Shown here in pieces: positions 1-60,525 of a stretch of DNA of 60,525 bases (positions within the stretch are counted from its first letter, which is position 1; the number at the start of each line of letters is the position of its first letter). The stretch comes from Gracilibacteraceae bacterium (GTDB lineage: Bacteria > Bacillota > Desulfitobacteriia > Desulfitobacteriales > Syntrophobotulaceae): assembly GCA_031266805.1 (NCBI GenBank), contig JAISAH010000025.1:1-60525 (forward strand). Reading direction: 5' to 3'. The translations under genes and the position numbers were made by a program. Under the pieces are notes generated by a model. The model had not been told where the DNA came from and did not search any database. It saw nothing but the letters and a program-made list of their open reading frames with translations.

Positions 1-21
1 CATCCCCGTTCCCTGTCTTTT

Positions 22-164
22 GGATTCCGGAACAAGTCCGGAATGACGGGAGTTGGGGCGTAAACGCGGGGTCTGGATTGCTTCGCTTCGCTCGCAATGA
101 CGGGGCTCTGAACTGTAACGAATCCATCCCAATCGCCGTAGGGGTTCAAATTTTTGAACCCTTA
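22..164. repeat. Cluster of dispersed palindromic repeats
   Basis: Three short units lie in tandem downstream of the BspA-like gene. Unit A (22-50) holds GGATTCCGG and CCGGAATGACGG arms. Unit B (74-105) holds GGATTGC and CGCAATGACGGGG arms. Unit D (136-164) is a GGGTTCAAA/TTTGAACCC palindrome. Near-identical A and D units recur at 58285-58310 and 58314-58350, and a B unit recurs at 3647-3686, so this is a family of intergenic repeats rather than a gene. Unit D lies just beyond the stop at 171 and could fold in the 3' end of that transcript, but no clear U-tract follows. Confidence 0.75.
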
Positions 165-170
165 TCCCCG

Positions 171-3100
171 TCATTGTTGGCGCAAACCCAGGCGCAGCCC
201 GGCCAGGACCGCCGCGGCCCAAACGGCGAGCACCGCCGCGAAAAACGGGGCGAAAGGCGGAGCGTCAGTCGGCGGGACGGCCGGGGCGGCGGGCAGGGTA
301 GCCAGCTCGGTTCCGCTCTCCGGCGACTCGGTCAGCATAAAGGCTATATCCACGGTCTGGGCGGCGAAAACCGCGCTCAAAACGTGGCGGCCCCCCGCCA
401 TCGCCGCCAGCCGCTCCGCCGGCACGGTCAAAATCGTGCTGCCGGAGCGGGCCGCGTAGTCCGCGCCGGGCGCCCAGAGGGCTTCGTCACAATACAGCTC
501 CAGGAATTCCTCCAGCGGGATGTCGATCCGTACTTCCAGCGGCCCGCTCCCGTCATAGCTGATTTCGTACTCGGCCGCGCCTTCCCCCGGAGCGGGCGGC
601 AGGAAAGTCAGGGCCGGCCCCGCCGCGGGCGGAGTGGTATCGACGGCCGGGGCGGCCGGCTCCGGCGGGGCGGGTTCAGCCGGGGCCGGATTCGTCTCTG
701 TTGGCGTTTCCGGCGCGGGTTCTCCCGGTTGAGCGGCGCTGACGATTATGGAGCCGCCATCGCCCTCGCCGCCGGGCTGCGCCGGAGCGGACGGCGTTAC
801 GGGATCAGCCGGCTGTTCCGGCGTCGGCTGTTCCGGGGTAGCGGGGGTTTCCGGGGTGTTTGGTTGCTGTGGAGTGGCTGGCTGTTCCGGTTGTTCCGGA
901 GTGGCCGGCGATTCAGGAATAGTCGGCTGTTCAGGTGTGGTTGGTTGTTCAGGAGCGGTTGGTTGCTCGGGACTCGCCGGTTGTTCAGGGGTGGTTGGCT
1001 GTCCGGGACTCGCCGGTTGTTCAGGCGTGGCCGGCTGTTCCGGAGTAGTTGGCTGCTCAGGGTTCGCCGGCTGTTCAGGAGTAGTCGGTTGTTCCGGACC
1101 CCACGGCTGTTCCGGGAGGGTTGGCTGTCCGGGACTCGCCGGGTGTTCCGGGTCCGTCGATCCTTCCGGATTAACCGGTGAGACAGGCTCGGCCAAATCC
1201 ACCGTAAAGCGCTGAGCCGACACATGCTGGACTCCGTCGATACTGAACTCGGCGGCTCCTGTATGGATCATACCGTCTTTGTCCAGATTAGGCAATACTT
1301 GAGCGATGAGCGTCACCACTGTGCTGCCGCTCTCGGCGTCGTAATATGTGGTCGCCAGTATTTCCCCGTCCAGCCAGAACCGCTTGAAGTAGAGGAAATT
1401 GTTATCGCCTTCGCTGATCACGCCGTCGCCGTCCATATCTTTGTCCGCCGCTGTGAAGATTTGGTCGGCCAAAAGCGTGACGATATAGTCGCCGTCAATG
1501 CCGGGGACGGCAGGCGAACCGATAGTGGAAACCACGACATAATCGTTCGTCGCCGCCAGACCGGTGTCGTCCGCCTCATTCACCGTGACGGTGAGTTCCT
1601 GGCGGTCGAGCAGATAATTATGCGGGTAAGAGCGCACCTCGATCTCGACATAAAACGCGCCGTTATCCAGCGGCGCCCCGTAAAACTGACCGCTCAGCAT
1701 CTCCAGCCCGTCGTAAAACTGGCCCTTCTGCATCAGAAACAGGCCGGCGGGCAGCGTTCCGCTGATAATATTGAATTCCAGCGCCACATTATCCGGCATC
1801 ATCGTCTTAATAATGTCCTGATACGGCACCGAGCGCCAGACGTCGTCGTAGACGCTCCGGGTGACCGAGCCGTCGATCTCCACAAGGGCGGCGTCGTTGG
1901 CTTTGGCCCAGGCTGTGATAAAACTCCCCTTGACGCCGTGAGTGACGCTTCGGGCGGAAAGCGCTATGTCCGCCGGCGGCGTGAGTTCAAAATACCCTAT
2001 TCCGCCCACGGAGATCACGCTCATCGGCACATAAACGGCCACATCGCCGCCCGTCAAGGTAATTTCTTCCAGAAAAAAGACCGGCAAATCCCACATACCG
2101 TGCTGAATGATGATCTCGACTAACGAGGCGCAGCGGAGAAAAGCTCCGCCGCCGACGCCGGTCACTCCCGCCGGGATCACGATTTTTGTCAAACCGCAGG
2201 CTTCAAACGCGCCCTCGCCGATGGCGGTCAAGCTGCTCGGCAGCGCCACGCCGGCCAAGCTGGCGCAGTCACGAAAAGCGAGACGCCCGATGCCGGTAAC
2301 CCCTTCTTGGATTTCCACATCGCTCAGGTTCCCGCAGCCAAGGAACGCCCTTTCGCTGACGACAGCCAGACTGCCGGGGATCACCGCGGCGGTCAAACCG
2401 GCGCAGTCCTCAAACGCGCTCTCGCCGAGACTGGTCACGCCGTCCGGGATCACTATCACGGTCAAAGCTCTGCAGTATTTAAACGCCCCATAGCCGATAG
2501 ACGTCACCTCCGGGATAACGACGCCGGTCAAGCTCCCGCAGCCGGCAAACACTCCGTCGCCGAGGGTGGTCAGACCGCTCGATATCACCGCGCCGGTCAA
2601 TCCGGCGCAGTCAATAAACGCGTAATGGCCGAGCGTCGTCACGCTGTCTGGGATCACGACTCCGGTCAAAGAGACGCAGCCCTGAAACGCGTAATCGCCG
2701 ACGCTGATCACGCCGTCCGGGATCAGGGCGCTGGTCAAAGCGGCGCAACCGGCAAACGCGCTGCTGCCGATAGTCGTCACGCCGCCTGGGATAACCACGC
2801 CGGTCAAAGAGAGGCAATTACGAAACACACCGTTGCCGACGGCGGTCACGCTGCTGGGGATCACCGCTTCGGTCAAAGAGGCGCAGCCCTCAAACGCGCT
2901 TTCGCCGAGGCTGGTCACGCCGTCTGGGATCACCACGGCGGTCAAAGCGCCGCAGTCCTGAAACGCGCCGTTGCCGAGGTCGGTCACGCCGCTGGGGATC
3001 ACCACATCGGTCAAAGCGGCGCAGCCGGCAAACACATAGAGACCGATGGCGGTCACGCCTTCCGATATCTCCAAATCCGTCAGGCCGGCGCAGCCGGCAA

Positions 3101-3596
3101 AGGCGTAATCGCCGACAGACGTCACGCTGCCCGGCATTTTCATTGCAGTCAAACTGACACATTCGCGAAAGGCGTGACCGCCGATGCTGACTGTGCCATC
3201 CGGGATCACAATATCGGTCAGAGCGCCGCAATAGCCAAACGCCTCAAACCCAATGCTGACCACACCTGCCGGTATTTCCACCCCGGTCAGACCGGCGCAG
3301 CGGGAAAAGGCGTAATCGCCGACAGCGGTCACAGTCAGTCCGTCAATTTCCGCCGGTATCTCCACATAGCTGTCCGTGCCCGTATATTTTATGATCGTGA
3401 TCGTATCGCCGCTGATGCTGTAAATAAAATCCGCTGGCGGCGCGGCGCCGACCCGGAGGGTGTCCGGCGCGGTCGGGGCGGAGGAGAGCAATGCCAGTGC
3501 GAAAGCCGTCGCGCCGAGCAGCAGCGCCGCGCTGAGAAGCGCATGATACAGGGACCGTTTGCTATGAGACTGACGCTGTGATCCGCGTTTGTACAT
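171..3596 (-). CDS. BspA-type leucine-rich-repeat surface protein (1141 aa)
   Basis: Probable cell-surface adhesin-like protein. The start at 3596 (MYKRGSQ) has a GAAGGGAG ribosome site; an upstream in-frame ATG at 3704 lacks one. Residues about 16-38 form a hydrophobic signal or anchor segment. About twenty LRR_5 (BspA/TpLRR) repeats of 23 residues follow, with the pattern IPxGVTxIGxxAFxxCxxLT. After them come a non-repeat domain, a calcium-loop-like stretch (DKDMDGDGVI) resembling one dockerin or EF-hand loop, then a Pro/Glu/Gln-rich PEQPxxPEQP tract coded by about 780-1170, a small beta-rich domain, and a hydrophobic C-terminal helix ending LGLRQQ. The C-terminal helix suggests membrane anchoring; no LPxTG motif is seen. 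Such proteins are known in host-associated and predatory anaerobes, often binding host proteins, but the ligand here is unknown. The PEQP tract is a DNA repeat and likely varies in length between strains. Confidence 0.88.
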   Translation of the reverse strand: MYKRGSQRQSHSKRSLYHALLSAALLLGATAFALALLSSAPTAPDTLRVGAAPPADFIYSISGDTITIIKYTGTDSYVEIPAEIDGLTVTAVGDYAFSRCAGLTGVEIPAGVVSIGFEAFGYCGALTDIVIPDGTVSIGGHAFRECVSLTAMKMPGSVTSVGDYAFAGCAGLTDLEISEGVTAIGLYVFAGCAALTDVVIPSGVTDLGNGAFQDCGALTAVVIPDGVTSLGESAFEGCASLTEAVIPSSVTAVGNGVFRNCLSLTGVVIPGGVTTIGSSAFAGCAALTSALIPDGVISVGDYAFQGCVSLTGVVIPDSVTTLGHYAFIDCAGLTGAVISSGLTTLGDGVFAGCGSLTGVVIPEVTSIGYGAFKYCRALTVIVIPDGVTSLGESAFEDCAGLTAAVIPGSLAVVSERAFLGCGNLSDVEIQEGVTGIGRLAFRDCASLAGVALPSSLTAIGEGAFEACGLTKIVIPAGVTGVGGGAFLRCASLVEIIIQHGMWDLPVFFLEEITLTGGDVAVYVPMSVISVGGIGYFELTPPADIALSARSVTHGVKGSFITAWAKANDAALVEIDGSVTRSVYDDVWRSVPYQDIIKTMMPDNVALEFNIISGTLPAGLFLMQKGQFYDGLEMLSGQFYGAPLDNGAFYVEIEVRSYPHNYLLDRQELTVTVNEADDTGLAATNDYVVVSTIGSPAVPGIDGDYIVTLLADQIFTAADKDMDGDGVISEGDNNFLYFKRFWLDGEILATTYYDAESGSTVVTLIAQVLPNLDKDGMIHTGAAEFSIDGVQHVSAQRFTVDLAEPVSPVNPEGSTDPEHPASPGQPTLPEQPWGPEQPTTPEQPANPEQPTTPEQPATPEQPASPGQPTTPEQPASPEQPTAPEQPTTPEQPTIPESPATPEQPEQPATPQQPNTPETPATPEQPTPEQPADPVTPSAPAQPGGEGDGGSIIVSAAQPGEPAPETPTETNPAPAEPAPPEPAAPAVDTTPPAAGPALTFLPPAPGEGAAEYEISYDGSGPLEVRIDIPLEEFLELYCDEALWAPGADYAARSGSTILTVPAERLAAMAGGRHVLSAVFAAQTVDIAFMLTESPESGTELATLPAAPAVPPTDAPPFAPFFAAVLAVWAAAVLAGLRLGLRQQ

Positions 3597-3646
3597 GGCG
3601 CTTAGCTCCCTTCGTCCGCTGGGCCAGCTTGTGAGACAATAGAACA

Positions 3647-3686
3647 TGGATTGCCGCGGCGCTGTGAGCGCCTCGCAATGACGGGG
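3647..3686. repeat. Dispersed repeat unit B
   Basis: The arms GGATTGC and CTCGCAATGACGGGG match the unit at 74-105, with a different middle part. It lies between the second palindrome and the ribosome site of the BspA-like gene, so it would be part of that gene's 5' leader. Confidence 0.6.
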
Positions 3687-3696
3687 AGGGGGCGAA

Positions 3697-3722
3697 TGTA
3701 ACATTTTATCTAAAATGTTACA
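3697..3722. promoter_or_regulatory. Perfect 26-bp palindrome, proximal copy
   Basis: Two 12-bp arms, TGTAACATTTTA and TAAAATGTTACA, are exact reverse complements around a TC centre. A near-identical copy lies at 3842-3867. The pair looks like operators for a dimeric regulator, or like hairpin-forming ends of a small element. The AT-rich sequence contrasts with the GC-rich surroundings. Confidence 0.6.
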
Positions 3723-3754
3723 TTGTGGCCGAAACCCTGGTGAATCGGGCGAAT

Positions 3755-3778
3755 AAAAAACCGCCGGATGGCCGGCGG
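3755..3778 (-). terminator. Intrinsic terminator in the BspA-like leader
   Basis: On the minus strand CCGCCGG and CCGGCGG arms (7 bp, 4-nt loop) are followed by six U. No minus-strand gene lies upstream, so this would stop transcripts from the promoter at 3876-3884 before they reach the BspA-like gene. It therefore acts either as an attenuator or as the end of a short RNA. Confidence 0.65.
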
Positions 3779-3841
3779 AAGGGTTTTAACGGCGGAAAGA
3801 GGAGCGAGAAAAAGCGGAGAAATCAAGGCTCTCGCCTTATA

Positions 3842-3867
3842 TGTAACATTTTAGATAAAATGTCACA
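3842..3867. promoter_or_regulatory. 26-bp palindrome, distal copy (candidate operator)
   Basis: The arms TGTAACATTTTA and TAAAATGTCACA differ from a perfect palindrome by one base, around a GA centre. The copy is the reverse complement of the one at 3697-3722 except for that base. It lies directly downstream of the predicted minus-strand transcription start, where a repressor site would be expected. Confidence 0.55.
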
Positions 3868-3875
3868 TCAGGGGT

Positions 3876-3884
3876 ATTATACCA
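3876..3884 (-). promoter_or_regulatory. Extended -10 promoter reading toward the BspA-like gene
   Basis: The minus strand reads TGGTATAAT, an extended -10 box (TGn-TATAAT). No convincing -35 box is present at 16-18 bp, which is typical for extended -10 promoters. The predicted start is near 3869. Confidence 0.45.
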
Positions 3885-4040
3885 TCGACCGGTCACACGG
3901 CGGTCACAAAACGCGAGAATTTGTTCGCGGAAAAAACTTTTTCTGAACGCCCGTTTCGCCGTGCCTGTATACCCATTATATTCCTGGGACATTCTCCCGT
4001 CAAGGAAAATGACGGAATATTTCAATAAAATTATCCGGAC

Positions 4041-4115
4041 CTTGTAGGGTGCGGCGTCCTCGACGCACCGCTGACCCCGATACAAGAATCGGGATGTCGC
4101 AGGACGTCGTCCCCG
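4041..4115. repeat. Dispersed repeat unit C
   Basis: The stretch beginning CTTGTAGGGTGCGGCGTCC contains GTGCG/CGCAC and CGTCC-type inverted arms and a CGGGATGTCG motif. A copy with the same order of motifs is at 58136-58200. It fills most of the gap between the leader region and the rmlD promoter. Confidence 0.65.
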
Positions 4116-4116
4116 G

Positions 4117-4145
4117 TTTACACTTCGCCGCGCCTGTGCTATAAT
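4117..4145 (+). promoter_or_regulatory. Sigma-A promoter for rmlD
   Basis: TTTACA (4117-4122), a 17-bp spacer and a perfect TATAAT (4140-4145). The start codon follows about 42 nt after the -10 box. Confidence 0.75.
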
Positions 4146-4186
4146 TTTTTCATCGGCTAAATCACCTATACGAGGGAGGGCAGCCA

Positions 4187-5029
4187 TTGAAATTTTTAGT
4201 CACCGGCGCCAAGGGACAGCTCGGCGGCGATCTGTGCCGGGAATTGGCGCGGCGCGGATTGACGGGTCGGGGCGTGGACATTGACGATTTTGACATTACG
4301 AGCGAGTCCGCTGTCAGGGCCTATATCGCCGATTACTCTCCCGGCGCGGTTTTGCATTGCGCGGCTTATACCGCCGTGGACAAGGCGGAGGACGACGCGG
4401 AGCTTTGCCGGGCGATCAACACGGACGGCACGCGCTATGTGGCCGGCGCCTGCGCGGCGGTCGGGGCCAAGATGCTCTATATCTCCACGGACTATGTTTT
4501 TCCCGGCCAGGGAGAAAAGTTTTACGAGACAGGCGACCGGACGCAACCGCTTAATGTTTACGGCCAGTCGAAATTAGACGGAGAATCCGCCATGCGGGCG
4601 GAGACGACCCGATGTTTCACCGTGCGCATTTCCTGGGCTTTCGGCGCTCAGGGGAATAATTTTGTTAAAACGATGCTGCGCCTCGGGGCCGAGCGGGAAG
4701 AAATCGGCGTGGTCGCGGATCAGGTCGGCTCTCCGACTTATACGGCGGATTTGGCTCCGCTGCTCTGCGATATGGCTCTGAGCGAAAAATACGGCGTTTA
4801 TCACGCCACCAACGAAGGCGTCTGCTCCTGGTATGAGTTTGCCGCCGCCGTTATGGAAGAAGCGGGATTGTCGGCCAAGGTGAAACCGGTGCAAACCGGC
4901 GAATATCCGACAAGAGCGGCGCGGCCGCAAAATTCCCGCCTGAGCAAGGAAAGCCTCACCCAAGCGGGGTTTGCCCGTCTGCCTCATTGGCGGGACGCGC
5001 TAAAACGGTATATACAGGCCGCCAAGTAG
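4187..5029 (+). CDS. rfbD: dTDP-4-dehydrorhamnose reductase (RmlD family)
   Basis: NADPH-dependent short-chain reductase that makes dTDP-L-rhamnose for cell-surface glycans. The 280-residue protein has the N-terminal nucleotide-binding motif GAKGQLG, the substrate-site segment STDYVFPG, and the catalytic YGQSKLDGE (YxxxK). Length matches the family. The start is TTG at 4187 behind GAGGGAGGG; no ATG fits better. The gene stands alone with its own promoter and a strong terminator, and no rmlA, rmlB or rmlC is in the window, so the other steps are coded elsewhere. Confidence 0.92.
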   Translation: MKFLVTGAKGQLGGDLCRELARRGLTGRGVDIDDFDITSESAVRAYIADYSPGAVLHCAAYTAVDKAEDDAELCRAINTDGTRYVAGACAAVGAKMLYISTDYVFPGQGEKFYETGDRTQPLNVYGQSKLDGESAMRAETTRCFTVRISWAFGAQGNNFVKTMLRLGAEREEIGVVADQVGSPTYTADLAPLLCDMALSEKYGVYHATNEGVCSWYEFAAAVMEEAGLSAKVKPVQTGEYPTRAARPQNSRLSKESLTQAGFARLPHWRDALKRYIQAAK

Positions 5030-5042
5030 GATAAGCAGAACG

Positions 5043-5084
5043 GCGCGTTTTCCTTTTTTATCCATTGAAAACGCGCGTTTTTTC
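5043..5084 (+). terminator. Intrinsic terminator after rmlD
   Basis: Arms GCGCGTTTTC (5043-5052) and GAAAACGCGC (5067-5076) are a perfect 10-bp stem with a 14-nt loop, followed by a T-tract. Confidence 0.85.
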
Positions 5085-5131
5085 TGTTATATTTGATGGC
5101 GTACATTATATATGATGGCGGAGGAAAAAAC

Positions 5132-6421
5132 ATGCCGGCTGTAGTGTTGATTGGGGCGCAATGGGGAGACGAGGGCAAGGGAAAAATAACGGATTTTCTG
5201 GCGGAGCAGTCGCAGGTGATCGTGCGCTATCAGGGCGGCAACAACGCCGGACACACGATCGTGCTGGGAACAGAGGTTTATAAGCTGCATCTGACGCCGT
5301 CGGGCATTTTTTATCCGGAAAAACTCTGCGTGATCGCGGGCGGCGTCGTCCTCGATCCGTCCGTCCTGCTGGCGGAACTCGGCGATTTGGGCCGGCGGGG
5401 CGTCTCGACCGCCAATCTGCGCGTCAGCGCGAGTGCCCATGTCATCATGCCCTACCACCGCCTGCTGGACGAATTGGAAGAAAAAGCGCGGGGCGCCGCT
5501 AAAATAGGCACTACCGGCCGAGGGATCGGCCCGGCTTACCGCGACAAAATCAGCCGTTCGGGGATACGGGTGCAGGATCTTCTGGAAGCGGACGCTCTGG
5601 CGGAAAAGATCCGGGACAATCTGGCGGAGAAAAACGCTTTGCTGACTAAAGTTTACGGCTGTCCGCCGCTCGAGCCGGAGGCGATCTGCGCGGAGTATTT
5701 GGATTATGGCGCCCGGCTCGCGCCTTATGTCACGGATACGGCCCTTTTGATCAACGAGCGGCTGGTTCGCGGCGAGCGCGTTCTGTTTGAGGGGGCGCAG
5801 GGCGTCATGCTGGATCTGGATCACGGCACCTACCCGTTTGTCACTTCCTCTAACCCCGTAGCCGGCGGCGCTTGCACGGGCGCCGGTGTGGGACCCATGT
5901 GCGTCAGCGCGGTAACAGGCGTGCTGAAAGCTTATACGACCCGCGTCGGGGCCGGGCCTTTTCCGACGGAGATCATGGATGAAAAAGGCGAGCAGCTGCG
6001 CCAGCGCGGCGGCGAATATGGCACCACCACCGGACGGGCGCGGCGCTGCGGTTGGCTGGACGCGGTGGCGGCGCGCTATGCGGTCCGGATCAGCGGCATC
6101 TCGGGTTTGGCCCTGATGAAACTTGATGTGCTGACCGGGATCGGGCCGCTGAAAATCTGCGTCGGCTACCGCTTGCCCGACGGAACGGTGCTGAAGGATT
6201 TTCCTTCTAACACACGTCTTTTGAGTCAGATCACTCCCGTGTACGAGGAGATGAGCGGCTGGGATGAAGAACTGGGCGGCGTTCGGGAGTTTGAACGCCT
6301 GCCTTCCGCGGCGCGGGATTATATCCGGCGTCTGGAGGAACTGGCCGGCGCTCCGGCGGCCCTGGTCGCGGTGGGGCCGGAACGGGAGCAGACCATAATG
6401 AGAGGCGGTGTATTTGAATAA
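5132..6421 (+). CDS. purA: Adenylosuccinate synthetase
   Basis: Catalyses GTP-dependent joining of IMP and aspartate, the first committed step from IMP to AMP. The 429-residue protein starts MPAVVLIGAQWGDEGKGK, with the family P-loop GDEGKGK and the GGNNAGHT motif, and later GTTGRGIGPAY and TTTGRARRCGW. Length is the usual 425-430. The chosen ATG at 5132 follows GGCGGAGG; an in-frame ATG at 5093 would add 13 residues with no conservation. It is followed 21 nt later by the NYN-domain gene, so the two may share a transcript. Confidence 0.97.
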   Translation: MPAVVLIGAQWGDEGKGKITDFLAEQSQVIVRYQGGNNAGHTIVLGTEVYKLHLTPSGIFYPEKLCVIAGGVVLDPSVLLAELGDLGRRGVSTANLRVSASAHVIMPYHRLLDELEEKARGAAKIGTTGRGIGPAYRDKISRSGIRVQDLLEADALAEKIRDNLAEKNALLTKVYGCPPLEPEAICAEYLDYGARLAPYVTDTALLINERLVRGERVLFEGAQGVMLDLDHGTYPFVTSSNPVAGGACTGAGVGPMCVSAVTGVLKAYTTRVGAGPFPTEIMDEKGEQLRQRGGEYGTTTGRARRCGWLDAVAARYAVRISGISGLALMKLDVLTGIGPLKICVGYRLPDGTVLKDFPSNTRLLSQITPVYEEMSGWDEELGGVREFERLPSAARDYIRRLEELAGAPAALVAVGPEREQTIMRGGVFE

Positions 6422-6442
6422 TATTAATTAAGGGGTATTTTT

Positions 6443-7264
6443 TTGGACGATGAAAAGAAATTCGCCGTATTGATCGACGCGGATAATATTTCCGAACGGT
6501 ACATTAAATTTATTTTAGACGAAATATCTAATGAGGGGCTGGCGACTTACAAACGCATTTACGGCGACTGGACCACCCCGAATCTTAATCCCTGGAAAAC
6601 GGCGCTGCTGGACAATTCCATCCTGCCGTTCCAGCAGTTTGCTTACACGAGCGGCAAGAACGCCACGGATTCGGCGATGATAATCGACGCGATGGATATT
6701 TTTTATTCCGGCCGCGTGGAGGGTTTTTGCATCGTTTCCTCGGACAGCGATTTTACGCGGTTGGCCGCGCGGTTGCGCGAGGGCGGCATGATTGTCATCG
6801 GCATGGGGGAAAGCAAGACGCCCAAGTCTTTTATCTCCGCCTGCAATCGCTTCAAATATCTGGATATTTTGGCGACGGAATCCGCTAAGTCGGGTCTTGG
6901 CGAAAAACAGGACTCCGCGAAAACGGATATTGAGGAAAAACAGGCCGAAGGAAAAGGCGCGCGCGGCAAGGCGGACTCGGATAAAGCCGACGCTAACTCC
7001 GGGTCGGCAAAGTCGGCGGCCAGCAAATCGGCGGCCAATAAGCGCACCATCAAGGCGGCTATCCTCTCCATCGTGGCGGAAAATTCGGACGACAACGGCT
7101 GGCTCAATATCGGCGAGTTGGGCAACAAGCTGGTCAAGCGCTACCCGGATTTTGACGTGCGGAATTTCAACTTTTCCAAGCTGTCGATGTTTGTGCAGTC
7201 ATTAGATTACCTCGTGACCAAAAAAGTGCAGAGCGGAGTTTATATCAAAATAAAGGAAGGTTAG
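6443..7264 (+). CDS. NYN-domain ribonuclease-like protein with C-terminal LOTUS/OST-HTH domain
   Basis: Predicted RNA-binding or RNA-cleaving protein of 273 residues. The N-terminal half is a PIN-like NYN domain (formerly DUF88), with acidic residues in AVLIDADNIS, ATDSAMIIDAMD and VSSDSDFTRLA that match the metal-binding positions of the family. A Lys/Ala/Ser/Glu-rich linker (about 145-195) joins it to a C-terminal OST-HTH/LOTUS module (about 197-270) with the typical LGNKLVKRYPDFDVRNF segment. Start is TTG at 6443. LOTUS domains bind RNA, especially G-rich RNA, in eukaryotes; the bacterial substrate is not known. The small gene at 7267 starts 2 nt after the stop. Confidence 0.88.
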   Translation: MDDEKKFAVLIDADNISERYIKFILDEISNEGLATYKRIYGDWTTPNLNPWKTALLDNSILPFQQFAYTSGKNATDSAMIIDAMDIFYSGRVEGFCIVSSDSDFTRLAARLREGGMIVIGMGESKTPKSFISACNRFKYLDILATESAKSGLGEKQDSAKTDIEEKQAEGKGARGKADSDKADANSGSAKSAASKSAANKRTIKAAILSIVAENSDDNGWLNIGELGNKLVKRYPDFDVRNFNFSKLSMFVQSLDYLVTKKVQSGVYIKIKEG

Positions 7265-7266
7265 AC

Positions 7267-7503
7267 ATGGAAAAATTCATCCCTTATGAAAAACTGTCCA
7301 AAAAACAGCAGCGGGAGCGGGACCGTGAGCAGCGGCTCACTTGGGGCGCCCTGCGTCCCGTGACCAGGAAGCCGCCTGATCCTCAGGCCTACAGGCGGCA
7401 AAGAACTAAAACCCGGCAGTGGCGCGATACCCTGTCGGGTTTTGATTTTGCTGAGGGTGGCGGCGCGGCGTTTTTTATGATACTATGGCAAGGATACAAA
7501 TGA
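7267..7503 (+). CDS. Small conserved basic protein (EKFIPYEKLSKK family)
   Basis: A 78-residue protein starting MEKFIPYEKLSKKQQRERD, very rich in Arg and Lys. I recall similar short proteins (EKFIPYEKLSKK...RxxWG..NPVTRK) as conserved hypotheticals in Clostridia; the function is unknown. The C-terminal part after about residue 50 looks less typical and may be diverged. It starts 2 nt after the NYN-LOTUS stop, so the two are almost certainly translated from one mRNA, which suggests a link to RNA. Confidence 0.7.
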   Translation: MEKFIPYEKLSKKQQRERDREQRLTWGALRPVTRKPPDPQAYRRQRTKTRQWRDTLSGFDFAEGGGAAFFMILWQGYK

Positions 7504-7527
7504 GGGACTGCGGGAAGGCGATCTGAT

Positions 7528-8691
7528 ATGCCGGATTTTGATGAATTCAGAAAAGAAAGGCGCGAGCCGCGGGAGAGGATTGCCAACCGCGTTTTGCTTG
7601 CCGCTTTTATTCTTTTTTTATGCTTGCCGTCCGCCGGCTATCTGCTCATAGCCGATCAAAGTTTTTCCGAGATAGAAAACCGCTATCTGGCGCAATTTCC
7701 CGCGCTGCGCCCGGCGCGTCTCTGGGACGGATCGCTGGCTCTCTCTTTGGAATCTTATCTGGCTGATCAGTTCCCGGGCCGCTCTTTTTGGGTGCAGGCC
7801 AAGACAACTGCCGACGCCTGTCTGGGGAAAAAGGACATTGGCGGCGCTTATGTCGGTTCGGACGGCCGCCTGTTTGAAAAAAAAGATCTGCCGCCGTCGC
7901 CGCTTTTCCGGGAAAACATCGCTTATATGCTCCAACTGGCGGACGGCAGCGGCATCCCCTGCACTTTTTTGCCGGTCTACAGCGCCGCGGCTCTTTATCC
8001 GGAGTATCTGCCTCCGCGCGCGCCGCTTTTGAATGAACGTCTGCTGGCCTGTGAGCTGCAAGCCGCTCTGCCGCCCGCCGTTACGGTCGTTGATCCTTGG
8101 GCGGAATTGACCGCCGCCCGCGCCGAGGACTTATATTTCCGCACGGATCACCACTGGACGCAAACTGGTGCTTATCACGCCTTTCTGGCGCTGGCGGCGC
8201 AAAAAGGCTGGACGCCTATGGACTGGCGACCGCGCGCTCCGGAGGTCCCGCTTTTTTTCGGCGCCTTGTACGCGCAGGCGCCGCTTCCCTGGCTGCGCGG
8301 CGACCGTTTTTTCCTGTGGGACGACGGAATGGCGGCGGAGGCGGAAATCCGTTTCGCCGATACGGGTGAAACGGCTTCCTCCCCTTATATTTACGATAAT
8401 TTAAGTAAAAAAGATCTGTATACGGTATTTTTAGGCGGCAACCACAGTGAAACGGTCATACGTACTACCGCGGGCTCCGGGCAGCGCCTGCTGATACTGA
8501 AAGATTCCTTCGCTCACGCCTTAGTCCCGTTTCTCCTGCCTTATTATGACGAAATCACCATGATCGATCTGCGTTATTTTCGCTCGTCGCTCAGCGAGCG
8601 TTTGCAAGAGGGAGATTTCACGGAAATCTGCTTTATATACAATATCGCCTGGTTCGCCGCCGACGAGAATTTCCGCCGCGCCGGCGAATAA
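7528..8691 (+). CDS. DHHW-family protein (AlgX/SGNH-like)
   Basis: A 387-residue exported or membrane-anchored protein. Residues about 22-43 are a hydrophobic signal or anchor helix. The motif TDHHWTQTGAYHAF names the DHHW family (PF14286), related to the SGNH-like AlgX/AlgJ proteins that act in polysaccharide O-acetylation. A second family block is LILKDSFAHALVPFL followed by ITMIDLRYF. The GSDGRLF segment near residue 112 is also typical. DHHW genes often sit beside an MBOAT acyltransferase; none is present here. Substrate is unknown. Confidence 0.85.
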   Translation: MPDFDEFRKERREPRERIANRVLLAAFILFLCLPSAGYLLIADQSFSEIENRYLAQFPALRPARLWDGSLALSLESYLADQFPGRSFWVQAKTTADACLGKKDIGGAYVGSDGRLFEKKDLPPSPLFRENIAYMLQLADGSGIPCTFLPVYSAAALYPEYLPPRAPLLNERLLACELQAALPPAVTVVDPWAELTAARAEDLYFRTDHHWTQTGAYHAFLALAAQKGWTPMDWRPRAPEVPLFFGALYAQAPLPWLRGDRFFLWDDGMAAEAEIRFADTGETASSPYIYDNLSKKDLYTVFLGGNHSETVIRTTAGSGQRLLILKDSFAHALVPFLLPYYDEITMIDLRYFRSSLSERLQEGDFTEICFIYNIAWFAADENFRRAGE

Positions 8692-8709
8692 GCCATAAAA
8701 AAATCGCGG

Positions 8710-8738
8710 TTGAAATTCCGGGCGCGGAGCATTATAAT
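8710..8738 (+). promoter_or_regulatory. Sigma-A promoter for the telA-like gene
   Basis: TTGAAA (8710-8715), a 17-bp spacer and TATAAT (8733-8738). It lies 19 nt after the DHHW stop and starts the telA transcript. Confidence 0.75.
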
Positions 8739-8795
8739 AGAATAGACGGAGTGGAAACGGGCGAGTTCAGAAAATATTCAGAAGGGGAGAAATGT

Positions 8796-9932
8796 ATGGA
8801 TTTGGAATTCAAGCCGCAGGGCGACCAAAACGGAGGGGAGATCCAGACGGCGCAGCCGGAACCGGAACCGGAGCAGGAACAAACCTATGACGTCGTGGTC
8901 CAGCGTAAGGTTTTAACGCAGGAATTGGCGAATTCAGCCGAAGTGGGCGCCATCATGGACACAATTGACATCAATAATCAGCAGAGCATCGTTAAATTCG
9001 GCGGCAAAGCGGCGGAGGAGATCGCCAAATGCTCGGACTCGGTCCTAAGCAGCATGAGCATGGACAAGATCAATGACACGGGCAAACTGCTGAGCGCTCT
9101 CGGCGTCATCATGGACAAATTTGACATCAATGAAGTTTCCACCGAGAACAAAGGCTTTTTGCAGAAAATTTTCGGCAACGTGCAAAAACAGCTCGATCAA
9201 TTGCTGGCTAAATATCACACGATGGGGGATGAGGTCGACAAAATCTACATCCAGCTCAAGGAGTACGAAGCGGAAATCGGCGGGGCGAACGGTAAACTCC
9301 AGAATATTTTTAAAGCCAATGTAAATTATTACAACGAACTGATAAAATACATTCTGGCCGGCGAAAAAGCCCTGGAGATGATCGACGTCAAGCTGGCGGA
9401 ACTGCGCGGCGGCTATGCGCAAAATCCCGACAATATGCTGCATATGGAAATAAACAATCTGGAACAGGCGCGCATCATTTTAGAACAGCGCGTTCAGGAT
9501 CTGCGCATCGCGGAAAATGTGGCCATGCAGTCTATACCGATGATCCAAGCCATGCGTTTTGGCAATCTGAACTTGATTCGCAAGATAAACTCCGCGTTTA
9601 TCATCACGCTGCCGGTGTTCAAACAGGCGCTGACCCAAGCCATTTTGCTAAAAAGACAGAAAATTCAGGCAGAAGCGATGCAGGCCCTGGACGAGCGCAC
9701 GAATGAAATGCTGCTGAAAAACGCCCAGAACACGGTCGAACAGACCAAGATGACGGCCCGCATGGCCGGAAGCAGTTCCGTCAAAGTCGAGACGCTAGAG
9801 CAGACCTGGCGCACGATCGTGAACGGGATCGAGGAAACGCGGCGCATTCAGGAAGACGCTTCCGCCAAGCGGGCAGCCGACGCGCAAAAACTCACGGCGT
9901 TAAAGGAAGATTATTTCAACCGCATGGGTTGA
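8796..9932 (+). CDS. Toxic anion resistance protein, TelA family
   Basis: A soluble 378-residue helical protein of the TelA/KlaA family (PF05816), linked in other bacteria to tellurite, antibiotic and envelope stress tolerance. Family blocks seen are GGKAAEEIAKCSDSVL near residue 70, a central helical segment LQNIFKANVNYYNELIKYI, and the C-terminal TWRTIVNGIEETRRIQ. The first 40 residues are acidic and Pro/Gln-rich. The ATG at 8796 follows AAGGGGAG; an ATG at 8751 is less well placed. No TerD or XpaC partner gene is adjacent. The biochemical role is unproven. Confidence 0.88.
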   Translation: MDLEFKPQGDQNGGEIQTAQPEPEPEQEQTYDVVVQRKVLTQELANSAEVGAIMDTIDINNQQSIVKFGGKAAEEIAKCSDSVLSSMSMDKINDTGKLLSALGVIMDKFDINEVSTENKGFLQKIFGNVQKQLDQLLAKYHTMGDEVDKIYIQLKEYEAEIGGANGKLQNIFKANVNYYNELIKYILAGEKALEMIDVKLAELRGGYAQNPDNMLHMEINNLEQARIILEQRVQDLRIAENVAMQSIPMIQAMRFGNLNLIRKINSAFIITLPVFKQALTQAILLKRQKIQAEAMQALDERTNEMLLKNAQNTVEQTKMTARMAGSSSVKVETLEQTWRTIVNGIEETRRIQEDASAKRAADAQKLTALKEDYFNRMG

Positions 9933-9956
9933 GCGAGGGCGCCGGATACGTTTTTC

Positions 9957-10664
9957 ATGAAATCAAATTGGCGTTTTATCGCGATCGTCTCTTTTTATGC
10001 GGCGTTGGTTACTCTGGTTACGATATTGCTCTGGCCATATATTGACCGTTTTAACGACCCGGAGTTCCGCGGCGAGGTCAGCGCCCGAGTGGCTTCTTTC
10101 GGGGTTGGCGGCTGGTTCCTGCTGTTTGGCGTCCAGATATTGCAGATCGTCTTCGCTTTCATCCCCGGCGGGCCGGTGGAGCTGATCGCCGGGATTCTCT
10201 ACGGTGTTCCTGGCGGGTTTTTGCTGTGCGTCACAGGCAGCGTTGCCGGTTCCGCTATTGTTTTTACGCTGGCGCGGCGGCTGGGTTCGCGGTTTGCCGT
10301 CAGTCTGTTCGATCCGGAAAAATCCGGCCGATACGCTTTTTTGCGCGACAGCCGTAAAACCACGCTCATCGTGTTTTTGCTTTTCCTCATTCCGGGGATG
10401 CCAAAAGATATGCTCTCCTATCTGGCCGGTCTCAGCCCCATTAAAATCGGGCGGTTTTTGTTCGTATCCAATTTCGCCCGCGCCCCCGCTATCCTGTCGT
10501 CTGTTATCATCGGCTCGGCTCTGTGGGAGGGCGCGTGGAAAATATCGGTTTTTGTGTTTGCGCTTACGGCGCTGCTCGGCGCGCTGGGGATATTTTATCA
10601 GGAGAAAATCATCGAGACGTGCCGCCGTTTCAGCCGCGCTAAGGATTTGGGGAGAAAAAGATGA
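9957..10664 (+). CDS. TVP38/TMEM64 (DedA-like) membrane protein
   Basis: A 235-residue integral membrane protein with about six hydrophobic segments. The VTT/SNARE-associated domain block is present: FIPGGPVELIAGILYG, then GSVAGSAIVFTLARRLG, and FLIPGMPKDMLSYLAGLS. Relatives are lipid scramblases or flippases for polyprenyl phosphate or phospholipids (DedA, UptA); which lipid is moved here is not known. No strong ribosome site precedes the ATG. The stop overlaps the start of the next gene (ATGA at 10661). Confidence 0.88.
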   Translation: MKSNWRFIAIVSFYAALVTLVTILLWPYIDRFNDPEFRGEVSARVASFGVGGWFLLFGVQILQIVFAFIPGGPVELIAGILYGVPGGFLLCVTGSVAGSAIVFTLARRLGSRFAVSLFDPEKSGRYAFLRDSRKTTLIVFLLFLIPGMPKDMLSYLAGLSPIKIGRFLFVSNFARAPAILSSVIIGSALWEGAWKISVFVFALTALLGALGIFYQEKIIETCRRFSRAKDLGRKR

Positions 10665-11446
10665 CGGATCCGATTGAGTCTCAGATGCTCGAACTGGTCT
10701 GGCAGGAAACAAAACTGCGCCGAAACAGGCGAAAGAAAAATGCTTTGGCCGCTCTGCGCGATAAGGTCGAGGGCGTCATTCCCCCGCGGCTGATCCGGGT
10801 GCTGGAGGAAGCTTTTTTTACCGCTTTTCAGTTTGTGTTCTGCCAAGGCGCCGGCGTGATCGAGCTGACTTTCGATAAGAAAAAATTGCGCCCGAGCGGC
10901 GCGCGGCCGGATTTGGCGCGGCTGGAGCGGCGGATAAAGGGCGGCGCCTTCGCCAATACCGCGCTGGCGACAATAGAAGGAGGCGGTCTGGGTCTGGTAG
11001 GCTGGGGATTGCCGGACATTCCGCTTTTTTTGGCCATGCTGCTGAAAAATACTTATGAGATCGCTTTGCGGCACGGATTTTCTTATGAGGGCAAAGGGGA
11101 GAGGATTTTTATCCTGACGGTGCTGCGCGCGGCGCTCGTCCCGGCCGAAAGCCCGGAAGGCCCGGATCAGGCGGACGATGTGGCGGAACGCCTGGACATG
11201 GGTCTCGCTTTATATGAAAACGAGACGGAAACGATGCGGCAGACGTCTCAGGCCTTGGCGCGGGCGATGCTGGTCGGCAAATTTATCCAGGGCTATCCCG
11301 TCGTAGGCGTCGCCGGCGGCTGGGTCAACAATGCCGTCATGCGAAAGGTCAGCGATTACGCGGTCATAAAATACAGGAAACGCTTTTTGCGGCGGCTGGG
11401 CCGGCAGAACGCCGGCCCTGTGATTTCAGAGAATGGAGATGAATGA
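10661..11446 (+). CDS. EcsC family protein
   Basis: A 261-residue protein with the EcsC domain (PF12787): FQFVFCQGAGVIEL, the glycine-rich segment LATIEGGGLGLVGWGLPDIPLF, and KFIQGYPVVGVAGGWVNNAVM. EcsC in Bacillus accompanies the EcsAB ABC transporter, but many bacteria hold EcsC-like proteins alone and their role is unknown. Translation is coupled to the membrane protein upstream by a 4-nt overlap, which suggests a shared role at the membrane. Confidence 0.85.
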   Translation: MTDPIESQMLELVWQETKLRRNRRKKNALAALRDKVEGVIPPRLIRVLEEAFFTAFQFVFCQGAGVIELTFDKKKLRPSGARPDLARLERRIKGGAFANTALATIEGGGLGLVGWGLPDIPLFLAMLLKNTYEIALRHGFSYEGKGERIFILTVLRAALVPAESPEGPDQADDVAERLDMGLALYENETETMRQTSQALARAMLVGKFIQGYPVVGVAGGWVNNAVMRKVSDYAVIKYRKRFLRRLGRQNAGPVISENGDE

Positions 11447-11447
11447 T

Positions 11448-12374
11448 ATGAAATACCTCATTATCGGCGCCGGCGGCACGGGGGGCTCTCTGGCCGCTTA
11501 TCTCGCTCAGGGCGGCCATGACGTGACTCTGATCGCCAGAGGCCGGCATCTGGAAGCTTTGCGCGCGGGCGGTTTGCGTATGGAAACTCCGCACCGGGGC
11601 GACTTCACTTTGCCGCTGCCGGCTTTTGCCATGGACGGCTATGAGGGCAGTCCGGATGTGATTTTGCAATGCGTCAAAGGCTATTCCGTTGCCTCCACCA
11701 TACCCTTTATCCGGCGCGTCGCCCGCGCGGATACCGCGATCATCCCCATTTTGAATATTTTCGGCGTCGGCGGGCGTATGCAGGCCGAACTGCCCGGTCT
11801 CTTCGTCCTCGACGGCTGTATGTACGTCACGGCCAGCATCAAAGAACCGGGAATCGTGCAGATGCATGATAAACTCATGCGTGTGGTTTTCGGGCCCCGG
11901 CGGCCCGAGGAATTCCGCCCGGTTTTGACCGCTATTGCCGACGATATGAAAAACTGCGGTATCGCCGCCGTTCTGTCGGATAATATCCGCCGCGACACGA
12001 TGCGCAAGTTTTCGTTTATTTCCGCTCTCGCCTCCTGCGGCTTGTTTTACGACGCGCCGGCCGCGGCGGTGCGCGCCGGAGAGCAAAGAGAGATGTTCAG
12101 CGGGCTCGTGCGGGAGATGGCGGCTGTCGCCGCCGCAATGGATATCCCCTTGCCGGAGGATATTCTGGCGATCAACCTGAAGGTGCTGGAAGGCCTGCCG
12201 CCGGATATGCTGACTTCGCTGCAGCGGGATGTGGCCCAGGATCATCCTTCCGAAATAGACGGGCTGGTCTTTGAGCCGCTGCGCATGGGCGCGGCCGCCG
12301 GCGTCCCCATGCCGCTCTACGCTGAAATCGCGGCTAAATTCGGCTTTGCGCCGGAAGGGACTGTCGATAAATAA
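11448..12374 (+). CDS. Ketopantoate reductase family (PanE/ApbA) oxidoreductase
   Basis: A 308-residue NADP(H)-dependent 2-hydroxyacid dehydrogenase-like enzyme. The N-terminus MKYLIIGAGGTGGSLAAYLAQ is a Rossmann GxGGxG motif, and the ApbA N- and C-terminal domains are both full length. The Lys in CVKGYS fits the usual active-site position. The segment RRDTMRKFSF replaces the more common WxKL/F, so the substrate may not be ketopantoate. Start at 11448 follows GGAG. No other pantothenate gene is near. The stop is one base from the stop of the convergent TPR gene. Confidence 0.85.
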   Translation: MKYLIIGAGGTGGSLAAYLAQGGHDVTLIARGRHLEALRAGGLRMETPHRGDFTLPLPAFAMDGYEGSPDVILQCVKGYSVASTIPFIRRVARADTAIIPILNIFGVGGRMQAELPGLFVLDGCMYVTASIKEPGIVQMHDKLMRVVFGPRRPEEFRPVLTAIADDMKNCGIAAVLSDNIRRDTMRKFSFISALASCGLFYDAPAAAVRAGEQREMFSGLVREMAAVAAAMDIPLPEDILAINLKVLEGLPPDMLTSLQRDVAQDHPSEIDGLVFEPLRMGAAAGVPMPLYAEIAAKFGFAPEGTVDK

Positions 12375-12375
12375 A

Positions 12376-13521
12376 CTACATCGGCCACAGTCTGTTGGCC
12401 GCTATCGGCGCGGACAGCCATTTCCGGGTCACAAGGATCTTTTGGCAGGTTTTGAGCAGATAACAGGTGGCCTCGTCATGGTCGCCAAGAGCGTACGCGC
12501 GCTCCAGATAGCCGGCGGCTTCTTCCTCCCGGTCAAGATAATAGTAGGCGTAGCCCACGCGAAAATGCCACAGCGCGTCATTCTCCCCGGCGGCTTTAAG
12601 CGGCAGCAGCGCCGCCAGAGCGTCGCCGTAGCGATCCAGATTATTCAGCGCCCGGCCGTACAGGCTGGTGAGCGCGTAACCGCGGCGGGCCGGCGGTATT
12701 TGTTCGATGGTTTGCGTTATTCTCTCATGCGCGTTGTAGAGGTGCAGAAGATGCAGGCGGCCCAGCAGATCGGGCGTATCGGGGCCGGCCAGCGGCAAGA
12801 TGGGGCTGCCCTCTTTGAAATCGGCGCAAAAAAACAGATGCGGCCATTGCGTCAGGACGACCGCCGCCCGGGGCCAAAAAGTCTCGGCGTCGTACAGGAG
12901 CAAATCGATATAAGCGCATTTGCCGCCGCTGGCCCCGCCGAGCAAGACGCCCGTTTCGCTCCCGTTTTCTTCGCCCAGCGCCTCCTCTGCCAGCGCGGCG
13001 GCGACGGCCTCCCGTTCAGCCTCTACCGCTTCTTCCGCCGCGTCAGGGTCATGAAAGTAAAATATAAAGAGAGGCCGGGCCCCGAAGCGGCTAATCGCGG
13101 CAAAATACGCGCCGGCGCTGTAATCCGTGATCAAACCGCCGCATTTGGACGAGCCGCGGTAGATATCTCTCCGCGGTTCGACGTCCTCAGGCGTTCGGCT
13201 GTAGTGGAAAATCCGGTCGGCGCTCTCACGCTCACCCGGACTTATTTTCCATTTATTGGTTAGCTCCGCCGGCTGACCGGCGGTGATATATCGGAGCAAA
13301 AAGAAAAGGAATTCATCTTCGCTTGCGGCAAAGGTTATTGTAAAATCACCGCTGACGCGAAAGCTGAAGTCTTTGCTGATGAGGTCCGTTCCCCGGGCGA
13401 TGAAAGCCGCGTCCGCCGGCGTCCGGTTTTCAGTGTTTTGCGCCAGATCAGCCAGCAAGGCTTCGTTTTGAGCGAACCATTGCCAGAAAGCCGCCGTTCT
13501 CCGCGCGAAATCCAAGTCCAC
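12376..13521 (-). CDS. Tetratricopeptide-repeat protein of unknown function
   Basis: A 381-residue soluble, acidic protein. The N-terminal 200 residues are not a domain I recognise; they contain Trp/Phe-rich stretches such as FWQWFAQNEALL. The C-terminal third has TPR-like helical pairs, e.g. GRALNNLDRYGDALAALLPL and FRVGYAYYYLDREEEAAGYLERAYAL. Start is GTG at 13521 behind GAGGAAGG. It is alone on the minus strand and convergent with the PanE-like gene. Similar proteins are often found as orphan hypotheticals in gut Clostridia. Confidence 0.75.
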   Translation of the reverse strand: MDLDFARRTAAFWQWFAQNEALLADLAQNTENRTPADAAFIARGTDLISKDFSFRVSGDFTITFAASEDEFLFFLLRYITAGQPAELTNKWKISPGERESADRIFHYSRTPEDVEPRRDIYRGSSKCGGLITDYSAGAYFAAISRFGARPLFIFYFHDPDAAEEAVEAEREAVAAALAEEALGEENGSETGVLLGGASGGKCAYIDLLLYDAETFWPRAAVVLTQWPHLFFCADFKEGSPILPLAGPDTPDLLGRLHLLHLYNAHERITQTIEQIPPARRGYALTSLYGRALNNLDRYGDALAALLPLKAAGENDALWHFRVGYAYYYLDREEEAAGYLERAYALGDHDEATCYLLKTCQKILVTRKWLSAPIAANRLWPM

Positions 13522-13671
13522 GATAACTTACATCCTTCCTCAGAGCTTGCCGCAAACAAACAGCCGCGCGGAGCGGCGGCAGGCTTCCGCGGACGGATAT
13601 ATGCTTTAATCTACCATATCGGCGGGGAAAAAGCAAATTCCACTCTCTTTCGCGAGACGCAAGTTATAATA

Positions 13672-15021
13672 ATGTATAAGATAAAACAAAATAATAAACC
13701 GTTTTCCGTTTCCTTCGCTCCTCCGGTCCTGGAGGCGCTGCGCCTCTTGGAAACAGGCGGCGGCGAAGCCTGGGTGGTCGGCGGCGCGGTGCGCGATCTT
13801 TTATGCGGCCGTAAACCTAAAGATTGGGATATCGCTACTTCCGTCACGCCGGAGAGGACGCGGGCGATTTTTGCCGGTTGGCGCGTATTGGATACGGGCG
13901 TCCGTCACGGCACTCTGACCGTGATCATCCGCGGCTGCCCGATTGAGGTGACCATCTATCGACTGCCCGGAGACGCGGCGGCGAGAGCGGGAGCGGCGAG
14001 CATTGAGGATGATTTGGCCGCCAGGGATTTTACTATGAACGCGATAGCTTATCACCCGGAGCGGGGGATTTTAGACCCGCGGGGCGGGCACTCTGATTTG
14101 CGGGCGGGGATTATCCGCGCCGTCGGCGATCCCGCCGCCCGTTTTCAGGAGGACGCCTTGCGGGTGCTGCGCGCTTTGCGCCTCGCTTCGCTTTTCGGTT
14201 ATCGTCTGGCGCCGGAGACCGCGGCGGTCATGCGGCGCTGGGGACCGCGTCTCAGCCGGGTGGCGCCGGAGAGAGTCTGGCGGGAATTCCGTCTTTTGCT
14301 GTGCGGGGCGCAGGCGCCGGAAATTTTACGCCGCTGGCCGGATATTATCGGCGTTTTCCTGCCGGAAATGCTGCCGATGGTCGCCTTTGACCAGCACAGC
14401 CCCTACCATATTTTTGACGTCTATGAGCATACTCTGCAAGCGATCGCGCATTTGCCGCCCGCCCCGGATCTGCGGCTGGCGATGTTTTTTCATGATATCG
14501 GCAAACCGGCTTCTTTTTTCCAGGACGCGGCCGGCGTCGGTCATTTTTACGGCCATCCCCGCCTGAGCGCCGATATAGCCGCCAAAGCGCTGAAACGCCT
14601 GCGCTCGTCGCGGGCGGAACGGGTAAAGATCTGCGCTTTGGTTCGCTGGCATGATTTGGATATCTCTTGCCGCGCGAACGTGATCAGACGCTGGCTGCGC
14701 AAGCTAGGCCCGGAAATCTTCTTTTCGCTTTTAAAGATAAAGCGGGCGGACAATCTGGCCCATCATCCCGATCATATCCGCCCCGGCGCGACGGATAAGA
14801 TAATCCAGACTGCCAGGAAAATTCTGGATGAAGGTGACTGTTACCGGTTGGCGGATCTGAAAATAAACGGGCGGGATCTCTTGGAATTGGGGATCCCTGA
14901 AAGCCGAGACATAGGACGTATATTGGCCGCGCTGCTGCAGGCGGTCGTCGCCGGGCGCTGCGCTAACGAGAAGCAAGCGCTCCTGCTTTTGGCGGCGGAC
15001 GAGGCGCGAAAGCTTAAATGA
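13672..15021 (+). CDS. cca: CCA tRNA nucleotidyltransferase / polyA polymerase family
   Basis: Adds or repairs the 3' CCA end of tRNA. The 449-residue protein has the nucleotidyltransferase motif VVGGAVRDLLCGRKPKDWDIAT (acidic pair DWD), the RHGT and DLAARDFTMNAIAY blocks, and a C-terminal HD domain with FFHDIGK and VRWHDLD. Presence of the HD domain places it in the class II group of longer bacterial enzymes. The start at 13672 gives a normal N-terminus; a longer frame starting at 13438 runs through non-coding sequence opposite the TPR gene. A TATAAT stretch lies immediately before the ATG, so the true 5' end or start could be slightly downstream. Confidence 0.93.
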   Translation: MYKIKQNNKPFSVSFAPPVLEALRLLETGGGEAWVVGGAVRDLLCGRKPKDWDIATSVTPERTRAIFAGWRVLDTGVRHGTLTVIIRGCPIEVTIYRLPGDAAARAGAASIEDDLAARDFTMNAIAYHPERGILDPRGGHSDLRAGIIRAVGDPAARFQEDALRVLRALRLASLFGYRLAPETAAVMRRWGPRLSRVAPERVWREFRLLLCGAQAPEILRRWPDIIGVFLPEMLPMVAFDQHSPYHIFDVYEHTLQAIAHLPPAPDLRLAMFFHDIGKPASFFQDAAGVGHFYGHPRLSADIAAKALKRLRSSRAERVKICALVRWHDLDISCRANVIRRWLRKLGPEIFFSLLKIKRADNLAHHPDHIRPGATDKIIQTARKILDEGDCYRLADLKINGRDLLELGIPESRDIGRILAALLQAVVAGRCANEKQALLLLAADEARKLK

Positions 15022-15080
15022 AGGGTTTTGGCCGCCATCGTCGAAAATCACAGTGATTATTTATCAGGAAGGATGTTTTT

Positions 15081-15629
15081 ATGCTGCAAATTATGTACAA
15101 GAGAAGAAGCGTTCGTCAATACACAGCCGAACCGGTCACGCCCGAGCAGACCAGACAGATACTGGCCGCGGCTCTATTGGCCCCGACTGGGCATAATAAA
15201 AAACCCTGCCGCTTTATTGCCGTAAACGACAGGGAACTGCTGGACAAATTGGCCGCCGCCAAGGAATACGGCGCTGATTTTTTGCGTCAGGCGCCTTTGG
15301 CGGTCGTGGTGACGGCTGACGGATCTCTGTCGGATATCTGGATGGAGGACGCCGCTATAGCGGCGGCTTATATGCAACTGGCGGCGGAAGCGCTCGGGCT
15401 GAACTCCTGCTGGAGCCAAATCTGGCGCCGGCCGCGCCGGGGGGAGGGCGAGGGGACGCAATGGGCGGAGGATTATTTGCGGGAGATGTTCGCTCTGGCG
15501 CCGCAAGTCCATGTCCTAGCCATCGTCGCCGTCGGTCACGGCGCCAGAGTCGGGCGGGCCCGGAAAGAAGATGATCTGCCTTGGGAAAACGTGAGTTATA
15601 ACCTGCAGTCCTCCGGCGGAGCGGAATGA
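15081..15629 (+). CDS. Nitroreductase family protein
   Basis: A 182-residue FMN-dependent oxidoreductase. The N-terminus RRSVRQYTAEPV and the segment ALLAPTGHNKKPCRFIAV are family FMN-binding blocks, and AAAYMQLAAEALGLNSCW is the second conserved core. The C-terminal EDDLPWENVSYN is typical of the small nitroreductases of anaerobes. Substrate is unknown. hypA starts 6 nt after its stop, so they are probably co-transcribed. Confidence 0.88.
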   Translation: MLQIMYKRRSVRQYTAEPVTPEQTRQILAAALLAPTGHNKKPCRFIAVNDRELLDKLAAAKEYGADFLRQAPLAVVVTADGSLSDIWMEDAAIAAAYMQLAAEALGLNSCWSQIWRRPRRGEGEGTQWAEDYLREMFALAPQVHVLAIVAVGHGARVGRARKEDDLPWENVSYNLQSSGGAE

Positions 15630-15635
15630 TTTTTC

Positions 15636-15980
15636 ATGCACGAGTATCCTGTGACGCGGGAGTTTATAAATATCGCCGCGCGAAAAGCCCGTGAGGCAAA
15701 CGCGCGCCGCGTGACCCGCATTTGCCTGGTAGTGGGGGAGCAATCCGGGTTCGCGCCCGAGTCCCTGCAAATGTATTTTGAAATGATTGCCGAGGGCACG
15801 GTCTGTGAAAACGCCGAGCTGGAGATAACTACAGTCAAAACGCAATGGTACTGTCCGCGCTGCGACGCGCCTTACGCGCGCCGCCCGCTTTCTTTCGCCT
15901 GTCCGCGCTGCGGGCGGGACGGCGAGCCCACGTCCGTCGGCGGAGAGTTTTATGTGGATCGCATCGAGGTGGCCGAGTAG
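15636..15980 (+). CDS. hypA: Hydrogenase/urease nickel chaperone HypA
   Basis: Delivers nickel to [NiFe] hydrogenase during maturation. The 114-residue protein begins with the MHE nickel-binding N-terminus (MHEYPVTRE) and has the zinc site formed by two CxxC pairs, YCPRCDAPY and FACPRCGRD. Length is standard. No hydrogenase structural gene is in the window; hypF is about 19 kb away at 35383, so the maturation genes are scattered. Confidence 0.93.
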   Translation: MHEYPVTREFINIAARKAREANARRVTRICLVVGEQSGFAPESLQMYFEMIAEGTVCENAELEITTVKTQWYCPRCDAPYARRPLSFACPRCGRDGEPTSVGGEFYVDRIEVAE

Positions 15981-15983
15981 TAA

Positions 15984-16020
15984 ACGCCGGCGGGCAATGA
16001 TCAGCTGTCAGCGCCGGCGT
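15984..16020. terminator. Hairpin between convergent hypA and DUF4349 genes
   Basis: Arms ACGCCGGCG (15984-15992) and CGCCGGCGT (16012-16020) are perfect 9-bp complements with a 19-nt loop. The hairpin sits after the hypA stop and covers the last codons of the facing gene. There is no T-tract, so a role in termination is only possible. Confidence 0.3.
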
Positions 16021-17212
16021 CCGGCCGCTCGGTCTCCGCGGGGGTTTCCGGGTGCAGAGCCGCTGCTATCGCCGCTTGGCGTCTGGCTTTTTTCGTCCGC
16101 AGCCACGCCCGCAGGACCAGCGCCGCGATCAGCAAAATGATGAGAACAGGCAAGGCGTAGCCCAGAAGGACCACGACGCCGTTGAACCCGTTCCAGGCCA
16201 TGCTCACGGTCTTGATCACCGCGTTTTTAGCCGCTTCCAGCGTGCGGGAAAACGATACGGGCTGCCAGGGATCCGTTACCGCGACGTCTGTGCGTTGCTG
16301 CGTCAGTTCCAGATTCACTTCCGAATAAGTGAGTTTGCTGTCCCAATACTTGAGTTGGCCGGCCAGCGACTCTTTTTCCCGGCGCACTTCGTTGAGCGCG
16401 TTTTCGATCATGATCATTTCCTCCACGGTCTCCGCGGCGGAAAAAAACTCCAGATAGCGATCCTCCTGGGCTTGCCAGGATTTGAGCCGGCTGTCCGCGT
16501 CCATATATTGCTCGGTTATATCATTGGAATAAATATACTTATCGGTAACCGTGCCCCATGTGGCGAGCGAATCGGCGAAAGCGGCGAACTCCGTCGCCGG
16601 GACGCGTAAATTCAGCGAACCGTACTGCCAGTAATCCTGATTGTTCTGGCGCGAACCGGAGACGTACCCGCCCAGTTCCCGCGCCCGCGCTTCCAGGCTG
16701 CGCATGGCTTCGGCGACGTTATCGACGCGCAGCTGAGCGTCCAGCGTGTATATTATTTTATCTGCGCGCGGCGCTTCCTCAGGGCTGACCGCGCCGCCTC
16801 CGGCGGCTCCGGCCACGTTTTCGGCTCCATATCTCGCCTCTCCCGCATCCTTGTCATAAGCCGCCGTATCCTCATAGGCAATGTCAGCCTGCGCCATCGC
16901 CATCGGCGCCTCCGCCGCCCCCCCGGCGGCCATCCCGCCATAAGCGTTAGAGACGGCGCTCTCAAGCGGGGCGCGGGTCAGGTTGATCAGAGCGGCGCAA
17001 ACAAGGACCAGCACGGCGGCCGCTATAATATAGCGGAGCCTCGGCATTTTTTTCCATACGGGTCTAGGCGCCGCCGGCTTTTGCGTCAAGTCCCGCGTTT
17101 TAGCGCGAACGCGCTCTCTAACTGTTTCATCCGCTTCCAGTCCGGCAAAAAAACGCGCGGCGCGCTCGCCGTCCCCGTCTTCCCGCCACAGGTTCAATTC
17201 TTTGTCGTCCAT
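16001..17212 (-). CDS. DUF4349 membrane protein, likely sigma-factor partner
   Basis: A 403-residue protein. The first 60 residues are cytoplasmic, charged and followed by a transmembrane helix (about 63-82, IIAAAVLVLVCAALI). After an Ala/Gly-rich linker, the extracellular DUF4349 domain runs from about 155 to 335 with long coiled-coil-like helices (ENALNEVRREKESLAGQL). A second membrane helix (about 350-372) is followed by a basic tail. It lies 13 nt downstream of the ECF sigma factor, as membrane anti-sigma factors do. It lacks the HxxxCxxC zinc motif of ZAS anti-sigma factors. DUF4349 proteins are known as envelope proteins of unknown function; the anti-sigma role is inferred. Confidence 0.8.
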   Translation of the reverse strand: MDDKELNLWREDGDGERAARFFAGLEADETVRERVRAKTRDLTQKPAAPRPVWKKMPRLRYIIAAAVLVLVCAALINLTRAPLESAVSNAYGGMAAGGAAEAPMAMAQADIAYEDTAAYDKDAGEARYGAENVAGAAGGGAVSPEEAPRADKIIYTLDAQLRVDNVAEAMRSLEARARELGGYVSGSRQNNQDYWQYGSLNLRVPATEFAAFADSLATWGTVTDKYIYSNDITEQYMDADSRLKSWQAQEDRYLEFFSAAETVEEMIMIENALNEVRREKESLAGQLKYWDSKLTYSEVNLELTQQRTDVAVTDPWQPVSFSRTLEAAKNAVIKTVSMAWNGFNGVVVLLGYALPVLIILLIAALVLRAWLRTKKARRQAAIAAALHPETPAETERPDAGADS

Positions 17213-17225
17213 ATCATCGCCTCCA

Positions 17226-17720
17226 CTAAACCGACGCTGTTTCCTGTTCCCAAGCCCGGCGAAAATTCTGTTTGGCTCTGTACAGCAGGCTGTCGACCGC
17301 CTGCGGGGTCACCGCCATCACCTCCGCGGTTTCTCTGGCGCTCAAGCCCTCTATCAGCCGAAATTCAATCACGGCTACCTGGTTTTCCGGCAGCCCGGCG
17401 AACACATTGCGGATAGCGAGCGAATCAGGCACGGTTTCCGCCGGGTTCAGCCCGTCCGGTATAAGCGCCGGTTCTTCTCCCAGCGGCGCCGTCGTCTGTT
17501 TGCGGCGGCGGTAATATTCCGCCACATGACGGGCCGTTATTTTCAGCGCCCAGGTCTTCAGGGAGCTTTTACCGGCAAACCCGCCGCTGGCTTTCCATAT
17601 GCGCGCCATGGCCTCCGCTGTCACATCTTCCGTTTCCGCGGCCGGGACACGCAGGCGGATATAGCGGTAAACAGCCGGAAACAGCACGTCATAGATTTGG
17701 CCGAATAAGTTGCTGTCCAT
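17226..17720 (-). CDS. ECF-type RNA polymerase sigma factor
   Basis: A 164-residue sigma-70-like factor. Region 2 (about 5-70) includes FPAVYRYIRLRV and the DVTAEAMARIW segment; region 4 (about 105-160) includes LPENQVAVIEFRLIEGLSARETAEVM, a helix-turn-helix. No domain 1 or 3 is present, as in ECF factors. ATG at 17720 follows GGAAGGAGG. It heads a two-gene unit with the DUF4349 membrane protein, which probably holds it at the membrane. Its target promoters were not identified. Confidence 0.9.
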   Translation of the reverse strand: MDSNLFGQIYDVLFPAVYRYIRLRVPAAETEDVTAEAMARIWKASGGFAGKSSLKTWALKITARHVAEYYRRRKQTTAPLGEEPALIPDGLNPAETVPDSLAIRNVFAGLPENQVAVIEFRLIEGLSARETAEVMAVTPQAVDSLLYRAKQNFRRAWEQETASV

Positions 17721-17816
17721 TCGGAGCCTCCTTCCTATGCGTCATATATATAGTCGCACCAAAGACGCGGAATCTGACGCCGCGCCGCAAAAAAATCCTC
17801 ACAGCAGAACTAACTT

Positions 17817-18071
17817 CTAATCAGCGCTCTCCAAGGCCGCGAGGACGGCGCGCGCCAACTGATCCGGGCAGGAAGTCCCCCGCCCTTCGCAATCGATGTC
17901 CTTGATTTTCGCCACAAGACGCTCGGCCGGCAATCCCTCCGCCAGCGCCGCCACGGCTTGCAGATTGCCCTGACAGCCTCCCCGGAAGCGCACGCCGCTC
18001 ACGGTTTGCCCGTCCAGATCAAATGAGACCTCTGTCGCGCATGTGCCGCGCGTTTTATAACTGTATCGCAT
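17817..18071 (-). CDS. TSCPD-domain protein (TIGR03905 type)
   Basis: An 84-residue protein with the TSCPD domain also found at the C-terminus of some ribonucleotide reductases. Conserved cysteines are in TRGTCATEV, RGGCQGN, DIDCEGRGTSCPDQLA; the last is the TSCPD motif. It likely binds a metal. Start at 18071 follows AAGGAGGTT. An open frame continues upstream but overlaps the cyclo-ligase gene and is not conserved. Function of the stand-alone family is unknown. Confidence 0.88.
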   Translation of the reverse strand: MRYSYKTRGTCATEVSFDLDGQTVSGVRFRGGCQGNLQAVAALAEGLPAERLVAKIKDIDCEGRGTSCPDQLARAVLAALESAD

Positions 18072-18138
18072 ATAACCTCCTTGGATCCATAAATTATCAT
18101 TTAAGTATATATTTGCCATACATATAATTTTAGCCGGT

Positions 18139-18705
18139 TTAGAGACCCATATAAGATATACTGTTTTCACTGACAAGGCAAGCCAATTTTTGGTCATGCG
18201 GCTCGCAGGGCACTGCTGGTAAAATTTGGAACGAAAAGGCCAGCCCGCCCAGGGCGGCGTCCGGGCGGCGCCGCGGCAGGAAACGGTCATAATAACCGCC
18301 GCCGTATCCCAGACGGTGGCCGGCGAGGTCAAAGGCCAGCCCGGGAGCGAGGATGAGATCCAGGACGTCCGGGGACACGGCAAAGCGGGAAGACCGCGGT
18401 TCTAAAATGCCCAGCGCGCCCGGCGCCAGGTCTCGGGCGAGGGAATGTATCCGGCAGGCGAGCATCCGGCCTTTTTCGATCCGAGGGACGAAAAGCGCGC
18501 GCCCCCCGGCGAGAATAGCCTCCGCTAAGTCTCTCGTTTCCACTTCCGAGCCGACGCTCATGTATAAAAAAACCGATTTGCTCCCGGCAAAAAAGGTACT
18601 TTCCAGGACGCGCGCCGTTATTGACCGGCTTTTTTCCGCGCGTTCCGCGGCCGGCCAGTTATTCCTCCGTTCGGACATCAGTTTTCTTAAAGCTGTTTTA
18701 GGCAA
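18139..18705 (-). CDS. 5-formyltetrahydrofolate cyclo-ligase
   Basis: ATP-dependent conversion of 5-formyl-THF to 5,10-methenyl-THF, which recycles folate. The 188-residue protein has the N-terminal KTALRKLMSERR, the FVPRIEKGRML segment, and the nucleotide/Mg site LILAPGLAFDLAGHRLGYGGGYYDRFL, the strongest family signature. Start is TTG at 18705 with AGAGGG just upstream; an internal ATG (18678) would lose conserved sequence. The TSCPD gene follows after 67 nt. Confidence 0.93.
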   Translation of the reverse strand: MPKTALRKLMSERRNNWPAAERAEKSRSITARVLESTFFAGSKSVFLYMSVGSEVETRDLAEAILAGGRALFVPRIEKGRMLACRIHSLARDLAPGALGILEPRSSRFAVSPDVLDLILAPGLAFDLAGHRLGYGGGYYDRFLPRRRPDAALGGLAFSFQILPAVPCEPHDQKLACLVSENSISYMGL

Positions 18706-18820
18706 TAATACCCTCTACTTCCATAGGAACTGCATCTCTCCCTTTCCAGAGCCGGCAATGTTCCGCAACATTGTAATTTTTACTTTCGTCTTTACAGAAT
18801 AACTTTCAAGCCTGCCGGAT

Positions 18821-18840
18821 AAAACTGCGCGGGCGGTTTT
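18821..18840 (-). terminator. Possible weak terminator after tsaD
   Basis: Arms AAAACTGC and GCGGTTTT pair over 8 positions with one G-U, around a 4-nt loop, and on either strand run into T residues. It lies 95-114 nt downstream of the tsaD stop. The gap 18706-18934 otherwise holds the DnaA-box cluster and a 7-bp CAATGTT/AACATTG palindrome (18757-18774). Confidence 0.3.
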
Positions 18841-18883
18841 TCCACTGCCGGGACCTCAAATCGAACTCCTTTGTCCATGCGCA

Positions 18884-18916
18884 TTATCCACATTATCCAC
18901 AAAAACATGTTGATAA
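18884..18916. promoter_or_regulatory. Cluster of DnaA boxes
   Basis: Two perfect, directly abutting TTATCCACA boxes occupy 18884-18892 and 18893-18901. A third, inverted box with one mismatch, TGTTGATAA, is at 18908-18916. All are the canonical 9-mer bound by DnaA. The site is in the gap between tsaD (downstream end) and the cyclo-ligase gene. No dnaA, dnaN or other origin genes are near, so a DnaA-titrating or regulatory site is likelier than oriC. Confidence 0.55.
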
Positions 18917-18934
18917 CTCTCGTGCAAAGTCCAC

Positions 18935-19975
18935 TTACATTTTTCCATTTTCTTTGTAAAAATCGTGTAAAATAAGCCCGGGAACCGCATTCAAGCGCCA
19001 ATCGGCAAAGGAGGACGCCAAATAACGCCAGTGACCGCACATGGCCACCATCGCTCCGTTATCCGTGCAATAGACCGGCGAGGGATAAACGAAAGCCACG
19101 CCCCGCGCCGCGGTTTCCGCGCGCAGCCGCCGGCGCAGGGCCTGATTGGCGGCCACGCCGCCGCCGAGCGCCAAAGTGCGCACGCCGGTCGCTTCCAGGG
19201 CGGCGACGGTCTTCCGGGCCAGAATATCCACGACCGCCTCCTGAAAAGAAGCGGCCGCGTCGGCGACTCGGAGATCCTCGCCTTTCAGGCGCGCCCGGTT
19301 CAGGGAGTTCAGCACGGCGGATTTCAAGCCGCTGAAACTAAAATCCCAACTGCCCGGCTCCAGCGCGGCCCGCGGAAAAGCGAAGGCAGCCGGGTCTCCG
19401 TCCCGCGCCGCCTGTTCTAAGCGCGGCCCGCCCGGATAACCCAGACCGAGCGCGCGGGCCACTTTGTCAAAAGCCTCGCCGGCCGCGTCGTCCCGCGTGC
19501 GGCCCAGCACCCGGTAGCGCAGATGGCCGGACAGGAGGATGAGATGAGTGTGGCCGCCCGAGACGAGCAGGGCCAGCAGAGGGAACTCCAAATCGGGATG
19601 TTCCAGAAAATTGGCGTAGATATGGGCTTCCAAATGGTTGACGGCGACGAGGGGTTTGCCGGCGGCAAAAGCCATCGCTTTCGCCCCGGAGACCCCGACC
19701 AGCAGCGACCCCACCAGTCCGGGCCCATAGGTCACGGCCACGGCGCTCAGATCGCTGAAGCCGGCGCCGGCCTGGGTCAGCGCCTCCCGCACCACCGGAC
19801 CCAGGCGCAGGCAATGCTCGCGGGAGGCTATTTCCGGCACTACGCCACCGAATACGGCGTGAGTCTCCGTTTGCGAGGAGATGATATGACTTAAAAGGCG
19901 GCGGCCGCCCCGCAGAACCGCCGCCGCCGTTTCATCGCAGCTGGTTTCAATTCCGAGTATCAAAGTGTCGTCCAT
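18935..19975 (-). CDS. tsaD: tRNA N6-adenosine threonylcarbamoyltransferase
   Basis: Transfers threonylcarbamoyl to A37 of ANN-decoding tRNAs (t6A), with TsaB and TsaE. The 346-residue protein begins MDDTLILGIETSCDETAAAV and has the metal-binding HLEAH, the SGGHTHL motif, and VYPSPVYCTDNGAMVA near the C-terminus. Start at 19975; an upstream in-frame start at 20017 would add 14 unconserved residues. It follows rimI, tsaB and tsaE in one direction with a 23-nt gap to rimI. A second Kae1-like gene is at 53260. Confidence 0.96.
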   Translation of the reverse strand: MDDTLILGIETSCDETAAAVLRGGRRLLSHIISSQTETHAVFGGVVPEIASREHCLRLGPVVREALTQAGAGFSDLSAVAVTYGPGLVGSLLVGVSGAKAMAFAAGKPLVAVNHLEAHIYANFLEHPDLEFPLLALLVSGGHTHLILLSGHLRYRVLGRTRDDAAGEAFDKVARALGLGYPGGPRLEQAARDGDPAAFAFPRAALEPGSWDFSFSGLKSAVLNSLNRARLKGEDLRVADAAASFQEAVVDILARKTVAALEATGVRTLALGGGVAANQALRRRLRAETAARGVAFVYPSPVYCTDNGAMVAMCGHWRYLASSFADWRLNAVPGLILHDFYKENGKM

Positions 19976-19998
19976 CTTCACGCCGCTCCGCTCCTCTC

Positions 19999-20448
19999 CT
20001 AAACTAAGACCGCCCACATGACGACGGCGTCTTCGCGGTCGTCCTCATAATAACGCGGCCGGAGCCCTTCCGCCACGAAGCCCAATTTTTGGTATAAAGC
20101 CTGGGCCGCCGTGTTGGAGCGCCGCACTTCCAAAGTCATTTTGCTGATGCCGGCCGGGATCAATTCCGCGATCACGGAGCGAAGCAAAAATTCCCCCCAG
20201 CCCTGCCGGCGGCAATCTTCCCGGATGGCGATATTAGTGATATGCGCTTCGTCAAAGATCAGCCAAACCCCGATGTAGCCGCGCACCTGCCCATCCGCTT
20301 CCAGACAGAAATAGCGGGCCAGTTTGTTCTTGGTGATATCCGCCTTGAGCGATTCCAGCGACCAAGGCCGGCTAAAATTCGCCGTCTCCAGCGCCGCCAC
20401 CGCCGGAACGTCCCGCGGCTCTGCCGGGCGCACCCGCACTTCGCTCAT
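19999..20448 (-). CDS. rimI: Ribosomal-protein-alanine N-acetyltransferase RimI
   Basis: GNAT acetyltransferase of 149 residues, expected to acetylate the N-terminus of ribosomal protein S18. The acetyl-CoA loop is REDCRRQGWGEFLL (R/QxxGxG/A type), preceded by the beta-4 segment AHITNIAI and followed by LEVRRSNTAAQALYQKLGF and RPRYYEDDREDAVVM, both RimI hallmarks. It overlaps tsaB by 4 nt (ATGA at 20445-20448), as in many Bacillota. Confidence 0.94.
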   Translation of the reverse strand: MSEVRVRPAEPRDVPAVAALETANFSRPWSLESLKADITKNKLARYFCLEADGQVRGYIGVWLIFDEAHITNIAIREDCRRQGWGEFLLRSVIAELIPAGISKMTLEVRRSNTAAQALYQKLGFVAEGLRPRYYEDDREDAVVMWAVLV

Positions 20449-21209
20449 GCCTTCGTCTCCGCGGCCCGGCGGCGGACTTCGGCTTCCGGCAGCCGGATAT
20501 AATAAGGTTCGACCTGCCATAAGGGCGGCTCGCCCCCCGGCGCGCCGGGGGGGGCGGGCAGGCCGGCCGCGCCCAGCAGGTACGCGGCCTCCCGGGCCGC
20601 GCACGCTCCGCGCGTCAAAGCGAGCGCTCCGGGCAGCGCGCGCGCCCCCGCGGCCGGCCCGCCCGCCAGGTCCCGGCCGGCTCGCTCCGCGCCTTCGCCG
20701 GCGAGCAATACCGGACCCGGCCGGGCCGCGAGCCGCTCGCCCAAGTCCCGCGTCGCCACGGCCTGCGGCGGCTCTAGGGTCTCGCGCCGCCAAACCGCCG
20801 CCCCGGCCCAGTCCGCCGACTCCCGCCAGCGGTAACGCGCCATATACCACTCGTTTTTGCGCGCGTCCAGCAAAACCACAATATCCTCCGGGCGGCCCCA
20901 ACCGGCCCAGGAGACGATATCCAGCGAACAAAGACCCAGCGCCGGGATCCCCAGGACCTGGGCCATCCCCTGAGCAGTGGCGATGCCGATGCGGATGCCC
21001 GTGAAAGAGCCGGGTCCGCGCGCCACGGCGATAAGTCCCAGATCCGCGGGCTGCAGGCCGCAGACCGCCAAGAGCTGCTCCGTCAGGGGCAGCACCTTTT
21101 CCGAATGCGGTTTTTCCGTCCGGAGGAAACTCTCGCCGGTCAATTGGCCGTCCGCGCTCAAAGACAGGGCCGTCGCCGAGGTGGCGGTATCGATGGTCAG
21201 TATATTCAT
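20445..21209 (-). CDS. tsaB: t6A biosynthesis protein TsaB
   Basis: Inactive Kae1 paralogue that dimerises with TsaD for t6A synthesis. The 254-residue protein has MNILTIDTATSATALSL at the N-terminus and the ARGPGSFTGIRIGIATAQGMA block. The C-terminal half is rich in Ala, Gly and Pro, and longer than in many TsaB. Start at 21209; a longer frame from 21242 adds 11 poorly conserved residues. Overlaps tsaE by 4 nt. Confidence 0.93.
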   Translation of the reverse strand: MNILTIDTATSATALSLSADGQLTGESFLRTEKPHSEKVLPLTEQLLAVCGLQPADLGLIAVARGPGSFTGIRIGIATAQGMAQVLGIPALGLCSLDIVSWAGWGRPEDIVVLLDARKNEWYMARYRWRESADWAGAAVWRRETLEPPQAVATRDLGERLAARPGPVLLAGEGAERAGRDLAGGPAAGARALPGALALTRGACAAREAAYLLGAAGLPAPPGAPGGEPPLWQVEPYYIRLPEAEVRRRAAETKA

Positions 21210-21685
21210 GGCCGCAAAAAAGAGGAGAGTCTTTCTCCCCAATATTCCTCGGCGCAGGACAGCCTGATCCGGCGCGGCTCACTCCCGCCGCCGCTTATTT
21301 CCAGCCGCAGCGCCTCCGGACCCGCCGCCGCCGCGATCAACTCGGGCCATTCCGCCATGACGATCGCGTCCGGGCGGAAAAAACTGTCCGCGCCGATGAT
21401 ATCCGCTTCCTCCGGCCGGGTCAGCCGGTACAGGTCCAGATGGATCAGGCGGATCCGCCGCCCGCCGGCCACGCCCTCATATTCCGCCGCCAAAGTAAAA
21501 GTGGGGCTGACGATCAGCTCCGCGACGCCCAAGGCTCTGCCCGCTCCCTGCACCAGCACCGTTTTGCCGGCGCCGGATTCCCCGAAAAGCAGAACTATAT
21601 CGCCGCCGCGCAGATCGGCGGCGACAGCGGCGCCGAAACGCTCCGTTTCTGCCGCCGAGGGCAGAGAAAAAATCTTTTCAGTCAT
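21206..21685 (-). CDS. tsaE: t6A biosynthesis ATPase TsaE
   Basis: ATPase that resets the TsaB-TsaD complex. The 159-residue protein has the P-loop LFGESGAGKTVLVQG, the SPTFTLAAEYEG segment with its conserved Thr, and LIHLDLYRLTRPEEAD (Walker B-like), then VMAEWPEL. It overlaps the amidohydrolase stop by 8 nt upstream and tsaB downstream by 4 nt. Confidence 0.95.
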   Translation of the reverse strand: MTEKIFSLPSAAETERFGAAVAADLRGGDIVLLFGESGAGKTVLVQGAGRALGVAELIVSPTFTLAAEYEGVAGGRRIRLIHLDLYRLTRPEEADIIGADSFFRPDAIVMAEWPELIAAAAGPEALRLEISGGGSEPRRIRLSCAEEYWGERLSSFLRP

Positions 21686-22925
21686 CGGTCACATCGCGCC
21701 CGCCGATCAAAACCATGGCCGGCGCCGCCGGCAGGGACAGCGGCTCGCCGCGCCAGACCACGATATCGGCGTCCTTGCCGGGGGTCAGAGAACCGAGACG
21801 CGCCTCCACGCCCAATATCCGCGCCGCGTCCAAAGTCAGCGCCTTCAAGGCGCCGGCGTAGGTCATGCCGTGTTTCACCGCCAGCGCCGCGCAAAGCGAC
21901 AGCTGTTCCACCGGCGTCACGCCGTGGTCGGTCATCAGGGCGACCGGCACACCCGCTGCCGCCAGAACGCCGGGGTTGCGCAGATTTTTATCTTTTACCT
22001 CCGGTTTGCAGCGGTTGATCAAAGCGGGGCCCACCACGGCCGGATAACCGGCCGCCGCTAGGATATCGGCTATTTTATGCCCGTCCGTGCAATGCTCGAT
22101 CACCATATCCAGATCAAATTCGCGGGCCACGCGTATCGCGGTCATGATATCATCCGCGCGGTGAGCGTGGGCGCGCAGCGGTATTTTTTTCTCTAGGACC
22201 AGCAACAGATGCTCCATGCCCAAATCGCGCTCCGGCAGCTTATCCGGGTCTTTTTGCCCCTGACGCAGTTTATCCCGGTATGTCTGCGCGTCCACGAAAG
22301 CCTGCCGCAAAAGCGCCGCCGTTCCCATCCGGGTGCTGGGCAATTTCTTTTGCTCCCCGTAAACGGTTTTGGGGTTTTCGCCCAAGGCCGCCTTCAACCC
22401 GGCCGGATCGCGCACGGTCATCTCCTCCACCGTGCGCCCGGCGGTTTTTAACACCGCCCCCGTGCCGCCGATCACATTGGCGCTGCCCGGACAGACAAAA
22501 AGAGCCGTCACCCCGCCGCGCCGCGCGTCGCGAAACGCCTCGTCCTCCGGGTTCACGCCGTCGGTCGCCCGCAGCTCCGGCGTCAGGGGATCCGTGATTT
22601 CGTTGACATCGTCCCCTTCATACTGGAAAATTTCTTCTCCGATGCCGACGTGACAATGCGCGTCAATAAAACCCGGCAGCACGTATTGACCCGCGCAGTC
22701 CGCAATCACGGTCTCCGGCCCGAAAGCCCCCAGACTCATCCCGAGCGCCGCCGCTATCGCCGCCGGGCCGGCCCCCGCCGCCAGAGGTGGGTGCGCGCCC
22801 ACCGCCCGGACGCGTCCCTCCGCTATGAGCACGCTGCCGCTAAAACTGAATTCCCCCCCGTCCATCGGCATTACCGTGCCGTTAGTCAGGCAGATACTTC
22901 TTTGCTCTTTGTTCCTCTCAGCCAA
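21678..22925 (-). CDS. Metal-dependent amidohydrolase
   Basis: A 415-residue TIM-barrel hydrolase of the imidazolonepropionase-like amidohydrolase group. Metal-site motifs visible are GFIDAHCHVG (HxH), LRAHAHRADD, IEHCTDGHK and the final Asp in LMTDHGVT. The beta-sandwich closes with GSLTPGKDADIVVWRGEPL. Start is TTG at 22925 behind GGAGGTG; the nearest GTG leads to a stop at once. Substrate is unknown. It is translationally coupled to tsaE, but no role in t6A is known for the family. Confidence 0.9.
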   Translation of the reverse strand: MAERNKEQRSICLTNGTVMPMDGGEFSFSGSVLIAEGRVRAVGAHPPLAAGAGPAAIAAALGMSLGAFGPETVIADCAGQYVLPGFIDAHCHVGIGEEIFQYEGDDVNEITDPLTPELRATDGVNPEDEAFRDARRGGVTALFVCPGSANVIGGTGAVLKTAGRTVEEMTVRDPAGLKAALGENPKTVYGEQKKLPSTRMGTAALLRQAFVDAQTYRDKLRQGQKDPDKLPERDLGMEHLLLVLEKKIPLRAHAHRADDIMTAIRVAREFDLDMVIEHCTDGHKIADILAAAGYPAVVGPALINRCKPEVKDKNLRNPGVLAAAGVPVALMTDHGVTPVEQLSLCAALAVKHGMTYAGALKALTLDAARILGVEARLGSLTPGKDADIVVWRGEPLSLPAAPAMVLIGGRDVTDD

Positions 22926-23033
22926 AACTCACACCTCCGTTCCGCAGGGCGACGCCGAACATAGACAAGACAGCCGGAAAACGCCGCGGCGGCATCCGGC
23001 TCTCTATCCTATGTAAACGCGGCCCGCACGGTT

Positions 23034-23390
23034 TCAGATTTCCGTGACGCCGAGACTTACCTCGATCGCGACGTCCACACGTTTCATAATATCGTCGCCA
23101 AGCACCGCCACTTTCTCTTTCAGCCGGCTCTTGTCTATTGTGCGGATCTGTTCCGCTAAAATCACCGAGTCTCTTTCCAGACCGCTGTGATTGGCCCGCA
23201 CTTCCACATGCGTGGGCAGTTTGGCTTTGGAGATCTGCGATGTGATAGCCGCCACGATCGTCGTCGGACTGAACTGATTACCCACGTTGTTCTGCACCAC
23301 CAAAACCGGACGCGTTCCGCCCTGTTCGGAACCCACGACCGGATTCAGCTCCGCGTAGTATATTTCTCCGCGTTTAATACTCATTACCAT
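23034..23390 (-). CDS. MazF/EndoA-type endoribonuclease toxin
   Basis: Sequence-specific mRNA interferase of the PemK/MazF family. The 118-residue protein has IKRGEIYYAELNPVVGSEQGGTRPVLVVQN, with the catalytic Arg-Pro and a downstream Ser/Thr, and ends with GDDIMKRVDVAIEVSLGV, close to Bacillus EndoA (NdoA). ATG at 23390 follows GAGG. The antitoxin gene ends 25 nt upstream. Alanine racemase, the usual neighbour in Bacilli, is absent. Confidence 0.93.
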   Translation of the reverse strand: MVMSIKRGEIYYAELNPVVGSEQGGTRPVLVVQNNVGNQFSPTTIVAAITSQISKAKLPTHVEVRANHSGLERDSVILAEQIRTIDKSRLKEKVAVLGDDIMKRVDVAIEVSLGVTEI

Positions 23391-23415
23391 ATATTTTCCT
23401 CGCGATTTAAGTCAA

Positions 23416-23607
23416 TCAACTTTTGTTGGAATATTCAATCTTATTTGCCCAAATAACATCTTCCGGCGCGTTTTCCCGCGCGATACTCAGGTTTATCCCT
23501 GCCATCTCAACGTAGCCCAAGCGCATCCGCTCGCGGTCGCGCTCACTCGGTGAAGCATTTTTTTCCGTTTCCAATGATCCGCCAGTCAATCTGTTGTCGT
23601 TTGGCAC
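23416..23607 (-). CDS. Short EndoAI-like antitoxin lacking the RHH domain
   Basis: A 63-residue protein whose C-terminal half (RMRLGYVEMAGINLSIARE) matches the toxin-binding helix of the EndoAI antitoxin (MRRGYMEMAKINLNIA). The ribbon-helix-helix DNA-binding domain normally found before it is not present in this or other frames. The GTG at 23607 is chosen because AAGGGAGG lies 8 nt upstream. The frame stays open to 23757, but a TTGACA/TATAAT promoter (23744-23773) sits inside that extension, so it is untranslated at least at its 5' end. It probably neutralises the MazF toxin without strong autorepression. Confidence 0.7.
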   Translation of the reverse strand: MPNDNRLTGGSLETEKNASPSERDRERMRLGYVEMAGINLSIARENAPEDVIWANKIEYSNKS

Positions 23608-23743
23608 GAAATCAGCCTCCCTTGTTAAAATAGGCGAAAAGGCCTGTTGCAACATCTCCGCTGTCAGATCCCCCGTTTCGCAGAAACTCCCGTACTCAGG
23701 CATGCGCCGACCCGGCGTCAAATACGCCGCTGGACGCAAGTAT

Positions 23744-23773
23744 ATTATATCGGACACGAAGGTTCTTTGTCAA
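23744..23773 (-). promoter_or_regulatory. Promoter of the antitoxin-mazF pair
   Basis: On the minus strand TTGACA (23768-23773), an 18-bp spacer and TATAAT (23744-23749). Predicted transcription start near 23737, giving a leader of about 130 nt before the GTG at 23607. No obvious palindromic operator overlaps it. Confidence 0.75.
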
Positions 23774-23855
23774 ATAAAAGCGCCATTCTTTTGAGGAAGG
23801 GTGAATTGTAAAAAATTTACAGACCAGAAAAATATGCGTATATTCTTAATAACGC

Positions 23856-23884
23856 TTGCGCGATTAAAAGCGTTATGATATAAT
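23856..23884 (+). promoter_or_regulatory. Promoter of the rimP-nusA-infB operon
   Basis: TTGCGC (23856-23861), a 17-bp spacer and a perfect TATAAT (23879-23884). Confidence 0.7.
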
Positions 23885-23949
23885 AACCATCAGTCGCGCC
23901 GGTCGCGGCGCGAGTTTCGGGGATCGCGGCAGGGAAAAGGTTGGAGTCG

Positions 23950-23969
23950 GAGTGGGGAAATCCCCACTC
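23950..23969 (+). promoter_or_regulatory. Leader hairpin of the rimP operon
   Basis: GAGTGGGG and CCCCACTC arms form a perfect 8-bp stem with a 4-nt AAAT loop, followed by TTTCATTTG. Similar GAGTGGG hairpins precede rimP (ylxS) in many Bacillota. It may be a weak terminator used in autoregulation by NusA, or a stability element. The short T-run makes efficient termination unlikely by itself. Confidence 0.55.
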
Positions 23970-24000
23970 TTTCATTTGTACTACGGAGTTGATTGGCGAC

Positions 24001-24519
24001 ATGGCGGTAAAAACCAGAAAGACGCAATTGACGGAAGCGGCGGTCATATGCCGCCGGGTCAGGTCAATTGCCGGACCGGCCGCGGCGGCCGCGGCGGCGG
24101 AAGTCGCCGGGGTCGAATTTCTGCCGGAGGGAACTCAGTGGATTTTGCGTGTGACGATTGACAAAGAAGGAGGGGTGGATCTTGACGATTGCGCCCAGGT
24201 CAGCCGCGCTCTGAGCGCGGCGCTGGACAGAGAAGACCTGATAAAGCAGGCGTTTGTACTGGAGGTTTCTTCGCCCGGCGTGGAGAGACCGCTGCAGGAA
24301 GAAGAAGATTTTCGCCGGTATAACGGCCGCATGATCAGCGTTTACACCAGAGAGCCATATGAGGGGTATACGATGTTTTCCGGGATTCTCACGGCATACG
24401 GGGCCGAGGGCGTGACGCTTGTTTACGGGGAAGAGCGGATCACCGTTCCGCTCGCGTTGATCGAAAACGCGCGTCTGATATATATGGGTCGGGAAAACGC
24501 AAACAACGAGGAGGAATGA
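24001..24519 (+). CDS. rimP: Ribosome maturation factor RimP
   Basis: Helps assemble the 30S subunit. The 172-residue protein has the N-terminal domain with GVEFLPEGTQWILRVTIDKEGGVDLDDC and SRALSAALD, then LEVSSPGVERPLQEEEDFRRYNG, the family signature, and a C-terminal SH3-like domain. ATG at 24001 is chosen; GGAG is 12 nt upstream. An earlier frame start at 23941 would run through the leader hairpin. First gene of the NusA-IF2 operon. Confidence 0.93.
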   Translation: MAVKTRKTQLTEAAVICRRVRSIAGPAAAAAAAEVAGVEFLPEGTQWILRVTIDKEGGVDLDDCAQVSRALSAALDREDLIKQAFVLEVSSPGVERPLQEEEDFRRYNGRMISVYTREPYEGYTMFSGILTAYGAEGVTLVYGEERITVPLALIENARLIYMGRENANNEEE

Positions 24520-24522
24520 AGT

Positions 24523-25785
24523 GTGAACATGGAGTTCATTGAAGCGCTGCATGATTTGGAAAAAGAGAAAGGAGTGTCGATCGATGTTCTGTTTGAAGCG
24601 ATTGAGGCGGCCCTGATTTCCGCTTACCGCAAGAACTTTTCCTTGCTGCAGAACGTGCGCACCAATATCGACAGAGCCACAGGGGAGATAAAAGTTTTGT
24701 CCTGCAAAACAGTCGTAGAGGATGTGGAAGACGAGCGCCAGCAGATATCTCTGGAGCAGGCCCGCAAGCTGAAGCCGGACTGCGAATTGGACGACACGGT
24801 GGAGTTTGAGGTGACGCCGCGCAATTTTGGCCGCATTGCCGCTCAGACAGCCAAACAGGTCGTGGTGCAGCGCATTCGCGAAGCGGAACGGGGCATGATT
24901 TACGACGATTATATCGGCAAGGAAGGCGACATAGTCACCGGCATATTCCAGCGTTATGAACAGAAAAACGCTGTCATTGACCTTGGCAAGGTTGAAGCTT
25001 GCATGACGGCGACCGAACAAGTTCCTGGAGAAATTTTCCAGCCGTTCGAGCGAGTCCGCTCCTATGTCGTAGAAGTGAAAAAGACTTCCCGCGGTCCGCA
25101 AATTTTTCTTTCCCGCACGCATCCCGGCCTTGTGCGCCGTCTGTTTGAACTGGAAGTGCCGGAGATCCGCGACGGTGTGATCGAAATCAAAAACGCGGTG
25201 CGGGAAGCCGGTTCGCGAACAAAGATCGCCGTATATTCGCGCGACGACAATGTTGACGCGATAGGCGCCTGCGTTGGCCCGAAACGGGGGCGCATCCAGA
25301 CTATCGTGGAGGAGCTGCGCGGCGAAAAGATGGATATCATCCAGTGGGCGGATGATCCCGTGGAATTTGTGGCCAACGCGCTGTCCCCAGCCAAGGTAAT
25401 TGAGGTTTACCCTTATTACAAGGAAAAAATGGCGGTGGTCGTCGTGCCTGATTATCAGCTTTCTCTGGCCATAGGCAAGGAGGGGCAGAACGCGCGGCTG
25501 GCGGCTAAACTGACCGGATGGAAGATAGACATCAAAAGCGAGGCGCAGGCCGTTTCCCAGGGACTGCTCGGCAACCAATACGAGGAGCAGGAAGATTATT
25601 ACGACGAGGATGAAAACGGGTTCGAGGGCGAAGCGTCCGGCGAGAGCGCGTCATGGGATTACGCCGGAGGTTACTCCGGAAATTACAAGGATGAATATGA
25701 CACGGCGGAAAACGAGGATACATGTCCCGAAGCCGGCGGGGCGGAGGCTGAAGAGGGGGAGGGCGACTGGGAAGAGGCGCTGTGA
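24523..25785 (+). CDS. nusA: Transcription termination/antitermination factor NusA
   Basis: RNA polymerase-bound elongation factor. The 420-residue protein has the N-terminal polymerase-binding domain (about 1-125), an S1 domain with [20 protein letters not shown], two KH domains with the hallmark [22 protein letters not shown], and [26 protein letters not shown]. An acidic tail of about 70 residues follows residue 350, as in several Bacillota. Start is GTG at 24523, 6 nt after GAGGAGGA. Confidence 0.97.
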
Positions 25786-26042
25786 TGAAGAAAAAAACGC
25801 CTTTGCGCATGTGCGTCGCCTGTCAGGCTATGCGCCCTAAGGCGGAGATGCTGCGGCTGGTCGCGGAGGAAAAAAGCCTTGTTTACGACAGGACCGGCAA
25901 ACACAACGGCAGGGGCGCGTATGTCTGCCGAGACGAAGAATGCCTGACGGCGGCTGTGAAGAAAAAGAGGTTTTTGAAAACCTTAGGGCAGGATATTTCC
26001 GGCGATTTGCTGCGGGAATTGGAGGAATTGGTCAGGCTGTGA
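25785..26042 (+). CDS. ylxR: YlxR/RnpM RNA-binding protein
   Basis: An 85-residue protein of the YlxR family, reported to modulate RNase P in Bacillus (RnpM). Visible motifs are PLRMCVACQAMRPKAEMLRLV with CxxC and GRGAYVCRDEECLTAA. The ATG at 25785 overlaps the nusA stop (TGATG). Fixed neighbour of nusA and infB in Bacillota. Confidence 0.93.
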   Translation: MKKKTPLRMCVACQAMRPKAEMLRLVAEEKSLVYDRTGKHNGRGAYVCRDEECLTAAVKKKRFLKTLGQDISGDLLRELEELVRL

Positions 26043-26335
26043 ACGCAAAAGTAGCGTCTCTTCTGGGTTTGGCGCGTAAGGCCGGAAAAATAGCCGGAGG
26101 CGGCAGCGGAACGGAGGCTTTTTTGAAAAAGCGCCGGGGGGCTTTGCTGGTTGTGGCGGCGGACGCGCCGGGGATATTGAAAAAATATGGCGCCTGGATG
26201 AAAGACGTTGGTATTCCGCTCATAGTCGAAGGGAGCAAACAGGAACTCGGGGCGGCGGTCGGCATGTCGCCGCTGGCGGTAATCCTCGTTCTGGATGAGG
26301 GGTTTGCGCAGGCTATAATTAAAGCGAGGAGTTGA
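26039..26335 (+). CDS. ylxQ: YlxQ, L7Ae-family RNA-binding protein
   Basis: A 98-residue L7Ae/L30e-like protein, expected to bind kink-turn RNA. It has VASLLGLARKAGKIAGGGSGTEAFLKKRRGALLVVAADAP, the family core. Start is GTG at 26039 (VNAKVASLLG), overlapping the ylxR stop; GGAGG lies 13 nt upstream. An open frame extends upstream through ylxR but is not conserved. Confidence 0.88.
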   Translation: MNAKVASLLGLARKAGKIAGGGSGTEAFLKKRRGALLVVAADAPGILKKYGAWMKDVGIPLIVEGSKQELGAAVGMSPLAVILVLDEGFAQAIIKARS

Positions 26336-26428
26336 TGGAGTATAAACAGATCCGGTATGGACTCGGCTGACCTTCAAAAGGGGTCGAATCCCCGATCGAA
26401 GGAAGTCTCGTTCGATGAAGGAGGTGAA

Positions 26429-29400
26429 ATGACCGGGATGAGAGTACATGAATTAGCCAAAGAGATGGATATCACAAGCAAAGAATTAATGGAGCGCATG
26501 ACTGGTTTGGGTATCAATGTGAAGTCGAATTTTAATGTGGTCAGCGCGGGAGATTTGGCCAAGATCAAGAGTCAAAACGCGCAAGCCCCGTCCAACCCCC
26601 CAAATAAGGGGGGCGAGGCCGCCCGCCCGTCGAGCCGGGGAACCGACGCCGCCAATAAGCCGCCGTCGGCACAGCCGCCAGCCGCGCCGCGGCAGCCGCA
26701 GAGTGAAAGCGAGCGGGGAGGCCGCCCATCGGGAGAGAGACCGGCCGCGCGGCCCCAGGGCGGGTATGCCGCGGAGCAGGGGCGGCCCCGGCAGGGACAG
26801 GGGCAGCCGAGCCGGCCTGGCCAGCCCGGTCAGGGACAGATGGGGCAAGGACAACCGGGACAGGGACAGCGGCGGCCCGGCGACAGCAGACCGCCGGGTG
26901 AATGGCCGCGTCCGCAGCGCCCGCCGGGCAGCCGGCCGCCCGGGGAGAGACCGGCAGGCGAGCGGCGGCCGCCAGGCGAGTGGCGAAGTGATCGGCCGCG
27001 GCCTCAAGGCGGCTATTCCTCGGAGCAGGGTCAGCGGCCTCGTCCTGCGGGGCAGAGCGGGCCCGGTCAGGGACAGATGGGACAGGGACAGCCGGGACAG
27101 GGACAGCGGCGGCCCGGCGATGGCAGACCGCCGGGCGAATGGCAGCGTCCGCAGCGCCCGCCAGGCAGCCGGCCGCCCGGGGAGAGACCGGCAGGCGAGC
27201 GGCGGCCGGCCGGTGAATGGCGAAGTGATCGGCCGCGGCCCCAGGGAGGATATTCCTCGGAGCAAGGGCAGCGGCCCCGTCCCGCGGGGCAGAGCGGCCC
27301 CGGTCAGGGACAGATGGGACAGGGACAGCCGGGACAGGGACAGCGGCGGCCCGGCGACAGCAGACCGCCGGGCGAATGGCAGCGCCCGCAGCGCCCGCCA
27401 GGCAGCCGGCCGCCTGGGGAGAGACCGGCGGGCGGCCGGCCGGCAGGCGAATGGCGAAGTGACCGGCCGCGGCCACAGGGAGGCTATTCCCCGGAGCAAG
27501 GACAGCGGCCCCGTCCCGCCGGTCAAGGTCAAGGTCAATCTGGCGCGCCTGGCCAAGGACAGACGGGATACCGGCGGCCGGGAGACAGCAGACCGCAAGG
27601 CGACAGGCGCCCCGGCGGCCCCGGTGGCTACCCGCCCCGCCGCCCGAACGACGGCCGTCCCGCGCAGGGCGGATTTCGGGATAACCGGCAACCGGGCAGA
27701 CCGGGGGACAAAAAACCCGTTCAAACTTCCCGCGTGAAAATCGAAGGAAAAACCGTGGAGCTGACCGTGGCGGAACACCCGCTCAAGCGACAGGCTCCGG
27801 CTCAGAAGAAAGCCCATGAGAAAGACCGGAGTTACGATAAACGGCGGGCTTCGGAAAAAGACTTTCCTCTCGCGGGCAGACGGGGCGAAAAAACGGCGGC
27901 TAAAGAACCGCTGCCACCCAAGCATATCATTATTCCGGAATCCCTTACCGTGCAGGAACTGGCCTCTATCATGAGCAAAAAAGCCGGCGAGGTGATCAAG
28001 CAGCTGCTGGCTTACAATATCATGGCCACAATCAACCAGCAAATTGATTCCGACACCGCCGGCATCGTCGCCGCGGACATGGGGATGACAGTCGAGGTGC
28101 GAGTGGAAAAATCTCTGGCTGTCGTGGAAGAAATTGAGGACGATCCGGATAATATGAGATCGCGCCCGCCTGTCGTCACGGTAATGGGACATGTTGATCA
28201 TGGCAAAACCTCGCTCTTAGACGCCATCCGCTCCACTAACGTCACGGCCTCGGAAGCCGGCGGCATCACGCAGCATATCGGCGCTTATCAGGTGGAATAT
28301 AACGGGCAGAAGATCACTTTTCTGGACACCCCCGGGCACGAGGCTTTTACGGCTATGCGGGCCAGAGGCGCTCAGGTCACGGATATCGCCGTGCTGGTCG
28401 TGGCGGCGGACGACGGAGTGATGCCGCAGACCGTGGAAGCTATCAATCACGCCAAAGCGGCGGGCGTGCCGATAATAATCGCTATCAACAAAATAGATAA
28501 ACCGGGGAGCAATCCGGAGCGCGTAAAGCAGGAACTGACTGAATACGGACTGTTAGTTGAGGATTGGGGCGGCGACGTGGTGGCCGTGCAGGTGTCCGCT
28601 AAAGCGCGGCAAAATATCGAAAATTTGTTAGAGATGATTCTCTTGGTGGCGGAAATGAAGGACCTGAAAGCCGATCCGCTGCGGTTGGCCACGGGTTCCG
28701 TCATTGAAGCCAAACTTGATAAAGGTAAAGGACCGGTGGCGACGGTGCTGGTGGCGAAAGGCACGCTGAACGTGGGCGATATCTTTGTCGCCGGCCGTTC
28801 CTTCGGCCGCATTCGGGCCATGGTGGATGATAAAGGCCGGCGCGTGAAAAAGGCCGCCCCGGCTATGCCGGTGGAAGTACACGGCTTATCGGAAACGCCG
28901 GCGGCCGGCGACGTTTTCCATGTCGTCACCGATGAAAAACTGGCGCGCGGCATCGTCGGAGCCCGTATAGACGAACACAAAGCGGAAGAAGTGAAACAGA
29001 GAGGCAAGATAAGCCTGGACGACCTTTTTGAGCGGATCAAGGAAGGCGAAGTCAAGGATCTGAACATTATCATCAAAGGTGATGTTCAGGGATCGGTCGA
29101 GGCGCTCCGGCAATCCCTCATCAAACTCAGCACTGCGGAAGCGCGCGTCAATATGATCCATGGCGGCGTAGGCAGCATCAGCGAGTCGGACGTCATGCTG
29201 GCGGCCGCTTCCAACGCTATCATCATCGGTTTTAACGTGCGCCATGACGCGAATATCAAGACGGCAGCCGAATTGCAGGGCGTGGATATCCGTCTGTATA
29301 GCGTCATTTATAACGCGATCGACGATGTGAAAGCAGCGATGGAAGGCCTGCTTGATCCGGATTTTGTCGAAATGGTCCATGGCCGGGCGGAGGTGCGCCA

Positions 29401-29665
29401 AGTGATAAAGGTGCCGAAAGTCGGCTCTATCGCCGGTTCATATGTGCTGAACGGCAAAATTTTACGCGCGTCAAAGGCGCGGGTCATCCGGGACGGCGTG
29501 GTCATATTCACGGGAGAGCTGGATTCGCTCCGCCGTTTTAAGGATGATGTGAAAGAGGTAGTGGAAGGTTACGAATGCGGTATAGGACTGAACAATTTTA
29601 ACGACGTCAAGGAAGGCGACGTGTTAGAATCTTATACCATGGAGGAAGTAAAGCGTAATTTATGA
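26429..29665 (+). CDS. infB: Translation initiation factor IF-2
   Basis: GTPase that brings initiator tRNA to the 30S subunit. The 1078-residue protein starts at 26429 behind AAGGAGG. An N-terminal IF2_N domain ([20 protein letters not shown]) is followed by about 380 residues rich in Gly, Gln, Arg and Pro, coded by tandem DNA repeats. A second IF2_N domain starts near residue 500 ([22 protein letters not shown]). The G domain has [40 protein letters not shown] and INKIDKP. Domains II-IV are complete, with the usual FRR/EV-type C-terminus. The repeat region makes it longer than most (about 700-900). Confidence 0.97.
26831..27525 (+). repeat. Three 237-bp tandem in-frame repeats in infB
   Basis: The marker CAGGGACAGATGGG begins units at 26831, 27068 and 27305, exactly 237 bp (79 codons) apart. 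Each unit codes for [39 protein letters not shown] and EQGQ blocks. The third unit is one codon shorter and ends near 27525, followed by a degenerate tail. Units are almost identical in DNA, so they arose by recent duplication and are likely to vary in copy number. Confidence 0.9.
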
Positions 29666-30057
29666 GTAAACATCGGGTGTTTCGCCTGGCCGAGCATATT
29701 AAAACCGAGGTGGCGCGCATCATAAGCGAGGAGGTAAAAGACCCGCGTCTCGGTTTTGTCACGCTGACCGGGGTGAAAACAGACAAGAGCCTGAGTCTGG
29801 CCCGTGTGTATGTCAGCGTTTTAGGGGAAGAAGCGGCGGTGACGGAAAGTATGAAGGCGCTTGAGAGCGCGGCCGGTTTTATCCGAGGCGAGCTGGGCAA
29901 GACGATGACCGCTCACTATGTGCCGGAACTGCGGTTTGTGTACGACGCTTCCATCAGGCAGGGAGCGCGGATCTCCGCCATTCTGCGCGAAGTGGGAGCG
30001 GCGGCGGAAGCCGGGGAGTCCCGCGCGGAGGACGGGAGCGATGGAGAAAACAGGTGA
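29662..30057 (+). CDS. rbfA: Ribosome-binding factor A
   Basis: 30S assembly factor needed for 16S rRNA 5' end processing. The 131-residue protein has [46 protein letters not shown] and the C-terminal [22 protein letters not shown]. Starts inside the infB stop (ATGA). A short acidic tail extends the usual length. Confidence 0.95.
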
Positions 30058-31033
30058 CAAAGCCGCGTTTGCCGCTATAGTAGATCTGCTGGCGCGGGCG
30101 GAAGAGGCGCTGATTATTTCGCATGTCGCTCCTGACGGCGATACGCTGGGCTCCGCTTTGGCTCTGGCCTGGGTTCTCGAAACGCGAGGGGCGGCGGTCA
30201 CTTGTTTCTGTGAGGAAGAAGCGCCGGCCAATCTGCGTTTTTTACCGGGAATTGAGCGGATCGTTCATACTTTGCCGGCTGAGACGCCTCGGCTCGTTGT
30301 GTTCGCCGACTGCGCGGAGGCGAGGCGGGCGGGTCCGCAGCTGCGGCCGGAGGCGCTGAGGGATAAGATGACGGTCAACATTGATCATCATGTGTCCAAC
30401 AGACTTTACGCGGATTGGAATTATGTGGATACGAAGGCGGCGGCTGCCGGCGAATTGATGTACGGAATTTTGAAACGCCTGGGTTCGGTCAAAGACGAGC
30501 GGGTGGCGCTGTGCCTTTATACGGCGATAGTCACGGATACGGGGCGTTTCAGTTTCAGCAACACTACGGCGCGCAGTTTGCGCGTCGCCGCCGCTCTCCG
30601 GCCTTGCGTGGACGTGGCGGCTTTGAACGAGATGATTTACGAACGCCGCCCGCTCGCACAGGGACGCTTGCTGGAACGGGCGCTGGCCCGCCTGACTTTC
30701 CCCGCCGGCGGGAAAATAGCTCTTGTCGCGCTGTCGCTGGCCGATTACGCCGCGGCGGGCGCCGAACTGAACATGAGCGAAGGGGTCATCAACTATATCC
30801 GCGCTTTTCAGGGCGTGGAAACCGCCGTGCTGCTGAAGGAGGCCGAACCGGGCCTTGTCCGGGTCAGTATGCGCTCAAACGGGGCGGTCGACGTCAACCG
30901 CGTCGCCAGCCGTTTTCGGGGCGGCGGGCACCAGCGGGCCGCCGGCTGCGTGTGCCGGGGGGATCTTCGCGCGGTGACGGAGGAAGTGCTAAGAGCTCTA
31001 AGGGAGGAAATGGATCCTGGACGGGATGGTTAA
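30041..31033 (+). CDS. nrnA: NrnA-type DHH phosphoesterase (nanoRNase / pAp phosphatase)
   Basis: Degrades 2-5-mer RNA and 3'-phosphoadenosine 5'-phosphate. The 330-residue protein has ISHVAPDGDTLGSALAL, VFADCAEA, the MTVNIDHHVSN DHH motif, IVTDTGRFSFSNTT and the DHHA1 domain with GGGHQRAAGCV. ATG at 30041 overlaps rbfA by 17 nt, behind GGGAG. Standard member of the nusA-infB operon in Bacillota. Confidence 0.94.
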   Translation: MEKTGDKAAFAAIVDLLARAEEALIISHVAPDGDTLGSALALAWVLETRGAAVTCFCEEEAPANLRFLPGIERIVHTLPAETPRLVVFADCAEARRAGPQLRPEALRDKMTVNIDHHVSNRLYADWNYVDTKAAAAGELMYGILKRLGSVKDERVALCLYTAIVTDTGRFSFSNTTARSLRVAAALRPCVDVAALNEMIYERRPLAQGRLLERALARLTFPAGGKIALVALSLADYAAAGAELNMSEGVINYIRAFQGVETAVLLKEAEPGLVRVSMRSNGAVDVNRVASRFRGGGHQRAAGCVCRGDLRAVTEEVLRALREEMDPGRDG

Positions 31034-31922
31034 CCTGCGCAAGGAAAGCGGTATGACTTCGATGGACGCGCTGCGCCGTTTGCGCTCTTTGCTGCGCGTG
31101 AAAAAGGCGGGGCACTGCGGCACTTTGGATCCGAGCGCGACCGGCGTTCTGCCGGTGTGTCTCGGGCAGGCGACGCGGCTGGCCGAATATTATACCGGCC
31201 AAACCAAACGCTACCGGGCGGAGGCGACGTTCGGGATCGTGACGGACACGCAGGACGCGGAAGGAGCGATATTACGCCGGGAAGCGCCGCGGATCACTCA
31301 GGCGGAGGCCAAAGACGCTCTTCTTTCTTTCGTCGGCAAAATAAAACAAATGCCGCCAATGTTTTCCGCCGTACACCATAAGGGGCGGAGGCTCTATGAT
31401 CTGGCTCGCCGGGGCGAGGTGGTGGAAAGAGCGGAGAGGGAAACAGAGATTTACGGGATAGAATGGCTGGCTTGGGCGCCTGATCCTTATCCGCGGGCGG
31501 TATTTGAAGTGACCTGCGCGCACGGGACGTATATCCGCGCTTTGTGCGATGATCTCGGGAACCGGCTGGGCTGCGGCGCTCATTTGTCGGCGCTTTGCCG
31601 TTTGGAGACCGGTCCTTTTCATTTAACGGAAAGCGTCGATTTGGCCGAAGCCGAGGCGCGTTTGGCGGAAGGCGATTTGACTTTTGTTCTTCCTTTGGGC
31701 TGGGGACTGAATCTGCCGGCGCTGGAACTGCCGGCAAACCGCGCAGAAGCTTTCCGGCGCGGTTTACCGTCGGATCTGGAACGTCTCGGCGCGGCGCCGC
31801 TCCCGGGCGGAGTGTGCGCCGTATACTGCGCGGGGGAACTGTTGGGCGTCGGCCGGGCGGAAGCGGGGGAACTGCGGCCGGATAAAGTTCTCGGCGGCGG
31901 CGATTCCCAAAAGGAAAAATGA
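31017..31922 (+). CDS. truB: tRNA pseudouridine(55) synthase, probable CTG start
   Basis: Makes pseudouridine 55 in the T-loop of tRNAs. The protein has KAGHCGTLDPSATGVLPVCLGQATRL with the catalytic Asp, then MFSAVHHKGRRLYDLARRG and THGTYIRAL-like CAHGTYIRALCDDLG. Homologues begin MDGIINVxKPxGMTS; here the same alignment is only complete if translation starts at CTG 31017 (reads L/M-DGMVNLRKESGMTS). GGGAGG (31002-31007) is 9 nt from the CTG but 18 nt from the first ATG (31026). The usual KPxG is replaced by RKESG. It overlaps the end of nrnA by 17 nt. Length 301 (298 if the ATG is used). Confidence 0.92.
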   Translation: MDGMVNLRKESGMTSMDALRRLRSLLRVKKAGHCGTLDPSATGVLPVCLGQATRLAEYYTGQTKRYRAEATFGIVTDTQDAEGAILRREAPRITQAEAKDALLSFVGKIKQMPPMFSAVHHKGRRLYDLARRGEVVERAERETEIYGIEWLAWAPDPYPRAVFEVTCAHGTYIRALCDDLGNRLGCGAHLSALCRLETGPFHLTESVDLAEAEARLAEGDLTFVLPLGWGLNLPALELPANRAEAFRRGLPSDLERLGAAPLPGGVCAVYCAGELLGVGRAEAGELRPDKVLGGGDSQKEK

Positions 31923-31940
31923 TTCAAGGCGGGTAACAGC

Positions 31941-32864
31941 GTGGAAGTATGGAATTTTTCAGAGCGGATGACAGAAACCCGGCGGCAGGTGCTGGCGCTG
32001 GGTAATTTCGACGGGGTGCATCTCGGTCACCGGCAGTTGCTCCGGCGGGGAAAGGAGATCGCTGCCCGGAGTGGACTGCCGCTGGGGGCGCTGCTTTTTG
32101 ACCCGCACCCTCTGAAGATATTGATCCCGGAAAGGGAGCTGAATCTGCTTTCCGATCAGGAGACGAAAATCCGCTGGCTGGGTGAGTGCGGCGTGGACAG
32201 CGTTTGTCTGGCGCCGTTTGACCGGACGTTGGCGGATACGCCGCCGCGTGATTTCGCCCGGCGTCTCCTCTTGCCGCTGGGAACGGCGCACGCTGTGGTC
32301 GGCTTCAATTATTCCTTTGGCAAAGGCGGGCAGGGAAAACCGGCGGATCTGCGCCGGTTGGGACAGGAGTACGGGTTTGGCGTCAGTGTTGTGCGGGCGC
32401 AGAGACTGGGGCAGCGGATAATTTCATCTTCGGCGATCCGAGCCAGTCTGGCGGAAGGGGATTTGGCGCTGGCCGCCGCGATGATGGGGCGCAGTCCCTG
32501 CGTCAAGGGTCTGGTGGGGTCCGGAGACGGCCGCGGCCGGCAGCTGGGTTTTCCGACAGCCAATTTGCGGCTGCCGGAAGATATACTGACGCCGGGCGAC
32601 GGCGTCTACGCCGTGCGCGGATTTATCGGCGGGCGCTGGTATGACGGTATGCTGAATATCGGGGTGCGCCCCACTTTCGGCGAAGGGCTCCCGCGCGCGG
32701 TCGAGGCGCATTTTTTCGATTTGAGCGAGGATCTGTACGGGCAGGAAATATTTCTGACCTTGGAAGCCAGACTGCGCGGCGAGCGGCGTTTCACGAGCGC
32801 GGCGGCTGTGAGCGCTCAGCTGGCGGAAGACAAAGAGGAAGCGCGGCGCTGTTTAAAATTGTAA
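31941..32864 (+). CDS. ribF: Bifunctional riboflavin kinase / FAD synthetase
   Basis: Converts riboflavin to FMN and FAD. The 307-residue protein has an N-terminal nucleotidyltransferase domain with LALGNFDGVHLGHRQLL, FDPHPLKIL and VGFNYSFGKGGQGKPADLR, and SSSAIRASLAEGD. The C-terminal kinase domain has GDGRGRQLGFPTANL and YDGMLNIGVRPTF. Start is GTG at 31941. Last gene of the rimP operon; no clear terminator was seen before the cyd promoter. Confidence 0.95.
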   Translation: MEVWNFSERMTETRRQVLALGNFDGVHLGHRQLLRRGKEIAARSGLPLGALLFDPHPLKILIPERELNLLSDQETKIRWLGECGVDSVCLAPFDRTLADTPPRDFARRLLLPLGTAHAVVGFNYSFGKGGQGKPADLRRLGQEYGFGVSVVRAQRLGQRIISSSAIRASLAEGDLALAAAMMGRSPCVKGLVGSGDGRGRQLGFPTANLRLPEDILTPGDGVYAVRGFIGGRWYDGMLNIGVRPTFGEGLPRAVEAHFFDLSEDLYGQEIFLTLEARLRGERRFTSAAAVSAQLAEDKEEARRCLKL

Positions 32865-32881
32865 TTCTTCCAATTTAATAG

Positions 32882-32910
32882 TTGACCTCATAATCCAAAC
32901 CTGATAAAAT
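32882..32910 (+). promoter_or_regulatory. Promoter of cydAB
   Basis: TTGACC (32882-32887), a 17-bp spacer and TAAAAT (32905-32910), 40 nt before the cydA start. I saw no Rex or CcpA box nearby. Confidence 0.65.
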
Positions 32911-32949
32911 TAGAGCGATTCAATTTATTCTGAGAGGAGGGATGTTTTT

Positions 32950-34314
32950 ATGGAAATACTGTTGGCGCGTATACAATTTGCCGCCACGTCGACGTATCAT
33001 TTTTTCTTTGTGCCGCTGACTTTGGGCTTGGTGCTGCTGGTGGCCATTATCCAGACGCGGTATGTGCAGACAGGCGACGAAAAATTCAAAAAAATGACAA
33101 AATTCTGGGGAAATCTTTTTTTGATTAACTTCGCCATGGGCGTCGTCACCGGTATCGTGCAGGAGTTTCAATTCGGGATGAACTGGTCCGGTTATTCCCG
33201 TTATGTCGGCGATATTTTCGGGGCGCCGCTGGCGGTGGAAGCCCTGTTGGCCTTTTTCATCGAGTCGACTTTTATAGGCATCTGGGTCTTCGGTTGGGAA
33301 CGGCTGGGGAAAAAAGCGCATCTGACCTGTATCTGGCTCGTGGCGATCGCCTCTAATTTATCCGCCGTTTGGATCCTTATCGCGAACTCATTCATGCAAA
33401 ATCCCGTAGGTTATGATATCGTGAACGGCCGCGCCCAAATGATTGATTTCCCGGCGCTGATTACCAATCCCCATTTCCTGTATCAATTCCCCCATGTTTT
33501 TTCCGCCGGGCTGTGCACGGGCGCCTTTTTTATCATGGGCGTCAGCGCTTGGCATTTGTTCAAAGGGTCTGATATTGATTTTTTCAAAACCTCGTTCAAA
33601 TACGGCGCGACGGCCGGTTTTATCGCCGTGATCCTCGTGGTCGGCATCGGGCATTTCCAGGGGCAGCATCTCGTGCAGGAGCAGCCGATGAAAATGGCGG
33701 CGGCGGAAGCGCATTGGGAGACGTCCGATCCGGCTGATTTTGTGGTTTTTGCCGGCATCGACGAAAAAGGCCGCGCGAACTCCGCGGAAGTCAAAATACC
33801 CGGCCTGCTGAGTTTTATGAGTTACAACAGTTTCACCGGCGAGGTCAAAGGGCTGAACGATTTGCAGGCAGAAATGGAAGCCCTGCACGGCCCCGGTAAT
33901 TATACGCCGCCTGTGGCCGTCAATTTCTGGAGTTTTCGCGTCATGGTGGGCGCCGGTCTGCTGATGATGCTGCTCGCCTTGCTGGCGTTGATTTTCCGGG
34001 GGAAGATCGAAACCAAGAAGGGTTTCTTGCGCGTGATGCCTATCGCCCTTTTTCTCCCTTATTTGGCGAATACAGGCGGCTGGTTTTTGGCGGAATTCGG
34101 GCGGCAGCCCTGGCTGGTCTATAATTTACAGACATTGGAAGAAGGCGTTTCTACTGTCGTGCCCGCTTCTTCCATCGTTATTTCTTTGGTCGGTCTCGTG
34201 CTGATCTATACGCTGCTCATGATCGCGGATATCTATCTCTTGGCGGCCGGCGCCAGAAAATCTCCGGAGCTGCTTGACGCGCCCGAAGGAAAGGAGGGGT
34301 CGCTGTGGATTTGA
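32950..34314 (+). CDS. cydA: Cytochrome bd ubiquinol/menaquinol oxidase subunit I
   Basis: Quinol oxidase subunit that carries hemes b558, b595 and d. The 454-residue membrane protein has the N-terminal heme His in ATSTYHFFFVPLTLG, the Glu-bearing segment AFFIESTFIGIWVFGWERLG, and GGWFLAEFGRQPWLVYN, the family GRQPW signature. It has a short Q-loop, as in Bacillota. In an otherwise anaerobic gene set it likely serves oxygen scavenging or micro-oxic respiration. GTG of cydB overlaps its end by 10 nt. CydCD assembly genes are not in the window. Confidence 0.96.
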   Translation: MEILLARIQFAATSTYHFFFVPLTLGLVLLVAIIQTRYVQTGDEKFKKMTKFWGNLFLINFAMGVVTGIVQEFQFGMNWSGYSRYVGDIFGAPLAVEALLAFFIESTFIGIWVFGWERLGKKAHLTCIWLVAIASNLSAVWILIANSFMQNPVGYDIVNGRAQMIDFPALITNPHFLYQFPHVFSAGLCTGAFFIMGVSAWHLFKGSDIDFFKTSFKYGATAGFIAVILVVGIGHFQGQHLVQEQPMKMAAAEAHWETSDPADFVVFAGIDEKGRANSAEVKIPGLLSFMSYNSFTGEVKGLNDLQAEMEALHGPGNYTPPVAVNFWSFRVMVGAGLLMMLLALLALIFRGKIETKKGFLRVMPIALFLPYLANTGGWFLAEFGRQPWLVYNLQTLEEGVSTVVPASSIVISLVGLVLIYTLLMIADIYLLAAGARKSPELLDAPEGKEGSLWI

Positions 34315-35312
34315 ATATCCTGTGGTTTATTCTCGTATGCGTTTTATTTATCGGCTTCTTTTTTCTGGAGGGATTTGATTACGGCGTAGGGATGCTGACG
34401 CCGTTCGCCGGCAAAACCGACGGAGAGCGGCGGGTCGTCATCAATTCGATCGGGCCGTTCTGGGACGGCAACGAGGTGTGGCTGATAACGGCGGGCGGCG
34501 CCGTATTCGCGGCGTTCCCTCATTGGTACGCCACTTTGTTCAGTGGTTTTTACCTCGCCCTCTTTGTGATTTTGCTCGCGCTGATTGCCCGCGGCGTTTC
34601 ATTCGAGTTTCGCAGCAAAGTAGCCAGCCCCGCCTGGCGCAAGCTCTGGGACTGGGTGATCTGCGTCAGCAGTTTTCTGCCGGCCCTCCTGTGGGGGGTG
34701 GCCGTGTCCAATTTTATCACCGGCGTTCCCATCGACGCGAATATGGAATATGCCGGGACCTTTTTCACTTTGCTGACGCCTTTCACTTTACTGGGCGGCG
34801 TAGTCACTTTTTTGCTGTTCCTTTACCACGGCGCCGCTTTTCTGTCGCTCAAAACCGGCGACGAGGCGATACTTGAGCGCGTGGGGCGGATCGGCCGGAT
34901 ATCCGGCGCCGTGCTCGTGCCGGTCACGGTAGCCTGGGTGGTGTTCGCTTTTCTGACCACCGGCCTGAAATCCAGTCCCGTCGCTCTGGCGGCTGTGGCT
35001 GTCGCGGCTGTGGCTCTCGTCCTCTCGGTGGTTTTGGCTTGGACAAAACACTGGGGAGTTTCCTTCATCGCTTCGGCGGTGACGATCGCTTTTGTCACGG
35101 TGACTGTGTTCGCGGCCATGTTTCCCAATGTGATGATCTCCTCTTTGAACCCGGAGTGGAGCCTGACGATCTACAACGCTTCCTCCAGCCCTTACACCCT
35201 GAAGATCATGACGATCGTGGCACTGTGTCTCGTGCCGATCGTGCTGATCTATCAGATCATGAATTTTGTTATATTCAAAAAGAGGGTCACGCAAGACAAA
35301 CTGGAATATTAA
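34305..35312 (+). CDS. cydB: Cytochrome bd oxidase subunit II
   Basis: Partner subunit of CydA with about eight membrane helices, 335 residues. Conserved N-terminal blocks are FFFLEGFDYGVGML and INSIGPFWDGNEVWLITAGGAVFAAFP, both diagnostic of CydB. Start is GTG at 34305 within the cydA end, with GGAGG upstream. The operon ends at a strong terminator. Confidence 0.96.
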   Translation: MDLNILWFILVCVLFIGFFFLEGFDYGVGMLTPFAGKTDGERRVVINSIGPFWDGNEVWLITAGGAVFAAFPHWYATLFSGFYLALFVILLALIARGVSFEFRSKVASPAWRKLWDWVICVSSFLPALLWGVAVSNFITGVPIDANMEYAGTFFTLLTPFTLLGGVVTFLLFLYHGAAFLSLKTGDEAILERVGRIGRISGAVLVPVTVAWVVFAFLTTGLKSSPVALAAVAVAAVALVLSVVLAWTKHWGVSFIASAVTIAFVTVTVFAAMFPNVMISSLNPEWSLTIYNASSSPYTLKIMTIVALCLVPIVLIYQIMNFVIFKKRVTQDKLEY

Positions 35313-35329
35313 CCGGGACCTGACGCCGG

Positions 35330-35364
35330 CGCCCGCTGCCCAAGAAGGCCGCGGGCGTTTTTTT
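35330..35364 (+). terminator. Intrinsic terminator after cydAB
   Basis: CGCCCGC (35330-35336) and GCGGGCG (35351-35357) form a 7-bp stem with a 14-nt loop, followed by seven T. It lies just before the hypF ribosome site, so hypF would need read-through or its own start. Confidence 0.8.
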
Positions 35365-35382
35365 AGAGTCCGAGGGAGGATC

Positions 35383-37785
35383 ATGAGGGAAAAGGCTTTG
35401 CGGATCGATGTCCGGGGCGTCGTGCAGGGCGTGGGTTTTCGCCCTTTTGTTTACCGGCTGGCCAAGGGCTGCGGTATTCGGGGCTGGGTGCGCAATACGG
35501 GGGCGGGGGTGCTGATCCACGCCGAAGGCGAAAACACGGCCGAGTTTTACCGGCGTCTGAGCAGCGAGCCGCTGCCGCTGGCCGACATTCAGCGCCTGAA
35601 CGCTTCGCCCGCGCCGGCGGAGGGCTGGGCGGATTTTCGCATTATCCCCAGCGCTCTGGCTGGGCGGCAGGATAGTCTGATCTCTCCCGACGCCGCCATT
35701 TGCGCTGACTGCCGCCGGGAACTGCGCGACGCCAGCGACAGGCGTTTTGAGTACCCATTTATCAATTGCGTGAATTGCGGGCCCCGCTACACCATCATCC
35801 GCGCCCGTCCCTATGACCGCGCCCGCACCACGATGGACCGTTTCTCCATGTGCCCGCTTTGCGCGCGGGAATACGCCAATCCGGCTGACCGGCGCTTTCA
35901 CGCTCAGCCGGCGGCTTGCCCGGTCTGCGGCCCGCGGGTTTGGCTGGAGGCGGCGGGACCCGGTGCGGATCCGGGCGGGGAGACGGACCAGTCTCCCCTC
36001 GGGCGGGCGGCGGCGATGTTGGGAGAGGGAGCGATTTTGGCCGTCAAAGGTTTGGGCGGTTTTCATTTGGTCTGCGACGCTTTGAACGGGGCGGCGGCGG
36101 AGAGACTGCGCCGGAATAAGGAGCGGGACGGCAAGCCGCTGGCGGTGATGGCGCGGGACCTGGCCGCCGCCCGCCGCGCGGCCCGGCTCACTCCGGCGGA
36201 GGCGGAACTCTTGGCCTCCCCGGCCGCGCCGATCGTCGTCGCCCGGCGGCGGGAGGAGTTTGCCCTGCCGGCCGCTCTGGCCCCGGGACTGGACACCCTC
36301 GGTCTCATGCTGCCGTATACGCCGCTGCACGAACTGTTGTTTATTCCGGGCGGCCCGGATTTTCTCGTCATGACGAGCGGCAACCTGAGCGGGCGCCCGC
36401 TGATTTACCGTGAGGCGGAAGCGCGGGCGGAGCTGGGCGGGGCGGCGGACGCTTTTCTGTTCCACGACCGGGAAATATACCACTTTTGTGACGACTCCGT
36501 CCTGCGTATAATAGACGGCGGCCCTTCTTTTTTCCGGCGCGCGCGGGGTTATGTGCCGACGCCCCTGCGACTGCCGCTGCCCTGCCCTCGGCCCGCCGCC
36601 GCTTTGGGGGCCGAGATGAAAAACGCTTTTTGCCTGGCGAGCGGCGAATCGGCTTTCGTGAGCCAGTATCTGGGTGATATGGGTGAATATGAAAATTTTC
36701 GCCGCCTGCGCCGGGAGTATGTTTCGTTTCAAGAGGTGACCGGCGTCAAACCGGAGGTCGTCCTCTGCGACGCTCACCCGGCCTACGCCGCCACGCGCTG
36801 GGCGCCGTCGCTCGGCCTGGAGACGCGCGCCGTCTGGCATCACGAGGCGCATCTGGCGGCGGTCCAAGGCGAATACGCCCTGCCGGGACCGGTGGGAGGG
36901 CTGGTTTGCGACGGTACGGGTTATGGCCGGGACGGGCATATCTGGGGGTTTGAGTTTTTTCGCGGCACGGCCGGCGCGTGGCGGCGGGGCGGCCATATGG
37001 AATACATGCCTGTGCCGGGGGAAAAAAGTCTCGCTTTTCCCCTGCGGATCGCCTGGGCCTGGACGCTGAAACTCATGCCGGAGGCGGCCGACCGGAATTT
37101 GCGGGAATGGCTGGCGGCCCGCCTGCCGGAAGGGGAAGCGGCGGCGCTGGCCGCGCAGTTAGCCGCCGGCGCGGGGGTTTATCAGACTTCTTCCTGCGGG
37201 CGTCTCTTTGACGCCGTGAGCGCGCTGGCCGGCGTTTGCGCGCGCGTGAATTACGAGGGGCAGGCGGCGGCGGAGCTGGAGAGCGTAGCCTGGCGCTGGC
37301 AGGAACGACCGGAAGCGCGGGAGGTGAAACAACGGCTTTGGCGCGAGGCGCGCGCGGCTTTGCGGCGGAGAGAGAACGGGGCGGACGTATTCGGCTTCTG
37401 GCCGGAGGCGGAAAACGGCGAGCTGGCCTATTTTGACTTTCGGGCCGCGGCGGAGGAAGAAGCGCTCGTCTTCGGCCTGAGCGGGTTTTGGCGGCGTCTG
37501 TGCCTTCTGGCGGCGGAGAGGCAGGAAGCCGGCCTTGTTGCCTATATTTTCCATTTATCACTGGCGGTCGGGGCCTGCGCGGCGGTAATGGCGCTGAATG
37601 AGGGAGACAGGGAATTTTTGGTTGCCGGCGGCGTTTTTCAAAATAAACTGCTCACGGAGACGCTGGCGGAACTGGCGGCGGCGAGCGGGCTGCGCCTTAG
37701 GTATCCTCGCCTTTTGCCCCCGGGAGACGGGGGGATCGCCTTCGGGCAGATTGTCACCTATTGCGCGGAGGAATTGCGCGACTGA
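35383..37785 (+). CDS. hypF: Carbamoyltransferase HypF
   Basis: Makes the cyanide ligand precursor for the [NiFe]-hydrogenase active site from carbamoyl phosphate. The 800-residue protein has an acylphosphatase domain (VRGVVQGVGFRPFVYRLA), four zinc-finger CxxC pairs (ICADCR, CVNCGPRY, CPLCARE, CPVCGPR), a YrdC-like domain (LAVKGLGGFHLVCDA, SGNLSGRPLI), and a C-terminal Kae1-like domain with WHHEAHLAAVQGEY and VAGGVFQNKLLTETL. Start at 35383 follows GAGGGAGG. No hypC, hypD or hypE is adjacent. Confidence 0.95.
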   Translation: MREKALRIDVRGVVQGVGFRPFVYRLAKGCGIRGWVRNTGAGVLIHAEGENTAEFYRRLSSEPLPLADIQRLNASPAPAEGWADFRIIPSALAGRQDSLISPDAAICADCRRELRDASDRRFEYPFINCVNCGPRYTIIRARPYDRARTTMDRFSMCPLCAREYANPADRRFHAQPAACPVCGPRVWLEAAGPGADPGGETDQSPLGRAAAMLGEGAILAVKGLGGFHLVCDALNGAAAERLRRNKERDGKPLAVMARDLAAARRAARLTPAEAELLASPAAPIVVARRREEFALPAALAPGLDTLGLMLPYTPLHELLFIPGGPDFLVMTSGNLSGRPLIYREAEARAELGGAADAFLFHDREIYHFCDDSVLRIIDGGPSFFRRARGYVPTPLRLPLPCPRPAAALGAEMKNAFCLASGESAFVSQYLGDMGEYENFRRLRREYVSFQEVTGVKPEVVLCDAHPAYAATRWAPSLGLETRAVWHHEAHLAAVQGEYALPGPVGGLVCDGTGYGRDGHIWGFEFFRGTAGAWRRGGHMEYMPVPGEKSLAFPLRIAWAWTLKLMPEAADRNLREWLAARLPEGEAAALAAQLAAGAGVYQTSSCGRLFDAVSALAGVCARVNYEGQAAAELESVAWRWQERPEAREVKQRLWREARAALRRRENGADVFGFWPEAENGELAYFDFRAAAEEEALVFGLSGFWRRLCLLAAERQEAGLVAYIFHLSLAVGACAAVMALNEGDREFLVAGGVFQNKLLTETLAELAAASGLRLRYPRLLPPGDGGIAFGQIVTYCAEELRD

Positions 37786-37825
37786 AATGACGGGAAAATT
37801 TTGAACAAAAGAAAATTTGCGAATT

Positions 37826-37868
37826 GTTTACATGTTAACAGACAAAGCTCGGCTTTGGCGGCTATAAT
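37826..37868 (+). promoter_or_regulatory. Promoter region of the CocE-like gene with an imperfect palindrome
   Basis: A perfect TATAAT is at 37863-37868, with no good -35 box at 17 bp. Instead the imperfect palindrome GTTTACATGTTAAC (12 of 14 positions symmetric) lies at 37826-37839, about where an activator would bind. The Crp/Fnr gene downstream (39768) is a candidate partner. Confidence 0.4.
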
Positions 37869-37894
37869 ACAGAAAAACGAAGGAGGCTGCCAAC

Positions 37895-39688
37895 ATGTCC
37901 GAGAAATCCAGCATGATTCAGGACGCGTCCGATGAAGCCATGCGTCAGGCGCACACAACTTTTGTGGAGAACAGTTTTGAAAAAGTAGTCGTTCCCAAGG
38001 ATTTTGCCGGGGAAAAGATTGACGTTGTTTACCGAAAACAGCTCATTTCTGCCGGATTTCGCACTGCTTACTACGCGCCGCTGGCGCCGGGGACTCACAT
38101 TGTCGATGGACTGATTTACGAACGAGACGTCGCGGCGCTGACGCGGGACGGCCGAAAGATCTATTGCGATATCTACCGGCCCCGGAATATGACTGATATC
38201 CCGATCATCATCGCCTGGACCTATTACGGCAAACGCATGCAGTACGGCGCTGCCGAAACACCCGGTCTGCATCAGGCGATGGGCGTCCCCAAAGAGGCTA
38301 TTTCCCCGCACACGACTTTCGAGGCGCCCGACCCCACATACTGGTGTTCTCAAGGCTACGCCGTCGCCTATGTGGATAATGCCGGAACCGGGTATTCCGA
38401 GGGCGTCAACAACGCTTGGACAGTGGCGAACGGTCAAGACGGGTATGATGTCATCGAATGGCTGGCTGCTCTGAAATGGTGCAACGGCAAAATCGGGATG
38501 TCGGGCGATTCGGCCTTGACCTCGGTGATGTGGTATATTGCCGCGGAAAACCCGCCTCATCTGGCGGCGATCGCCCCTTGGGAAGGGCAAAGCGATTTGT
38601 ACCGTTCTTGGATGGCGCCCGGCGGTATTCCTCATTTGCCTTTTGGCAATCTGATCTGGGGCGACTGGCGCGGCGTCAGCATGACTGAGGATCTGGTGGA
38701 GATGATTAAAACCTACCCGCTCATGAACGGGTACTGGGAAGATCATAACGCCAAAGTGGAACAGATCGCGACGCCGGCCTATATTTCGGTGGGGTTGGGT
38801 CATCCCTATCATTTGCGCGATACCATGCTGAGCTACATCAAGATGCAGAGCAAAAACAAGTGGCTCCGGATCCACCGGGATTTTGAGTGGCCGGATTTTT
38901 ATAAACCGGCTAACAGCGCCGACCTGACCCGCTTCTTTGATCGCTATTTGAAAGGGATCCACAACGCGTGGGAAATGACGCCCCAAGTGCGCGTGGAAGT
39001 CACTGACGCTTACGAGTATGATTATGTGACCAATCGACCGGAAGCCGACTGGCCGATCCCGCGTACGGTATATACGAAGTTCTTCTTAAACGCGGCGGAT
39101 GGCGCCCTAGTCAAGACTTTGCCCGCCAAGGAAGCGGCGATGAAATACGATCCCCATACGGAAGAAGCGCTCTTTGTCTGCACATTCACAGAAGATACCG
39201 AAATAACCGGGCATTCCGCGCTGCGGTTGTGGATCGAGATCGACAAAGGCAGTGAGGCTGATGTGTTTGTTCAGGTGCGCAAACTGGACGCCAGCGGCGC
39301 TTTTGTGCCGGTTTATGTCTTTGGCGAACCGGATCCGGGCTTTATCGGCAGACTGCGGGCTTCGCACCGGGAATTGGATTTGGCGAAATCGACGGCGTAT
39401 CTGCCGGTGCATCCCCATACCAGCGAACAACCGCTGAAACCGGGGGAAATTATCCCGCTGGATATTGAAATCTGGCCGAACAGCAGAATCTGGCACAAAG
39501 GCGAAAAACTCCAAATCAGCGTGACCGGTCGCTTGATCCGCGACAAAAATTGGTTTCTACCCACCGCTTATGAAACGAAAAACGAGGGCCATCACATCAT
39601 CCACACGGGAGGGCAATATGATTCCTTCTTCCTAGCGCCGGTCGTCCCGCCCAAATATACTTCCGGAGACTATATCTACAGAGGATAG
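37895..39688 (+). CDS. CocE/NonD-family X-Pro dipeptidyl-peptidase-like hydrolase
   Basis: A 597-residue serine hydrolase with an alpha/beta domain and a C-terminal jelly-roll (X-ProDP_C) domain. The nucleophile region is KIGMSGDSALTSVMWYIAAENPPHLAAIAPWEG, where relatives often have GNSWLA; the Ser in GDS is the likely nucleophile. DIYRP, DNAGTGYSEG and the C-terminal NSRIWHKGEKLQISVTG are family blocks. No signal peptide, so cytoplasmic. Substrate is unknown: peptides, esters and amides are hydrolysed by relatives. It has its own promoter and is followed by a strong hairpin and a Crp-type gene. Confidence 0.88.
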   Translation: MSEKSSMIQDASDEAMRQAHTTFVENSFEKVVVPKDFAGEKIDVVYRKQLISAGFRTAYYAPLAPGTHIVDGLIYERDVAALTRDGRKIYCDIYRPRNMTDIPIIIAWTYYGKRMQYGAAETPGLHQAMGVPKEAISPHTTFEAPDPTYWCSQGYAVAYVDNAGTGYSEGVNNAWTVANGQDGYDVIEWLAALKWCNGKIGMSGDSALTSVMWYIAAENPPHLAAIAPWEGQSDLYRSWMAPGGIPHLPFGNLIWGDWRGVSMTEDLVEMIKTYPLMNGYWEDHNAKVEQIATPAYISVGLGHPYHLRDTMLSYIKMQSKNKWLRIHRDFEWPDFYKPANSADLTRFFDRYLKGIHNAWEMTPQVRVEVTDAYEYDYVTNRPEADWPIPRTVYTKFFLNAADGALVKTLPAKEAAMKYDPHTEEALFVCTFTEDTEITGHSALRLWIEIDKGSEADVFVQVRKLDASGAFVPVYVFGEPDPGFIGRLRASHRELDLAKSTAYLPVHPHTSEQPLKPGEIIPLDIEIWPNSRIWHKGEKLQISVTGRLIRDKNWFLPTAYETKNEGHHIIHTGGQYDSFFLAPVVPPKYTSGDYIYRG

Positions 39689-39711
39689 AAAAATCACAGG
39701 GTCGCGGCGGC

Positions 39712-39742
39712 AATTGGCAGGGGAACACATCCCCTGCCAATT
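39712..39742 (+). terminator. Strong hairpin after the CocE-like gene
   Basis: Arms AATTGGCAGGGG and CCCCTGCCAATT are a perfect 12-bp stem with a 7-nt loop, 24 nt after the stop. Only two T follow, so it may be a poor terminator, an mRNA stabiliser, or an operator just before the Crp-type gene. Confidence 0.55.
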
Positions 39743-39767
39743 ATTGACAAACTAAGGAGGGAGAAAC

Positions 39768-40424
39768 GTGTACGGCGGCGCGAATGATTATTTTGATATC
39801 GACCTCTGGGAAAAAATCGTATCCAGCGGCAGGCAAAAGACGTGCGCAAAAGGGGAAAGGCTTTTAAGCAAAGGCAAAGCATGCCCGGGATTGATCTGTT
39901 TGAAAGATGGCAAGGTGAAAATTTTCAGCGAAACCGTGGACAGCAATGAAAAAATATTCGGCTTATTGGTAGCGCCGGCCATGTTTGGAGAAACCGAAGC
40001 CTTCGATCAGGGACCTTGTATGATCTCGGCGGCAGCGCTTACGAAAATAGAAATCGCTGAGGTCAATTTGACGGCGCTCCGAAGTCTGATGGCAGAAAAT
40101 CTCAGAATTGCCCATTTCCTCATCTATTCCATCGGGGCTAAACTTCGCTGGACGACGTATCAGGCGGCGGACATGACTTGTCTGCGGACAAGGAGCCGGT
40201 TGGCCAGTCTTTTATTGGGGCACGGGAAATATGCGGTTTTTACATACGACAATGATTTCGACGTCTTGAGTATGACCCATGAAGAAATAGCCAGTTTTAT
40301 CGGATGCACCCGCCCGAAAGTCACTGTGCTGTTAAAGGAGTTTGCGCGGGAAGGGCTCATTGAAACGAAGCGAAATCAAATAAAAATCTTGGACAGAGAG
40401 GCTTTAAAGGTTGTCGTTTATTAG
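39768..40424 (+). CDS. Crp/Fnr family transcriptional regulator
   Basis: A 218-residue regulator. The N-terminal cyclic-nucleotide-binding-like domain has KGERLLSKGKACPGLICLKDGKVKIF and FGETEAFDQG. The C-terminal winged helix (about 145-215) has LSMTHEEIASFIGCTRPKVTVLLKEFAREGLIE, the HTH_Crp signature. No Cys cluster for an Fe-S site as in FNR is evident; Cys residues are scattered. Start is GTG at 39768 behind AAGGAGGGAG. The signal is unknown. Confidence 0.9.
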   Translation: MYGGANDYFDIDLWEKIVSSGRQKTCAKGERLLSKGKACPGLICLKDGKVKIFSETVDSNEKIFGLLVAPAMFGETEAFDQGPCMISAAALTKIEIAEVNLTALRSLMAENLRIAHFLIYSIGAKLRWTTYQAADMTCLRTRSRLASLLLGHGKYAVFTYDNDFDVLSMTHEEIASFIGCTRPKVTVLLKEFAREGLIETKRNQIKILDREALKVVVY

Positions 40425-40428
40425 TTCT

Positions 40429-41103
40429 TTAATCTTTGTTTTCGCCCGCGTCCGTCAGCACCGCCGCCAAATGCGCCCTCGCTTTTTCGATATGCCGGAT
40501 CGCGCTCGCGGCGGCTTTTTCGCAATCCCGCCCGGTCAGCGCTTCATAGATCTCCTGATGCTCCGTCAGCGCGCTTTGCGCTCTGCGCAGATCCACCAAA
40601 GCGATGCTGCGCGCTTTACTCGTATAATGGTGAAAACTGCCAAGCATCAGGCAGATAGGGCGGCTGCGGCTGGCGGTGTAGATAAGCGTGTGAAAATCGC
40701 TGTCCAAATCCCGCAGCTGCCGGCAGTCGCCCCGCTGAAAATAGAATTCTTGCATGGCGATATTTTCCTGCAAAGCGGACAGTTCTTCTTCCGTCACGTT
40801 CTGCGCGGCCCACTGAGCGGCCAGAGCCTCGATTTGCATCCTGATGGCGTAAATATCGCGGATATCTTTTTCGGAAATACCCACGACGACTGCGCCTTTG
40901 TGGGTTTCCACGCGCACCAGCCCCTCGAATTCCAGCTGCCGCAGGGCTTCGCGCACCGGCGTTCTGCTCACGCCCAGTTCTTCGGAAAGCATGGCTTCCG
41001 TCAAATTTTTCCCCGGCGCGAACACGCCGTCCAGAATAGCGGTTTCAATAGCGCGAAATACTTGTGTCTGCAGCGAATTATGAGCTTGGGCGATTTTTTT
41101 CAT
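40429..41103 (-). CDS. GntR-family regulator with FCD domain
   Basis: A 224-residue FadR-type repressor. The N-terminal winged helix has ETAILDGVFAPGKNLTEAMLSEELGVSRTPVREALRQLEFEGLV, and the C-terminal FCD helical domain has the metal-site Asp and His residues in RDLDSDFHTLIY and HYTSKARSI, HQEIYEAL. It overlaps the upstream synthase gene by 4 nt (ATGA), so both are co-translated. A 14-bp palindrome at the operon promoter is a fitting operator. The ligand may be an organic acid such as citrate or an oxo-acid. Confidence 0.92.
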   Translation of the reverse strand: MKKIAQAHNSLQTQVFRAIETAILDGVFAPGKNLTEAMLSEELGVSRTPVREALRQLEFEGLVRVETHKGAVVVGISEKDIRDIYAIRMQIEALAAQWAAQNVTEEELSALQENIAMQEFYFQRGDCRQLRDLDSDFHTLIYTASRSRPICLMLGSFHHYTSKARSIALVDLRRAQSALTEHQEIYEALTGRDCEKAAASAIRHIEKARAHLAAVLTDAGENKD

Positions 41104-42500
41104 TTTTTCAGGCGCACATACTTTCCTGGGGCGAATTGCTCCACCATCGCCAGCATTTCATCATCGCTGATAACGACTTCGCGGCCGCCGGAGAATTCCG
41201 CGTCCACCAGTTCCTTCACCTTGACGACTACTTCATCTTTTTTGCTGACCCGCTCCTCCTTGGGCAGGCGGAAATAGCTGTTGATCCAGTAGGCGACGCC
41301 GGCCAAACCGGAAGTATTGCTGACGGCGGCGACGATGGGGCGATTGAGGATTTTGCCCGTATCAAAAATATTGTAAATTTCCTCGTCTTTCATCAGCCCG
41401 TCCGCGTGAATGCCCGCGCGGGTGACATTGAAATTCCGCCCGACAAAAGGCGTCATCGGCGGTACGCTGTGGCCTATTTCCAATTCGTAATATTCGGCGA
41501 TCTCCGTGATGACGCGCGGATCCATCCCGTCGAACGAGCCGCGTAACTGAGCGTATTCGATCACCATAGCTTCCAGCGGCACGTTGCCCGTGCGCTCGCC
41601 GATGCCGAGCAAAGAGCAGTTGACGGCGGAGGCGCCGTACAGCCAGGCGGTCGTCGCGTTGGCGACGCCTTTGTAAAAATCGTTGTGACCATGCCATTCC
41701 AACAGGAGGGACGGCACATTCGCGTAATGCCGCAGACCGTAAACGAGACCCGGTACGCTGCGCGGCGGCGCGACGCCAACAAAGGGCACGCCATAGCCCA
41801 TCGTGTCGCAGGCTCTGATTTTTATCGGAACGCCGGTCTGTTTGCCCAGTTCCATCAGGGCGCTGGCGAACGGCACCACAAATCCGTAGAAATCCGCCCG
41901 CGTCAGGTCCTCAAAATGGCAGCGGGGCCTGAGTCCGACGTCCAGAGCGTCATGGACGACGCGCATATAATGTTCCAGCGCCTCATGACGCGTCATATTC
42001 AGTTTTTTGAAAATATGGTAATCGGAACAGCTGACGAGAATGCCGGTCTCCTTGATGCCCAAATCGCGCACCAACTTGAAATCATTGATACTGGCCCGGA
42101 TCCATGTCGTCACTTCCGGATATTTATAGCCCCGTTCCAGGCATTTATACAGAGCTTCTTTGTCCCGGTCGCTGTAGACAAAAAACTCCGTCTGCCGGAT
42201 TATGCCCTTGGGCCCGCTCAACCGGTGCAAAAAATCAAACAAATCCACGATTTGCTGCACGGAATACGGAGCGCGCGACTGCTGCCCGTCCCGGAAAGTG
42301 GTGTCCGTCAGGAATATTTCTTTCGGCATATCCTGCGGCACGGTGCGGTAATTGAACGGCAGTTTCGGAACTTCGTGATATGGGTAAATGCTGCGGAACA
42401 GATTCGGTTCCGCTACTTCCTGAATCGTATAGCTGTACGGATCCTGCTCCAAAACATTCGATCGATGATTATACACAACTTTCATCTCGGGGATCTTCAT
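41100..42500 (-). CDS. Re-citrate synthase-like HMGL-family acyltransferase
   Basis: A 466-residue TIM-barrel enzyme of the isopropylmalate/homocitrate synthase family. The catalytic block is FLTDTTFRDGQQSRAPY, followed by VDLFDFLHRLSGPKGIIRQTEFFVYS, KYPEVTTWIRA, CHFEDLTRADFYGF, CDTMGYG and LLEWHGHNDFYKG, LGIGERTGNVPLE. These closely resemble what I recall of Clostridium kluyveri Re-citrate synthase rather than LeuA, and the LeuA regulatory domain is missing. It would join acetyl-CoA and oxaloacetate. Start ATG at 42500 has GAGGG 7 nt upstream; an ATG at 42506 is too close to it. Function as citrate, homocitrate or citramalate synthase is not settled by sequence. Confidence 0.85.
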   Translation of the reverse strand: MKIPEMKVVYNHRSNVLEQDPYSYTIQEVAEPNLFRSIYPYHEVPKLPFNYRTVPQDMPKEIFLTDTTFRDGQQSRAPYSVQQIVDLFDFLHRLSGPKGIIRQTEFFVYSDRDKEALYKCLERGYKYPEVTTWIRASINDFKLVRDLGIKETGILVSCSDYHIFKKLNMTRHEALEHYMRVVHDALDVGLRPRCHFEDLTRADFYGFVVPFASALMELGKQTGVPIKIRACDTMGYGVPFVGVAPPRSVPGLVYGLRHYANVPSLLLEWHGHNDFYKGVANATTAWLYGASAVNCSLLGIGERTGNVPLEAMVIEYAQLRGSFDGMDPRVITEIAEYYELEIGHSVPPMTPFVGRNFNVTRAGIHADGLMKDEEIYNIFDTGKILNRPIVAAVSNTSGLAGVAYWINSYFRLPKEERVSKKDEVVVKVKELVDAEFSGGREVVISDDEMLAMVEQFAPGKYVRLKK

Positions 42501-42523
42501 ATTCATACCCTCGCTTTCGCTTA

Positions 42524-42537
42524 AATTGTATACAATT
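42524..42537. promoter_or_regulatory. Candidate GntR operator
   Basis: AATTGTATACAATT is a perfect 14-bp palindrome of the TnGTnnACnA type used by FCD-GntR regulators. It overlaps the -10 box and the predicted start of the synthase-GntR operon, as expected for repression. Confidence 0.7.
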
Positions 42538-42563
42538 ATACATTGATGCAAGGATACTGTCAA
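42535..42563 (-). promoter_or_regulatory. Promoter of the synthase-GntR operon
   Basis: On the minus strand a consensus TTGACA (42558-42563), a 17-bp spacer and TATAAT (42535-42540). A fully consensus promoter would be very active unless repressed, which fits the overlapping palindrome. Confidence 0.85.
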
Positions 42564-42612
42564 GAATAAAAATATCCCAATTACAACAGCTTTTGCCTTG
42601 ATTTGCTCTCTT

Positions 42613-43734
42613 TCACACCGCGACGAGATGGCGGAAAGCGCGGCTTTGGCTGCTCTCTTCCCTGTGCTGCGCCACGATCTCCCGGAAGCGCCCGGAAACC
42701 TTATGGAATATATCCACCAGCGCCGGGTCAAAATGGGCGCCCCGCCCCTTTTCAATGATCTCCTCGGCTTCCGCCGGCGTAAAGGCTTTCTTATACGGGC
42801 GCTCCGAGATCAGGGCGTCATATACGTCGGCGACGGCCATCAGCCGCCCTTCCAGCGGGATGCGTCTGCCGCTCAGCCCCCAGGGATAGCCGGAGCCGTC
42901 CCATTTTTCATGGTGCGTGCCGGCTATGACCTTCGCGTGCCGCAAAAACTCATGCTCCGCCGTAGTCGCCTCGATCCGCTCTATGGCGTCCACCCCGATG
43001 GCAACGTGCGTTTTCATCTTTTCAAATTCCTCGTTTGTCAATTTGCCCGGCTTGTTCAAAATAGCGTCGCTGATGGCAATTTTTCCCACATCGTGTAACT
43101 GAGCCGAACTGACCACGAAGTCCAGATCCCAGCCCGAAATTTCCGCCGTATACACATCTTCCCGCGCCAACTGCTCAATGAGAAACTGCAGATACTTCTG
43201 CGTGCGAAAAACGTGCCCGCCCGTGACGCTGTCCCGGAACTCCACCAGTTCCGCCACAATATTCAGCACCGCGTTCTGGAGGCCTGTCACCTGTCTGGTC
43301 TTTTGCTGCACCGCCGTCTGCAAGTCGTCATTATGACGTTTCAGCACTTTCTTCTGCGCGGCGAGCAGGAGCTGGGTCTCCAGGCGTTTGAGTAAAAGCG
43401 GCGCCGAAAACGGCTTGGATACATAATCCACCGCCCCAAGGTGAAGTCCCTCCAGCTCGCTGCCCTCGTCCTTTTTAGCCGTAAGAAAGATCACCGGTAT
43501 ATCGGCGAAATTCTCGGCGCTTTTCAGCCGTTTAATCGTCTCATATCCGTCCATCTCCGGCATCTCAATATCCAGAAGGATCAGATCCGGGATAAAACGC
43601 CCCAGGCACTCAAAGAGCTTCGCCGCCGAAGGGACGGTATAGACCTCGTGAAAAGTCTTCAGCATGTTTTTGCCCATGGATAAATTGGTCATGTTGTCGT
43701 CCACCAGTATGATCTTGCTGCGCTTGTTTGTCAT
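42613..43734 (-). CDS. Response regulator with HD-GYP domain
   Basis: A 373-residue two-domain protein. The receiver domain (about 6-120) has IILVDDNMTN and the phospho-acceptor Asp55 in LILLDIEMPEMDGYE, with Lys in VSKPFSA. After a coiled-coil linker, the HD-GYP domain (about 165-350) has QLHDVGKIAISDAILNKPGKL, HVAIG, THHEKWDGSGYPWGL and ADVYDAL, all metal and catalytic blocks intact, so c-di-GMP hydrolysis is likely. ATG at 43734 follows AGAGGTGATC. It lies 42 nt after the hybrid kinase gene and is its probable output. Confidence 0.93.
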   Translation of the reverse strand: MTNKRSKIILVDDNMTNLSMGKNMLKTFHEVYTVPSAAKLFECLGRFIPDLILLDIEMPEMDGYETIKRLKSAENFADIPVIFLTAKKDEGSELEGLHLGAVDYVSKPFSAPLLLKRLETQLLLAAQKKVLKRHNDDLQTAVQQKTRQVTGLQNAVLNIVAELVEFRDSVTGGHVFRTQKYLQFLIEQLAREDVYTAEISGWDLDFVVSSAQLHDVGKIAISDAILNKPGKLTNEEFEKMKTHVAIGVDAIERIEATTAEHEFLRHAKVIAGTHHEKWDGSGYPWGLSGRRIPLEGRLMAVADVYDALISERPYKKAFTPAEAEEIIEKGRGAHFDPALVDIFHKVSGRFREIVAQHREESSQSRAFRHLVAV

Positions 43735-43776
43735 GGGGATCACCTCTCTTTCCTTCGATCCTGTTTCCAAAACCTG

Positions 43777-46605
43777 TTACGCCGCTGCGCCCGGCAATTC
43801 CGCCAGGATCTCCGCGAACTCCATCCGGTCGATCCGCTCCCGCAGCCAGGGCGTCAGTTCTCCCCGCCGCTCATAGTCAAAACGCTCCAGTTCCTCCATG
43901 ATCGCGTCGGCCCCGTCCATATCATAAGTCTCGCAGCATATCCGCAGCTTATGCAGGAGCGCCGCTTCCGGCTCGGCTTTCCTGGGCCGGGACCCGTCTC
44001 GGCCGGCGCCGTCCAGCGCCCGGCGCAGATTTTCCAGCAGCGTCTCCGCCGCGCGGATAAAATCGGCGTTATACGTCCGAATGAAAGCCGTGTCTCCCGC
44101 TTTGGCCGCGAGCTCCAGCGCCTCCGCCATCTCTCCCGCGCCTTCGGCGCAGATCCCGCGGCTGCTGCCCTTGATCCCATGCGCCACGACCGCGTAGGCC
44201 GCCAGCTGCTCCGAATCGTCCGCCCCGCCCCGCATCCGCTCCAAAAGCGGCCCCGTGTTCGCGGCATAAGAGCGCAGCACCTGCAGACAGGTGTCCATAT
44301 CGCCCCCAAAGCGGCTGAGGCATTTTTCCGCGTCCACTCCGTCAATCTTCAGGCCGCCGGCCGCCGCTGCCGCTTTCGCCGCCTCCGCGCCCGCGGCCTC
44401 GTCCGCGGCCGCGGCCGTCTCCCCGGCGCCGGCTTCCTTTTCCAGGTCTTTGTTCCGCAGCCACTGACGGACGACCGCGTCCAGCTGCATGATATCGATC
44501 GGTTTGGAGATAAAAGCCTGGAACCCTTTTTCCAGAAATATCTTCTCGTTGCCGATGATCGCGTTGGCCGTCAGGGCGATGATGGGGATATTCCGGGCGT
44601 ATTCCGTGCCGATCTCCTCCCGGATGACGCGCGTCGCCTCGATCCCGTCCATCTCCGGCATCATGTGATCCATGAATATCGCGTTGTAAACGACCTTCGC
44701 TTCCCGGATCCGCGCGACCGCCTGCCGGCCGCCGGTCACGCAGTCTATGCGCATCCCGTAGGGCTTCATCATGCCCTTCGCCACATCCAGGTTGGTCTGC
44801 ACGTCGTCCACCACCAGCACCTGGGCGTAAGGCAGGCGGATCCGCGTCAGCTTCGCGTTGCTGCTGCGCTTGTTGTCGCAATAATGGAACCGTTTCAGGT
44901 TTTCCGCCGTTTCCGCCCCGATGGGCACGTCCGTGACGTGGCCCTGCCGGAGACGGACCGTGAACACGCTCCCTTTGCCGAATTCGCTTTCCACGGTAAT
45001 CGCGCCGTCCATCATCTCCGCCATCATTTTCGCGATGGAAAGGCCCAGCCCCGTCCCCTCGATCCGGCGGTTGGATCTGGTGTCCACCTGATTGTACTCG
45101 GAAAACAGCTTCTTCAAATCCTCCGGCCGGATGCCGATGCCCGTGTCCGCCACCCGCGCGGTGAGCCACACGCCGCCCTCGTCTCTCTCACAGGCGAGAG
45201 ACCAAGTCACGCTGCCCTCTTTGGTATATTTCAGGGCGTTGCTGATCAGATTATTGCAAATCTGTTTGATCCGGAGCTCGTCGCCAAACAGCCGGCTGGG
45301 CAAAGTTCCGTCGATTTCCAGCTGAAAACGGATCGGCTTGTCCCCGACGCGCATGATGTTCAGCGTGACCGTGTCGTTGATCAGACTGGGCAGATCGTAT
45401 TCCGCCGGCATCAGCTCAAATTTGCCGGATTCGATCTTGGAAATGTCGAGGATATCGTTGACGATGCTTAGAAGCGTCATGCCGGCGGTGTGGATCTTCC
45501 CCAGATTGTCGCCGGTCTCCTCCGCGCCGGGCTCCTCGGCGTCGAGCATCAGCTCCGAAAGCCCCACCACCGCGTTCAGGGGCGTGCGCATTTCATGGCT
45601 CATATTGGCGAGAAAACGGCTTTTCGCTTCCGAGGCGCTTTGGGCGATCTCGTTCAGTTCGGCCAGATGGACGTTTTGCTCCTCGATCCGCTGAAAAGGC
45701 CGCGCCAGAGCGCCGGACAGGGCGGCGGCGATCAATATTCCCGCCAACAGAAAAACGAGCGACGCCAGCAGCAGGCCCTTTCGCGCCCTGGCCGCCGGGC
45801 TTTCCGCCAGCGGGGCCGCCACGGCGAGGACCCATCCCACTTTGGACCCCGTGATCGGCGTATAGACGCACAGGCGCTCCGTCCCCTGATAGACATATCT
45901 GCCGGCGCCGCGGCCGCCGCCGATCATTTTTTCGGAAAATTCACCCAGCTCCTCCAGCGCGGGATCGGTTTTGGCCATCTCGATAAAATTAGAGCGCTGT
46001 TCGACCAGCTCGTCGCGATAATTGGCGACCATGGTCCCCTTCGCGTCAAGGATAAAAATGCTGCCCGTTTTCCACACCTTGAAATCCCGCAAAAGATCGC
46101 TGAAAATATGTCCCGAGACCGTCACGGACAAAACGCGGTCTCCCGTCATCGGGACGCAAACGAGGAATACCTGCTTCTGAGTCGCGTAGTCCAGACATGT
46201 GGTCGAGATGACCATCTCGCCGGCGAAAGCTCTCGCCATATACTCGCCGCTCAAAAGCGCCGCCGCGGTGGACGCGTATCCGTAAGCGTCCACGAGCCCT
46301 TCCCGGTCAAAAACCGACAGTCCCATGAAATTCTCATAGAGATCGACCTGCTCCGTCAGAGTTTCCCGCAGAGCCGCGCCGCCGAGATCCTGCAAACGGT
46401 TGGCCACGGCGGAGGCGTTGGCTTTCAGCAAATTGATCTGACTGGTGATCAGTTTGTCCGCGATATCGGCGACCACGGACATATCGCTTTCCACCGTCTC
46501 CAGCAGGCGGTCCTGAGTGAAAAACGTGCCCATGCCCATGTTGGCGGCTGTGATCACCGCGACGATGGAGACGATGACGAAAAACACCTTGAGCCGAATT
46601 GACAT
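43777..46605 (-). CDS. Hybrid sensor histidine kinase with receiver and Hpt domains
   Basis: A 942-residue membrane kinase. An N-terminal helix (about 4-25) and a second helix (about 280-302) bracket an extracellular dCache-type sensor. Then come the HisKA box FLANMSHEMRTPLNAVVGLSE, the HATPase blocks (NLISNALKYTKEG, DTGIGI, GTGLGLSIAK), a receiver with VLVVDDVQTN and IFMDHMMPEMDG, and a C-terminal Hpt domain with AHGIKGSSRGI. The three phosphotransfer modules allow a His-Asp-His relay, ending on the HD-GYP receiver next to it. Start 46605 follows AAGGAG. The sensed ligand is unknown. Confidence 0.93.
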   Translation of the reverse strand: MSIRLKVFFVIVSIVAVITAANMGMGTFFTQDRLLETVESDMSVVADIADKLITSQINLLKANASAVANRLQDLGGAALRETLTEQVDLYENFMGLSVFDREGLVDAYGYASTAAALLSGEYMARAFAGEMVISTTCLDYATQKQVFLVCVPMTGDRVLSVTVSGHIFSDLLRDFKVWKTGSIFILDAKGTMVANYRDELVEQRSNFIEMAKTDPALEELGEFSEKMIGGGRGAGRYVYQGTERLCVYTPITGSKVGWVLAVAAPLAESPAARARKGLLLASLVFLLAGILIAAALSGALARPFQRIEEQNVHLAELNEIAQSASEAKSRFLANMSHEMRTPLNAVVGLSELMLDAEEPGAEETGDNLGKIHTAGMTLLSIVNDILDISKIESGKFELMPAEYDLPSLINDTVTLNIMRVGDKPIRFQLEIDGTLPSRLFGDELRIKQICNNLISNALKYTKEGSVTWSLACERDEGGVWLTARVADTGIGIRPEDLKKLFSEYNQVDTRSNRRIEGTGLGLSIAKMMAEMMDGAITVESEFGKGSVFTVRLRQGHVTDVPIGAETAENLKRFHYCDNKRSSNAKLTRIRLPYAQVLVVDDVQTNLDVAKGMMKPYGMRIDCVTGGRQAVARIREAKVVYNAIFMDHMMPEMDGIEATRVIREEIGTEYARNIPIIALTANAIIGNEKIFLEKGFQAFISKPIDIMQLDAVVRQWLRNKDLEKEAGAGETAAAADEAAGAEAAKAAAAAGGLKIDGVDAEKCLSRFGGDMDTCLQVLRSYAANTGPLLERMRGGADDSEQLAAYAVVAHGIKGSSRGICAEGAGEMAEALELAAKAGDTAFIRTYNADFIRAAETLLENLRRALDGAGRDGSRPRKAEPEAALLHKLRICCETYDMDGADAIMEELERFDYERRGELTPWLRERIDRMEFAEILAELPGAAA

Positions 46606-46821
46606 AATCACCACTCCTTATCATTAATAGTAAAATAACGAATTCCGCCTTGATATTGGAATTTTTCCTCACCCCCATCATGCCACTTCCCACAATCGCG
46701 CGCCAGCCCCCTGATTCCAAGAAAGGGAATCGCAGAATCCCCCGCGGACCACGCCGGCCAAAATCACGTTTCCCGCCCAGATGCCGCTTCCGAAAAATCA
46801 CGAAATACACACAAGTATATA

Positions 46822-46850
46822 TTGATTTTTGGGGGGAATCGGGTTATAAT
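46822..46850 (+). promoter_or_regulatory. Promoter of the LAL regulator pair
   Basis: TTGATT (46822-46827), a 17-bp spacer and TATAAT (46845-46850), 39 nt before the start codon. The divergent gap 46606-46889 shows no other structure that I can name. Confidence 0.7.
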
Positions 46851-46889
46851 TCATGTACCAAAGGTACTAAAAGAAGTGTGATCAGCGCC

Positions 46890-49448
46890 ATGAATACCCG
46901 CATATATCACAGCGGATTGCCCATTACCCCGGAAAACCGCGCCTATCTGGAACGGCCCCGCGTTCACAGGTTGCTGGCCGACGCCATGCGCAGCCCTCTC
47001 GTCGTCATTTCCGCCGGCGCGGGCTACGGCAAGACCCAGGCGACCTATTCTTTTCTCCAGCAATACGACGCCGCGACCACCTGGGTGCAATTGTCCGAGC
47101 GCGACAATTTGGGCGCGCGGTTTTGGGAAAATTTCGCGCGGACGATCATGCTGTATGACAGGCATTTCGCGGAACGGCTCCTGGAAGTGGGTTTTCCCGA
47201 GACGGAAGATCAGTTCATGAGCTATCTTTCCATCCCGGAGGACGAAATTCCCTTCAACGAAAAAAACGTGATCGTATTCGATGACTTCCATTTATTGGAA
47301 AATGAATCCGTTTTGCGCTTCATCCGCCGTTCCATCCGCCTGCCCTTCCCCAATTTGACCATGATCCTGATTTCCCGGGCGGAACCTGACGTCGATATCG
47401 TCGGTATGCTGTCCAAAGGGCTGGTGGTCAGCGTCAGCGAGGATGATTTGCGTTTTACCGCCGAAGAAACAGCGCAGTATTTTCAATTGCTGAGCGTCCC
47501 GCTGGTCGCGCGGGAGATCGCCAATATTCATAACGACACCGCCGGATGGGCCTTTGCCATCAGTCTGATCGGCCTGTCGCTGAAAAAAGCGCCCTCGCAA
47601 GAACGGGAAGCGCGCGCCGCGATGAAGCTGAACATCTTTAAAATGATCGAAGACGAGGTCTTTCTCGTGGCCTCGGAAAGGCTGAGGCGTTTTTTGATTC
47701 GCCTGTCGCTGATCGACCATCTTTCTACGGATCTGATCCCCCTGCTGGCTGAGGACCGGAACCTTGTGGACGAGATGAAAAAAATCAGCGCTTTCATCCG
47801 CTATGACCTCTACACGCAGGCCTATCTGATCCATCATCTGTTCCTCGATTATCTGCGCCAAAAACAGGACATCCTCACAGAGGGAGAAAGGCGCGATACT
47901 TATCTGAAAGCGGCGCGCTGGTGCGACGCGAACGATTATAAAATGGACGCGATCTCCTATTATGAAAAAGCCGGCGAATATGAGCCGATCATCGACATCG
48001 TCTACCATCTCCCCCTGCAGATCCCCGTGGATCCGGCCCGGTTCATCCTCGGGATCTATGACGGCGGGCCCCGGGAACTTTTGGAGAATCTCGTCCGCTA
48101 CCACATTCAGCACACGCGCCTTTTGCTGAGCCTGGGCCGCTACGCGGAAGTCGCCGCGGAGATCGACGGCCGCGTCAAAAAATACTCCGCCTTGCCCGTC
48201 TCCGATTTCAACGACCGCGTGCTTTGCGGCGCCTACAGCGCTCTGGGTTTCGCCGGTTATTTGGACTCCCCCCGCACCGGTCGCTACGATTTCGATCTGG
48301 CGCTGGCAAAAGCGGATGAATATTACCGGCGCAGTCCGTATTCCCAGTTTGGCGCCGTCACCAGCGTCAGCTTGGACGCCTGGGCCTCCAAGGTGGGCAC
48401 GGCGCGGCCGGGCGCGATGGAGGAATATATAGCGGCGCTGGAACGGGCGATACCCCATATGGAAAACATATTGAACGGATGTATGGCCGGATTGGATGAT
48501 CTGGCCAAGGGCGAGCTGCAATTTTACAAGGGGCGGCTGACCTTAGCGGAAAAATTCATCACGCAGGCGCTGTACCGGGCTGAGGCGCGAAAACAGTACG
48601 AAGTGCGCAACCGGGCCCTCTTTTATTTGCTGCGCGTCGGCGCGGCGCAGGGAAGCTACGAAAAGACCCGGGAAATATTCAGACAGCTGGAGGCGCAGCT
48701 GGAATTCACGGAATACGCGCCCCGTTTTACTACTTTTGAAATCGCCGCCGGCTGGTACTACGCGGTGATCGGCCAGTCTCAAGACGTGGCCACCTGGCTC
48801 AAAGGCAATTTTGCCCAGGGCGCTCTCGGCTCTTTCAATGCCAGCTTCGGCAACGTGACCCGCGCGAGGTACTATTATGCCAGCCGCCGCTACGGCGAGC
48901 TTTTATCCTTTATCCAGAGCGAGCAGGATCTGAGCGGCGTTTTGTTTGCCAAACTGGAAATGAAGATCCTGGAAGCCAGCTGCCGCTATCATCTCAAGCA
49001 AAAAGACGCGGCGCTGGCCGCTTTGGCGGAGGCTTATGAGCTGGCGCTGTCCAACGAACTGACCATGCCTTTTATCGAGCTGGGCAAGGATATGCGGGCG
49101 CTGACCGCCGCGGCTGCGCGGGACGGGAACTGCGCCATTCCCCGTCCGTGGCTGGAAACGGTGGGGCGGAAAGCGGCGACCTACGCCAAGCGGCTGGCGA
49201 TCGTGGCTTCGGAATACAAAAAAGCGAATAACATCAGCGACGGCGTGCAGTTGTCCGCCAAGGAACTGGCGATCCTCAGCGACCTCTATCGCGGCGTCTC
49301 CCGGTCGCAGATCGCCGCGAACCGGCATTTGCCGGTCAATACGGTGAAAATGATGCAAAACTCCGTTTACATGAAGCTGGGCGCGGACAATCCGGCGGAT
49401 GTGATCCGCATCGCCCTGAGCCGTAATCTGATAGAGGCCGGCTCATGA
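46890..49448 (+). CDS. LuxR-family LAL (MalT-like) regulator 1
   Basis: A large ATP-binding STAND-type activator of 852 residues. The N-terminal NTPase has the Walker A VVISAGAGYGKTQA (about 38-51) and Walker B NVIVFDDFHLL. A long TPR-like helical middle follows. The C-terminal LuxR helix-turn-helix (about 785-850) is LSAKELAILSDLYRGVSRSQIAANRHLPVNTVKMM. The MalT paradigm is ligand- and ATP-driven assembly at promoters. Start at 46890 (MNTRIYHSG) matches the N-terminus of the adjacent paralogue; a GTG four codons earlier is possible, and the ribosome site is weak. Confidence 0.92.
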   Translation: MNTRIYHSGLPITPENRAYLERPRVHRLLADAMRSPLVVISAGAGYGKTQATYSFLQQYDAATTWVQLSERDNLGARFWENFARTIMLYDRHFAERLLEVGFPETEDQFMSYLSIPEDEIPFNEKNVIVFDDFHLLENESVLRFIRRSIRLPFPNLTMILISRAEPDVDIVGMLSKGLVVSVSEDDLRFTAEETAQYFQLLSVPLVAREIANIHNDTAGWAFAISLIGLSLKKAPSQEREARAAMKLNIFKMIEDEVFLVASERLRRFLIRLSLIDHLSTDLIPLLAEDRNLVDEMKKISAFIRYDLYTQAYLIHHLFLDYLRQKQDILTEGERRDTYLKAARWCDANDYKMDAISYYEKAGEYEPIIDIVYHLPLQIPVDPARFILGIYDGGPRELLENLVRYHIQHTRLLLSLGRYAEVAAEIDGRVKKYSALPVSDFNDRVLCGAYSALGFAGYLDSPRTGRYDFDLALAKADEYYRRSPYSQFGAVTSVSLDAWASKVGTARPGAMEEYIAALERAIPHMENILNGCMAGLDDLAKGELQFYKGRLTLAEKFITQALYRAEARKQYEVRNRALFYLLRVGAAQGSYEKTREIFRQLEAQLEFTEYAPRFTTFEIAAGWYYAVIGQSQDVATWLKGNFAQGALGSFNASFGNVTRARYYYASRRYGELLSFIQSEQDLSGVLFAKLEMKILEASCRYHLKQKDAALAALAEAYELALSNELTMPFIELGKDMRALTAAAARDGNCAIPRPWLETVGRKAATYAKRLAIVASEYKKANNISDGVQLSAKELAILSDLYRGVSRSQIAANRHLPVNTVKMMQNSVYMKLGADNPADVIRIALSRNLIEAGS

Positions 49449-51985
49449 CCACCCGCATATATCATAACGAGCGGATGCTCCCGCCGGAAAAACGCGTGTA
49501 TCTGGAACGGCCCCGCGTCAAAAAACTGCTGGAAAACGCCGTCAAAAGCCCCTACGTCGCCGTGATCGCCGGGACGGGCTATGGCAAAACCCAGGCGGTC
49601 TATTCTTTCCTGCAGGAATACGACGCCCCCACGGCCTGGATCCAGCTGTCTGAGCGCGACAATTCCCCCATGCGCTTTTGGGAGAGCTTCTCGCGCACCA
49701 TGGAGCTTTATAACAGGCATATGGCCGCCCGGATGCGGGAATTGGGCTTTCCGGGAACAGACGACCGGTTCGCGGAGGTGGTGACCATCCCGGAAGACGA
49801 GCTGGCTCCCGGCGAAAAACATGTTCTGGTCTTTGACGACTTTCATCTTTTAGAGGACGGCCCGGTGCTCGGGTTTATGAAACGCGCCGCCCAGGTCCCT
49901 TTTCCGAATATAACGATGATCCTGATTTCCCGGACGAACCCGGACATCAATCTGGTCGGCCTGCTGTCGAAGGGACTGATCGTCCACATCCATGAGGACG
50001 AGCTCCGGTTCACGGAAGACGAAACCGCCCGGTATTTTCAGCATATTGGCATCCCGCTCTCCGCTCAGAGTCTCGCCGATATCTACAGCGACACGGGGGG
50101 ATGGGCTTTTGCCCTCTATCTGGTGGGCCTGTCCCTGAAAAAATCCCCCGCCCGCCAGCGCGGCGCCCGCACCGCCATGAAGCTGAACGTATTCAGCATG
50201 ATCGAAAACGAGGTCTTTCTGGCTGTCTCGGAGCGGCTGCGCCGTTTTCTGATCCGGCTGTCGCTGATCGAACATCTTTCCACGGATCTGGTCGCCACCT
50301 TGGCCGGCGACGGGACGCTGGTGAGTGAAATGGGAAAAATCAGCGCTTTCATCCGCTATGATATCTATCTGAACGCCTATCATATCCACCATTTGTTCCT
50401 TGATTATCTGCGGCAAAAACAGGATATCCTCACAGAGGAGGAAAAACGCGGCGTGTATTTGGAGGCCGCGCGCTGGTGCGAAAAAAACGACTACACGGCG
50501 GACGCCGTCGCTTATTATCACAAAGCCGGCGAATATGAGGCGGTCGTCCGAGTCACCCGCTGTCTGCCCATGCAGATCCCCTCCGAGCAGGCCCGTTTTC
50601 TCCTGAGCGTCTATGACAGCGGCCCGACGGATCTGCTGGAACAGATCCCGGCTTACCACTACCAGCGTTCGCGCCTGCTCATCAGCGTCGGCCGCTATGA
50701 GGACGCCGCGGCGGAACTGCAAGATCGCGTATCCAAATACTCGGCCTTGCCGGATTCGGATTTCAACCGGCAGATCCTTTGCGGCGCTTATGTGGAATTG
50801 GGCGTCGTCGGCTATTTGACGCTCCCGGACACCGACCGTTGTGATTTTGACGTTTTTATGGAAAAAGCGGCGGAATATTACCGGCCGGATTCCTATTTCG
50901 CCCCCACCGGCATCAGCCTGAGCGCCTGGGCTTCCAAGGTCGGCGCGGCGCGGCCGGGCGCCATGGAAGAATACATAGAGGCTCTGTCTCGGGCGATCCC
51001 GCACGCGTCCGGGATTCTGGGCGGCTATATGTCCGGGCTGGACGATCTGGCCAGAGGCGAGCTCCAGTTTTACAAGGGCAATCTGAAATCAGCCGGAGCC
51101 TTCGCCGAACAGGCGCTGCGCAAAGCCGCGGCGCGCGGGCAGTATGAAGTGCAAAACCGGTCGCTGTTTTACCTCTTGCGCATCGCGGTCGCGCAGGGGA
51201 ATTTTGAGAAAATTCTGGAATTATTCAAAGCGCTGGAACCACAGCTGGAAAACGACGAGTACGCCCTCCGTTTCACGTCCTACGACATCATATGCGGCTG
51301 GTATTACGCGCTGCTGGGTCAGCCGCGGCTGGTGCCGGTCTGGCTCAAGGGAGAATTTTCCCGCGAGTCCATCGGCGCCTTCATCGCGGGTTTCGGCAGT
51401 TTTGTCAAAACAAAGTTTTATTACGCCGACAAGCGGTATTACGAACTCCTGTCCTTCATCGACAGCGGCCGGGGCACGGACTCGATCCTGTTCGGCAAGC
51501 TGGAAATGAAGGTGCTGGAGGCCGTCTGCCATTCCCGGCTCAAAGAGAGCGAAGCGGCGCTGGCCTCCCTGAAAGAGGCTTACGGTCTGGCTCTCTCCAA
51601 CGACTTGGTCATGCCTTTCATCGAAGCAGGCAAAGACATGCGCACCCTCACCGCCGCGGCCATGCGGGACAGGCGGCATGAGATCCCCCGTCAGTGGCTG
51701 GAGATGGTCAACCGCAAGGCGGCGACCTACGCGAAGCGCCTGACCGGCGTCGTGGCGGAATATAAAAAGATGAATAATATCAATGACGACGTGCGCCTGT
51801 CGGCCCGGGAGACGGAGGTGCTAAGCGACCTGTACCACGGCCTTTCCCGGGCGGAGATCGCCGCCAGCCGCAATTTGTCAGTCAATACGGTGAAGATGGT
51901 GCTGAGTACGATTTACGCGAAACTGAACGCGGACAGCATAGCGAGCGTCATCCGCACCGCCCTAGAACGCAAACTGATTCCGTAG
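49445..51985 (+). CDS. LuxR-family LAL (MalT-like) regulator 2
   Basis: An 846-residue paralogue of the preceding gene, with the same layout: start MTTRIYHNERMLPPEKRVYLERPRV, Walker A VAVIAGTGYGKTQAVYSF, Walker B HVLVFDDFHLLEDGP, TPR-like middle, and C-terminal HTH LSARETEVLSDLYHGLSRAEIAASRNLSVNTVKMV. It overlaps gene 1 by 4 nt (ATGA), so both are made together. The near-identical framing suggests tandem duplication followed by divergence; the sensor regions differ more than the NTPase. Confidence 0.92.
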   Translation: MTTRIYHNERMLPPEKRVYLERPRVKKLLENAVKSPYVAVIAGTGYGKTQAVYSFLQEYDAPTAWIQLSERDNSPMRFWESFSRTMELYNRHMAARMRELGFPGTDDRFAEVVTIPEDELAPGEKHVLVFDDFHLLEDGPVLGFMKRAAQVPFPNITMILISRTNPDINLVGLLSKGLIVHIHEDELRFTEDETARYFQHIGIPLSAQSLADIYSDTGGWAFALYLVGLSLKKSPARQRGARTAMKLNVFSMIENEVFLAVSERLRRFLIRLSLIEHLSTDLVATLAGDGTLVSEMGKISAFIRYDIYLNAYHIHHLFLDYLRQKQDILTEEEKRGVYLEAARWCEKNDYTADAVAYYHKAGEYEAVVRVTRCLPMQIPSEQARFLLSVYDSGPTDLLEQIPAYHYQRSRLLISVGRYEDAAAELQDRVSKYSALPDSDFNRQILCGAYVELGVVGYLTLPDTDRCDFDVFMEKAAEYYRPDSYFAPTGISLSAWASKVGAARPGAMEEYIEALSRAIPHASGILGGYMSGLDDLARGELQFYKGNLKSAGAFAEQALRKAAARGQYEVQNRSLFYLLRIAVAQGNFEKILELFKALEPQLENDEYALRFTSYDIICGWYYALLGQPRLVPVWLKGEFSRESIGAFIAGFGSFVKTKFYYADKRYYELLSFIDSGRGTDSILFGKLEMKVLEAVCHSRLKESEAALASLKEAYGLALSNDLVMPFIEAGKDMRTLTAAAMRDRRHEIPRQWLEMVNRKAATYAKRLTGVVAEYKKMNNINDDVRLSARETEVLSDLYHGLSRAEIAASRNLSVNTVKMVLSTIYAKLNADSIASVIRTALERKLIP

Positions 51986-51991
51986 CGTCCG

Positions 51992-52030
51992 CCGGCGGGC
52001 GGAAAAACCTGTTGAGCGCCGGAGTTTTTT
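51992..52030 (+). terminator. Possible terminator of the LAL operon
   Basis: CCGGCG (51992-51997) and CGCCGG (52017-52022) form a 6-bp stem with a long loop, followed by AG and six T. It overlaps the -35 box of the next promoter. Confidence 0.4.
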
Positions 52031-52040
52031 ATGCTATAGT
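52012..52040 (+). promoter_or_regulatory. Promoter of the Asp23-nusB operon
   Basis: TTGAGC (52012-52017), a 17-bp spacer and TATAGT (52035-52040). The start codon is 37 nt downstream. Confidence 0.55.
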
Positions 52041-52076
52041 AATAGCGGTAGCCTGACGGAAAGGATGATTGCGGTT

Positions 52077-52466
52077 ATGGAACTGCCGAAAAAAGAAAAC
52101 AGTCTGGGGACGATCCGCATCTTGGACGACGTGGTGGAGATCATCGCGGCGATGGCCGCTTCGGAGGTGGAAGGCGTCGCCGGCGCGAGCGGTCTGGCCA
52201 GTGATATCGCCAACATGTTCAATCTGAATAAGAGCGGAAACAAAGGCAAAGGCGTGAAAGTCGAGCTGAACGAGCAAGAAGCGAAAGTGGATCTGTATCT
52301 CGCGGTTGAATTCGGCCATTCGCTGGTCGCCGTGGCGGAAAAGGTGCAGGCGGGCGTGAAAAACGCTCTGGAATTGATGACGGGCCTTGTGACCAACGAG
52401 GTGAACGTGCATGTGCAGGGTATCGTGTTCAAACAGGCGGAAAGCAAAGATAATGCTCAGGGGTGA
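52077..52466 (+). CDS. Asp23/Gls24-family envelope stress protein
   Basis: A 129-residue acidic soluble protein of the Asp23 (DUF322) family. It has GTIRILDDVVEIIAAMAASEVEGVAGASG and the C-terminal VQAGVKNALELMTGLVTNEVNVHVQGIVF, both typical. In Staphylococcus, Asp23 forms a layer at the membrane via AmaP. The gene is the first of a unit with an AmaP-like protein and nusB, an order common in Clostridia. An in-frame ATG at 52065 is directly on the ribosome site, so 52077 is preferred but not certain. Confidence 0.9.
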   Translation: MELPKKENSLGTIRILDDVVEIIAAMAASEVEGVAGASGLASDIANMFNLNKSGNKGKGVKVELNEQEAKVDLYLAVEFGHSLVAVAEKVQAGVKNALELMTGLVTNEVNVHVQGIVFKQAESKDNAQG

Positions 52467-52471
52467 AGGCG

Positions 52472-52795
52472 ATGCGGCTGCAGGGTTTTTTTGCGAAATC
52501 GAAATATGAAGCGCGGCGGAATATGGCCGGCGGCAGCTTGATTATTGAGGAGAGCGCTTTCCGCGATGTGGTAAAACGCCATTGGGGACAGGTCAAGGGA
52601 GTGGTTTTGCGCTCCGTGCGGTTTTCCGACCGGGAGGGAGGGCTTTGGGCGGAAATAACGCTGCGCGCCGATGAGGAACTCCCGCAGGGGATGATCATTG
52701 AGAGAAGCGCGGCTGTCAAGAAAAACATCGAGCAGTATTTTGTTCTGCCGGTCGCTGACGTGCGCGTCCGGGTGGAAAAAACGAAGCGCGCATGA
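52472..52795 (+). CDS. AmaP-like soluble domain protein
   Basis: A 107-residue protein resembling only the C-terminal cytosolic part of AmaP, the Asp23 membrane anchor. Visible: GSLIIEESAFRDVVKRHWGQVKGV, then a beta segment and VKKNIEQYFVLPVADVRVRVEK. The two N-terminal transmembrane helices of AmaP are missing; the N-terminus is basic (MRLQGFFAKSKYEARRN). It could bind the membrane peripherally or act as a shorter Asp23 partner. Start at 52472 is 8 nt after AGGGG. Confidence 0.65.
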   Translation: MRLQGFFAKSKYEARRNMAGGSLIIEESAFRDVVKRHWGQVKGVVLRSVRFSDREGGLWAEITLRADEELPQGMIIERSAAVKKNIEQYFVLPVADVRVRVEKTKRA

Positions 52796-53259
52796 GAGAT
52801 TATATTGAGGAGAACGAAATAAATATTCCGCCCGGCAGGCGCAGGGCTCGGGCGGTGGCGGCCCAGATTCTTTATCAGGCCGATCTGACGGGCGATACGG
52901 AAAGAATACCCGAACAACTTTTGCTCTGGTTAGAGGAATTTCACGTCAGAGGGGAGAATAAAGGATTTGCGGAGGAATTGGTTTGCGGCGTTCTCGCCTT
53001 CAGAACCGAAATAGACGCTCTGCTGGCTGAACGGGCCCGGAAATGGGAGGTCAGCCGCATGAGCGCGGTGGACCGCAATTTGTTGCGGCTGGCCTTATTT
53101 GAAATGCTTTACCGCGATTCGACGCCGCGGCGCGTGGTCGTCAACGAGGCGGTCGAATTGGCGAAAACATTTGGCGGGGACGATTCCAGCCGCTTCATTA
53201 ACGGCATCCTGCACGGTTTTCTGCGCGGCGAGGACAAGACTGCGGCGGCGCGGCAGTAA
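52792..53259 (+). CDS. nusB: Transcription antitermination factor NusB
   Basis: rRNA antitermination factor that binds boxA with NusE. The 155-residue all-helical protein has RRRARAVAAQILYQADLTG, the DRNLLRLALFEMLYRDSTPRRVVVNEAVELAKTFGGDDSSRFINGILHGF block, which is diagnostic. A 14-residue charged N-terminal extension precedes the core. It overlaps the upstream gene by 4 nt, and the Kae1-like gene starts at the next base after its stop. Confidence 0.95.
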   Translation: MRDYIEENEINIPPGRRRARAVAAQILYQADLTGDTERIPEQLLLWLEEFHVRGENKGFAEELVCGVLAFRTEIDALLAERARKWEVSRMSAVDRNLLRLALFEMLYRDSTPRRVVVNEAVELAKTFGGDDSSRFINGILHGFLRGEDKTAAARQ

Positions 53260-54225
53260 ATGCTTTTCCTCGGTATTGACACCAGCGCCTATACCACTTC
53301 CGCCGCTTTGGCGGATGAGTTCGGCCGTCAGGTGTGGGATGAGAGATATCTGCTGCCGGTCAAGCCGGGCGAACGGGGACTCATGCAGTCCACGGCATTT
53401 TTCGAGCACGGGCGCCGTCTGCCCGTTTTGTGGCGAAGTCTGCCGCGGGATAAATGGCGGCGGATCGCCGCTGTGGGCGTGAGTACAAAACCCCGCTCCG
53501 CTCCGGACTCTTATATGCCGGTCTTTATGGCGGGATACGGCGCCGCTGTGGCTATCGCGGCGGCGTTGGGAGTGTCTTTGGTCGAGACAAGTCATCAGGA
53601 AGGGCATTTGGCGGCCGGTCTCGGCTCAGGCCCGGCCGCGGCGCTGACGGAGTTTCGCGCTTTCCACCTTTCGGGCGGCACGACGGAACTTCTGCGGGTG
53701 CGCCGGTATGAAGCGGGACGGTTCGCGACGGAAATCATCGGCCAAGCGGAGGATCTGCACGCCGGGCAGTTTGTGGATCGGGTCGGAGTGGCGCTGGGTT
53801 TGGCGTTTCCGGCCGGGGCGGCCTTGGAGCGTTTGGCCGGGGCTGCGGTCCCGGAAGCGGCCGCGCTGATTCCGGCGGCGGTAAAAGGGTGCGGCGTGAG
53901 TTTTTCCGGCCCGGAGTCGGCCGCCAGACGATTGATCCAGACTGGGCGCCCGCCGGCGGATGTCGCCTTAGCCGTGGAGGCCTGCATCGTCCGCAGTCTG
54001 GTCAAAATGCTGCGGCGGACGCCGGAGGGGGAAACGGGGGATCTCCTGATGGTGGGCGGGGTGGCGTCCAATTCTTATTTACGCGCGGAGCTGGAGCGCC
54101 GGCTGCCCGGAATAATTTTTCACTGGGCGCCGCCGGAACTCAGCCGCGATAACGCCGTGGGCGTGGCGAGGCTCGCGGCTTGGCGCCGAAACGGCGATAT
54201 TTCACTGGATACCTCTAAATACTAA
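53260..54225 (+). CDS. Kae1/TsaD-like protein (second paralogue)
   Basis: A 321-residue ASKHA-fold protein distinct from the true tsaD at 18935. It has FLGIDTSAYTTSAAL at the N-terminus, the metal-type ETSHQEGHLAAGL (HxxxH), FHLSGGTTELL, and GGVASNSYLRAELERRL with SRDNAVGVA. It lacks the ETSCDET and HLEAH wording of TsaD, but keeps residues that could bind metal and ATP. I recall similar Kae1-like genes next to nusB in Clostridia. A role in t6A, or as a decoy or regulator, is not established. Confidence 0.82.
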   Translation: MLFLGIDTSAYTTSAALADEFGRQVWDERYLLPVKPGERGLMQSTAFFEHGRRLPVLWRSLPRDKWRRIAAVGVSTKPRSAPDSYMPVFMAGYGAAVAIAAALGVSLVETSHQEGHLAAGLGSGPAAALTEFRAFHLSGGTTELLRVRRYEAGRFATEIIGQAEDLHAGQFVDRVGVALGLAFPAGAALERLAGAAVPEAAALIPAAVKGCGVSFSGPESAARRLIQTGRPPADVALAVEACIVRSLVKMLRRTPEGETGDLLMVGGVASNSYLRAELERRLPGIIFHWAPPELSRDNAVGVARLAAWRRNGDISLDTSKY

Positions 54226-54249
54226 CAAAGGGAGGCGCGGAGGAAAAAA

Positions 54250-57072
54250 ATGGCTGAAATCTGGCAAAATGTCGCGGGAAGAATATTAAGCGTGACAGTT
54301 ATTGCCGCTCTGGCTTTGCTTGTAGTGTGCTTTATGCTCTGGTTACGGCATAAGCAGGTCAATAAAGCGCCGGAAGAAGAAGTCCGGGATATCAACTATC
54401 TGCGCAAGGCGCGCCGGGAAGAATTAGGGCCTGTTTCCAGCAGGGCTTTTCGCGATATGCTGGAGCGCTACATTCCCCATGACTTGGTCCCGTATTCCAT
54501 GCAATCCACTTACCGCATGGATATTGAGGCTATTCTGAACCAGCTGGCCGGCGCCGGCGGCGGGTTCGTTTTTGTGGGCGAAGTCGGGACTGGAAAATCT
54601 TCCCTTTTACAATATATGGCTTATATGCACGGACAAAAAGTCACGGCCGCGGACGGCGGACTGCCCTATGTTTTTTATGATATGGCGGATACATATGATT
54701 TGGAGCAGGCCCTGCGCCGCTGGAAGAAAGAGCTGTCGGGCAGCTCCGGTATGACTGTTTTCATAGATAATTTTGACCGCTCCGGCGTTTTGTCGCATAT
54801 GAGCGTCACTTCAGCCATCGACCGCATCGTGTTTTATATCCAGACGGAGCTGACGGAAAACGTCAACGGTTTGGTTATAGCCACCCGCCCGGATGTGTTG
54901 CCGCATGATTGGGGCCATGTGGAATGGCTGGAATTCGGGGGCCGGGAAAATATCGCCCTGTCCTTTTTCCGTCTCTGTCCGCTGAGCGAGCGCAAGATAC
55001 GGCTTTTTTTCCAGCGGGTCTCGCCGTCCAGCGCCAGATATGGGATCGACGAATATCTCTTCAAAATGAAGCCGTCGATTTTTTCCTGGCCGATGGCGCT
55101 GGATTACGCGGATCAACTGCTGCAAGGTTATGGCATCACGGGACTTAAAGGCGTGGAGACGCGGGCCGAGACGCTGAAACGCATCATATATCTGCAATTC
55201 AAGCGCGAGTATTACGCTTATAAGGACCGCTCGGGCGCTTCTGTGGCTGAAGATCTGTCGCAGGATGATTATGTCGCTTTGGCGCAGGATTTTGTCTGGA
55301 AGATGATTAGGCTCATGCTGGCGAAAAACAGGGCTTATATCTTGAAGGAGGAAATCGAGGCTCTCAGCGGGGCGCGGTATAACGGGCTGGAAAGCAAAGT
55401 GGTGACGAACCTCATGCGCCGGGGTTCGCGGGAGCGAAAAAAAGACGGTTTGTACACCTTCGTCCATTTGGCGTTTTTTGAGCTGCTGGCGGCTTCCTAT
55501 CTGCTGAACGAATCGGAATATGAGGAGCGGTCCCGCTGGCTGCATCACCGGAAATTCAGCGGCATCCGGTTTTTCTATTATGAGCTGCTGCGGCAGGCGG
55601 AGCTGGTGCCGGCGAAACTTTGGGATGATCTGCGGGACTGGCGGGCGAATATATCGGACGATCCTGAGACTACGGTGGAGGAAGTGGCGATCTACTGGCC
55701 GTTCGTTGACTCGGTCCGCTGTCAGCAGTATTATTTTGAGCAGGGCGGTCTGCAGGAACTGGTCCTGCACCGGGAAGTCGATTTTTCCGGTCAGTCCATC
55801 CCCAATCTGAAGGATATCGAAAAACTGGGCCGGGTGGAATATCTGGACGTGAGCGGCGCCACCGTCCGCAATCTGAGCCCGCTCTTACGACTGCGCGGCC
55901 TGAAGGGTTTAGACGCCCGCAACACGGGGATCACCTGGCGTAACAATCTGATGCTGCTGGAGGAGTTGCCGCTGGAGACGCTGGCCATATCGACGAATTC
56001 CCGCGGGCTTTTTGAAAAGCTGATGGGATTGCCGCTGCGGCGCATTTTCATTGAAACGGCGGCTTACGGGGAATTGCACCTTGATATTTGGCAGGCGCGC
56101 CAGAACGGGCGTTTTGTGGCCCCGACCAAGCGCACGCGGATCGATGAAATGGAGGAACGCTGGCGGATGCCGCGCACCGTGGATGAAATCCCCATTTTAT
56201 GCGCGGTGTTTGAATTGGAATGGGAGTGCTTTGACCGGATCAAAAACGCGGAAGCGACATATTGGAACGGACTGATGCTCGCGTCCTGCCTGTATAAACA
56301 GGACGAGACCGATAAAAACGAGGAAAGCTACGAATTGTTCCGCCGGTTGACGCCGTACCTGAACGAGCGGGCGGATCATGTGGGGATGCAGTATCATTAT
56401 CAGTACGGCATAGTCCTCTTTCAGCGCCGTGATTATGAGGAAGCGCTTTTCCACTGGAAAACGGTCTACGAGAGCTCGCAGGTGGGCTTGGATCAGAAGG
56501 TGCGGGATACGGTCGGCCGCCAGATGATCCAGTTGTATTTGCGCTGCGGCCGGTATGACGAAGCGGAGCTGATCGGGGCGGAACTGACGGTGCAGCGGGC
56601 GATGGCCCCCGAAGCGGTGCAAAAAAATCATATGGACAAGCGATATCAGGAAGGTGCCGCTTTTGTGGAACGGCGGGATTATGAGAAAGCGGAGGAATAT
56701 ATCCTGGAATCGCTGCAGATGGCGGAACGCTATGAAGGCGGCGAACAGGCTTCGGTATGGTTCTGGCAGTATCATCTGCTGGTCGTCCTGCTGAACCGCA
56801 CGGAGCGCGTGAGCCTGACACATTCGTATTTCCAAAAAATGGAAGATTATCTGCGCCAGATGGAAAAAGAGGGTTCTATCGACACCAAGGACGCGCGCGG
56901 CGCTTTTCGGACGGAACGGATGACCGCGCTGTGGCTGCAGCAGAAATACGACGAGGCTTATCTGGGCGCCCATGAGATCCTCACTTTCCCCAATGTGAAC
57001 CGCAGCGCCCGCGAAGCCGCGCAAGGCGTCATTGATCAATACCGTCTCCTGCAGCAAAACGAGGCGATCTGA
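54250..57072 (+). CDS. Membrane-anchored NACHT-like STAND NTPase with LRR and TPR-like regions
   Basis: A 940-residue protein. Residues about 11-32 form a single transmembrane helix, then a linker. The NTPase (about 85-425) has Walker A FVGEVGTGKSSLL (108-120), Walker B MTVFIDNFDRSG (168-179), an ATRPD sensor-type motif (211-215), and a winged-helix end FVHLAFFELLAASYLL (404-419), the NACHT-type FxHxxxQEFLAAxYL pattern. Residues about 500-600 look like degenerate leucine-rich repeats (VEYLDVSGATVRNLSPLLRL). From about 655 to the end TPR-like helices follow (YGIVLFQRRDYEEALFHWKTVY). No separate effector domain is visible; the membrane helix may be the effector. Distant relatives of this layout (NLR-like) act in phage defence. 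It follows the Kae1-like gene by 24 nt, so it seems to belong to the Asp23-nusB unit. Function is inferred only. Confidence 0.82.
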   Translation: MAEIWQNVAGRILSVTVIAALALLVVCFMLWLRHKQVNKAPEEEVRDINYLRKARREELGPVSSRAFRDMLERYIPHDLVPYSMQSTYRMDIEAILNQLAGAGGGFVFVGEVGTGKSSLLQYMAYMHGQKVTAADGGLPYVFYDMADTYDLEQALRRWKKELSGSSGMTVFIDNFDRSGVLSHMSVTSAIDRIVFYIQTELTENVNGLVIATRPDVLPHDWGHVEWLEFGGRENIALSFFRLCPLSERKIRLFFQRVSPSSARYGIDEYLFKMKPSIFSWPMALDYADQLLQGYGITGLKGVETRAETLKRIIYLQFKREYYAYKDRSGASVAEDLSQDDYVALAQDFVWKMIRLMLAKNRAYILKEEIEALSGARYNGLESKVVTNLMRRGSRERKKDGLYTFVHLAFFELLAASYLLNESEYEERSRWLHHRKFSGIRFFYYELLRQAELVPAKLWDDLRDWRANISDDPETTVEEVAIYWPFVDSVRCQQYYFEQGGLQELVLHREVDFSGQSIPNLKDIEKLGRVEYLDVSGATVRNLSPLLRLRGLKGLDARNTGITWRNNLMLLEELPLETLAISTNSRGLFEKLMGLPLRRIFIETAAYGELHLDIWQARQNGRFVAPTKRTRIDEMEERWRMPRTVDEIPILCAVFELEWECFDRIKNAEATYWNGLMLASCLYKQDETDKNEESYELFRRLTPYLNERADHVGMQYHYQYGIVLFQRRDYEEALFHWKTVYESSQVGLDQKVRDTVGRQMIQLYLRCGRYDEAELIGAELTVQRAMAPEAVQKNHMDKRYQEGAAFVERRDYEKAEEYILESLQMAERYEGGEQASVWFWQYHLLVVLLNRTERVSLTHSYFQKMEDYLRQMEKEGSIDTKDARGAFRTERMTALWLQQKYDEAYLGAHEILTFPNVNRSAREAAQGVIDQYRLLQQNEAI

Positions 57073-57178
57073 CAGACGGCGCTCTTAAGGGACTGTATGA
57101 AATTATTTTGAAGGCCTGAAAAAAATAGACCTTGCGGACGTTAATCGGATGGCGTATGACAGGCGTTCCTGCAGTATT

Positions 57179-57210
57179 TAAATTAAAAAATATTTTCGCC
57201 TTTTAATTTA
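57179..57210. terminator. AT-only hairpin between convergent genes
   Basis: TAAATTAAAA (57179-57188) and TTTTAATTTA (57201-57210) form a 10-bp stem with a 12-nt loop. It sits beside the stop of the PIN toxin gene and faces the end of the NACHT-like gene. Weak base pairs make termination uncertain. The rest of 57073-57178 shows no gene. Confidence 0.25.
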
Positions 57211-57212
57211 AT

Positions 57213-57593
57213 TTAAAAATTTAAAAATTGACTTGGAGTCATAATAAAATTTTCTGCGGGGTAATGCTTTATATTGCCTGTAATGAGAATTGCTCCGGCT
57301 TCTTTTGCCGTGTCATAAAAAATACGGTCGGTTTCATCGGGTAACGGTATGGTGCTGGCAGTCGGTTCAAGCAATATTCCTGCTCTTAAGATTGCGTTGA
57401 TAATACGTCTCTGTATTTCAGCAGGAATTTTTAGCCGCGGTCGTGACAGTACGTCGCTGTACTCCGATAAAATACCCGTGCAGTAATAGACTTGTATTTC
57501 TTGTTCGGGAATTAGCGCTATAATTTTAGCGGGGTTGCCGACCGGCGACAGCGCCGCCGACACGATGATATTCGTATCTAAAACGACGTTCAT
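57213..57593 (-). CDS. PIN-domain toxin (TIGR00305 type)
   Basis: A 126-residue PIN-fold RNase-like protein. The N-terminal MNVVLDTNIIVSAALSP carries the first acidic active-site residue; LSEYSDVLSRPRL holds the middle acid, and DETDRIFYDTAKEAGAILITGN the last ones. The family is annotated as putative toxins. It overlaps the antitoxin by 4 nt (ATGA). The gene is clearly richer in A+T than its neighbours, which suggests transfer. Confidence 0.9.
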   Translation of the reverse strand: MNVVLDTNIIVSAALSPVGNPAKIIALIPEQEIQVYYCTGILSEYSDVLSRPRLKIPAEIQRRIINAILRAGILLEPTASTIPLPDETDRIFYDTAKEAGAILITGNIKHYPAENFIMTPSQFLNF

Positions 57594-57901
57594 CCTCGCG
57601 CCGCTCGTTTTTCCCGCCTGTAAGCCGCGATTTCCGCGTCTATTTCTTCCATAGTCATTTTATCCGTGCCGTTGACAACGGACTGTTTCTGCGCCGCGCT
57701 GAACGCCTTTTGCAACTCTTGCCGCGTCCGATTTTGCGTTTCAACATCCGTAACGATAAACGGCAGTTGACGGGTCCGCAAGGTCTCCTTGATAAACATA
57801 TTGAAAGCCGTAGTGATGTTAATGCCTACATTATCGCAGAAAGAATCGAAATCGCGCTTGATTTCCTCGTCAACGCGAACGGTGACATTGACAGTTCCCA
57901 T
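57590..57901 (-). CDS. RelB/DinJ-family antitoxin
   Basis: A 103-residue protein with MGTVNVTVRVDEEIKRDFDSFCDNVGINITTAFNMFIKETLRTRQLPF, the RelB/DinJ ribbon-helix-helix core. RelB/DinJ usually pairs with a RelE/YafQ fold toxin; here the partner is a PIN toxin. Start at 57901 has GAGGAGGG upstream. The frame is open to 57979 but a consensus promoter lies there, so the extension is not translated. Confidence 0.88.
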   Translation of the reverse strand: MGTVNVTVRVDEEIKRDFDSFCDNVGINITTAFNMFIKETLRTRQLPFIVTDVETQNRTRQELQKAFSAAQKQSVVNGTDKMTMEEIDAEIAAYRREKRAARG

Positions 57902-57950
57902 AATAATACATCCCTCCTCATCTCTTGTCTCTTGCCTTGCGTTGTACTTA

Positions 57951-57979
57951 ATTATACGTGTCGTTATGTGCAATGTCAA
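57951..57979 (-). promoter_or_regulatory. Promoter of the RelB-PIN pair
   Basis: On the minus strand TTGACA (57974-57979), a 17-bp spacer and TATAAT (57951-57956). The start codon is about 50 nt downstream. Confidence 0.8.
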
Positions 57980-58090
57980 GCGTATGTACCACCATGGGTG
58001 TGCGACAACTGAGACTGGCCGCTTCAGCGGCTATAGTCGAAGGAGTGCGAAAGCCGCGGCGCGTATGCGGCGCGGTCCGTACAAATTTGT

Positions 58091-58398
58091 GTCATTCCGG
58101 CTTCATGCCGGAATCCATTCCCCTCCACGAAAGCCCTTGTAGGGAGCGGCGTCCTCGACGCTCCGCCGTCTGACCCAATACACGGGATGTCGAGGACGAG
58201 GGGTGGTTCCGCCACCCCGAAGGGGCGGCGAAACCGGGGGGTACTCGGAGGGGCTACTTGGATCATTCTTCTCCTCCGTCATCCGTCATTCCGGACTTGT
58301 TCCGGAATCCATGCCCCGTAGGGGGGTTCAAAATTTTGAACCCCCCTACAGTCCCGGGGAAATGACCGGGGTCGGGACGGGCAAGCTAAGCCCGTCCC
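58091..58398. repeat. Cluster of dispersed palindromic repeats
   Basis: Units in order: A-type GTCATTCCGG/CCGGAATCC (58091-58116), C-type (58136-58200), a GGGGTGG/CCACCCC hairpin near 58200-58218, a second A-type (58285-58310), D-type GGGGGGTTCAAAA/TTTTGAACCCCCC (58314-58350), and GGGACGGGC/GCCCGTCCC (58374-58398). A, C and D match units at 22-164 and 4041-4115. The last hairpin lies 15 nt beyond the CWB2 stop and could fold in its 3' end. No gene is seen in 57980-58413. Confidence 0.75.
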
Positions 58399-58413
58399 CT
58401 ACGGAGATCCACA

Positions 58414-60525
58414 TTATTTCGCCGCGCCGAAGGCGTAAACCTTGGTTTCCTGGGTTATTTTACCAAAATCCACGCCGGTGGGATCGTTGCCCGGGGTGAG
58501 GACGATAGCCGCTCTGGTTTGCGCCGCCAAGGCCGAGCCGGTCAGGGCGTCCACCAGCGTGTTTCCGTCCGCGGTGTAAATATTCGTGTATTCAAAGGTC
58601 AAGGCGTCGCGGATGGCCTTGTTCGTCTCGTAGCGCGTCGCGCCGTAGAGCCTTGTGGCTCCGGGCACGTCTTGCACGAGGGCCGGGCCGCCGAGGATAT
58701 AGATCTCTCCCGCCGGCGCGGCGCTGACGTTGCCGTCCGGACTGGCGATCTGGATGACATACCCGTTGGCGGCGGCGTAGGAGGCCGCGCTGACGGCGTC
58801 GGCGACAGCGTTATAGCCGACGACGAACGTGCCTTGCGGCGCGGTCAGTTTGGCGCTCACCAGGTTCGCGGTCTCAAACCTGTTACTTCCTTTCAATACC
58901 TCCACCGTGACGCCGGGCAGAGCCGCCTGCAGCGCGTCTATCACTGTCTGGCTTATCGCGCCGACAGCATAAACCTTCTTCGCGCTGAGGCGCTGGATCT
59001 CCGCGATCACGGCGGGGTCAAGACTGCCGGTGCTGAGCAGGATCGGGGCTTTTTCCTGCCCGGCCAGCGGGGCGACGGCCAGAGCGTCGATCAGATTATT
59101 CTGCCCGCCGGGGGCGAGGATCACGGTCTCGGCGCTCGTCCACCCCTGACGGGAGATGGCGACGGAGGTTTCCACCCGGTTCTGGCCGCTGATATAGGTG
59201 AGTGTGGCTTTGCTCACGGCGATGCCGGGAGTTCCAGGAATCACAGGCTCCACGGGCGCGGCCCCGCCGCCGCCACCGCCGCCCGTATAAGTCCACCGGG
59301 CGTAGACTGTGGCGTCTGCGGTGAATACTGTGCCTGTCGTGATCTGCGTGCTGCCGCTCGCCGCCGTGAACCAGCCGTCAAAGCGGTATCTGCCGCTCCG
59401 CGTCGGCGCGGGCAGACTCGCCAGTTTGCCGTCCGCGCCCGTCTGCATGGTCGCCAGCGTGACGAAGCCGCCGCCCGCGTCAAAGGTTATGGTGTGAACT
59501 TGCGCGCCTACCGGGTTCACGGTAAAACTCACGCTGAAGTTCGCCGTAATGCCATTGCCGCCGCTTACCGTGACTGTGGCGTTATATGTGCCAGCAGTCA
59601 GCCCGGTTTTGGGGCTAACGGTAAAACTCGCGGTTGGGTTTACGGTTGTAATGCTGTTGATGGTCGCCGCCGAGAGTTCAAACGCGCTCGGATTCGCGCC
59701 GGAGAGGGAGACGGTCAATGCGCCCGTCGCCCGATTGCCGGTGTTCGTTACGGTTACGCTCAAAGGCGTTTGCGAGCCGTAGCCTGCGGCAGCGGCGGGG
59801 AAAGCGTATGCGCTCGCTTCGAGGGAAATGGCGTAGAGCGGCGCGGGCGGGGTATTCGTCACCGTGACCGCGGCCTCGCCGTATTTCGCGCCGTCAGCCG
59901 TTGAGGTCGCCCGAACGGTCAGCGCGGAGGCGGTTGTTTGCGCCGCGTCAACGGTCAGCAGGCCAGACGTGCTGATGTTCGTTGTTCCCATGCCGCCCGT
60001 GACGCTCCATGTCACCGTCTGTGGCGGGTTATTGGTTCCCGCGACTGTCGCGGCGAATTGCTGCGTCCCGCCTTGCTGAACCTCAATCGCGACCGGCGAT
60101 ACGGTCACGCTCGAAATCGTGGGCGGCGCGGCGCTCCCCGTAACAGTGCAGATAATGTCAATCGTGCCGCTTACGGACGTTATCGTAAGCGTCGCGCCCG
60201 TGCCGCTGATTTGCGCTGCGCCGTGGGTTCCGCTCCATGCGTAGGTGTAGCTGGACGCGCCTTCGCCTGTGGCTGTGAAAGTCACGGCGTCGCCTTTGAA
60301 ATAAAAGGAAGCGGGAAGCTCCCCGAAACCAATATTATAATTACCGCCGCCTATGCCCGTGATGGCCGCGCTGAATGTGCCGCCCGTCGCCGCGCCCTGC
60401 GGATTGACGGCATAGCTGCCCGTGTATTGGTCAAACCGCGCGTCGCCCGGAGCATTGTTGATTACAATATTCACTCCCGTGTAGTCGCCGCCTATATAAA
60501 CTTTCCATGTTCCGTTTGTGACTTG
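58414..60525 (-). CDS. CWB2 cell-wall-binding surface protein, N-terminus beyond window
   Basis: The frame is open through the end of the window (reading QVTNGTWKVYIGGDYTG at the edge), so the gene is cut at its 5' end; at least 703 residues are visible. In order: an Ig-like region, a Big_2-type domain (VTVSPVAIEVQQGGTQQFAATV), a beta-sandwich repeat, a Listeria-Bacteroides InlB-type repeat (FDGWFTAASGSTQITTGTVF), a Gly linker, and three CWB2 repeats starting SGQNRVETSVAIS, KGSNRFETANLVS and YGATRYETNKAI. CWB2 domains hold proteins to anionic wall polymers in Clostridia. The signal peptide must lie outside. Confidence 0.92.
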   Translation of the reverse strand, partial: QVTNGTWKVYIGGDYTGVNIVINNAPGDARFDQYTGSYAVNPQGAATGGTFSAAITGIGGGNYNIGFGELPASFYFKGDAVTFTATGEGASSYTYAWSGTHGAAQISGTGATLTITSVSGTIDIICTVTGSAAPPTISSVTVSPVAIEVQQGGTQQFAATVAGTNNPPQTVTWSVTGGMGTTNISTSGLLTVDAAQTTASALTVRATSTADGAKYGEAAVTVTNTPPAPLYAISLEASAYAFPAAAAGYGSQTPLSVTVTNTGNRATGALTVSLSGANPSAFELSAATINSITTVNPTASFTVSPKTGLTAGTYNATVTVSGGNGITANFSVSFTVNPVGAQVHTITFDAGGGFVTLATMQTGADGKLASLPAPTRSGRYRFDGWFTAASGSTQITTGTVFTADATVYARWTYTGGGGGGGAAPVEPVIPGTPGIAVSKATLTYISGQNRVETSVAISRQGWTSAETVILAPGGQNNLIDALAVAPLAGQEKAPILLSTGSLDPAVIAEIQRLSAKKVYAVGAISQTVIDALQAALPGVTVEVLKGSNRFETANLVSAKLTAPQGTFVVGYNAVADAVSAASYAAANGYVIQIASPDGNVSAAPAGEIYILGGPALVQDVPGATRLYGATRYETNKAIRDALTFEYTNIYTADGNTLVDALTGSALAAQTRAAIVLTPGNDPTGVDFGKITQETKVYAFGAAK

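Follow-up and report, generated by a model that had tools for sequence, protein, structure and literature searches.

A putative invertible-terminator phase switch before a BspA-like surface-protein gene of a Gracilibacteraceae bacterium, one member of a multi-locus set

Layout of the locus

The window, which is the whole stretch of 60,525 nucleotides analysed here, carries on its minus strand a gene for a BspA-like surface protein preceded by two palindromic sites. Read along the minus strand, the order is a promoter element, an extended −10, a 28-bp site, 117 bp containing a terminator, a second 28-bp site and the BspA-like gene. The features are as follows.

3889–3911, minus strand: conserved promoter element TTTTGTGACCGCCGTGTGACCGG with tandem TGTGACCG, candidate activator site; 13 copies in the genome at ≤3 mismatches, 12 of them adjoining a switch site
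3876–3884, minus strand (read 3884–3876): extended −10 TGGTATAAT, read from the letters and aligned with paralogues
3841–3868, minus strand: putative promoter-side recombination site, 11-6-11, core 3852–3857 (sequence comparison)
3724–3840, minus strand: putative invertible segment, 117 bp (inversion seen in paralogues)
3755–3778, minus strand: intrinsic terminator, seven G-C pairs and a T tract, facing the promoter as assembled, i.e. OFF (terminator scan and paralogue comparison)
3696–3723, minus strand: putative gene-side recombination site, 11-6-11, core 3707–3712 (sequence comparison)
171–3596, minus strand: BspA-like (LRR_5) surface-protein gene, start inferred

The longest open reading frame of the BspA-like gene begins at 3704, inside the gene-side site; a GGGAG upstream and a paralogue starting MYKRGS suggest 3596 as its start. 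The first-pass annotation had described twin 26-bp palindromes, reverse complements of each other, behind a promoter and on either side of an intrinsic terminator, and all of these elements are present. The palindromes are real, but the conserved site is 28 bp long (11+6+11), and the copy called perfect, at 3696–3723, is so except for its two central bases. The site at 3841–3868 is an inverted copy of it with one mismatch. The two lie 145 bp apart and, judged by their non-palindromic centre, are inverted copies of each other. The window has two matches to the 28-mer at ≤3 mismatches, whereas 100 dinucleotide shuffles give an expectation of 0.00, so the palindromes are not due to chance. Because of the extended −10, a transcription start near 3869 is plausible, which would make the promoter-side site the first 28 transcribed bases.

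Two smaller repeats accompany the sites. A motif like CG-GAAACCCTTGA recurs in this genus just inside both sites in inverted arrangement (3724–3738 and 3826–3840 in the window) and is absent outside them; it could be an accessory binding site. A GC-rich short repeat (CATTGCGAGGCGC ... GCGGCAATCC) lies directly after the gene-side site, at about 3650–3690 of the window, and is also present beside the element on contig C115.

Copies of the site in the genome and the genes behind them

In the genome to which the window belongs (3.38 Mb in 152 contigs), the 28-mer is found 33 times at ≤3 mismatches. With looser arms, 17 complete pairs are found, spaced 142–145 bp from start to start, and five single sites, of which four are near contig ends (C98, C142, C21 and C54) and one is truly single (C69:14446). 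The copies are spread genome-wide, but as pairs of fixed spacing before genes, and not scattered without link to promoters, which the first-pass annotation had set as the observation that would count against it. The link to promoters shows in the tandem-TGTGACCG promoter motif, of which a single copy (C35:11365) lies away from any switch site; in the other 12 the promoter is kept outside the site at a nearly fixed distance. This motif may be the binding site of an activator shared by the surface-protein set. Judged from these copies, this genome would contain at least 17 such switches, most of them in front of large surface-protein genes.

Pfam was run on 12 clearly assigned downstream genes, some of them cut at the end of a contig or stretch, and nine of these carry surface-type domains: three have LRR_5, four CWB2 and one Big_2 together with LRR_4, and the ninth encodes a papain-like protease with lectin-like and Flg_new domains. 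The other three comprise two genes without a Pfam match and one IS605 TnpB. The element on contig C30 lies between genes for an FkbM methyltransferase and an ATPase-like protein, either of which may be the controlled gene. In two elements that are nearly identical (L077:5754-7093 and L082:1038-2377), the gene that follows after about 20 bp is an IS605-type TnpB gene and not one for a surface protein.

At the true single site (L089:11447-11474 = C69:14446-14473), a BspA paralogue directly follows the promoter and one site, and there is neither an interior nor a second site. The arrangement looks as if it were a natural 'locked ON' version of the window switch.

A six-base core matched within each pair

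All 26 pairs from four genus genomes have sites whose central 6 bp match exactly as inverted copies; core positions differ in 0 of 156 cases as against 60 of 572 for arm positions. Most cores of the window genome differ from one another in the central two bases only. Genome G004, which has stretches identical to contigs of Gracilibacteraceae MAG JAISWK01, has seven pairs with seven different cores, each matched within its pair.

An independent scan, with one genome per species, required ATGTNAC and GTNACAT at both sites with 102–132 bp between the sites, and left the central 14 bp of each site free. It matched 89 stretches, 80 of which were taken as loci; since the pattern needs the fixed heptamers and the spacing, pairs that are more diverged or differently spaced are missed. 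In 78 of the 80 pairs the match extends over exactly 6 bp. Within these 78, position 11 differs in 25 pairs and position 18 in 15, and positions 12–17 in none; across all 80 the figures are 27, 17 and a total of 2. The two non-matching pairs, from a Bacteroidetes MAG and a Nitrosotalea MAG (L133 and L178), are taken as chance and were dropped after the core test, though they are still counted in the 78 of 80. Tyrosine recombinases exchange strands in a way that would demand identical bases across exactly 6 bp, with an 11-bp arm on each side. The sharp-edged 6-bp identity, together with free variation of the arms, therefore points to strand exchange over a 6-bp overlap.

The resulting site rule is ATGTNAC, a matched 6-bp core and GTNACAT, in pairs 130–155 bp apart. 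The whole set comprises 100 distinct pairs after removal of duplicate or contained loci (L144, L162, L169 and L147). The spacings of the 100 pairs cluster at 140–147, with small groups near 130–135 and 151–155; that these groups are roughly one helical turn apart is suggestive only. The paired pattern was absent from viral contigs in the pattern scan.

Orientation of the segment and of the terminator

The terminator of the window has its stem at 3778–3761 and its T tract running to 3755, and is found on one strand only, between promoter and gene (−13.0 kcal/mol on the reverse strand, 0 on the forward). The scanner requires −8 kcal/mol and a T tract. Over the 100 distinct interiors it called a terminator on exactly one strand in 51, on both in 0 and on neither in 49, and it made calls in 88 of 500 shuffled interiors. 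With 49 interiors lacking a call, the terminator is clear for the window and most of its paralogues and is not claimed for every member of the family; in some members the stop may be weaker or depend on a factor, or the segment may hold other signals.

Comparison of elements with matching flanks reveals the interior in both orientations. Of 187 such comparisons, the interior is inverted in 33, the same in 111 and without a clear verdict in 43; the set held four duplicates, so these are counts of comparisons and not of independent events. In four pairs of loci (L150/L202, L136/L149, L185/L198 and L135/L200), all near-identical cases, one flank scores 95–105 out of 110 and the interior aligns only when inverted. 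Among the 12 promoter-adjoining sites of the window genome, ten (three of them partial, at contig ends) have the terminator-OFF end next to the promoter. In the element on C14 (L022/L083) the interior runs, relative to the shared promoter, the opposite way from that of seven others, and the remaining one is the single site on C69, which has no interior. Both orientations are thus seen between paralogous or related loci, i.e. across loci, and at the one orthologous locus compared between two species the orientation is the same.

Candidate recombinases

A tyrosine recombinase of 191 amino acids is encoded on contig C135 (PF00589, E 2.5e-24, 86.4 bits against a Pfam cut-off of 27.1). Tyrosine recombinases have the catalytic pattern R..H-x-x-R..H..Y, and R41, H137, R140, H163 and Y172 are invariant in an alignment of five of these proteins. 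The C135 protein corresponds in alignments to the C-terminal part of Xer proteins; of the solved structures, it aligns with XerA. The NCBIfam cut-off for the FimB/FimE invertase subfamilies was missed (best 50.1 versus 222 bits, four proteins scanned), as was that for the XerC/XerD equivalogs (at most 50.7 versus 329.6 bits). Its gene is flanked by genes read by eye as rpmH/rnpA and rpoN, and adjoins no site in the window genome. The four other genus genomes have homologues at 55–98% identity. Of 100 relatives, 23 carry a homologue, and the 18 of these outside the genus reach at most 45% identity.

The link between recombinase and sites comes from other genomes. In 31 of the 78 loci, a tyrosine recombinase gene of about 190 codons starts downstream of the pair and points away from it, at 29–88 bp in 27 loci and 154–567 bp in four; this count leaves out L150 and L152, where the recombinase matches are partial or distant. 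A genome search, which left out L135 and L136, found the recombinase in 32 of 33 genomes that carry sites, at E ≤ 1e-25, versus 0 of 2 chance-hit genomes. Six of the 33 stand apart, namely G105, which has no homologue at that threshold, and five with weak or partial matches of 94–111 bits. Linkage and co-occurrence together make a tyrosine recombinase the most likely enzyme to invert the segments. The terminator scanner reads the 31 recombinase-linked loci as ON in 16 cases, OFF in 5 and undecided in 10. In six Synergistales records (L135, L136, L149, L196, L200 and L206), the recombinase gene lies behind its own switch, and the terminator occurs there in both orientations relative to that gene.

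The genus also has a small Mpi-like serine recombinase (L093:6205-6810, on C83), with homologues in L117, L119, L120, L125 and L126; in two relatives it lies close to surface-protein genes. That this Mpi/Hin-like enzyme flips the switch in place of the tyrosine recombinase was at first the favoured idea because the cores of the window genome mostly differ in two bases, a variation confined to the centre of the site, and it gains from the presence of the gene in all five genus genomes and from one copy in G004 about 1.2 kb from a pair. We now regard it as improbable. Serine invertases of the Hin/Gin/Mpi type exchange strands over a 2-bp crossover core, whereas 78 of the 80 pairs described here have a sharply bounded matched core of 6 bp, and G004 has up to six variable yet matched bases. 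Moreover, a serine recombinase homologue is present in none of the 78 loci of the wider set, as against 31 with the tyrosine recombinase. The serine enzyme may run a second, separate inversion system.

A probable phase switch by inversion of the terminator

Taken together, three observations argue for DNA inversion: the cores are matched, interiors occur in either orientation, and a tyrosine recombinase gene adjoins many pairs in other genomes. Counting against it are the like orientation at the orthologous locus, the 49 interiors in which no terminator was called, the distance of the C135 gene from every site, and the weak, partial or missing homologues in six site-bearing genomes. We consider the window locus to be very probably (probability of roughly 0.88) a phase switch of the cwpV type, in which an invertible terminator is OFF as assembled, and one of a multi-locus set. 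The tyrosine recombinase of about 190 amino acids, encoded elsewhere on C135, would bind the two 28-bp sites and exchange strands over the 6-bp core, and the 117-bp segment would thereby be inverted. In the assembled orientation, the terminator would face the promoter and transcription would stop before the BspA-like gene. In the inverted orientation, the hairpin would lack a U tract in the direction of transcription, and RNA polymerase would read through into the gene. For the window locus itself we infer the flipping, the identity of the acting recombinase and the effect on transcription from the comparisons described above. On/off control of a surface-protein gene, which the first-pass annotation had already proposed, is probable. 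The OFF state may well give rise to a short, terminated transcript, but as a by-product. A dedicated RNA of about 115 nt, a repressor with DNA looping and an antitermination switch, which had been offered as explanations, find no support, as strand exchange is indicated both by the matching of the 6-bp cores and by the inverted interiors.

A different explanation is a cis-acting RNA, in which the palindromes pair into a long stem around the terminator and the cores match through base pairing. The single strand indeed folds at −69.1 kcal/mol (z −9.9), and a consensus fold of eight paralogues contains the long stem and the terminator; in 8 of its 47 pairs both partners have changed. Such a stem, however, arises from any inverted repeat, and base pairing would constrain arms and core equally, yet all mismatches fall in the arms. 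An RNA element also leaves the inverted interiors and the linkage to a recombinase unexplained, and we consider it very improbable. A small RNA or attenuator had been suggested in part by a GNRA hairpin; its letters (AAGGC-GAGA-GCCTT at 3838–3825) are in place, but the hairpin is not kept across the eight paralogues and is missing from their consensus fold. Rfam returned no match at gathering score in the window. It is still harder to see the element as a miniature transposon with palindromic terminal repeats that carries a terminator by chance, in spite of the many copies of similar length in one genome and the two nearly identical copies before TnpB genes (L077 and L082). A promoter conserved outside the site at nearly fixed distance in 12 copies speaks against it, as does the one fixed relation of the element to a recombinase gene in 31 of 78 loci. 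The ends of one transposon family would also share one sequence, whereas the seven G004 pairs have seven private cores. We regard this as the least probable of the explanations.

Relation to known inversion systems

The cwpV switch of Clostridioides difficile has a promoter outside the element, inverted repeats flanking an intrinsic terminator, and the tyrosine recombinase RecV encoded elsewhere; the repeats are imperfect, 21 bp long and separated by 195 bp, with no further copies reported there for strain 630 (PMC2784873). The window locus resembles this description in having an outside promoter, a terminator segment, a candidate recombinase encoded elsewhere and a surface protein behind. Several targets carry CWB2 cell-wall-binding domains, as does CwpV. 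Unlike cwpV, the sites here are 28 bp long with an 11-6-11 layout and 142–145 bp apart, they form 17 pairs in one genome, and in other genomes the switch often precedes the recombinase gene.

The RecV-dependent switches of C. difficile use one tyrosine recombinase for several invertible loci (PMC5903667; PMC7446863), and the seven inversion sites of that species have mostly unrelated repeats (PMC5903667). One recombinase for several loci is also what we predict here, but with one site family of conserved arms and private cores. The Bacteroides fragilis Mpi system has a master invertase that acts on many loci with surface products (PMC5903667). The predicted arrangement here is similar, but Mpi is a serine enzyme and the Mpi-like gene of this genus is not the best candidate. 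With FimB/FimE the candidate shares its form of a short, single-domain tyrosine recombinase, and it matches NCBIfam PRK09871 and PRK09870 ('tyrosine-type DNA invertase'), though far below the cut-offs (49.7 versus 222 bits). The fim switch inverts a promoter (PMC2784873), whereas here it would be a terminator that is inverted. The dif site has a 28-bp 11-6-11 layout, and the sites described here are dif-like in this layout only.

Clostridial inverton group 139 with tyrosine invertase group 35 is described as almost entirely from Clostridia and with adjacent tyrosine recombinases; in the one example for which coordinates are given, the start-to-start distance of the repeats is about 231 bp, compared with 130–155 bp here (PMC11892184). 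This group might overlap the present site family. In the openly licensed literature searched, we found no paper describing this site family, no use of the phrase 'invertible terminator' and nothing related on termite phase variation by DNA inversion; a search with the letters of the site gave no paper on the topic by title among the matches listed. The mechanism proposed for the window locus is the one known from cwpV.

Implications

Both the site and the enzyme are found again in many uncultured bacteria, and it is possible, though we place it slightly below even odds, that they constitute a self-contained inversion system across phyla (Clostridia, Synergistales and Gastranaerophilales). One recombinase would flip many switches, often that of its own gene, and the variable 6-bp cores would serve as locus 'barcodes' against cross-recombination, giving an independent, combinatorial on/off code of the surface. 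With a switch before the recombinase's own gene, the capacity to switch would itself phase-vary. In the papers found, invertible-terminator switches are otherwise represented by few C. difficile loci, as compared with at least 17 of one predicted family here. The variation of cores within one genome provides a testable model for how inversion at many sites may avoid crossover between loci. With the site rule, the regulon can be located in any metagenome by a pattern search, and sequencing reads would then give the in-situ phase state of each surface protein.
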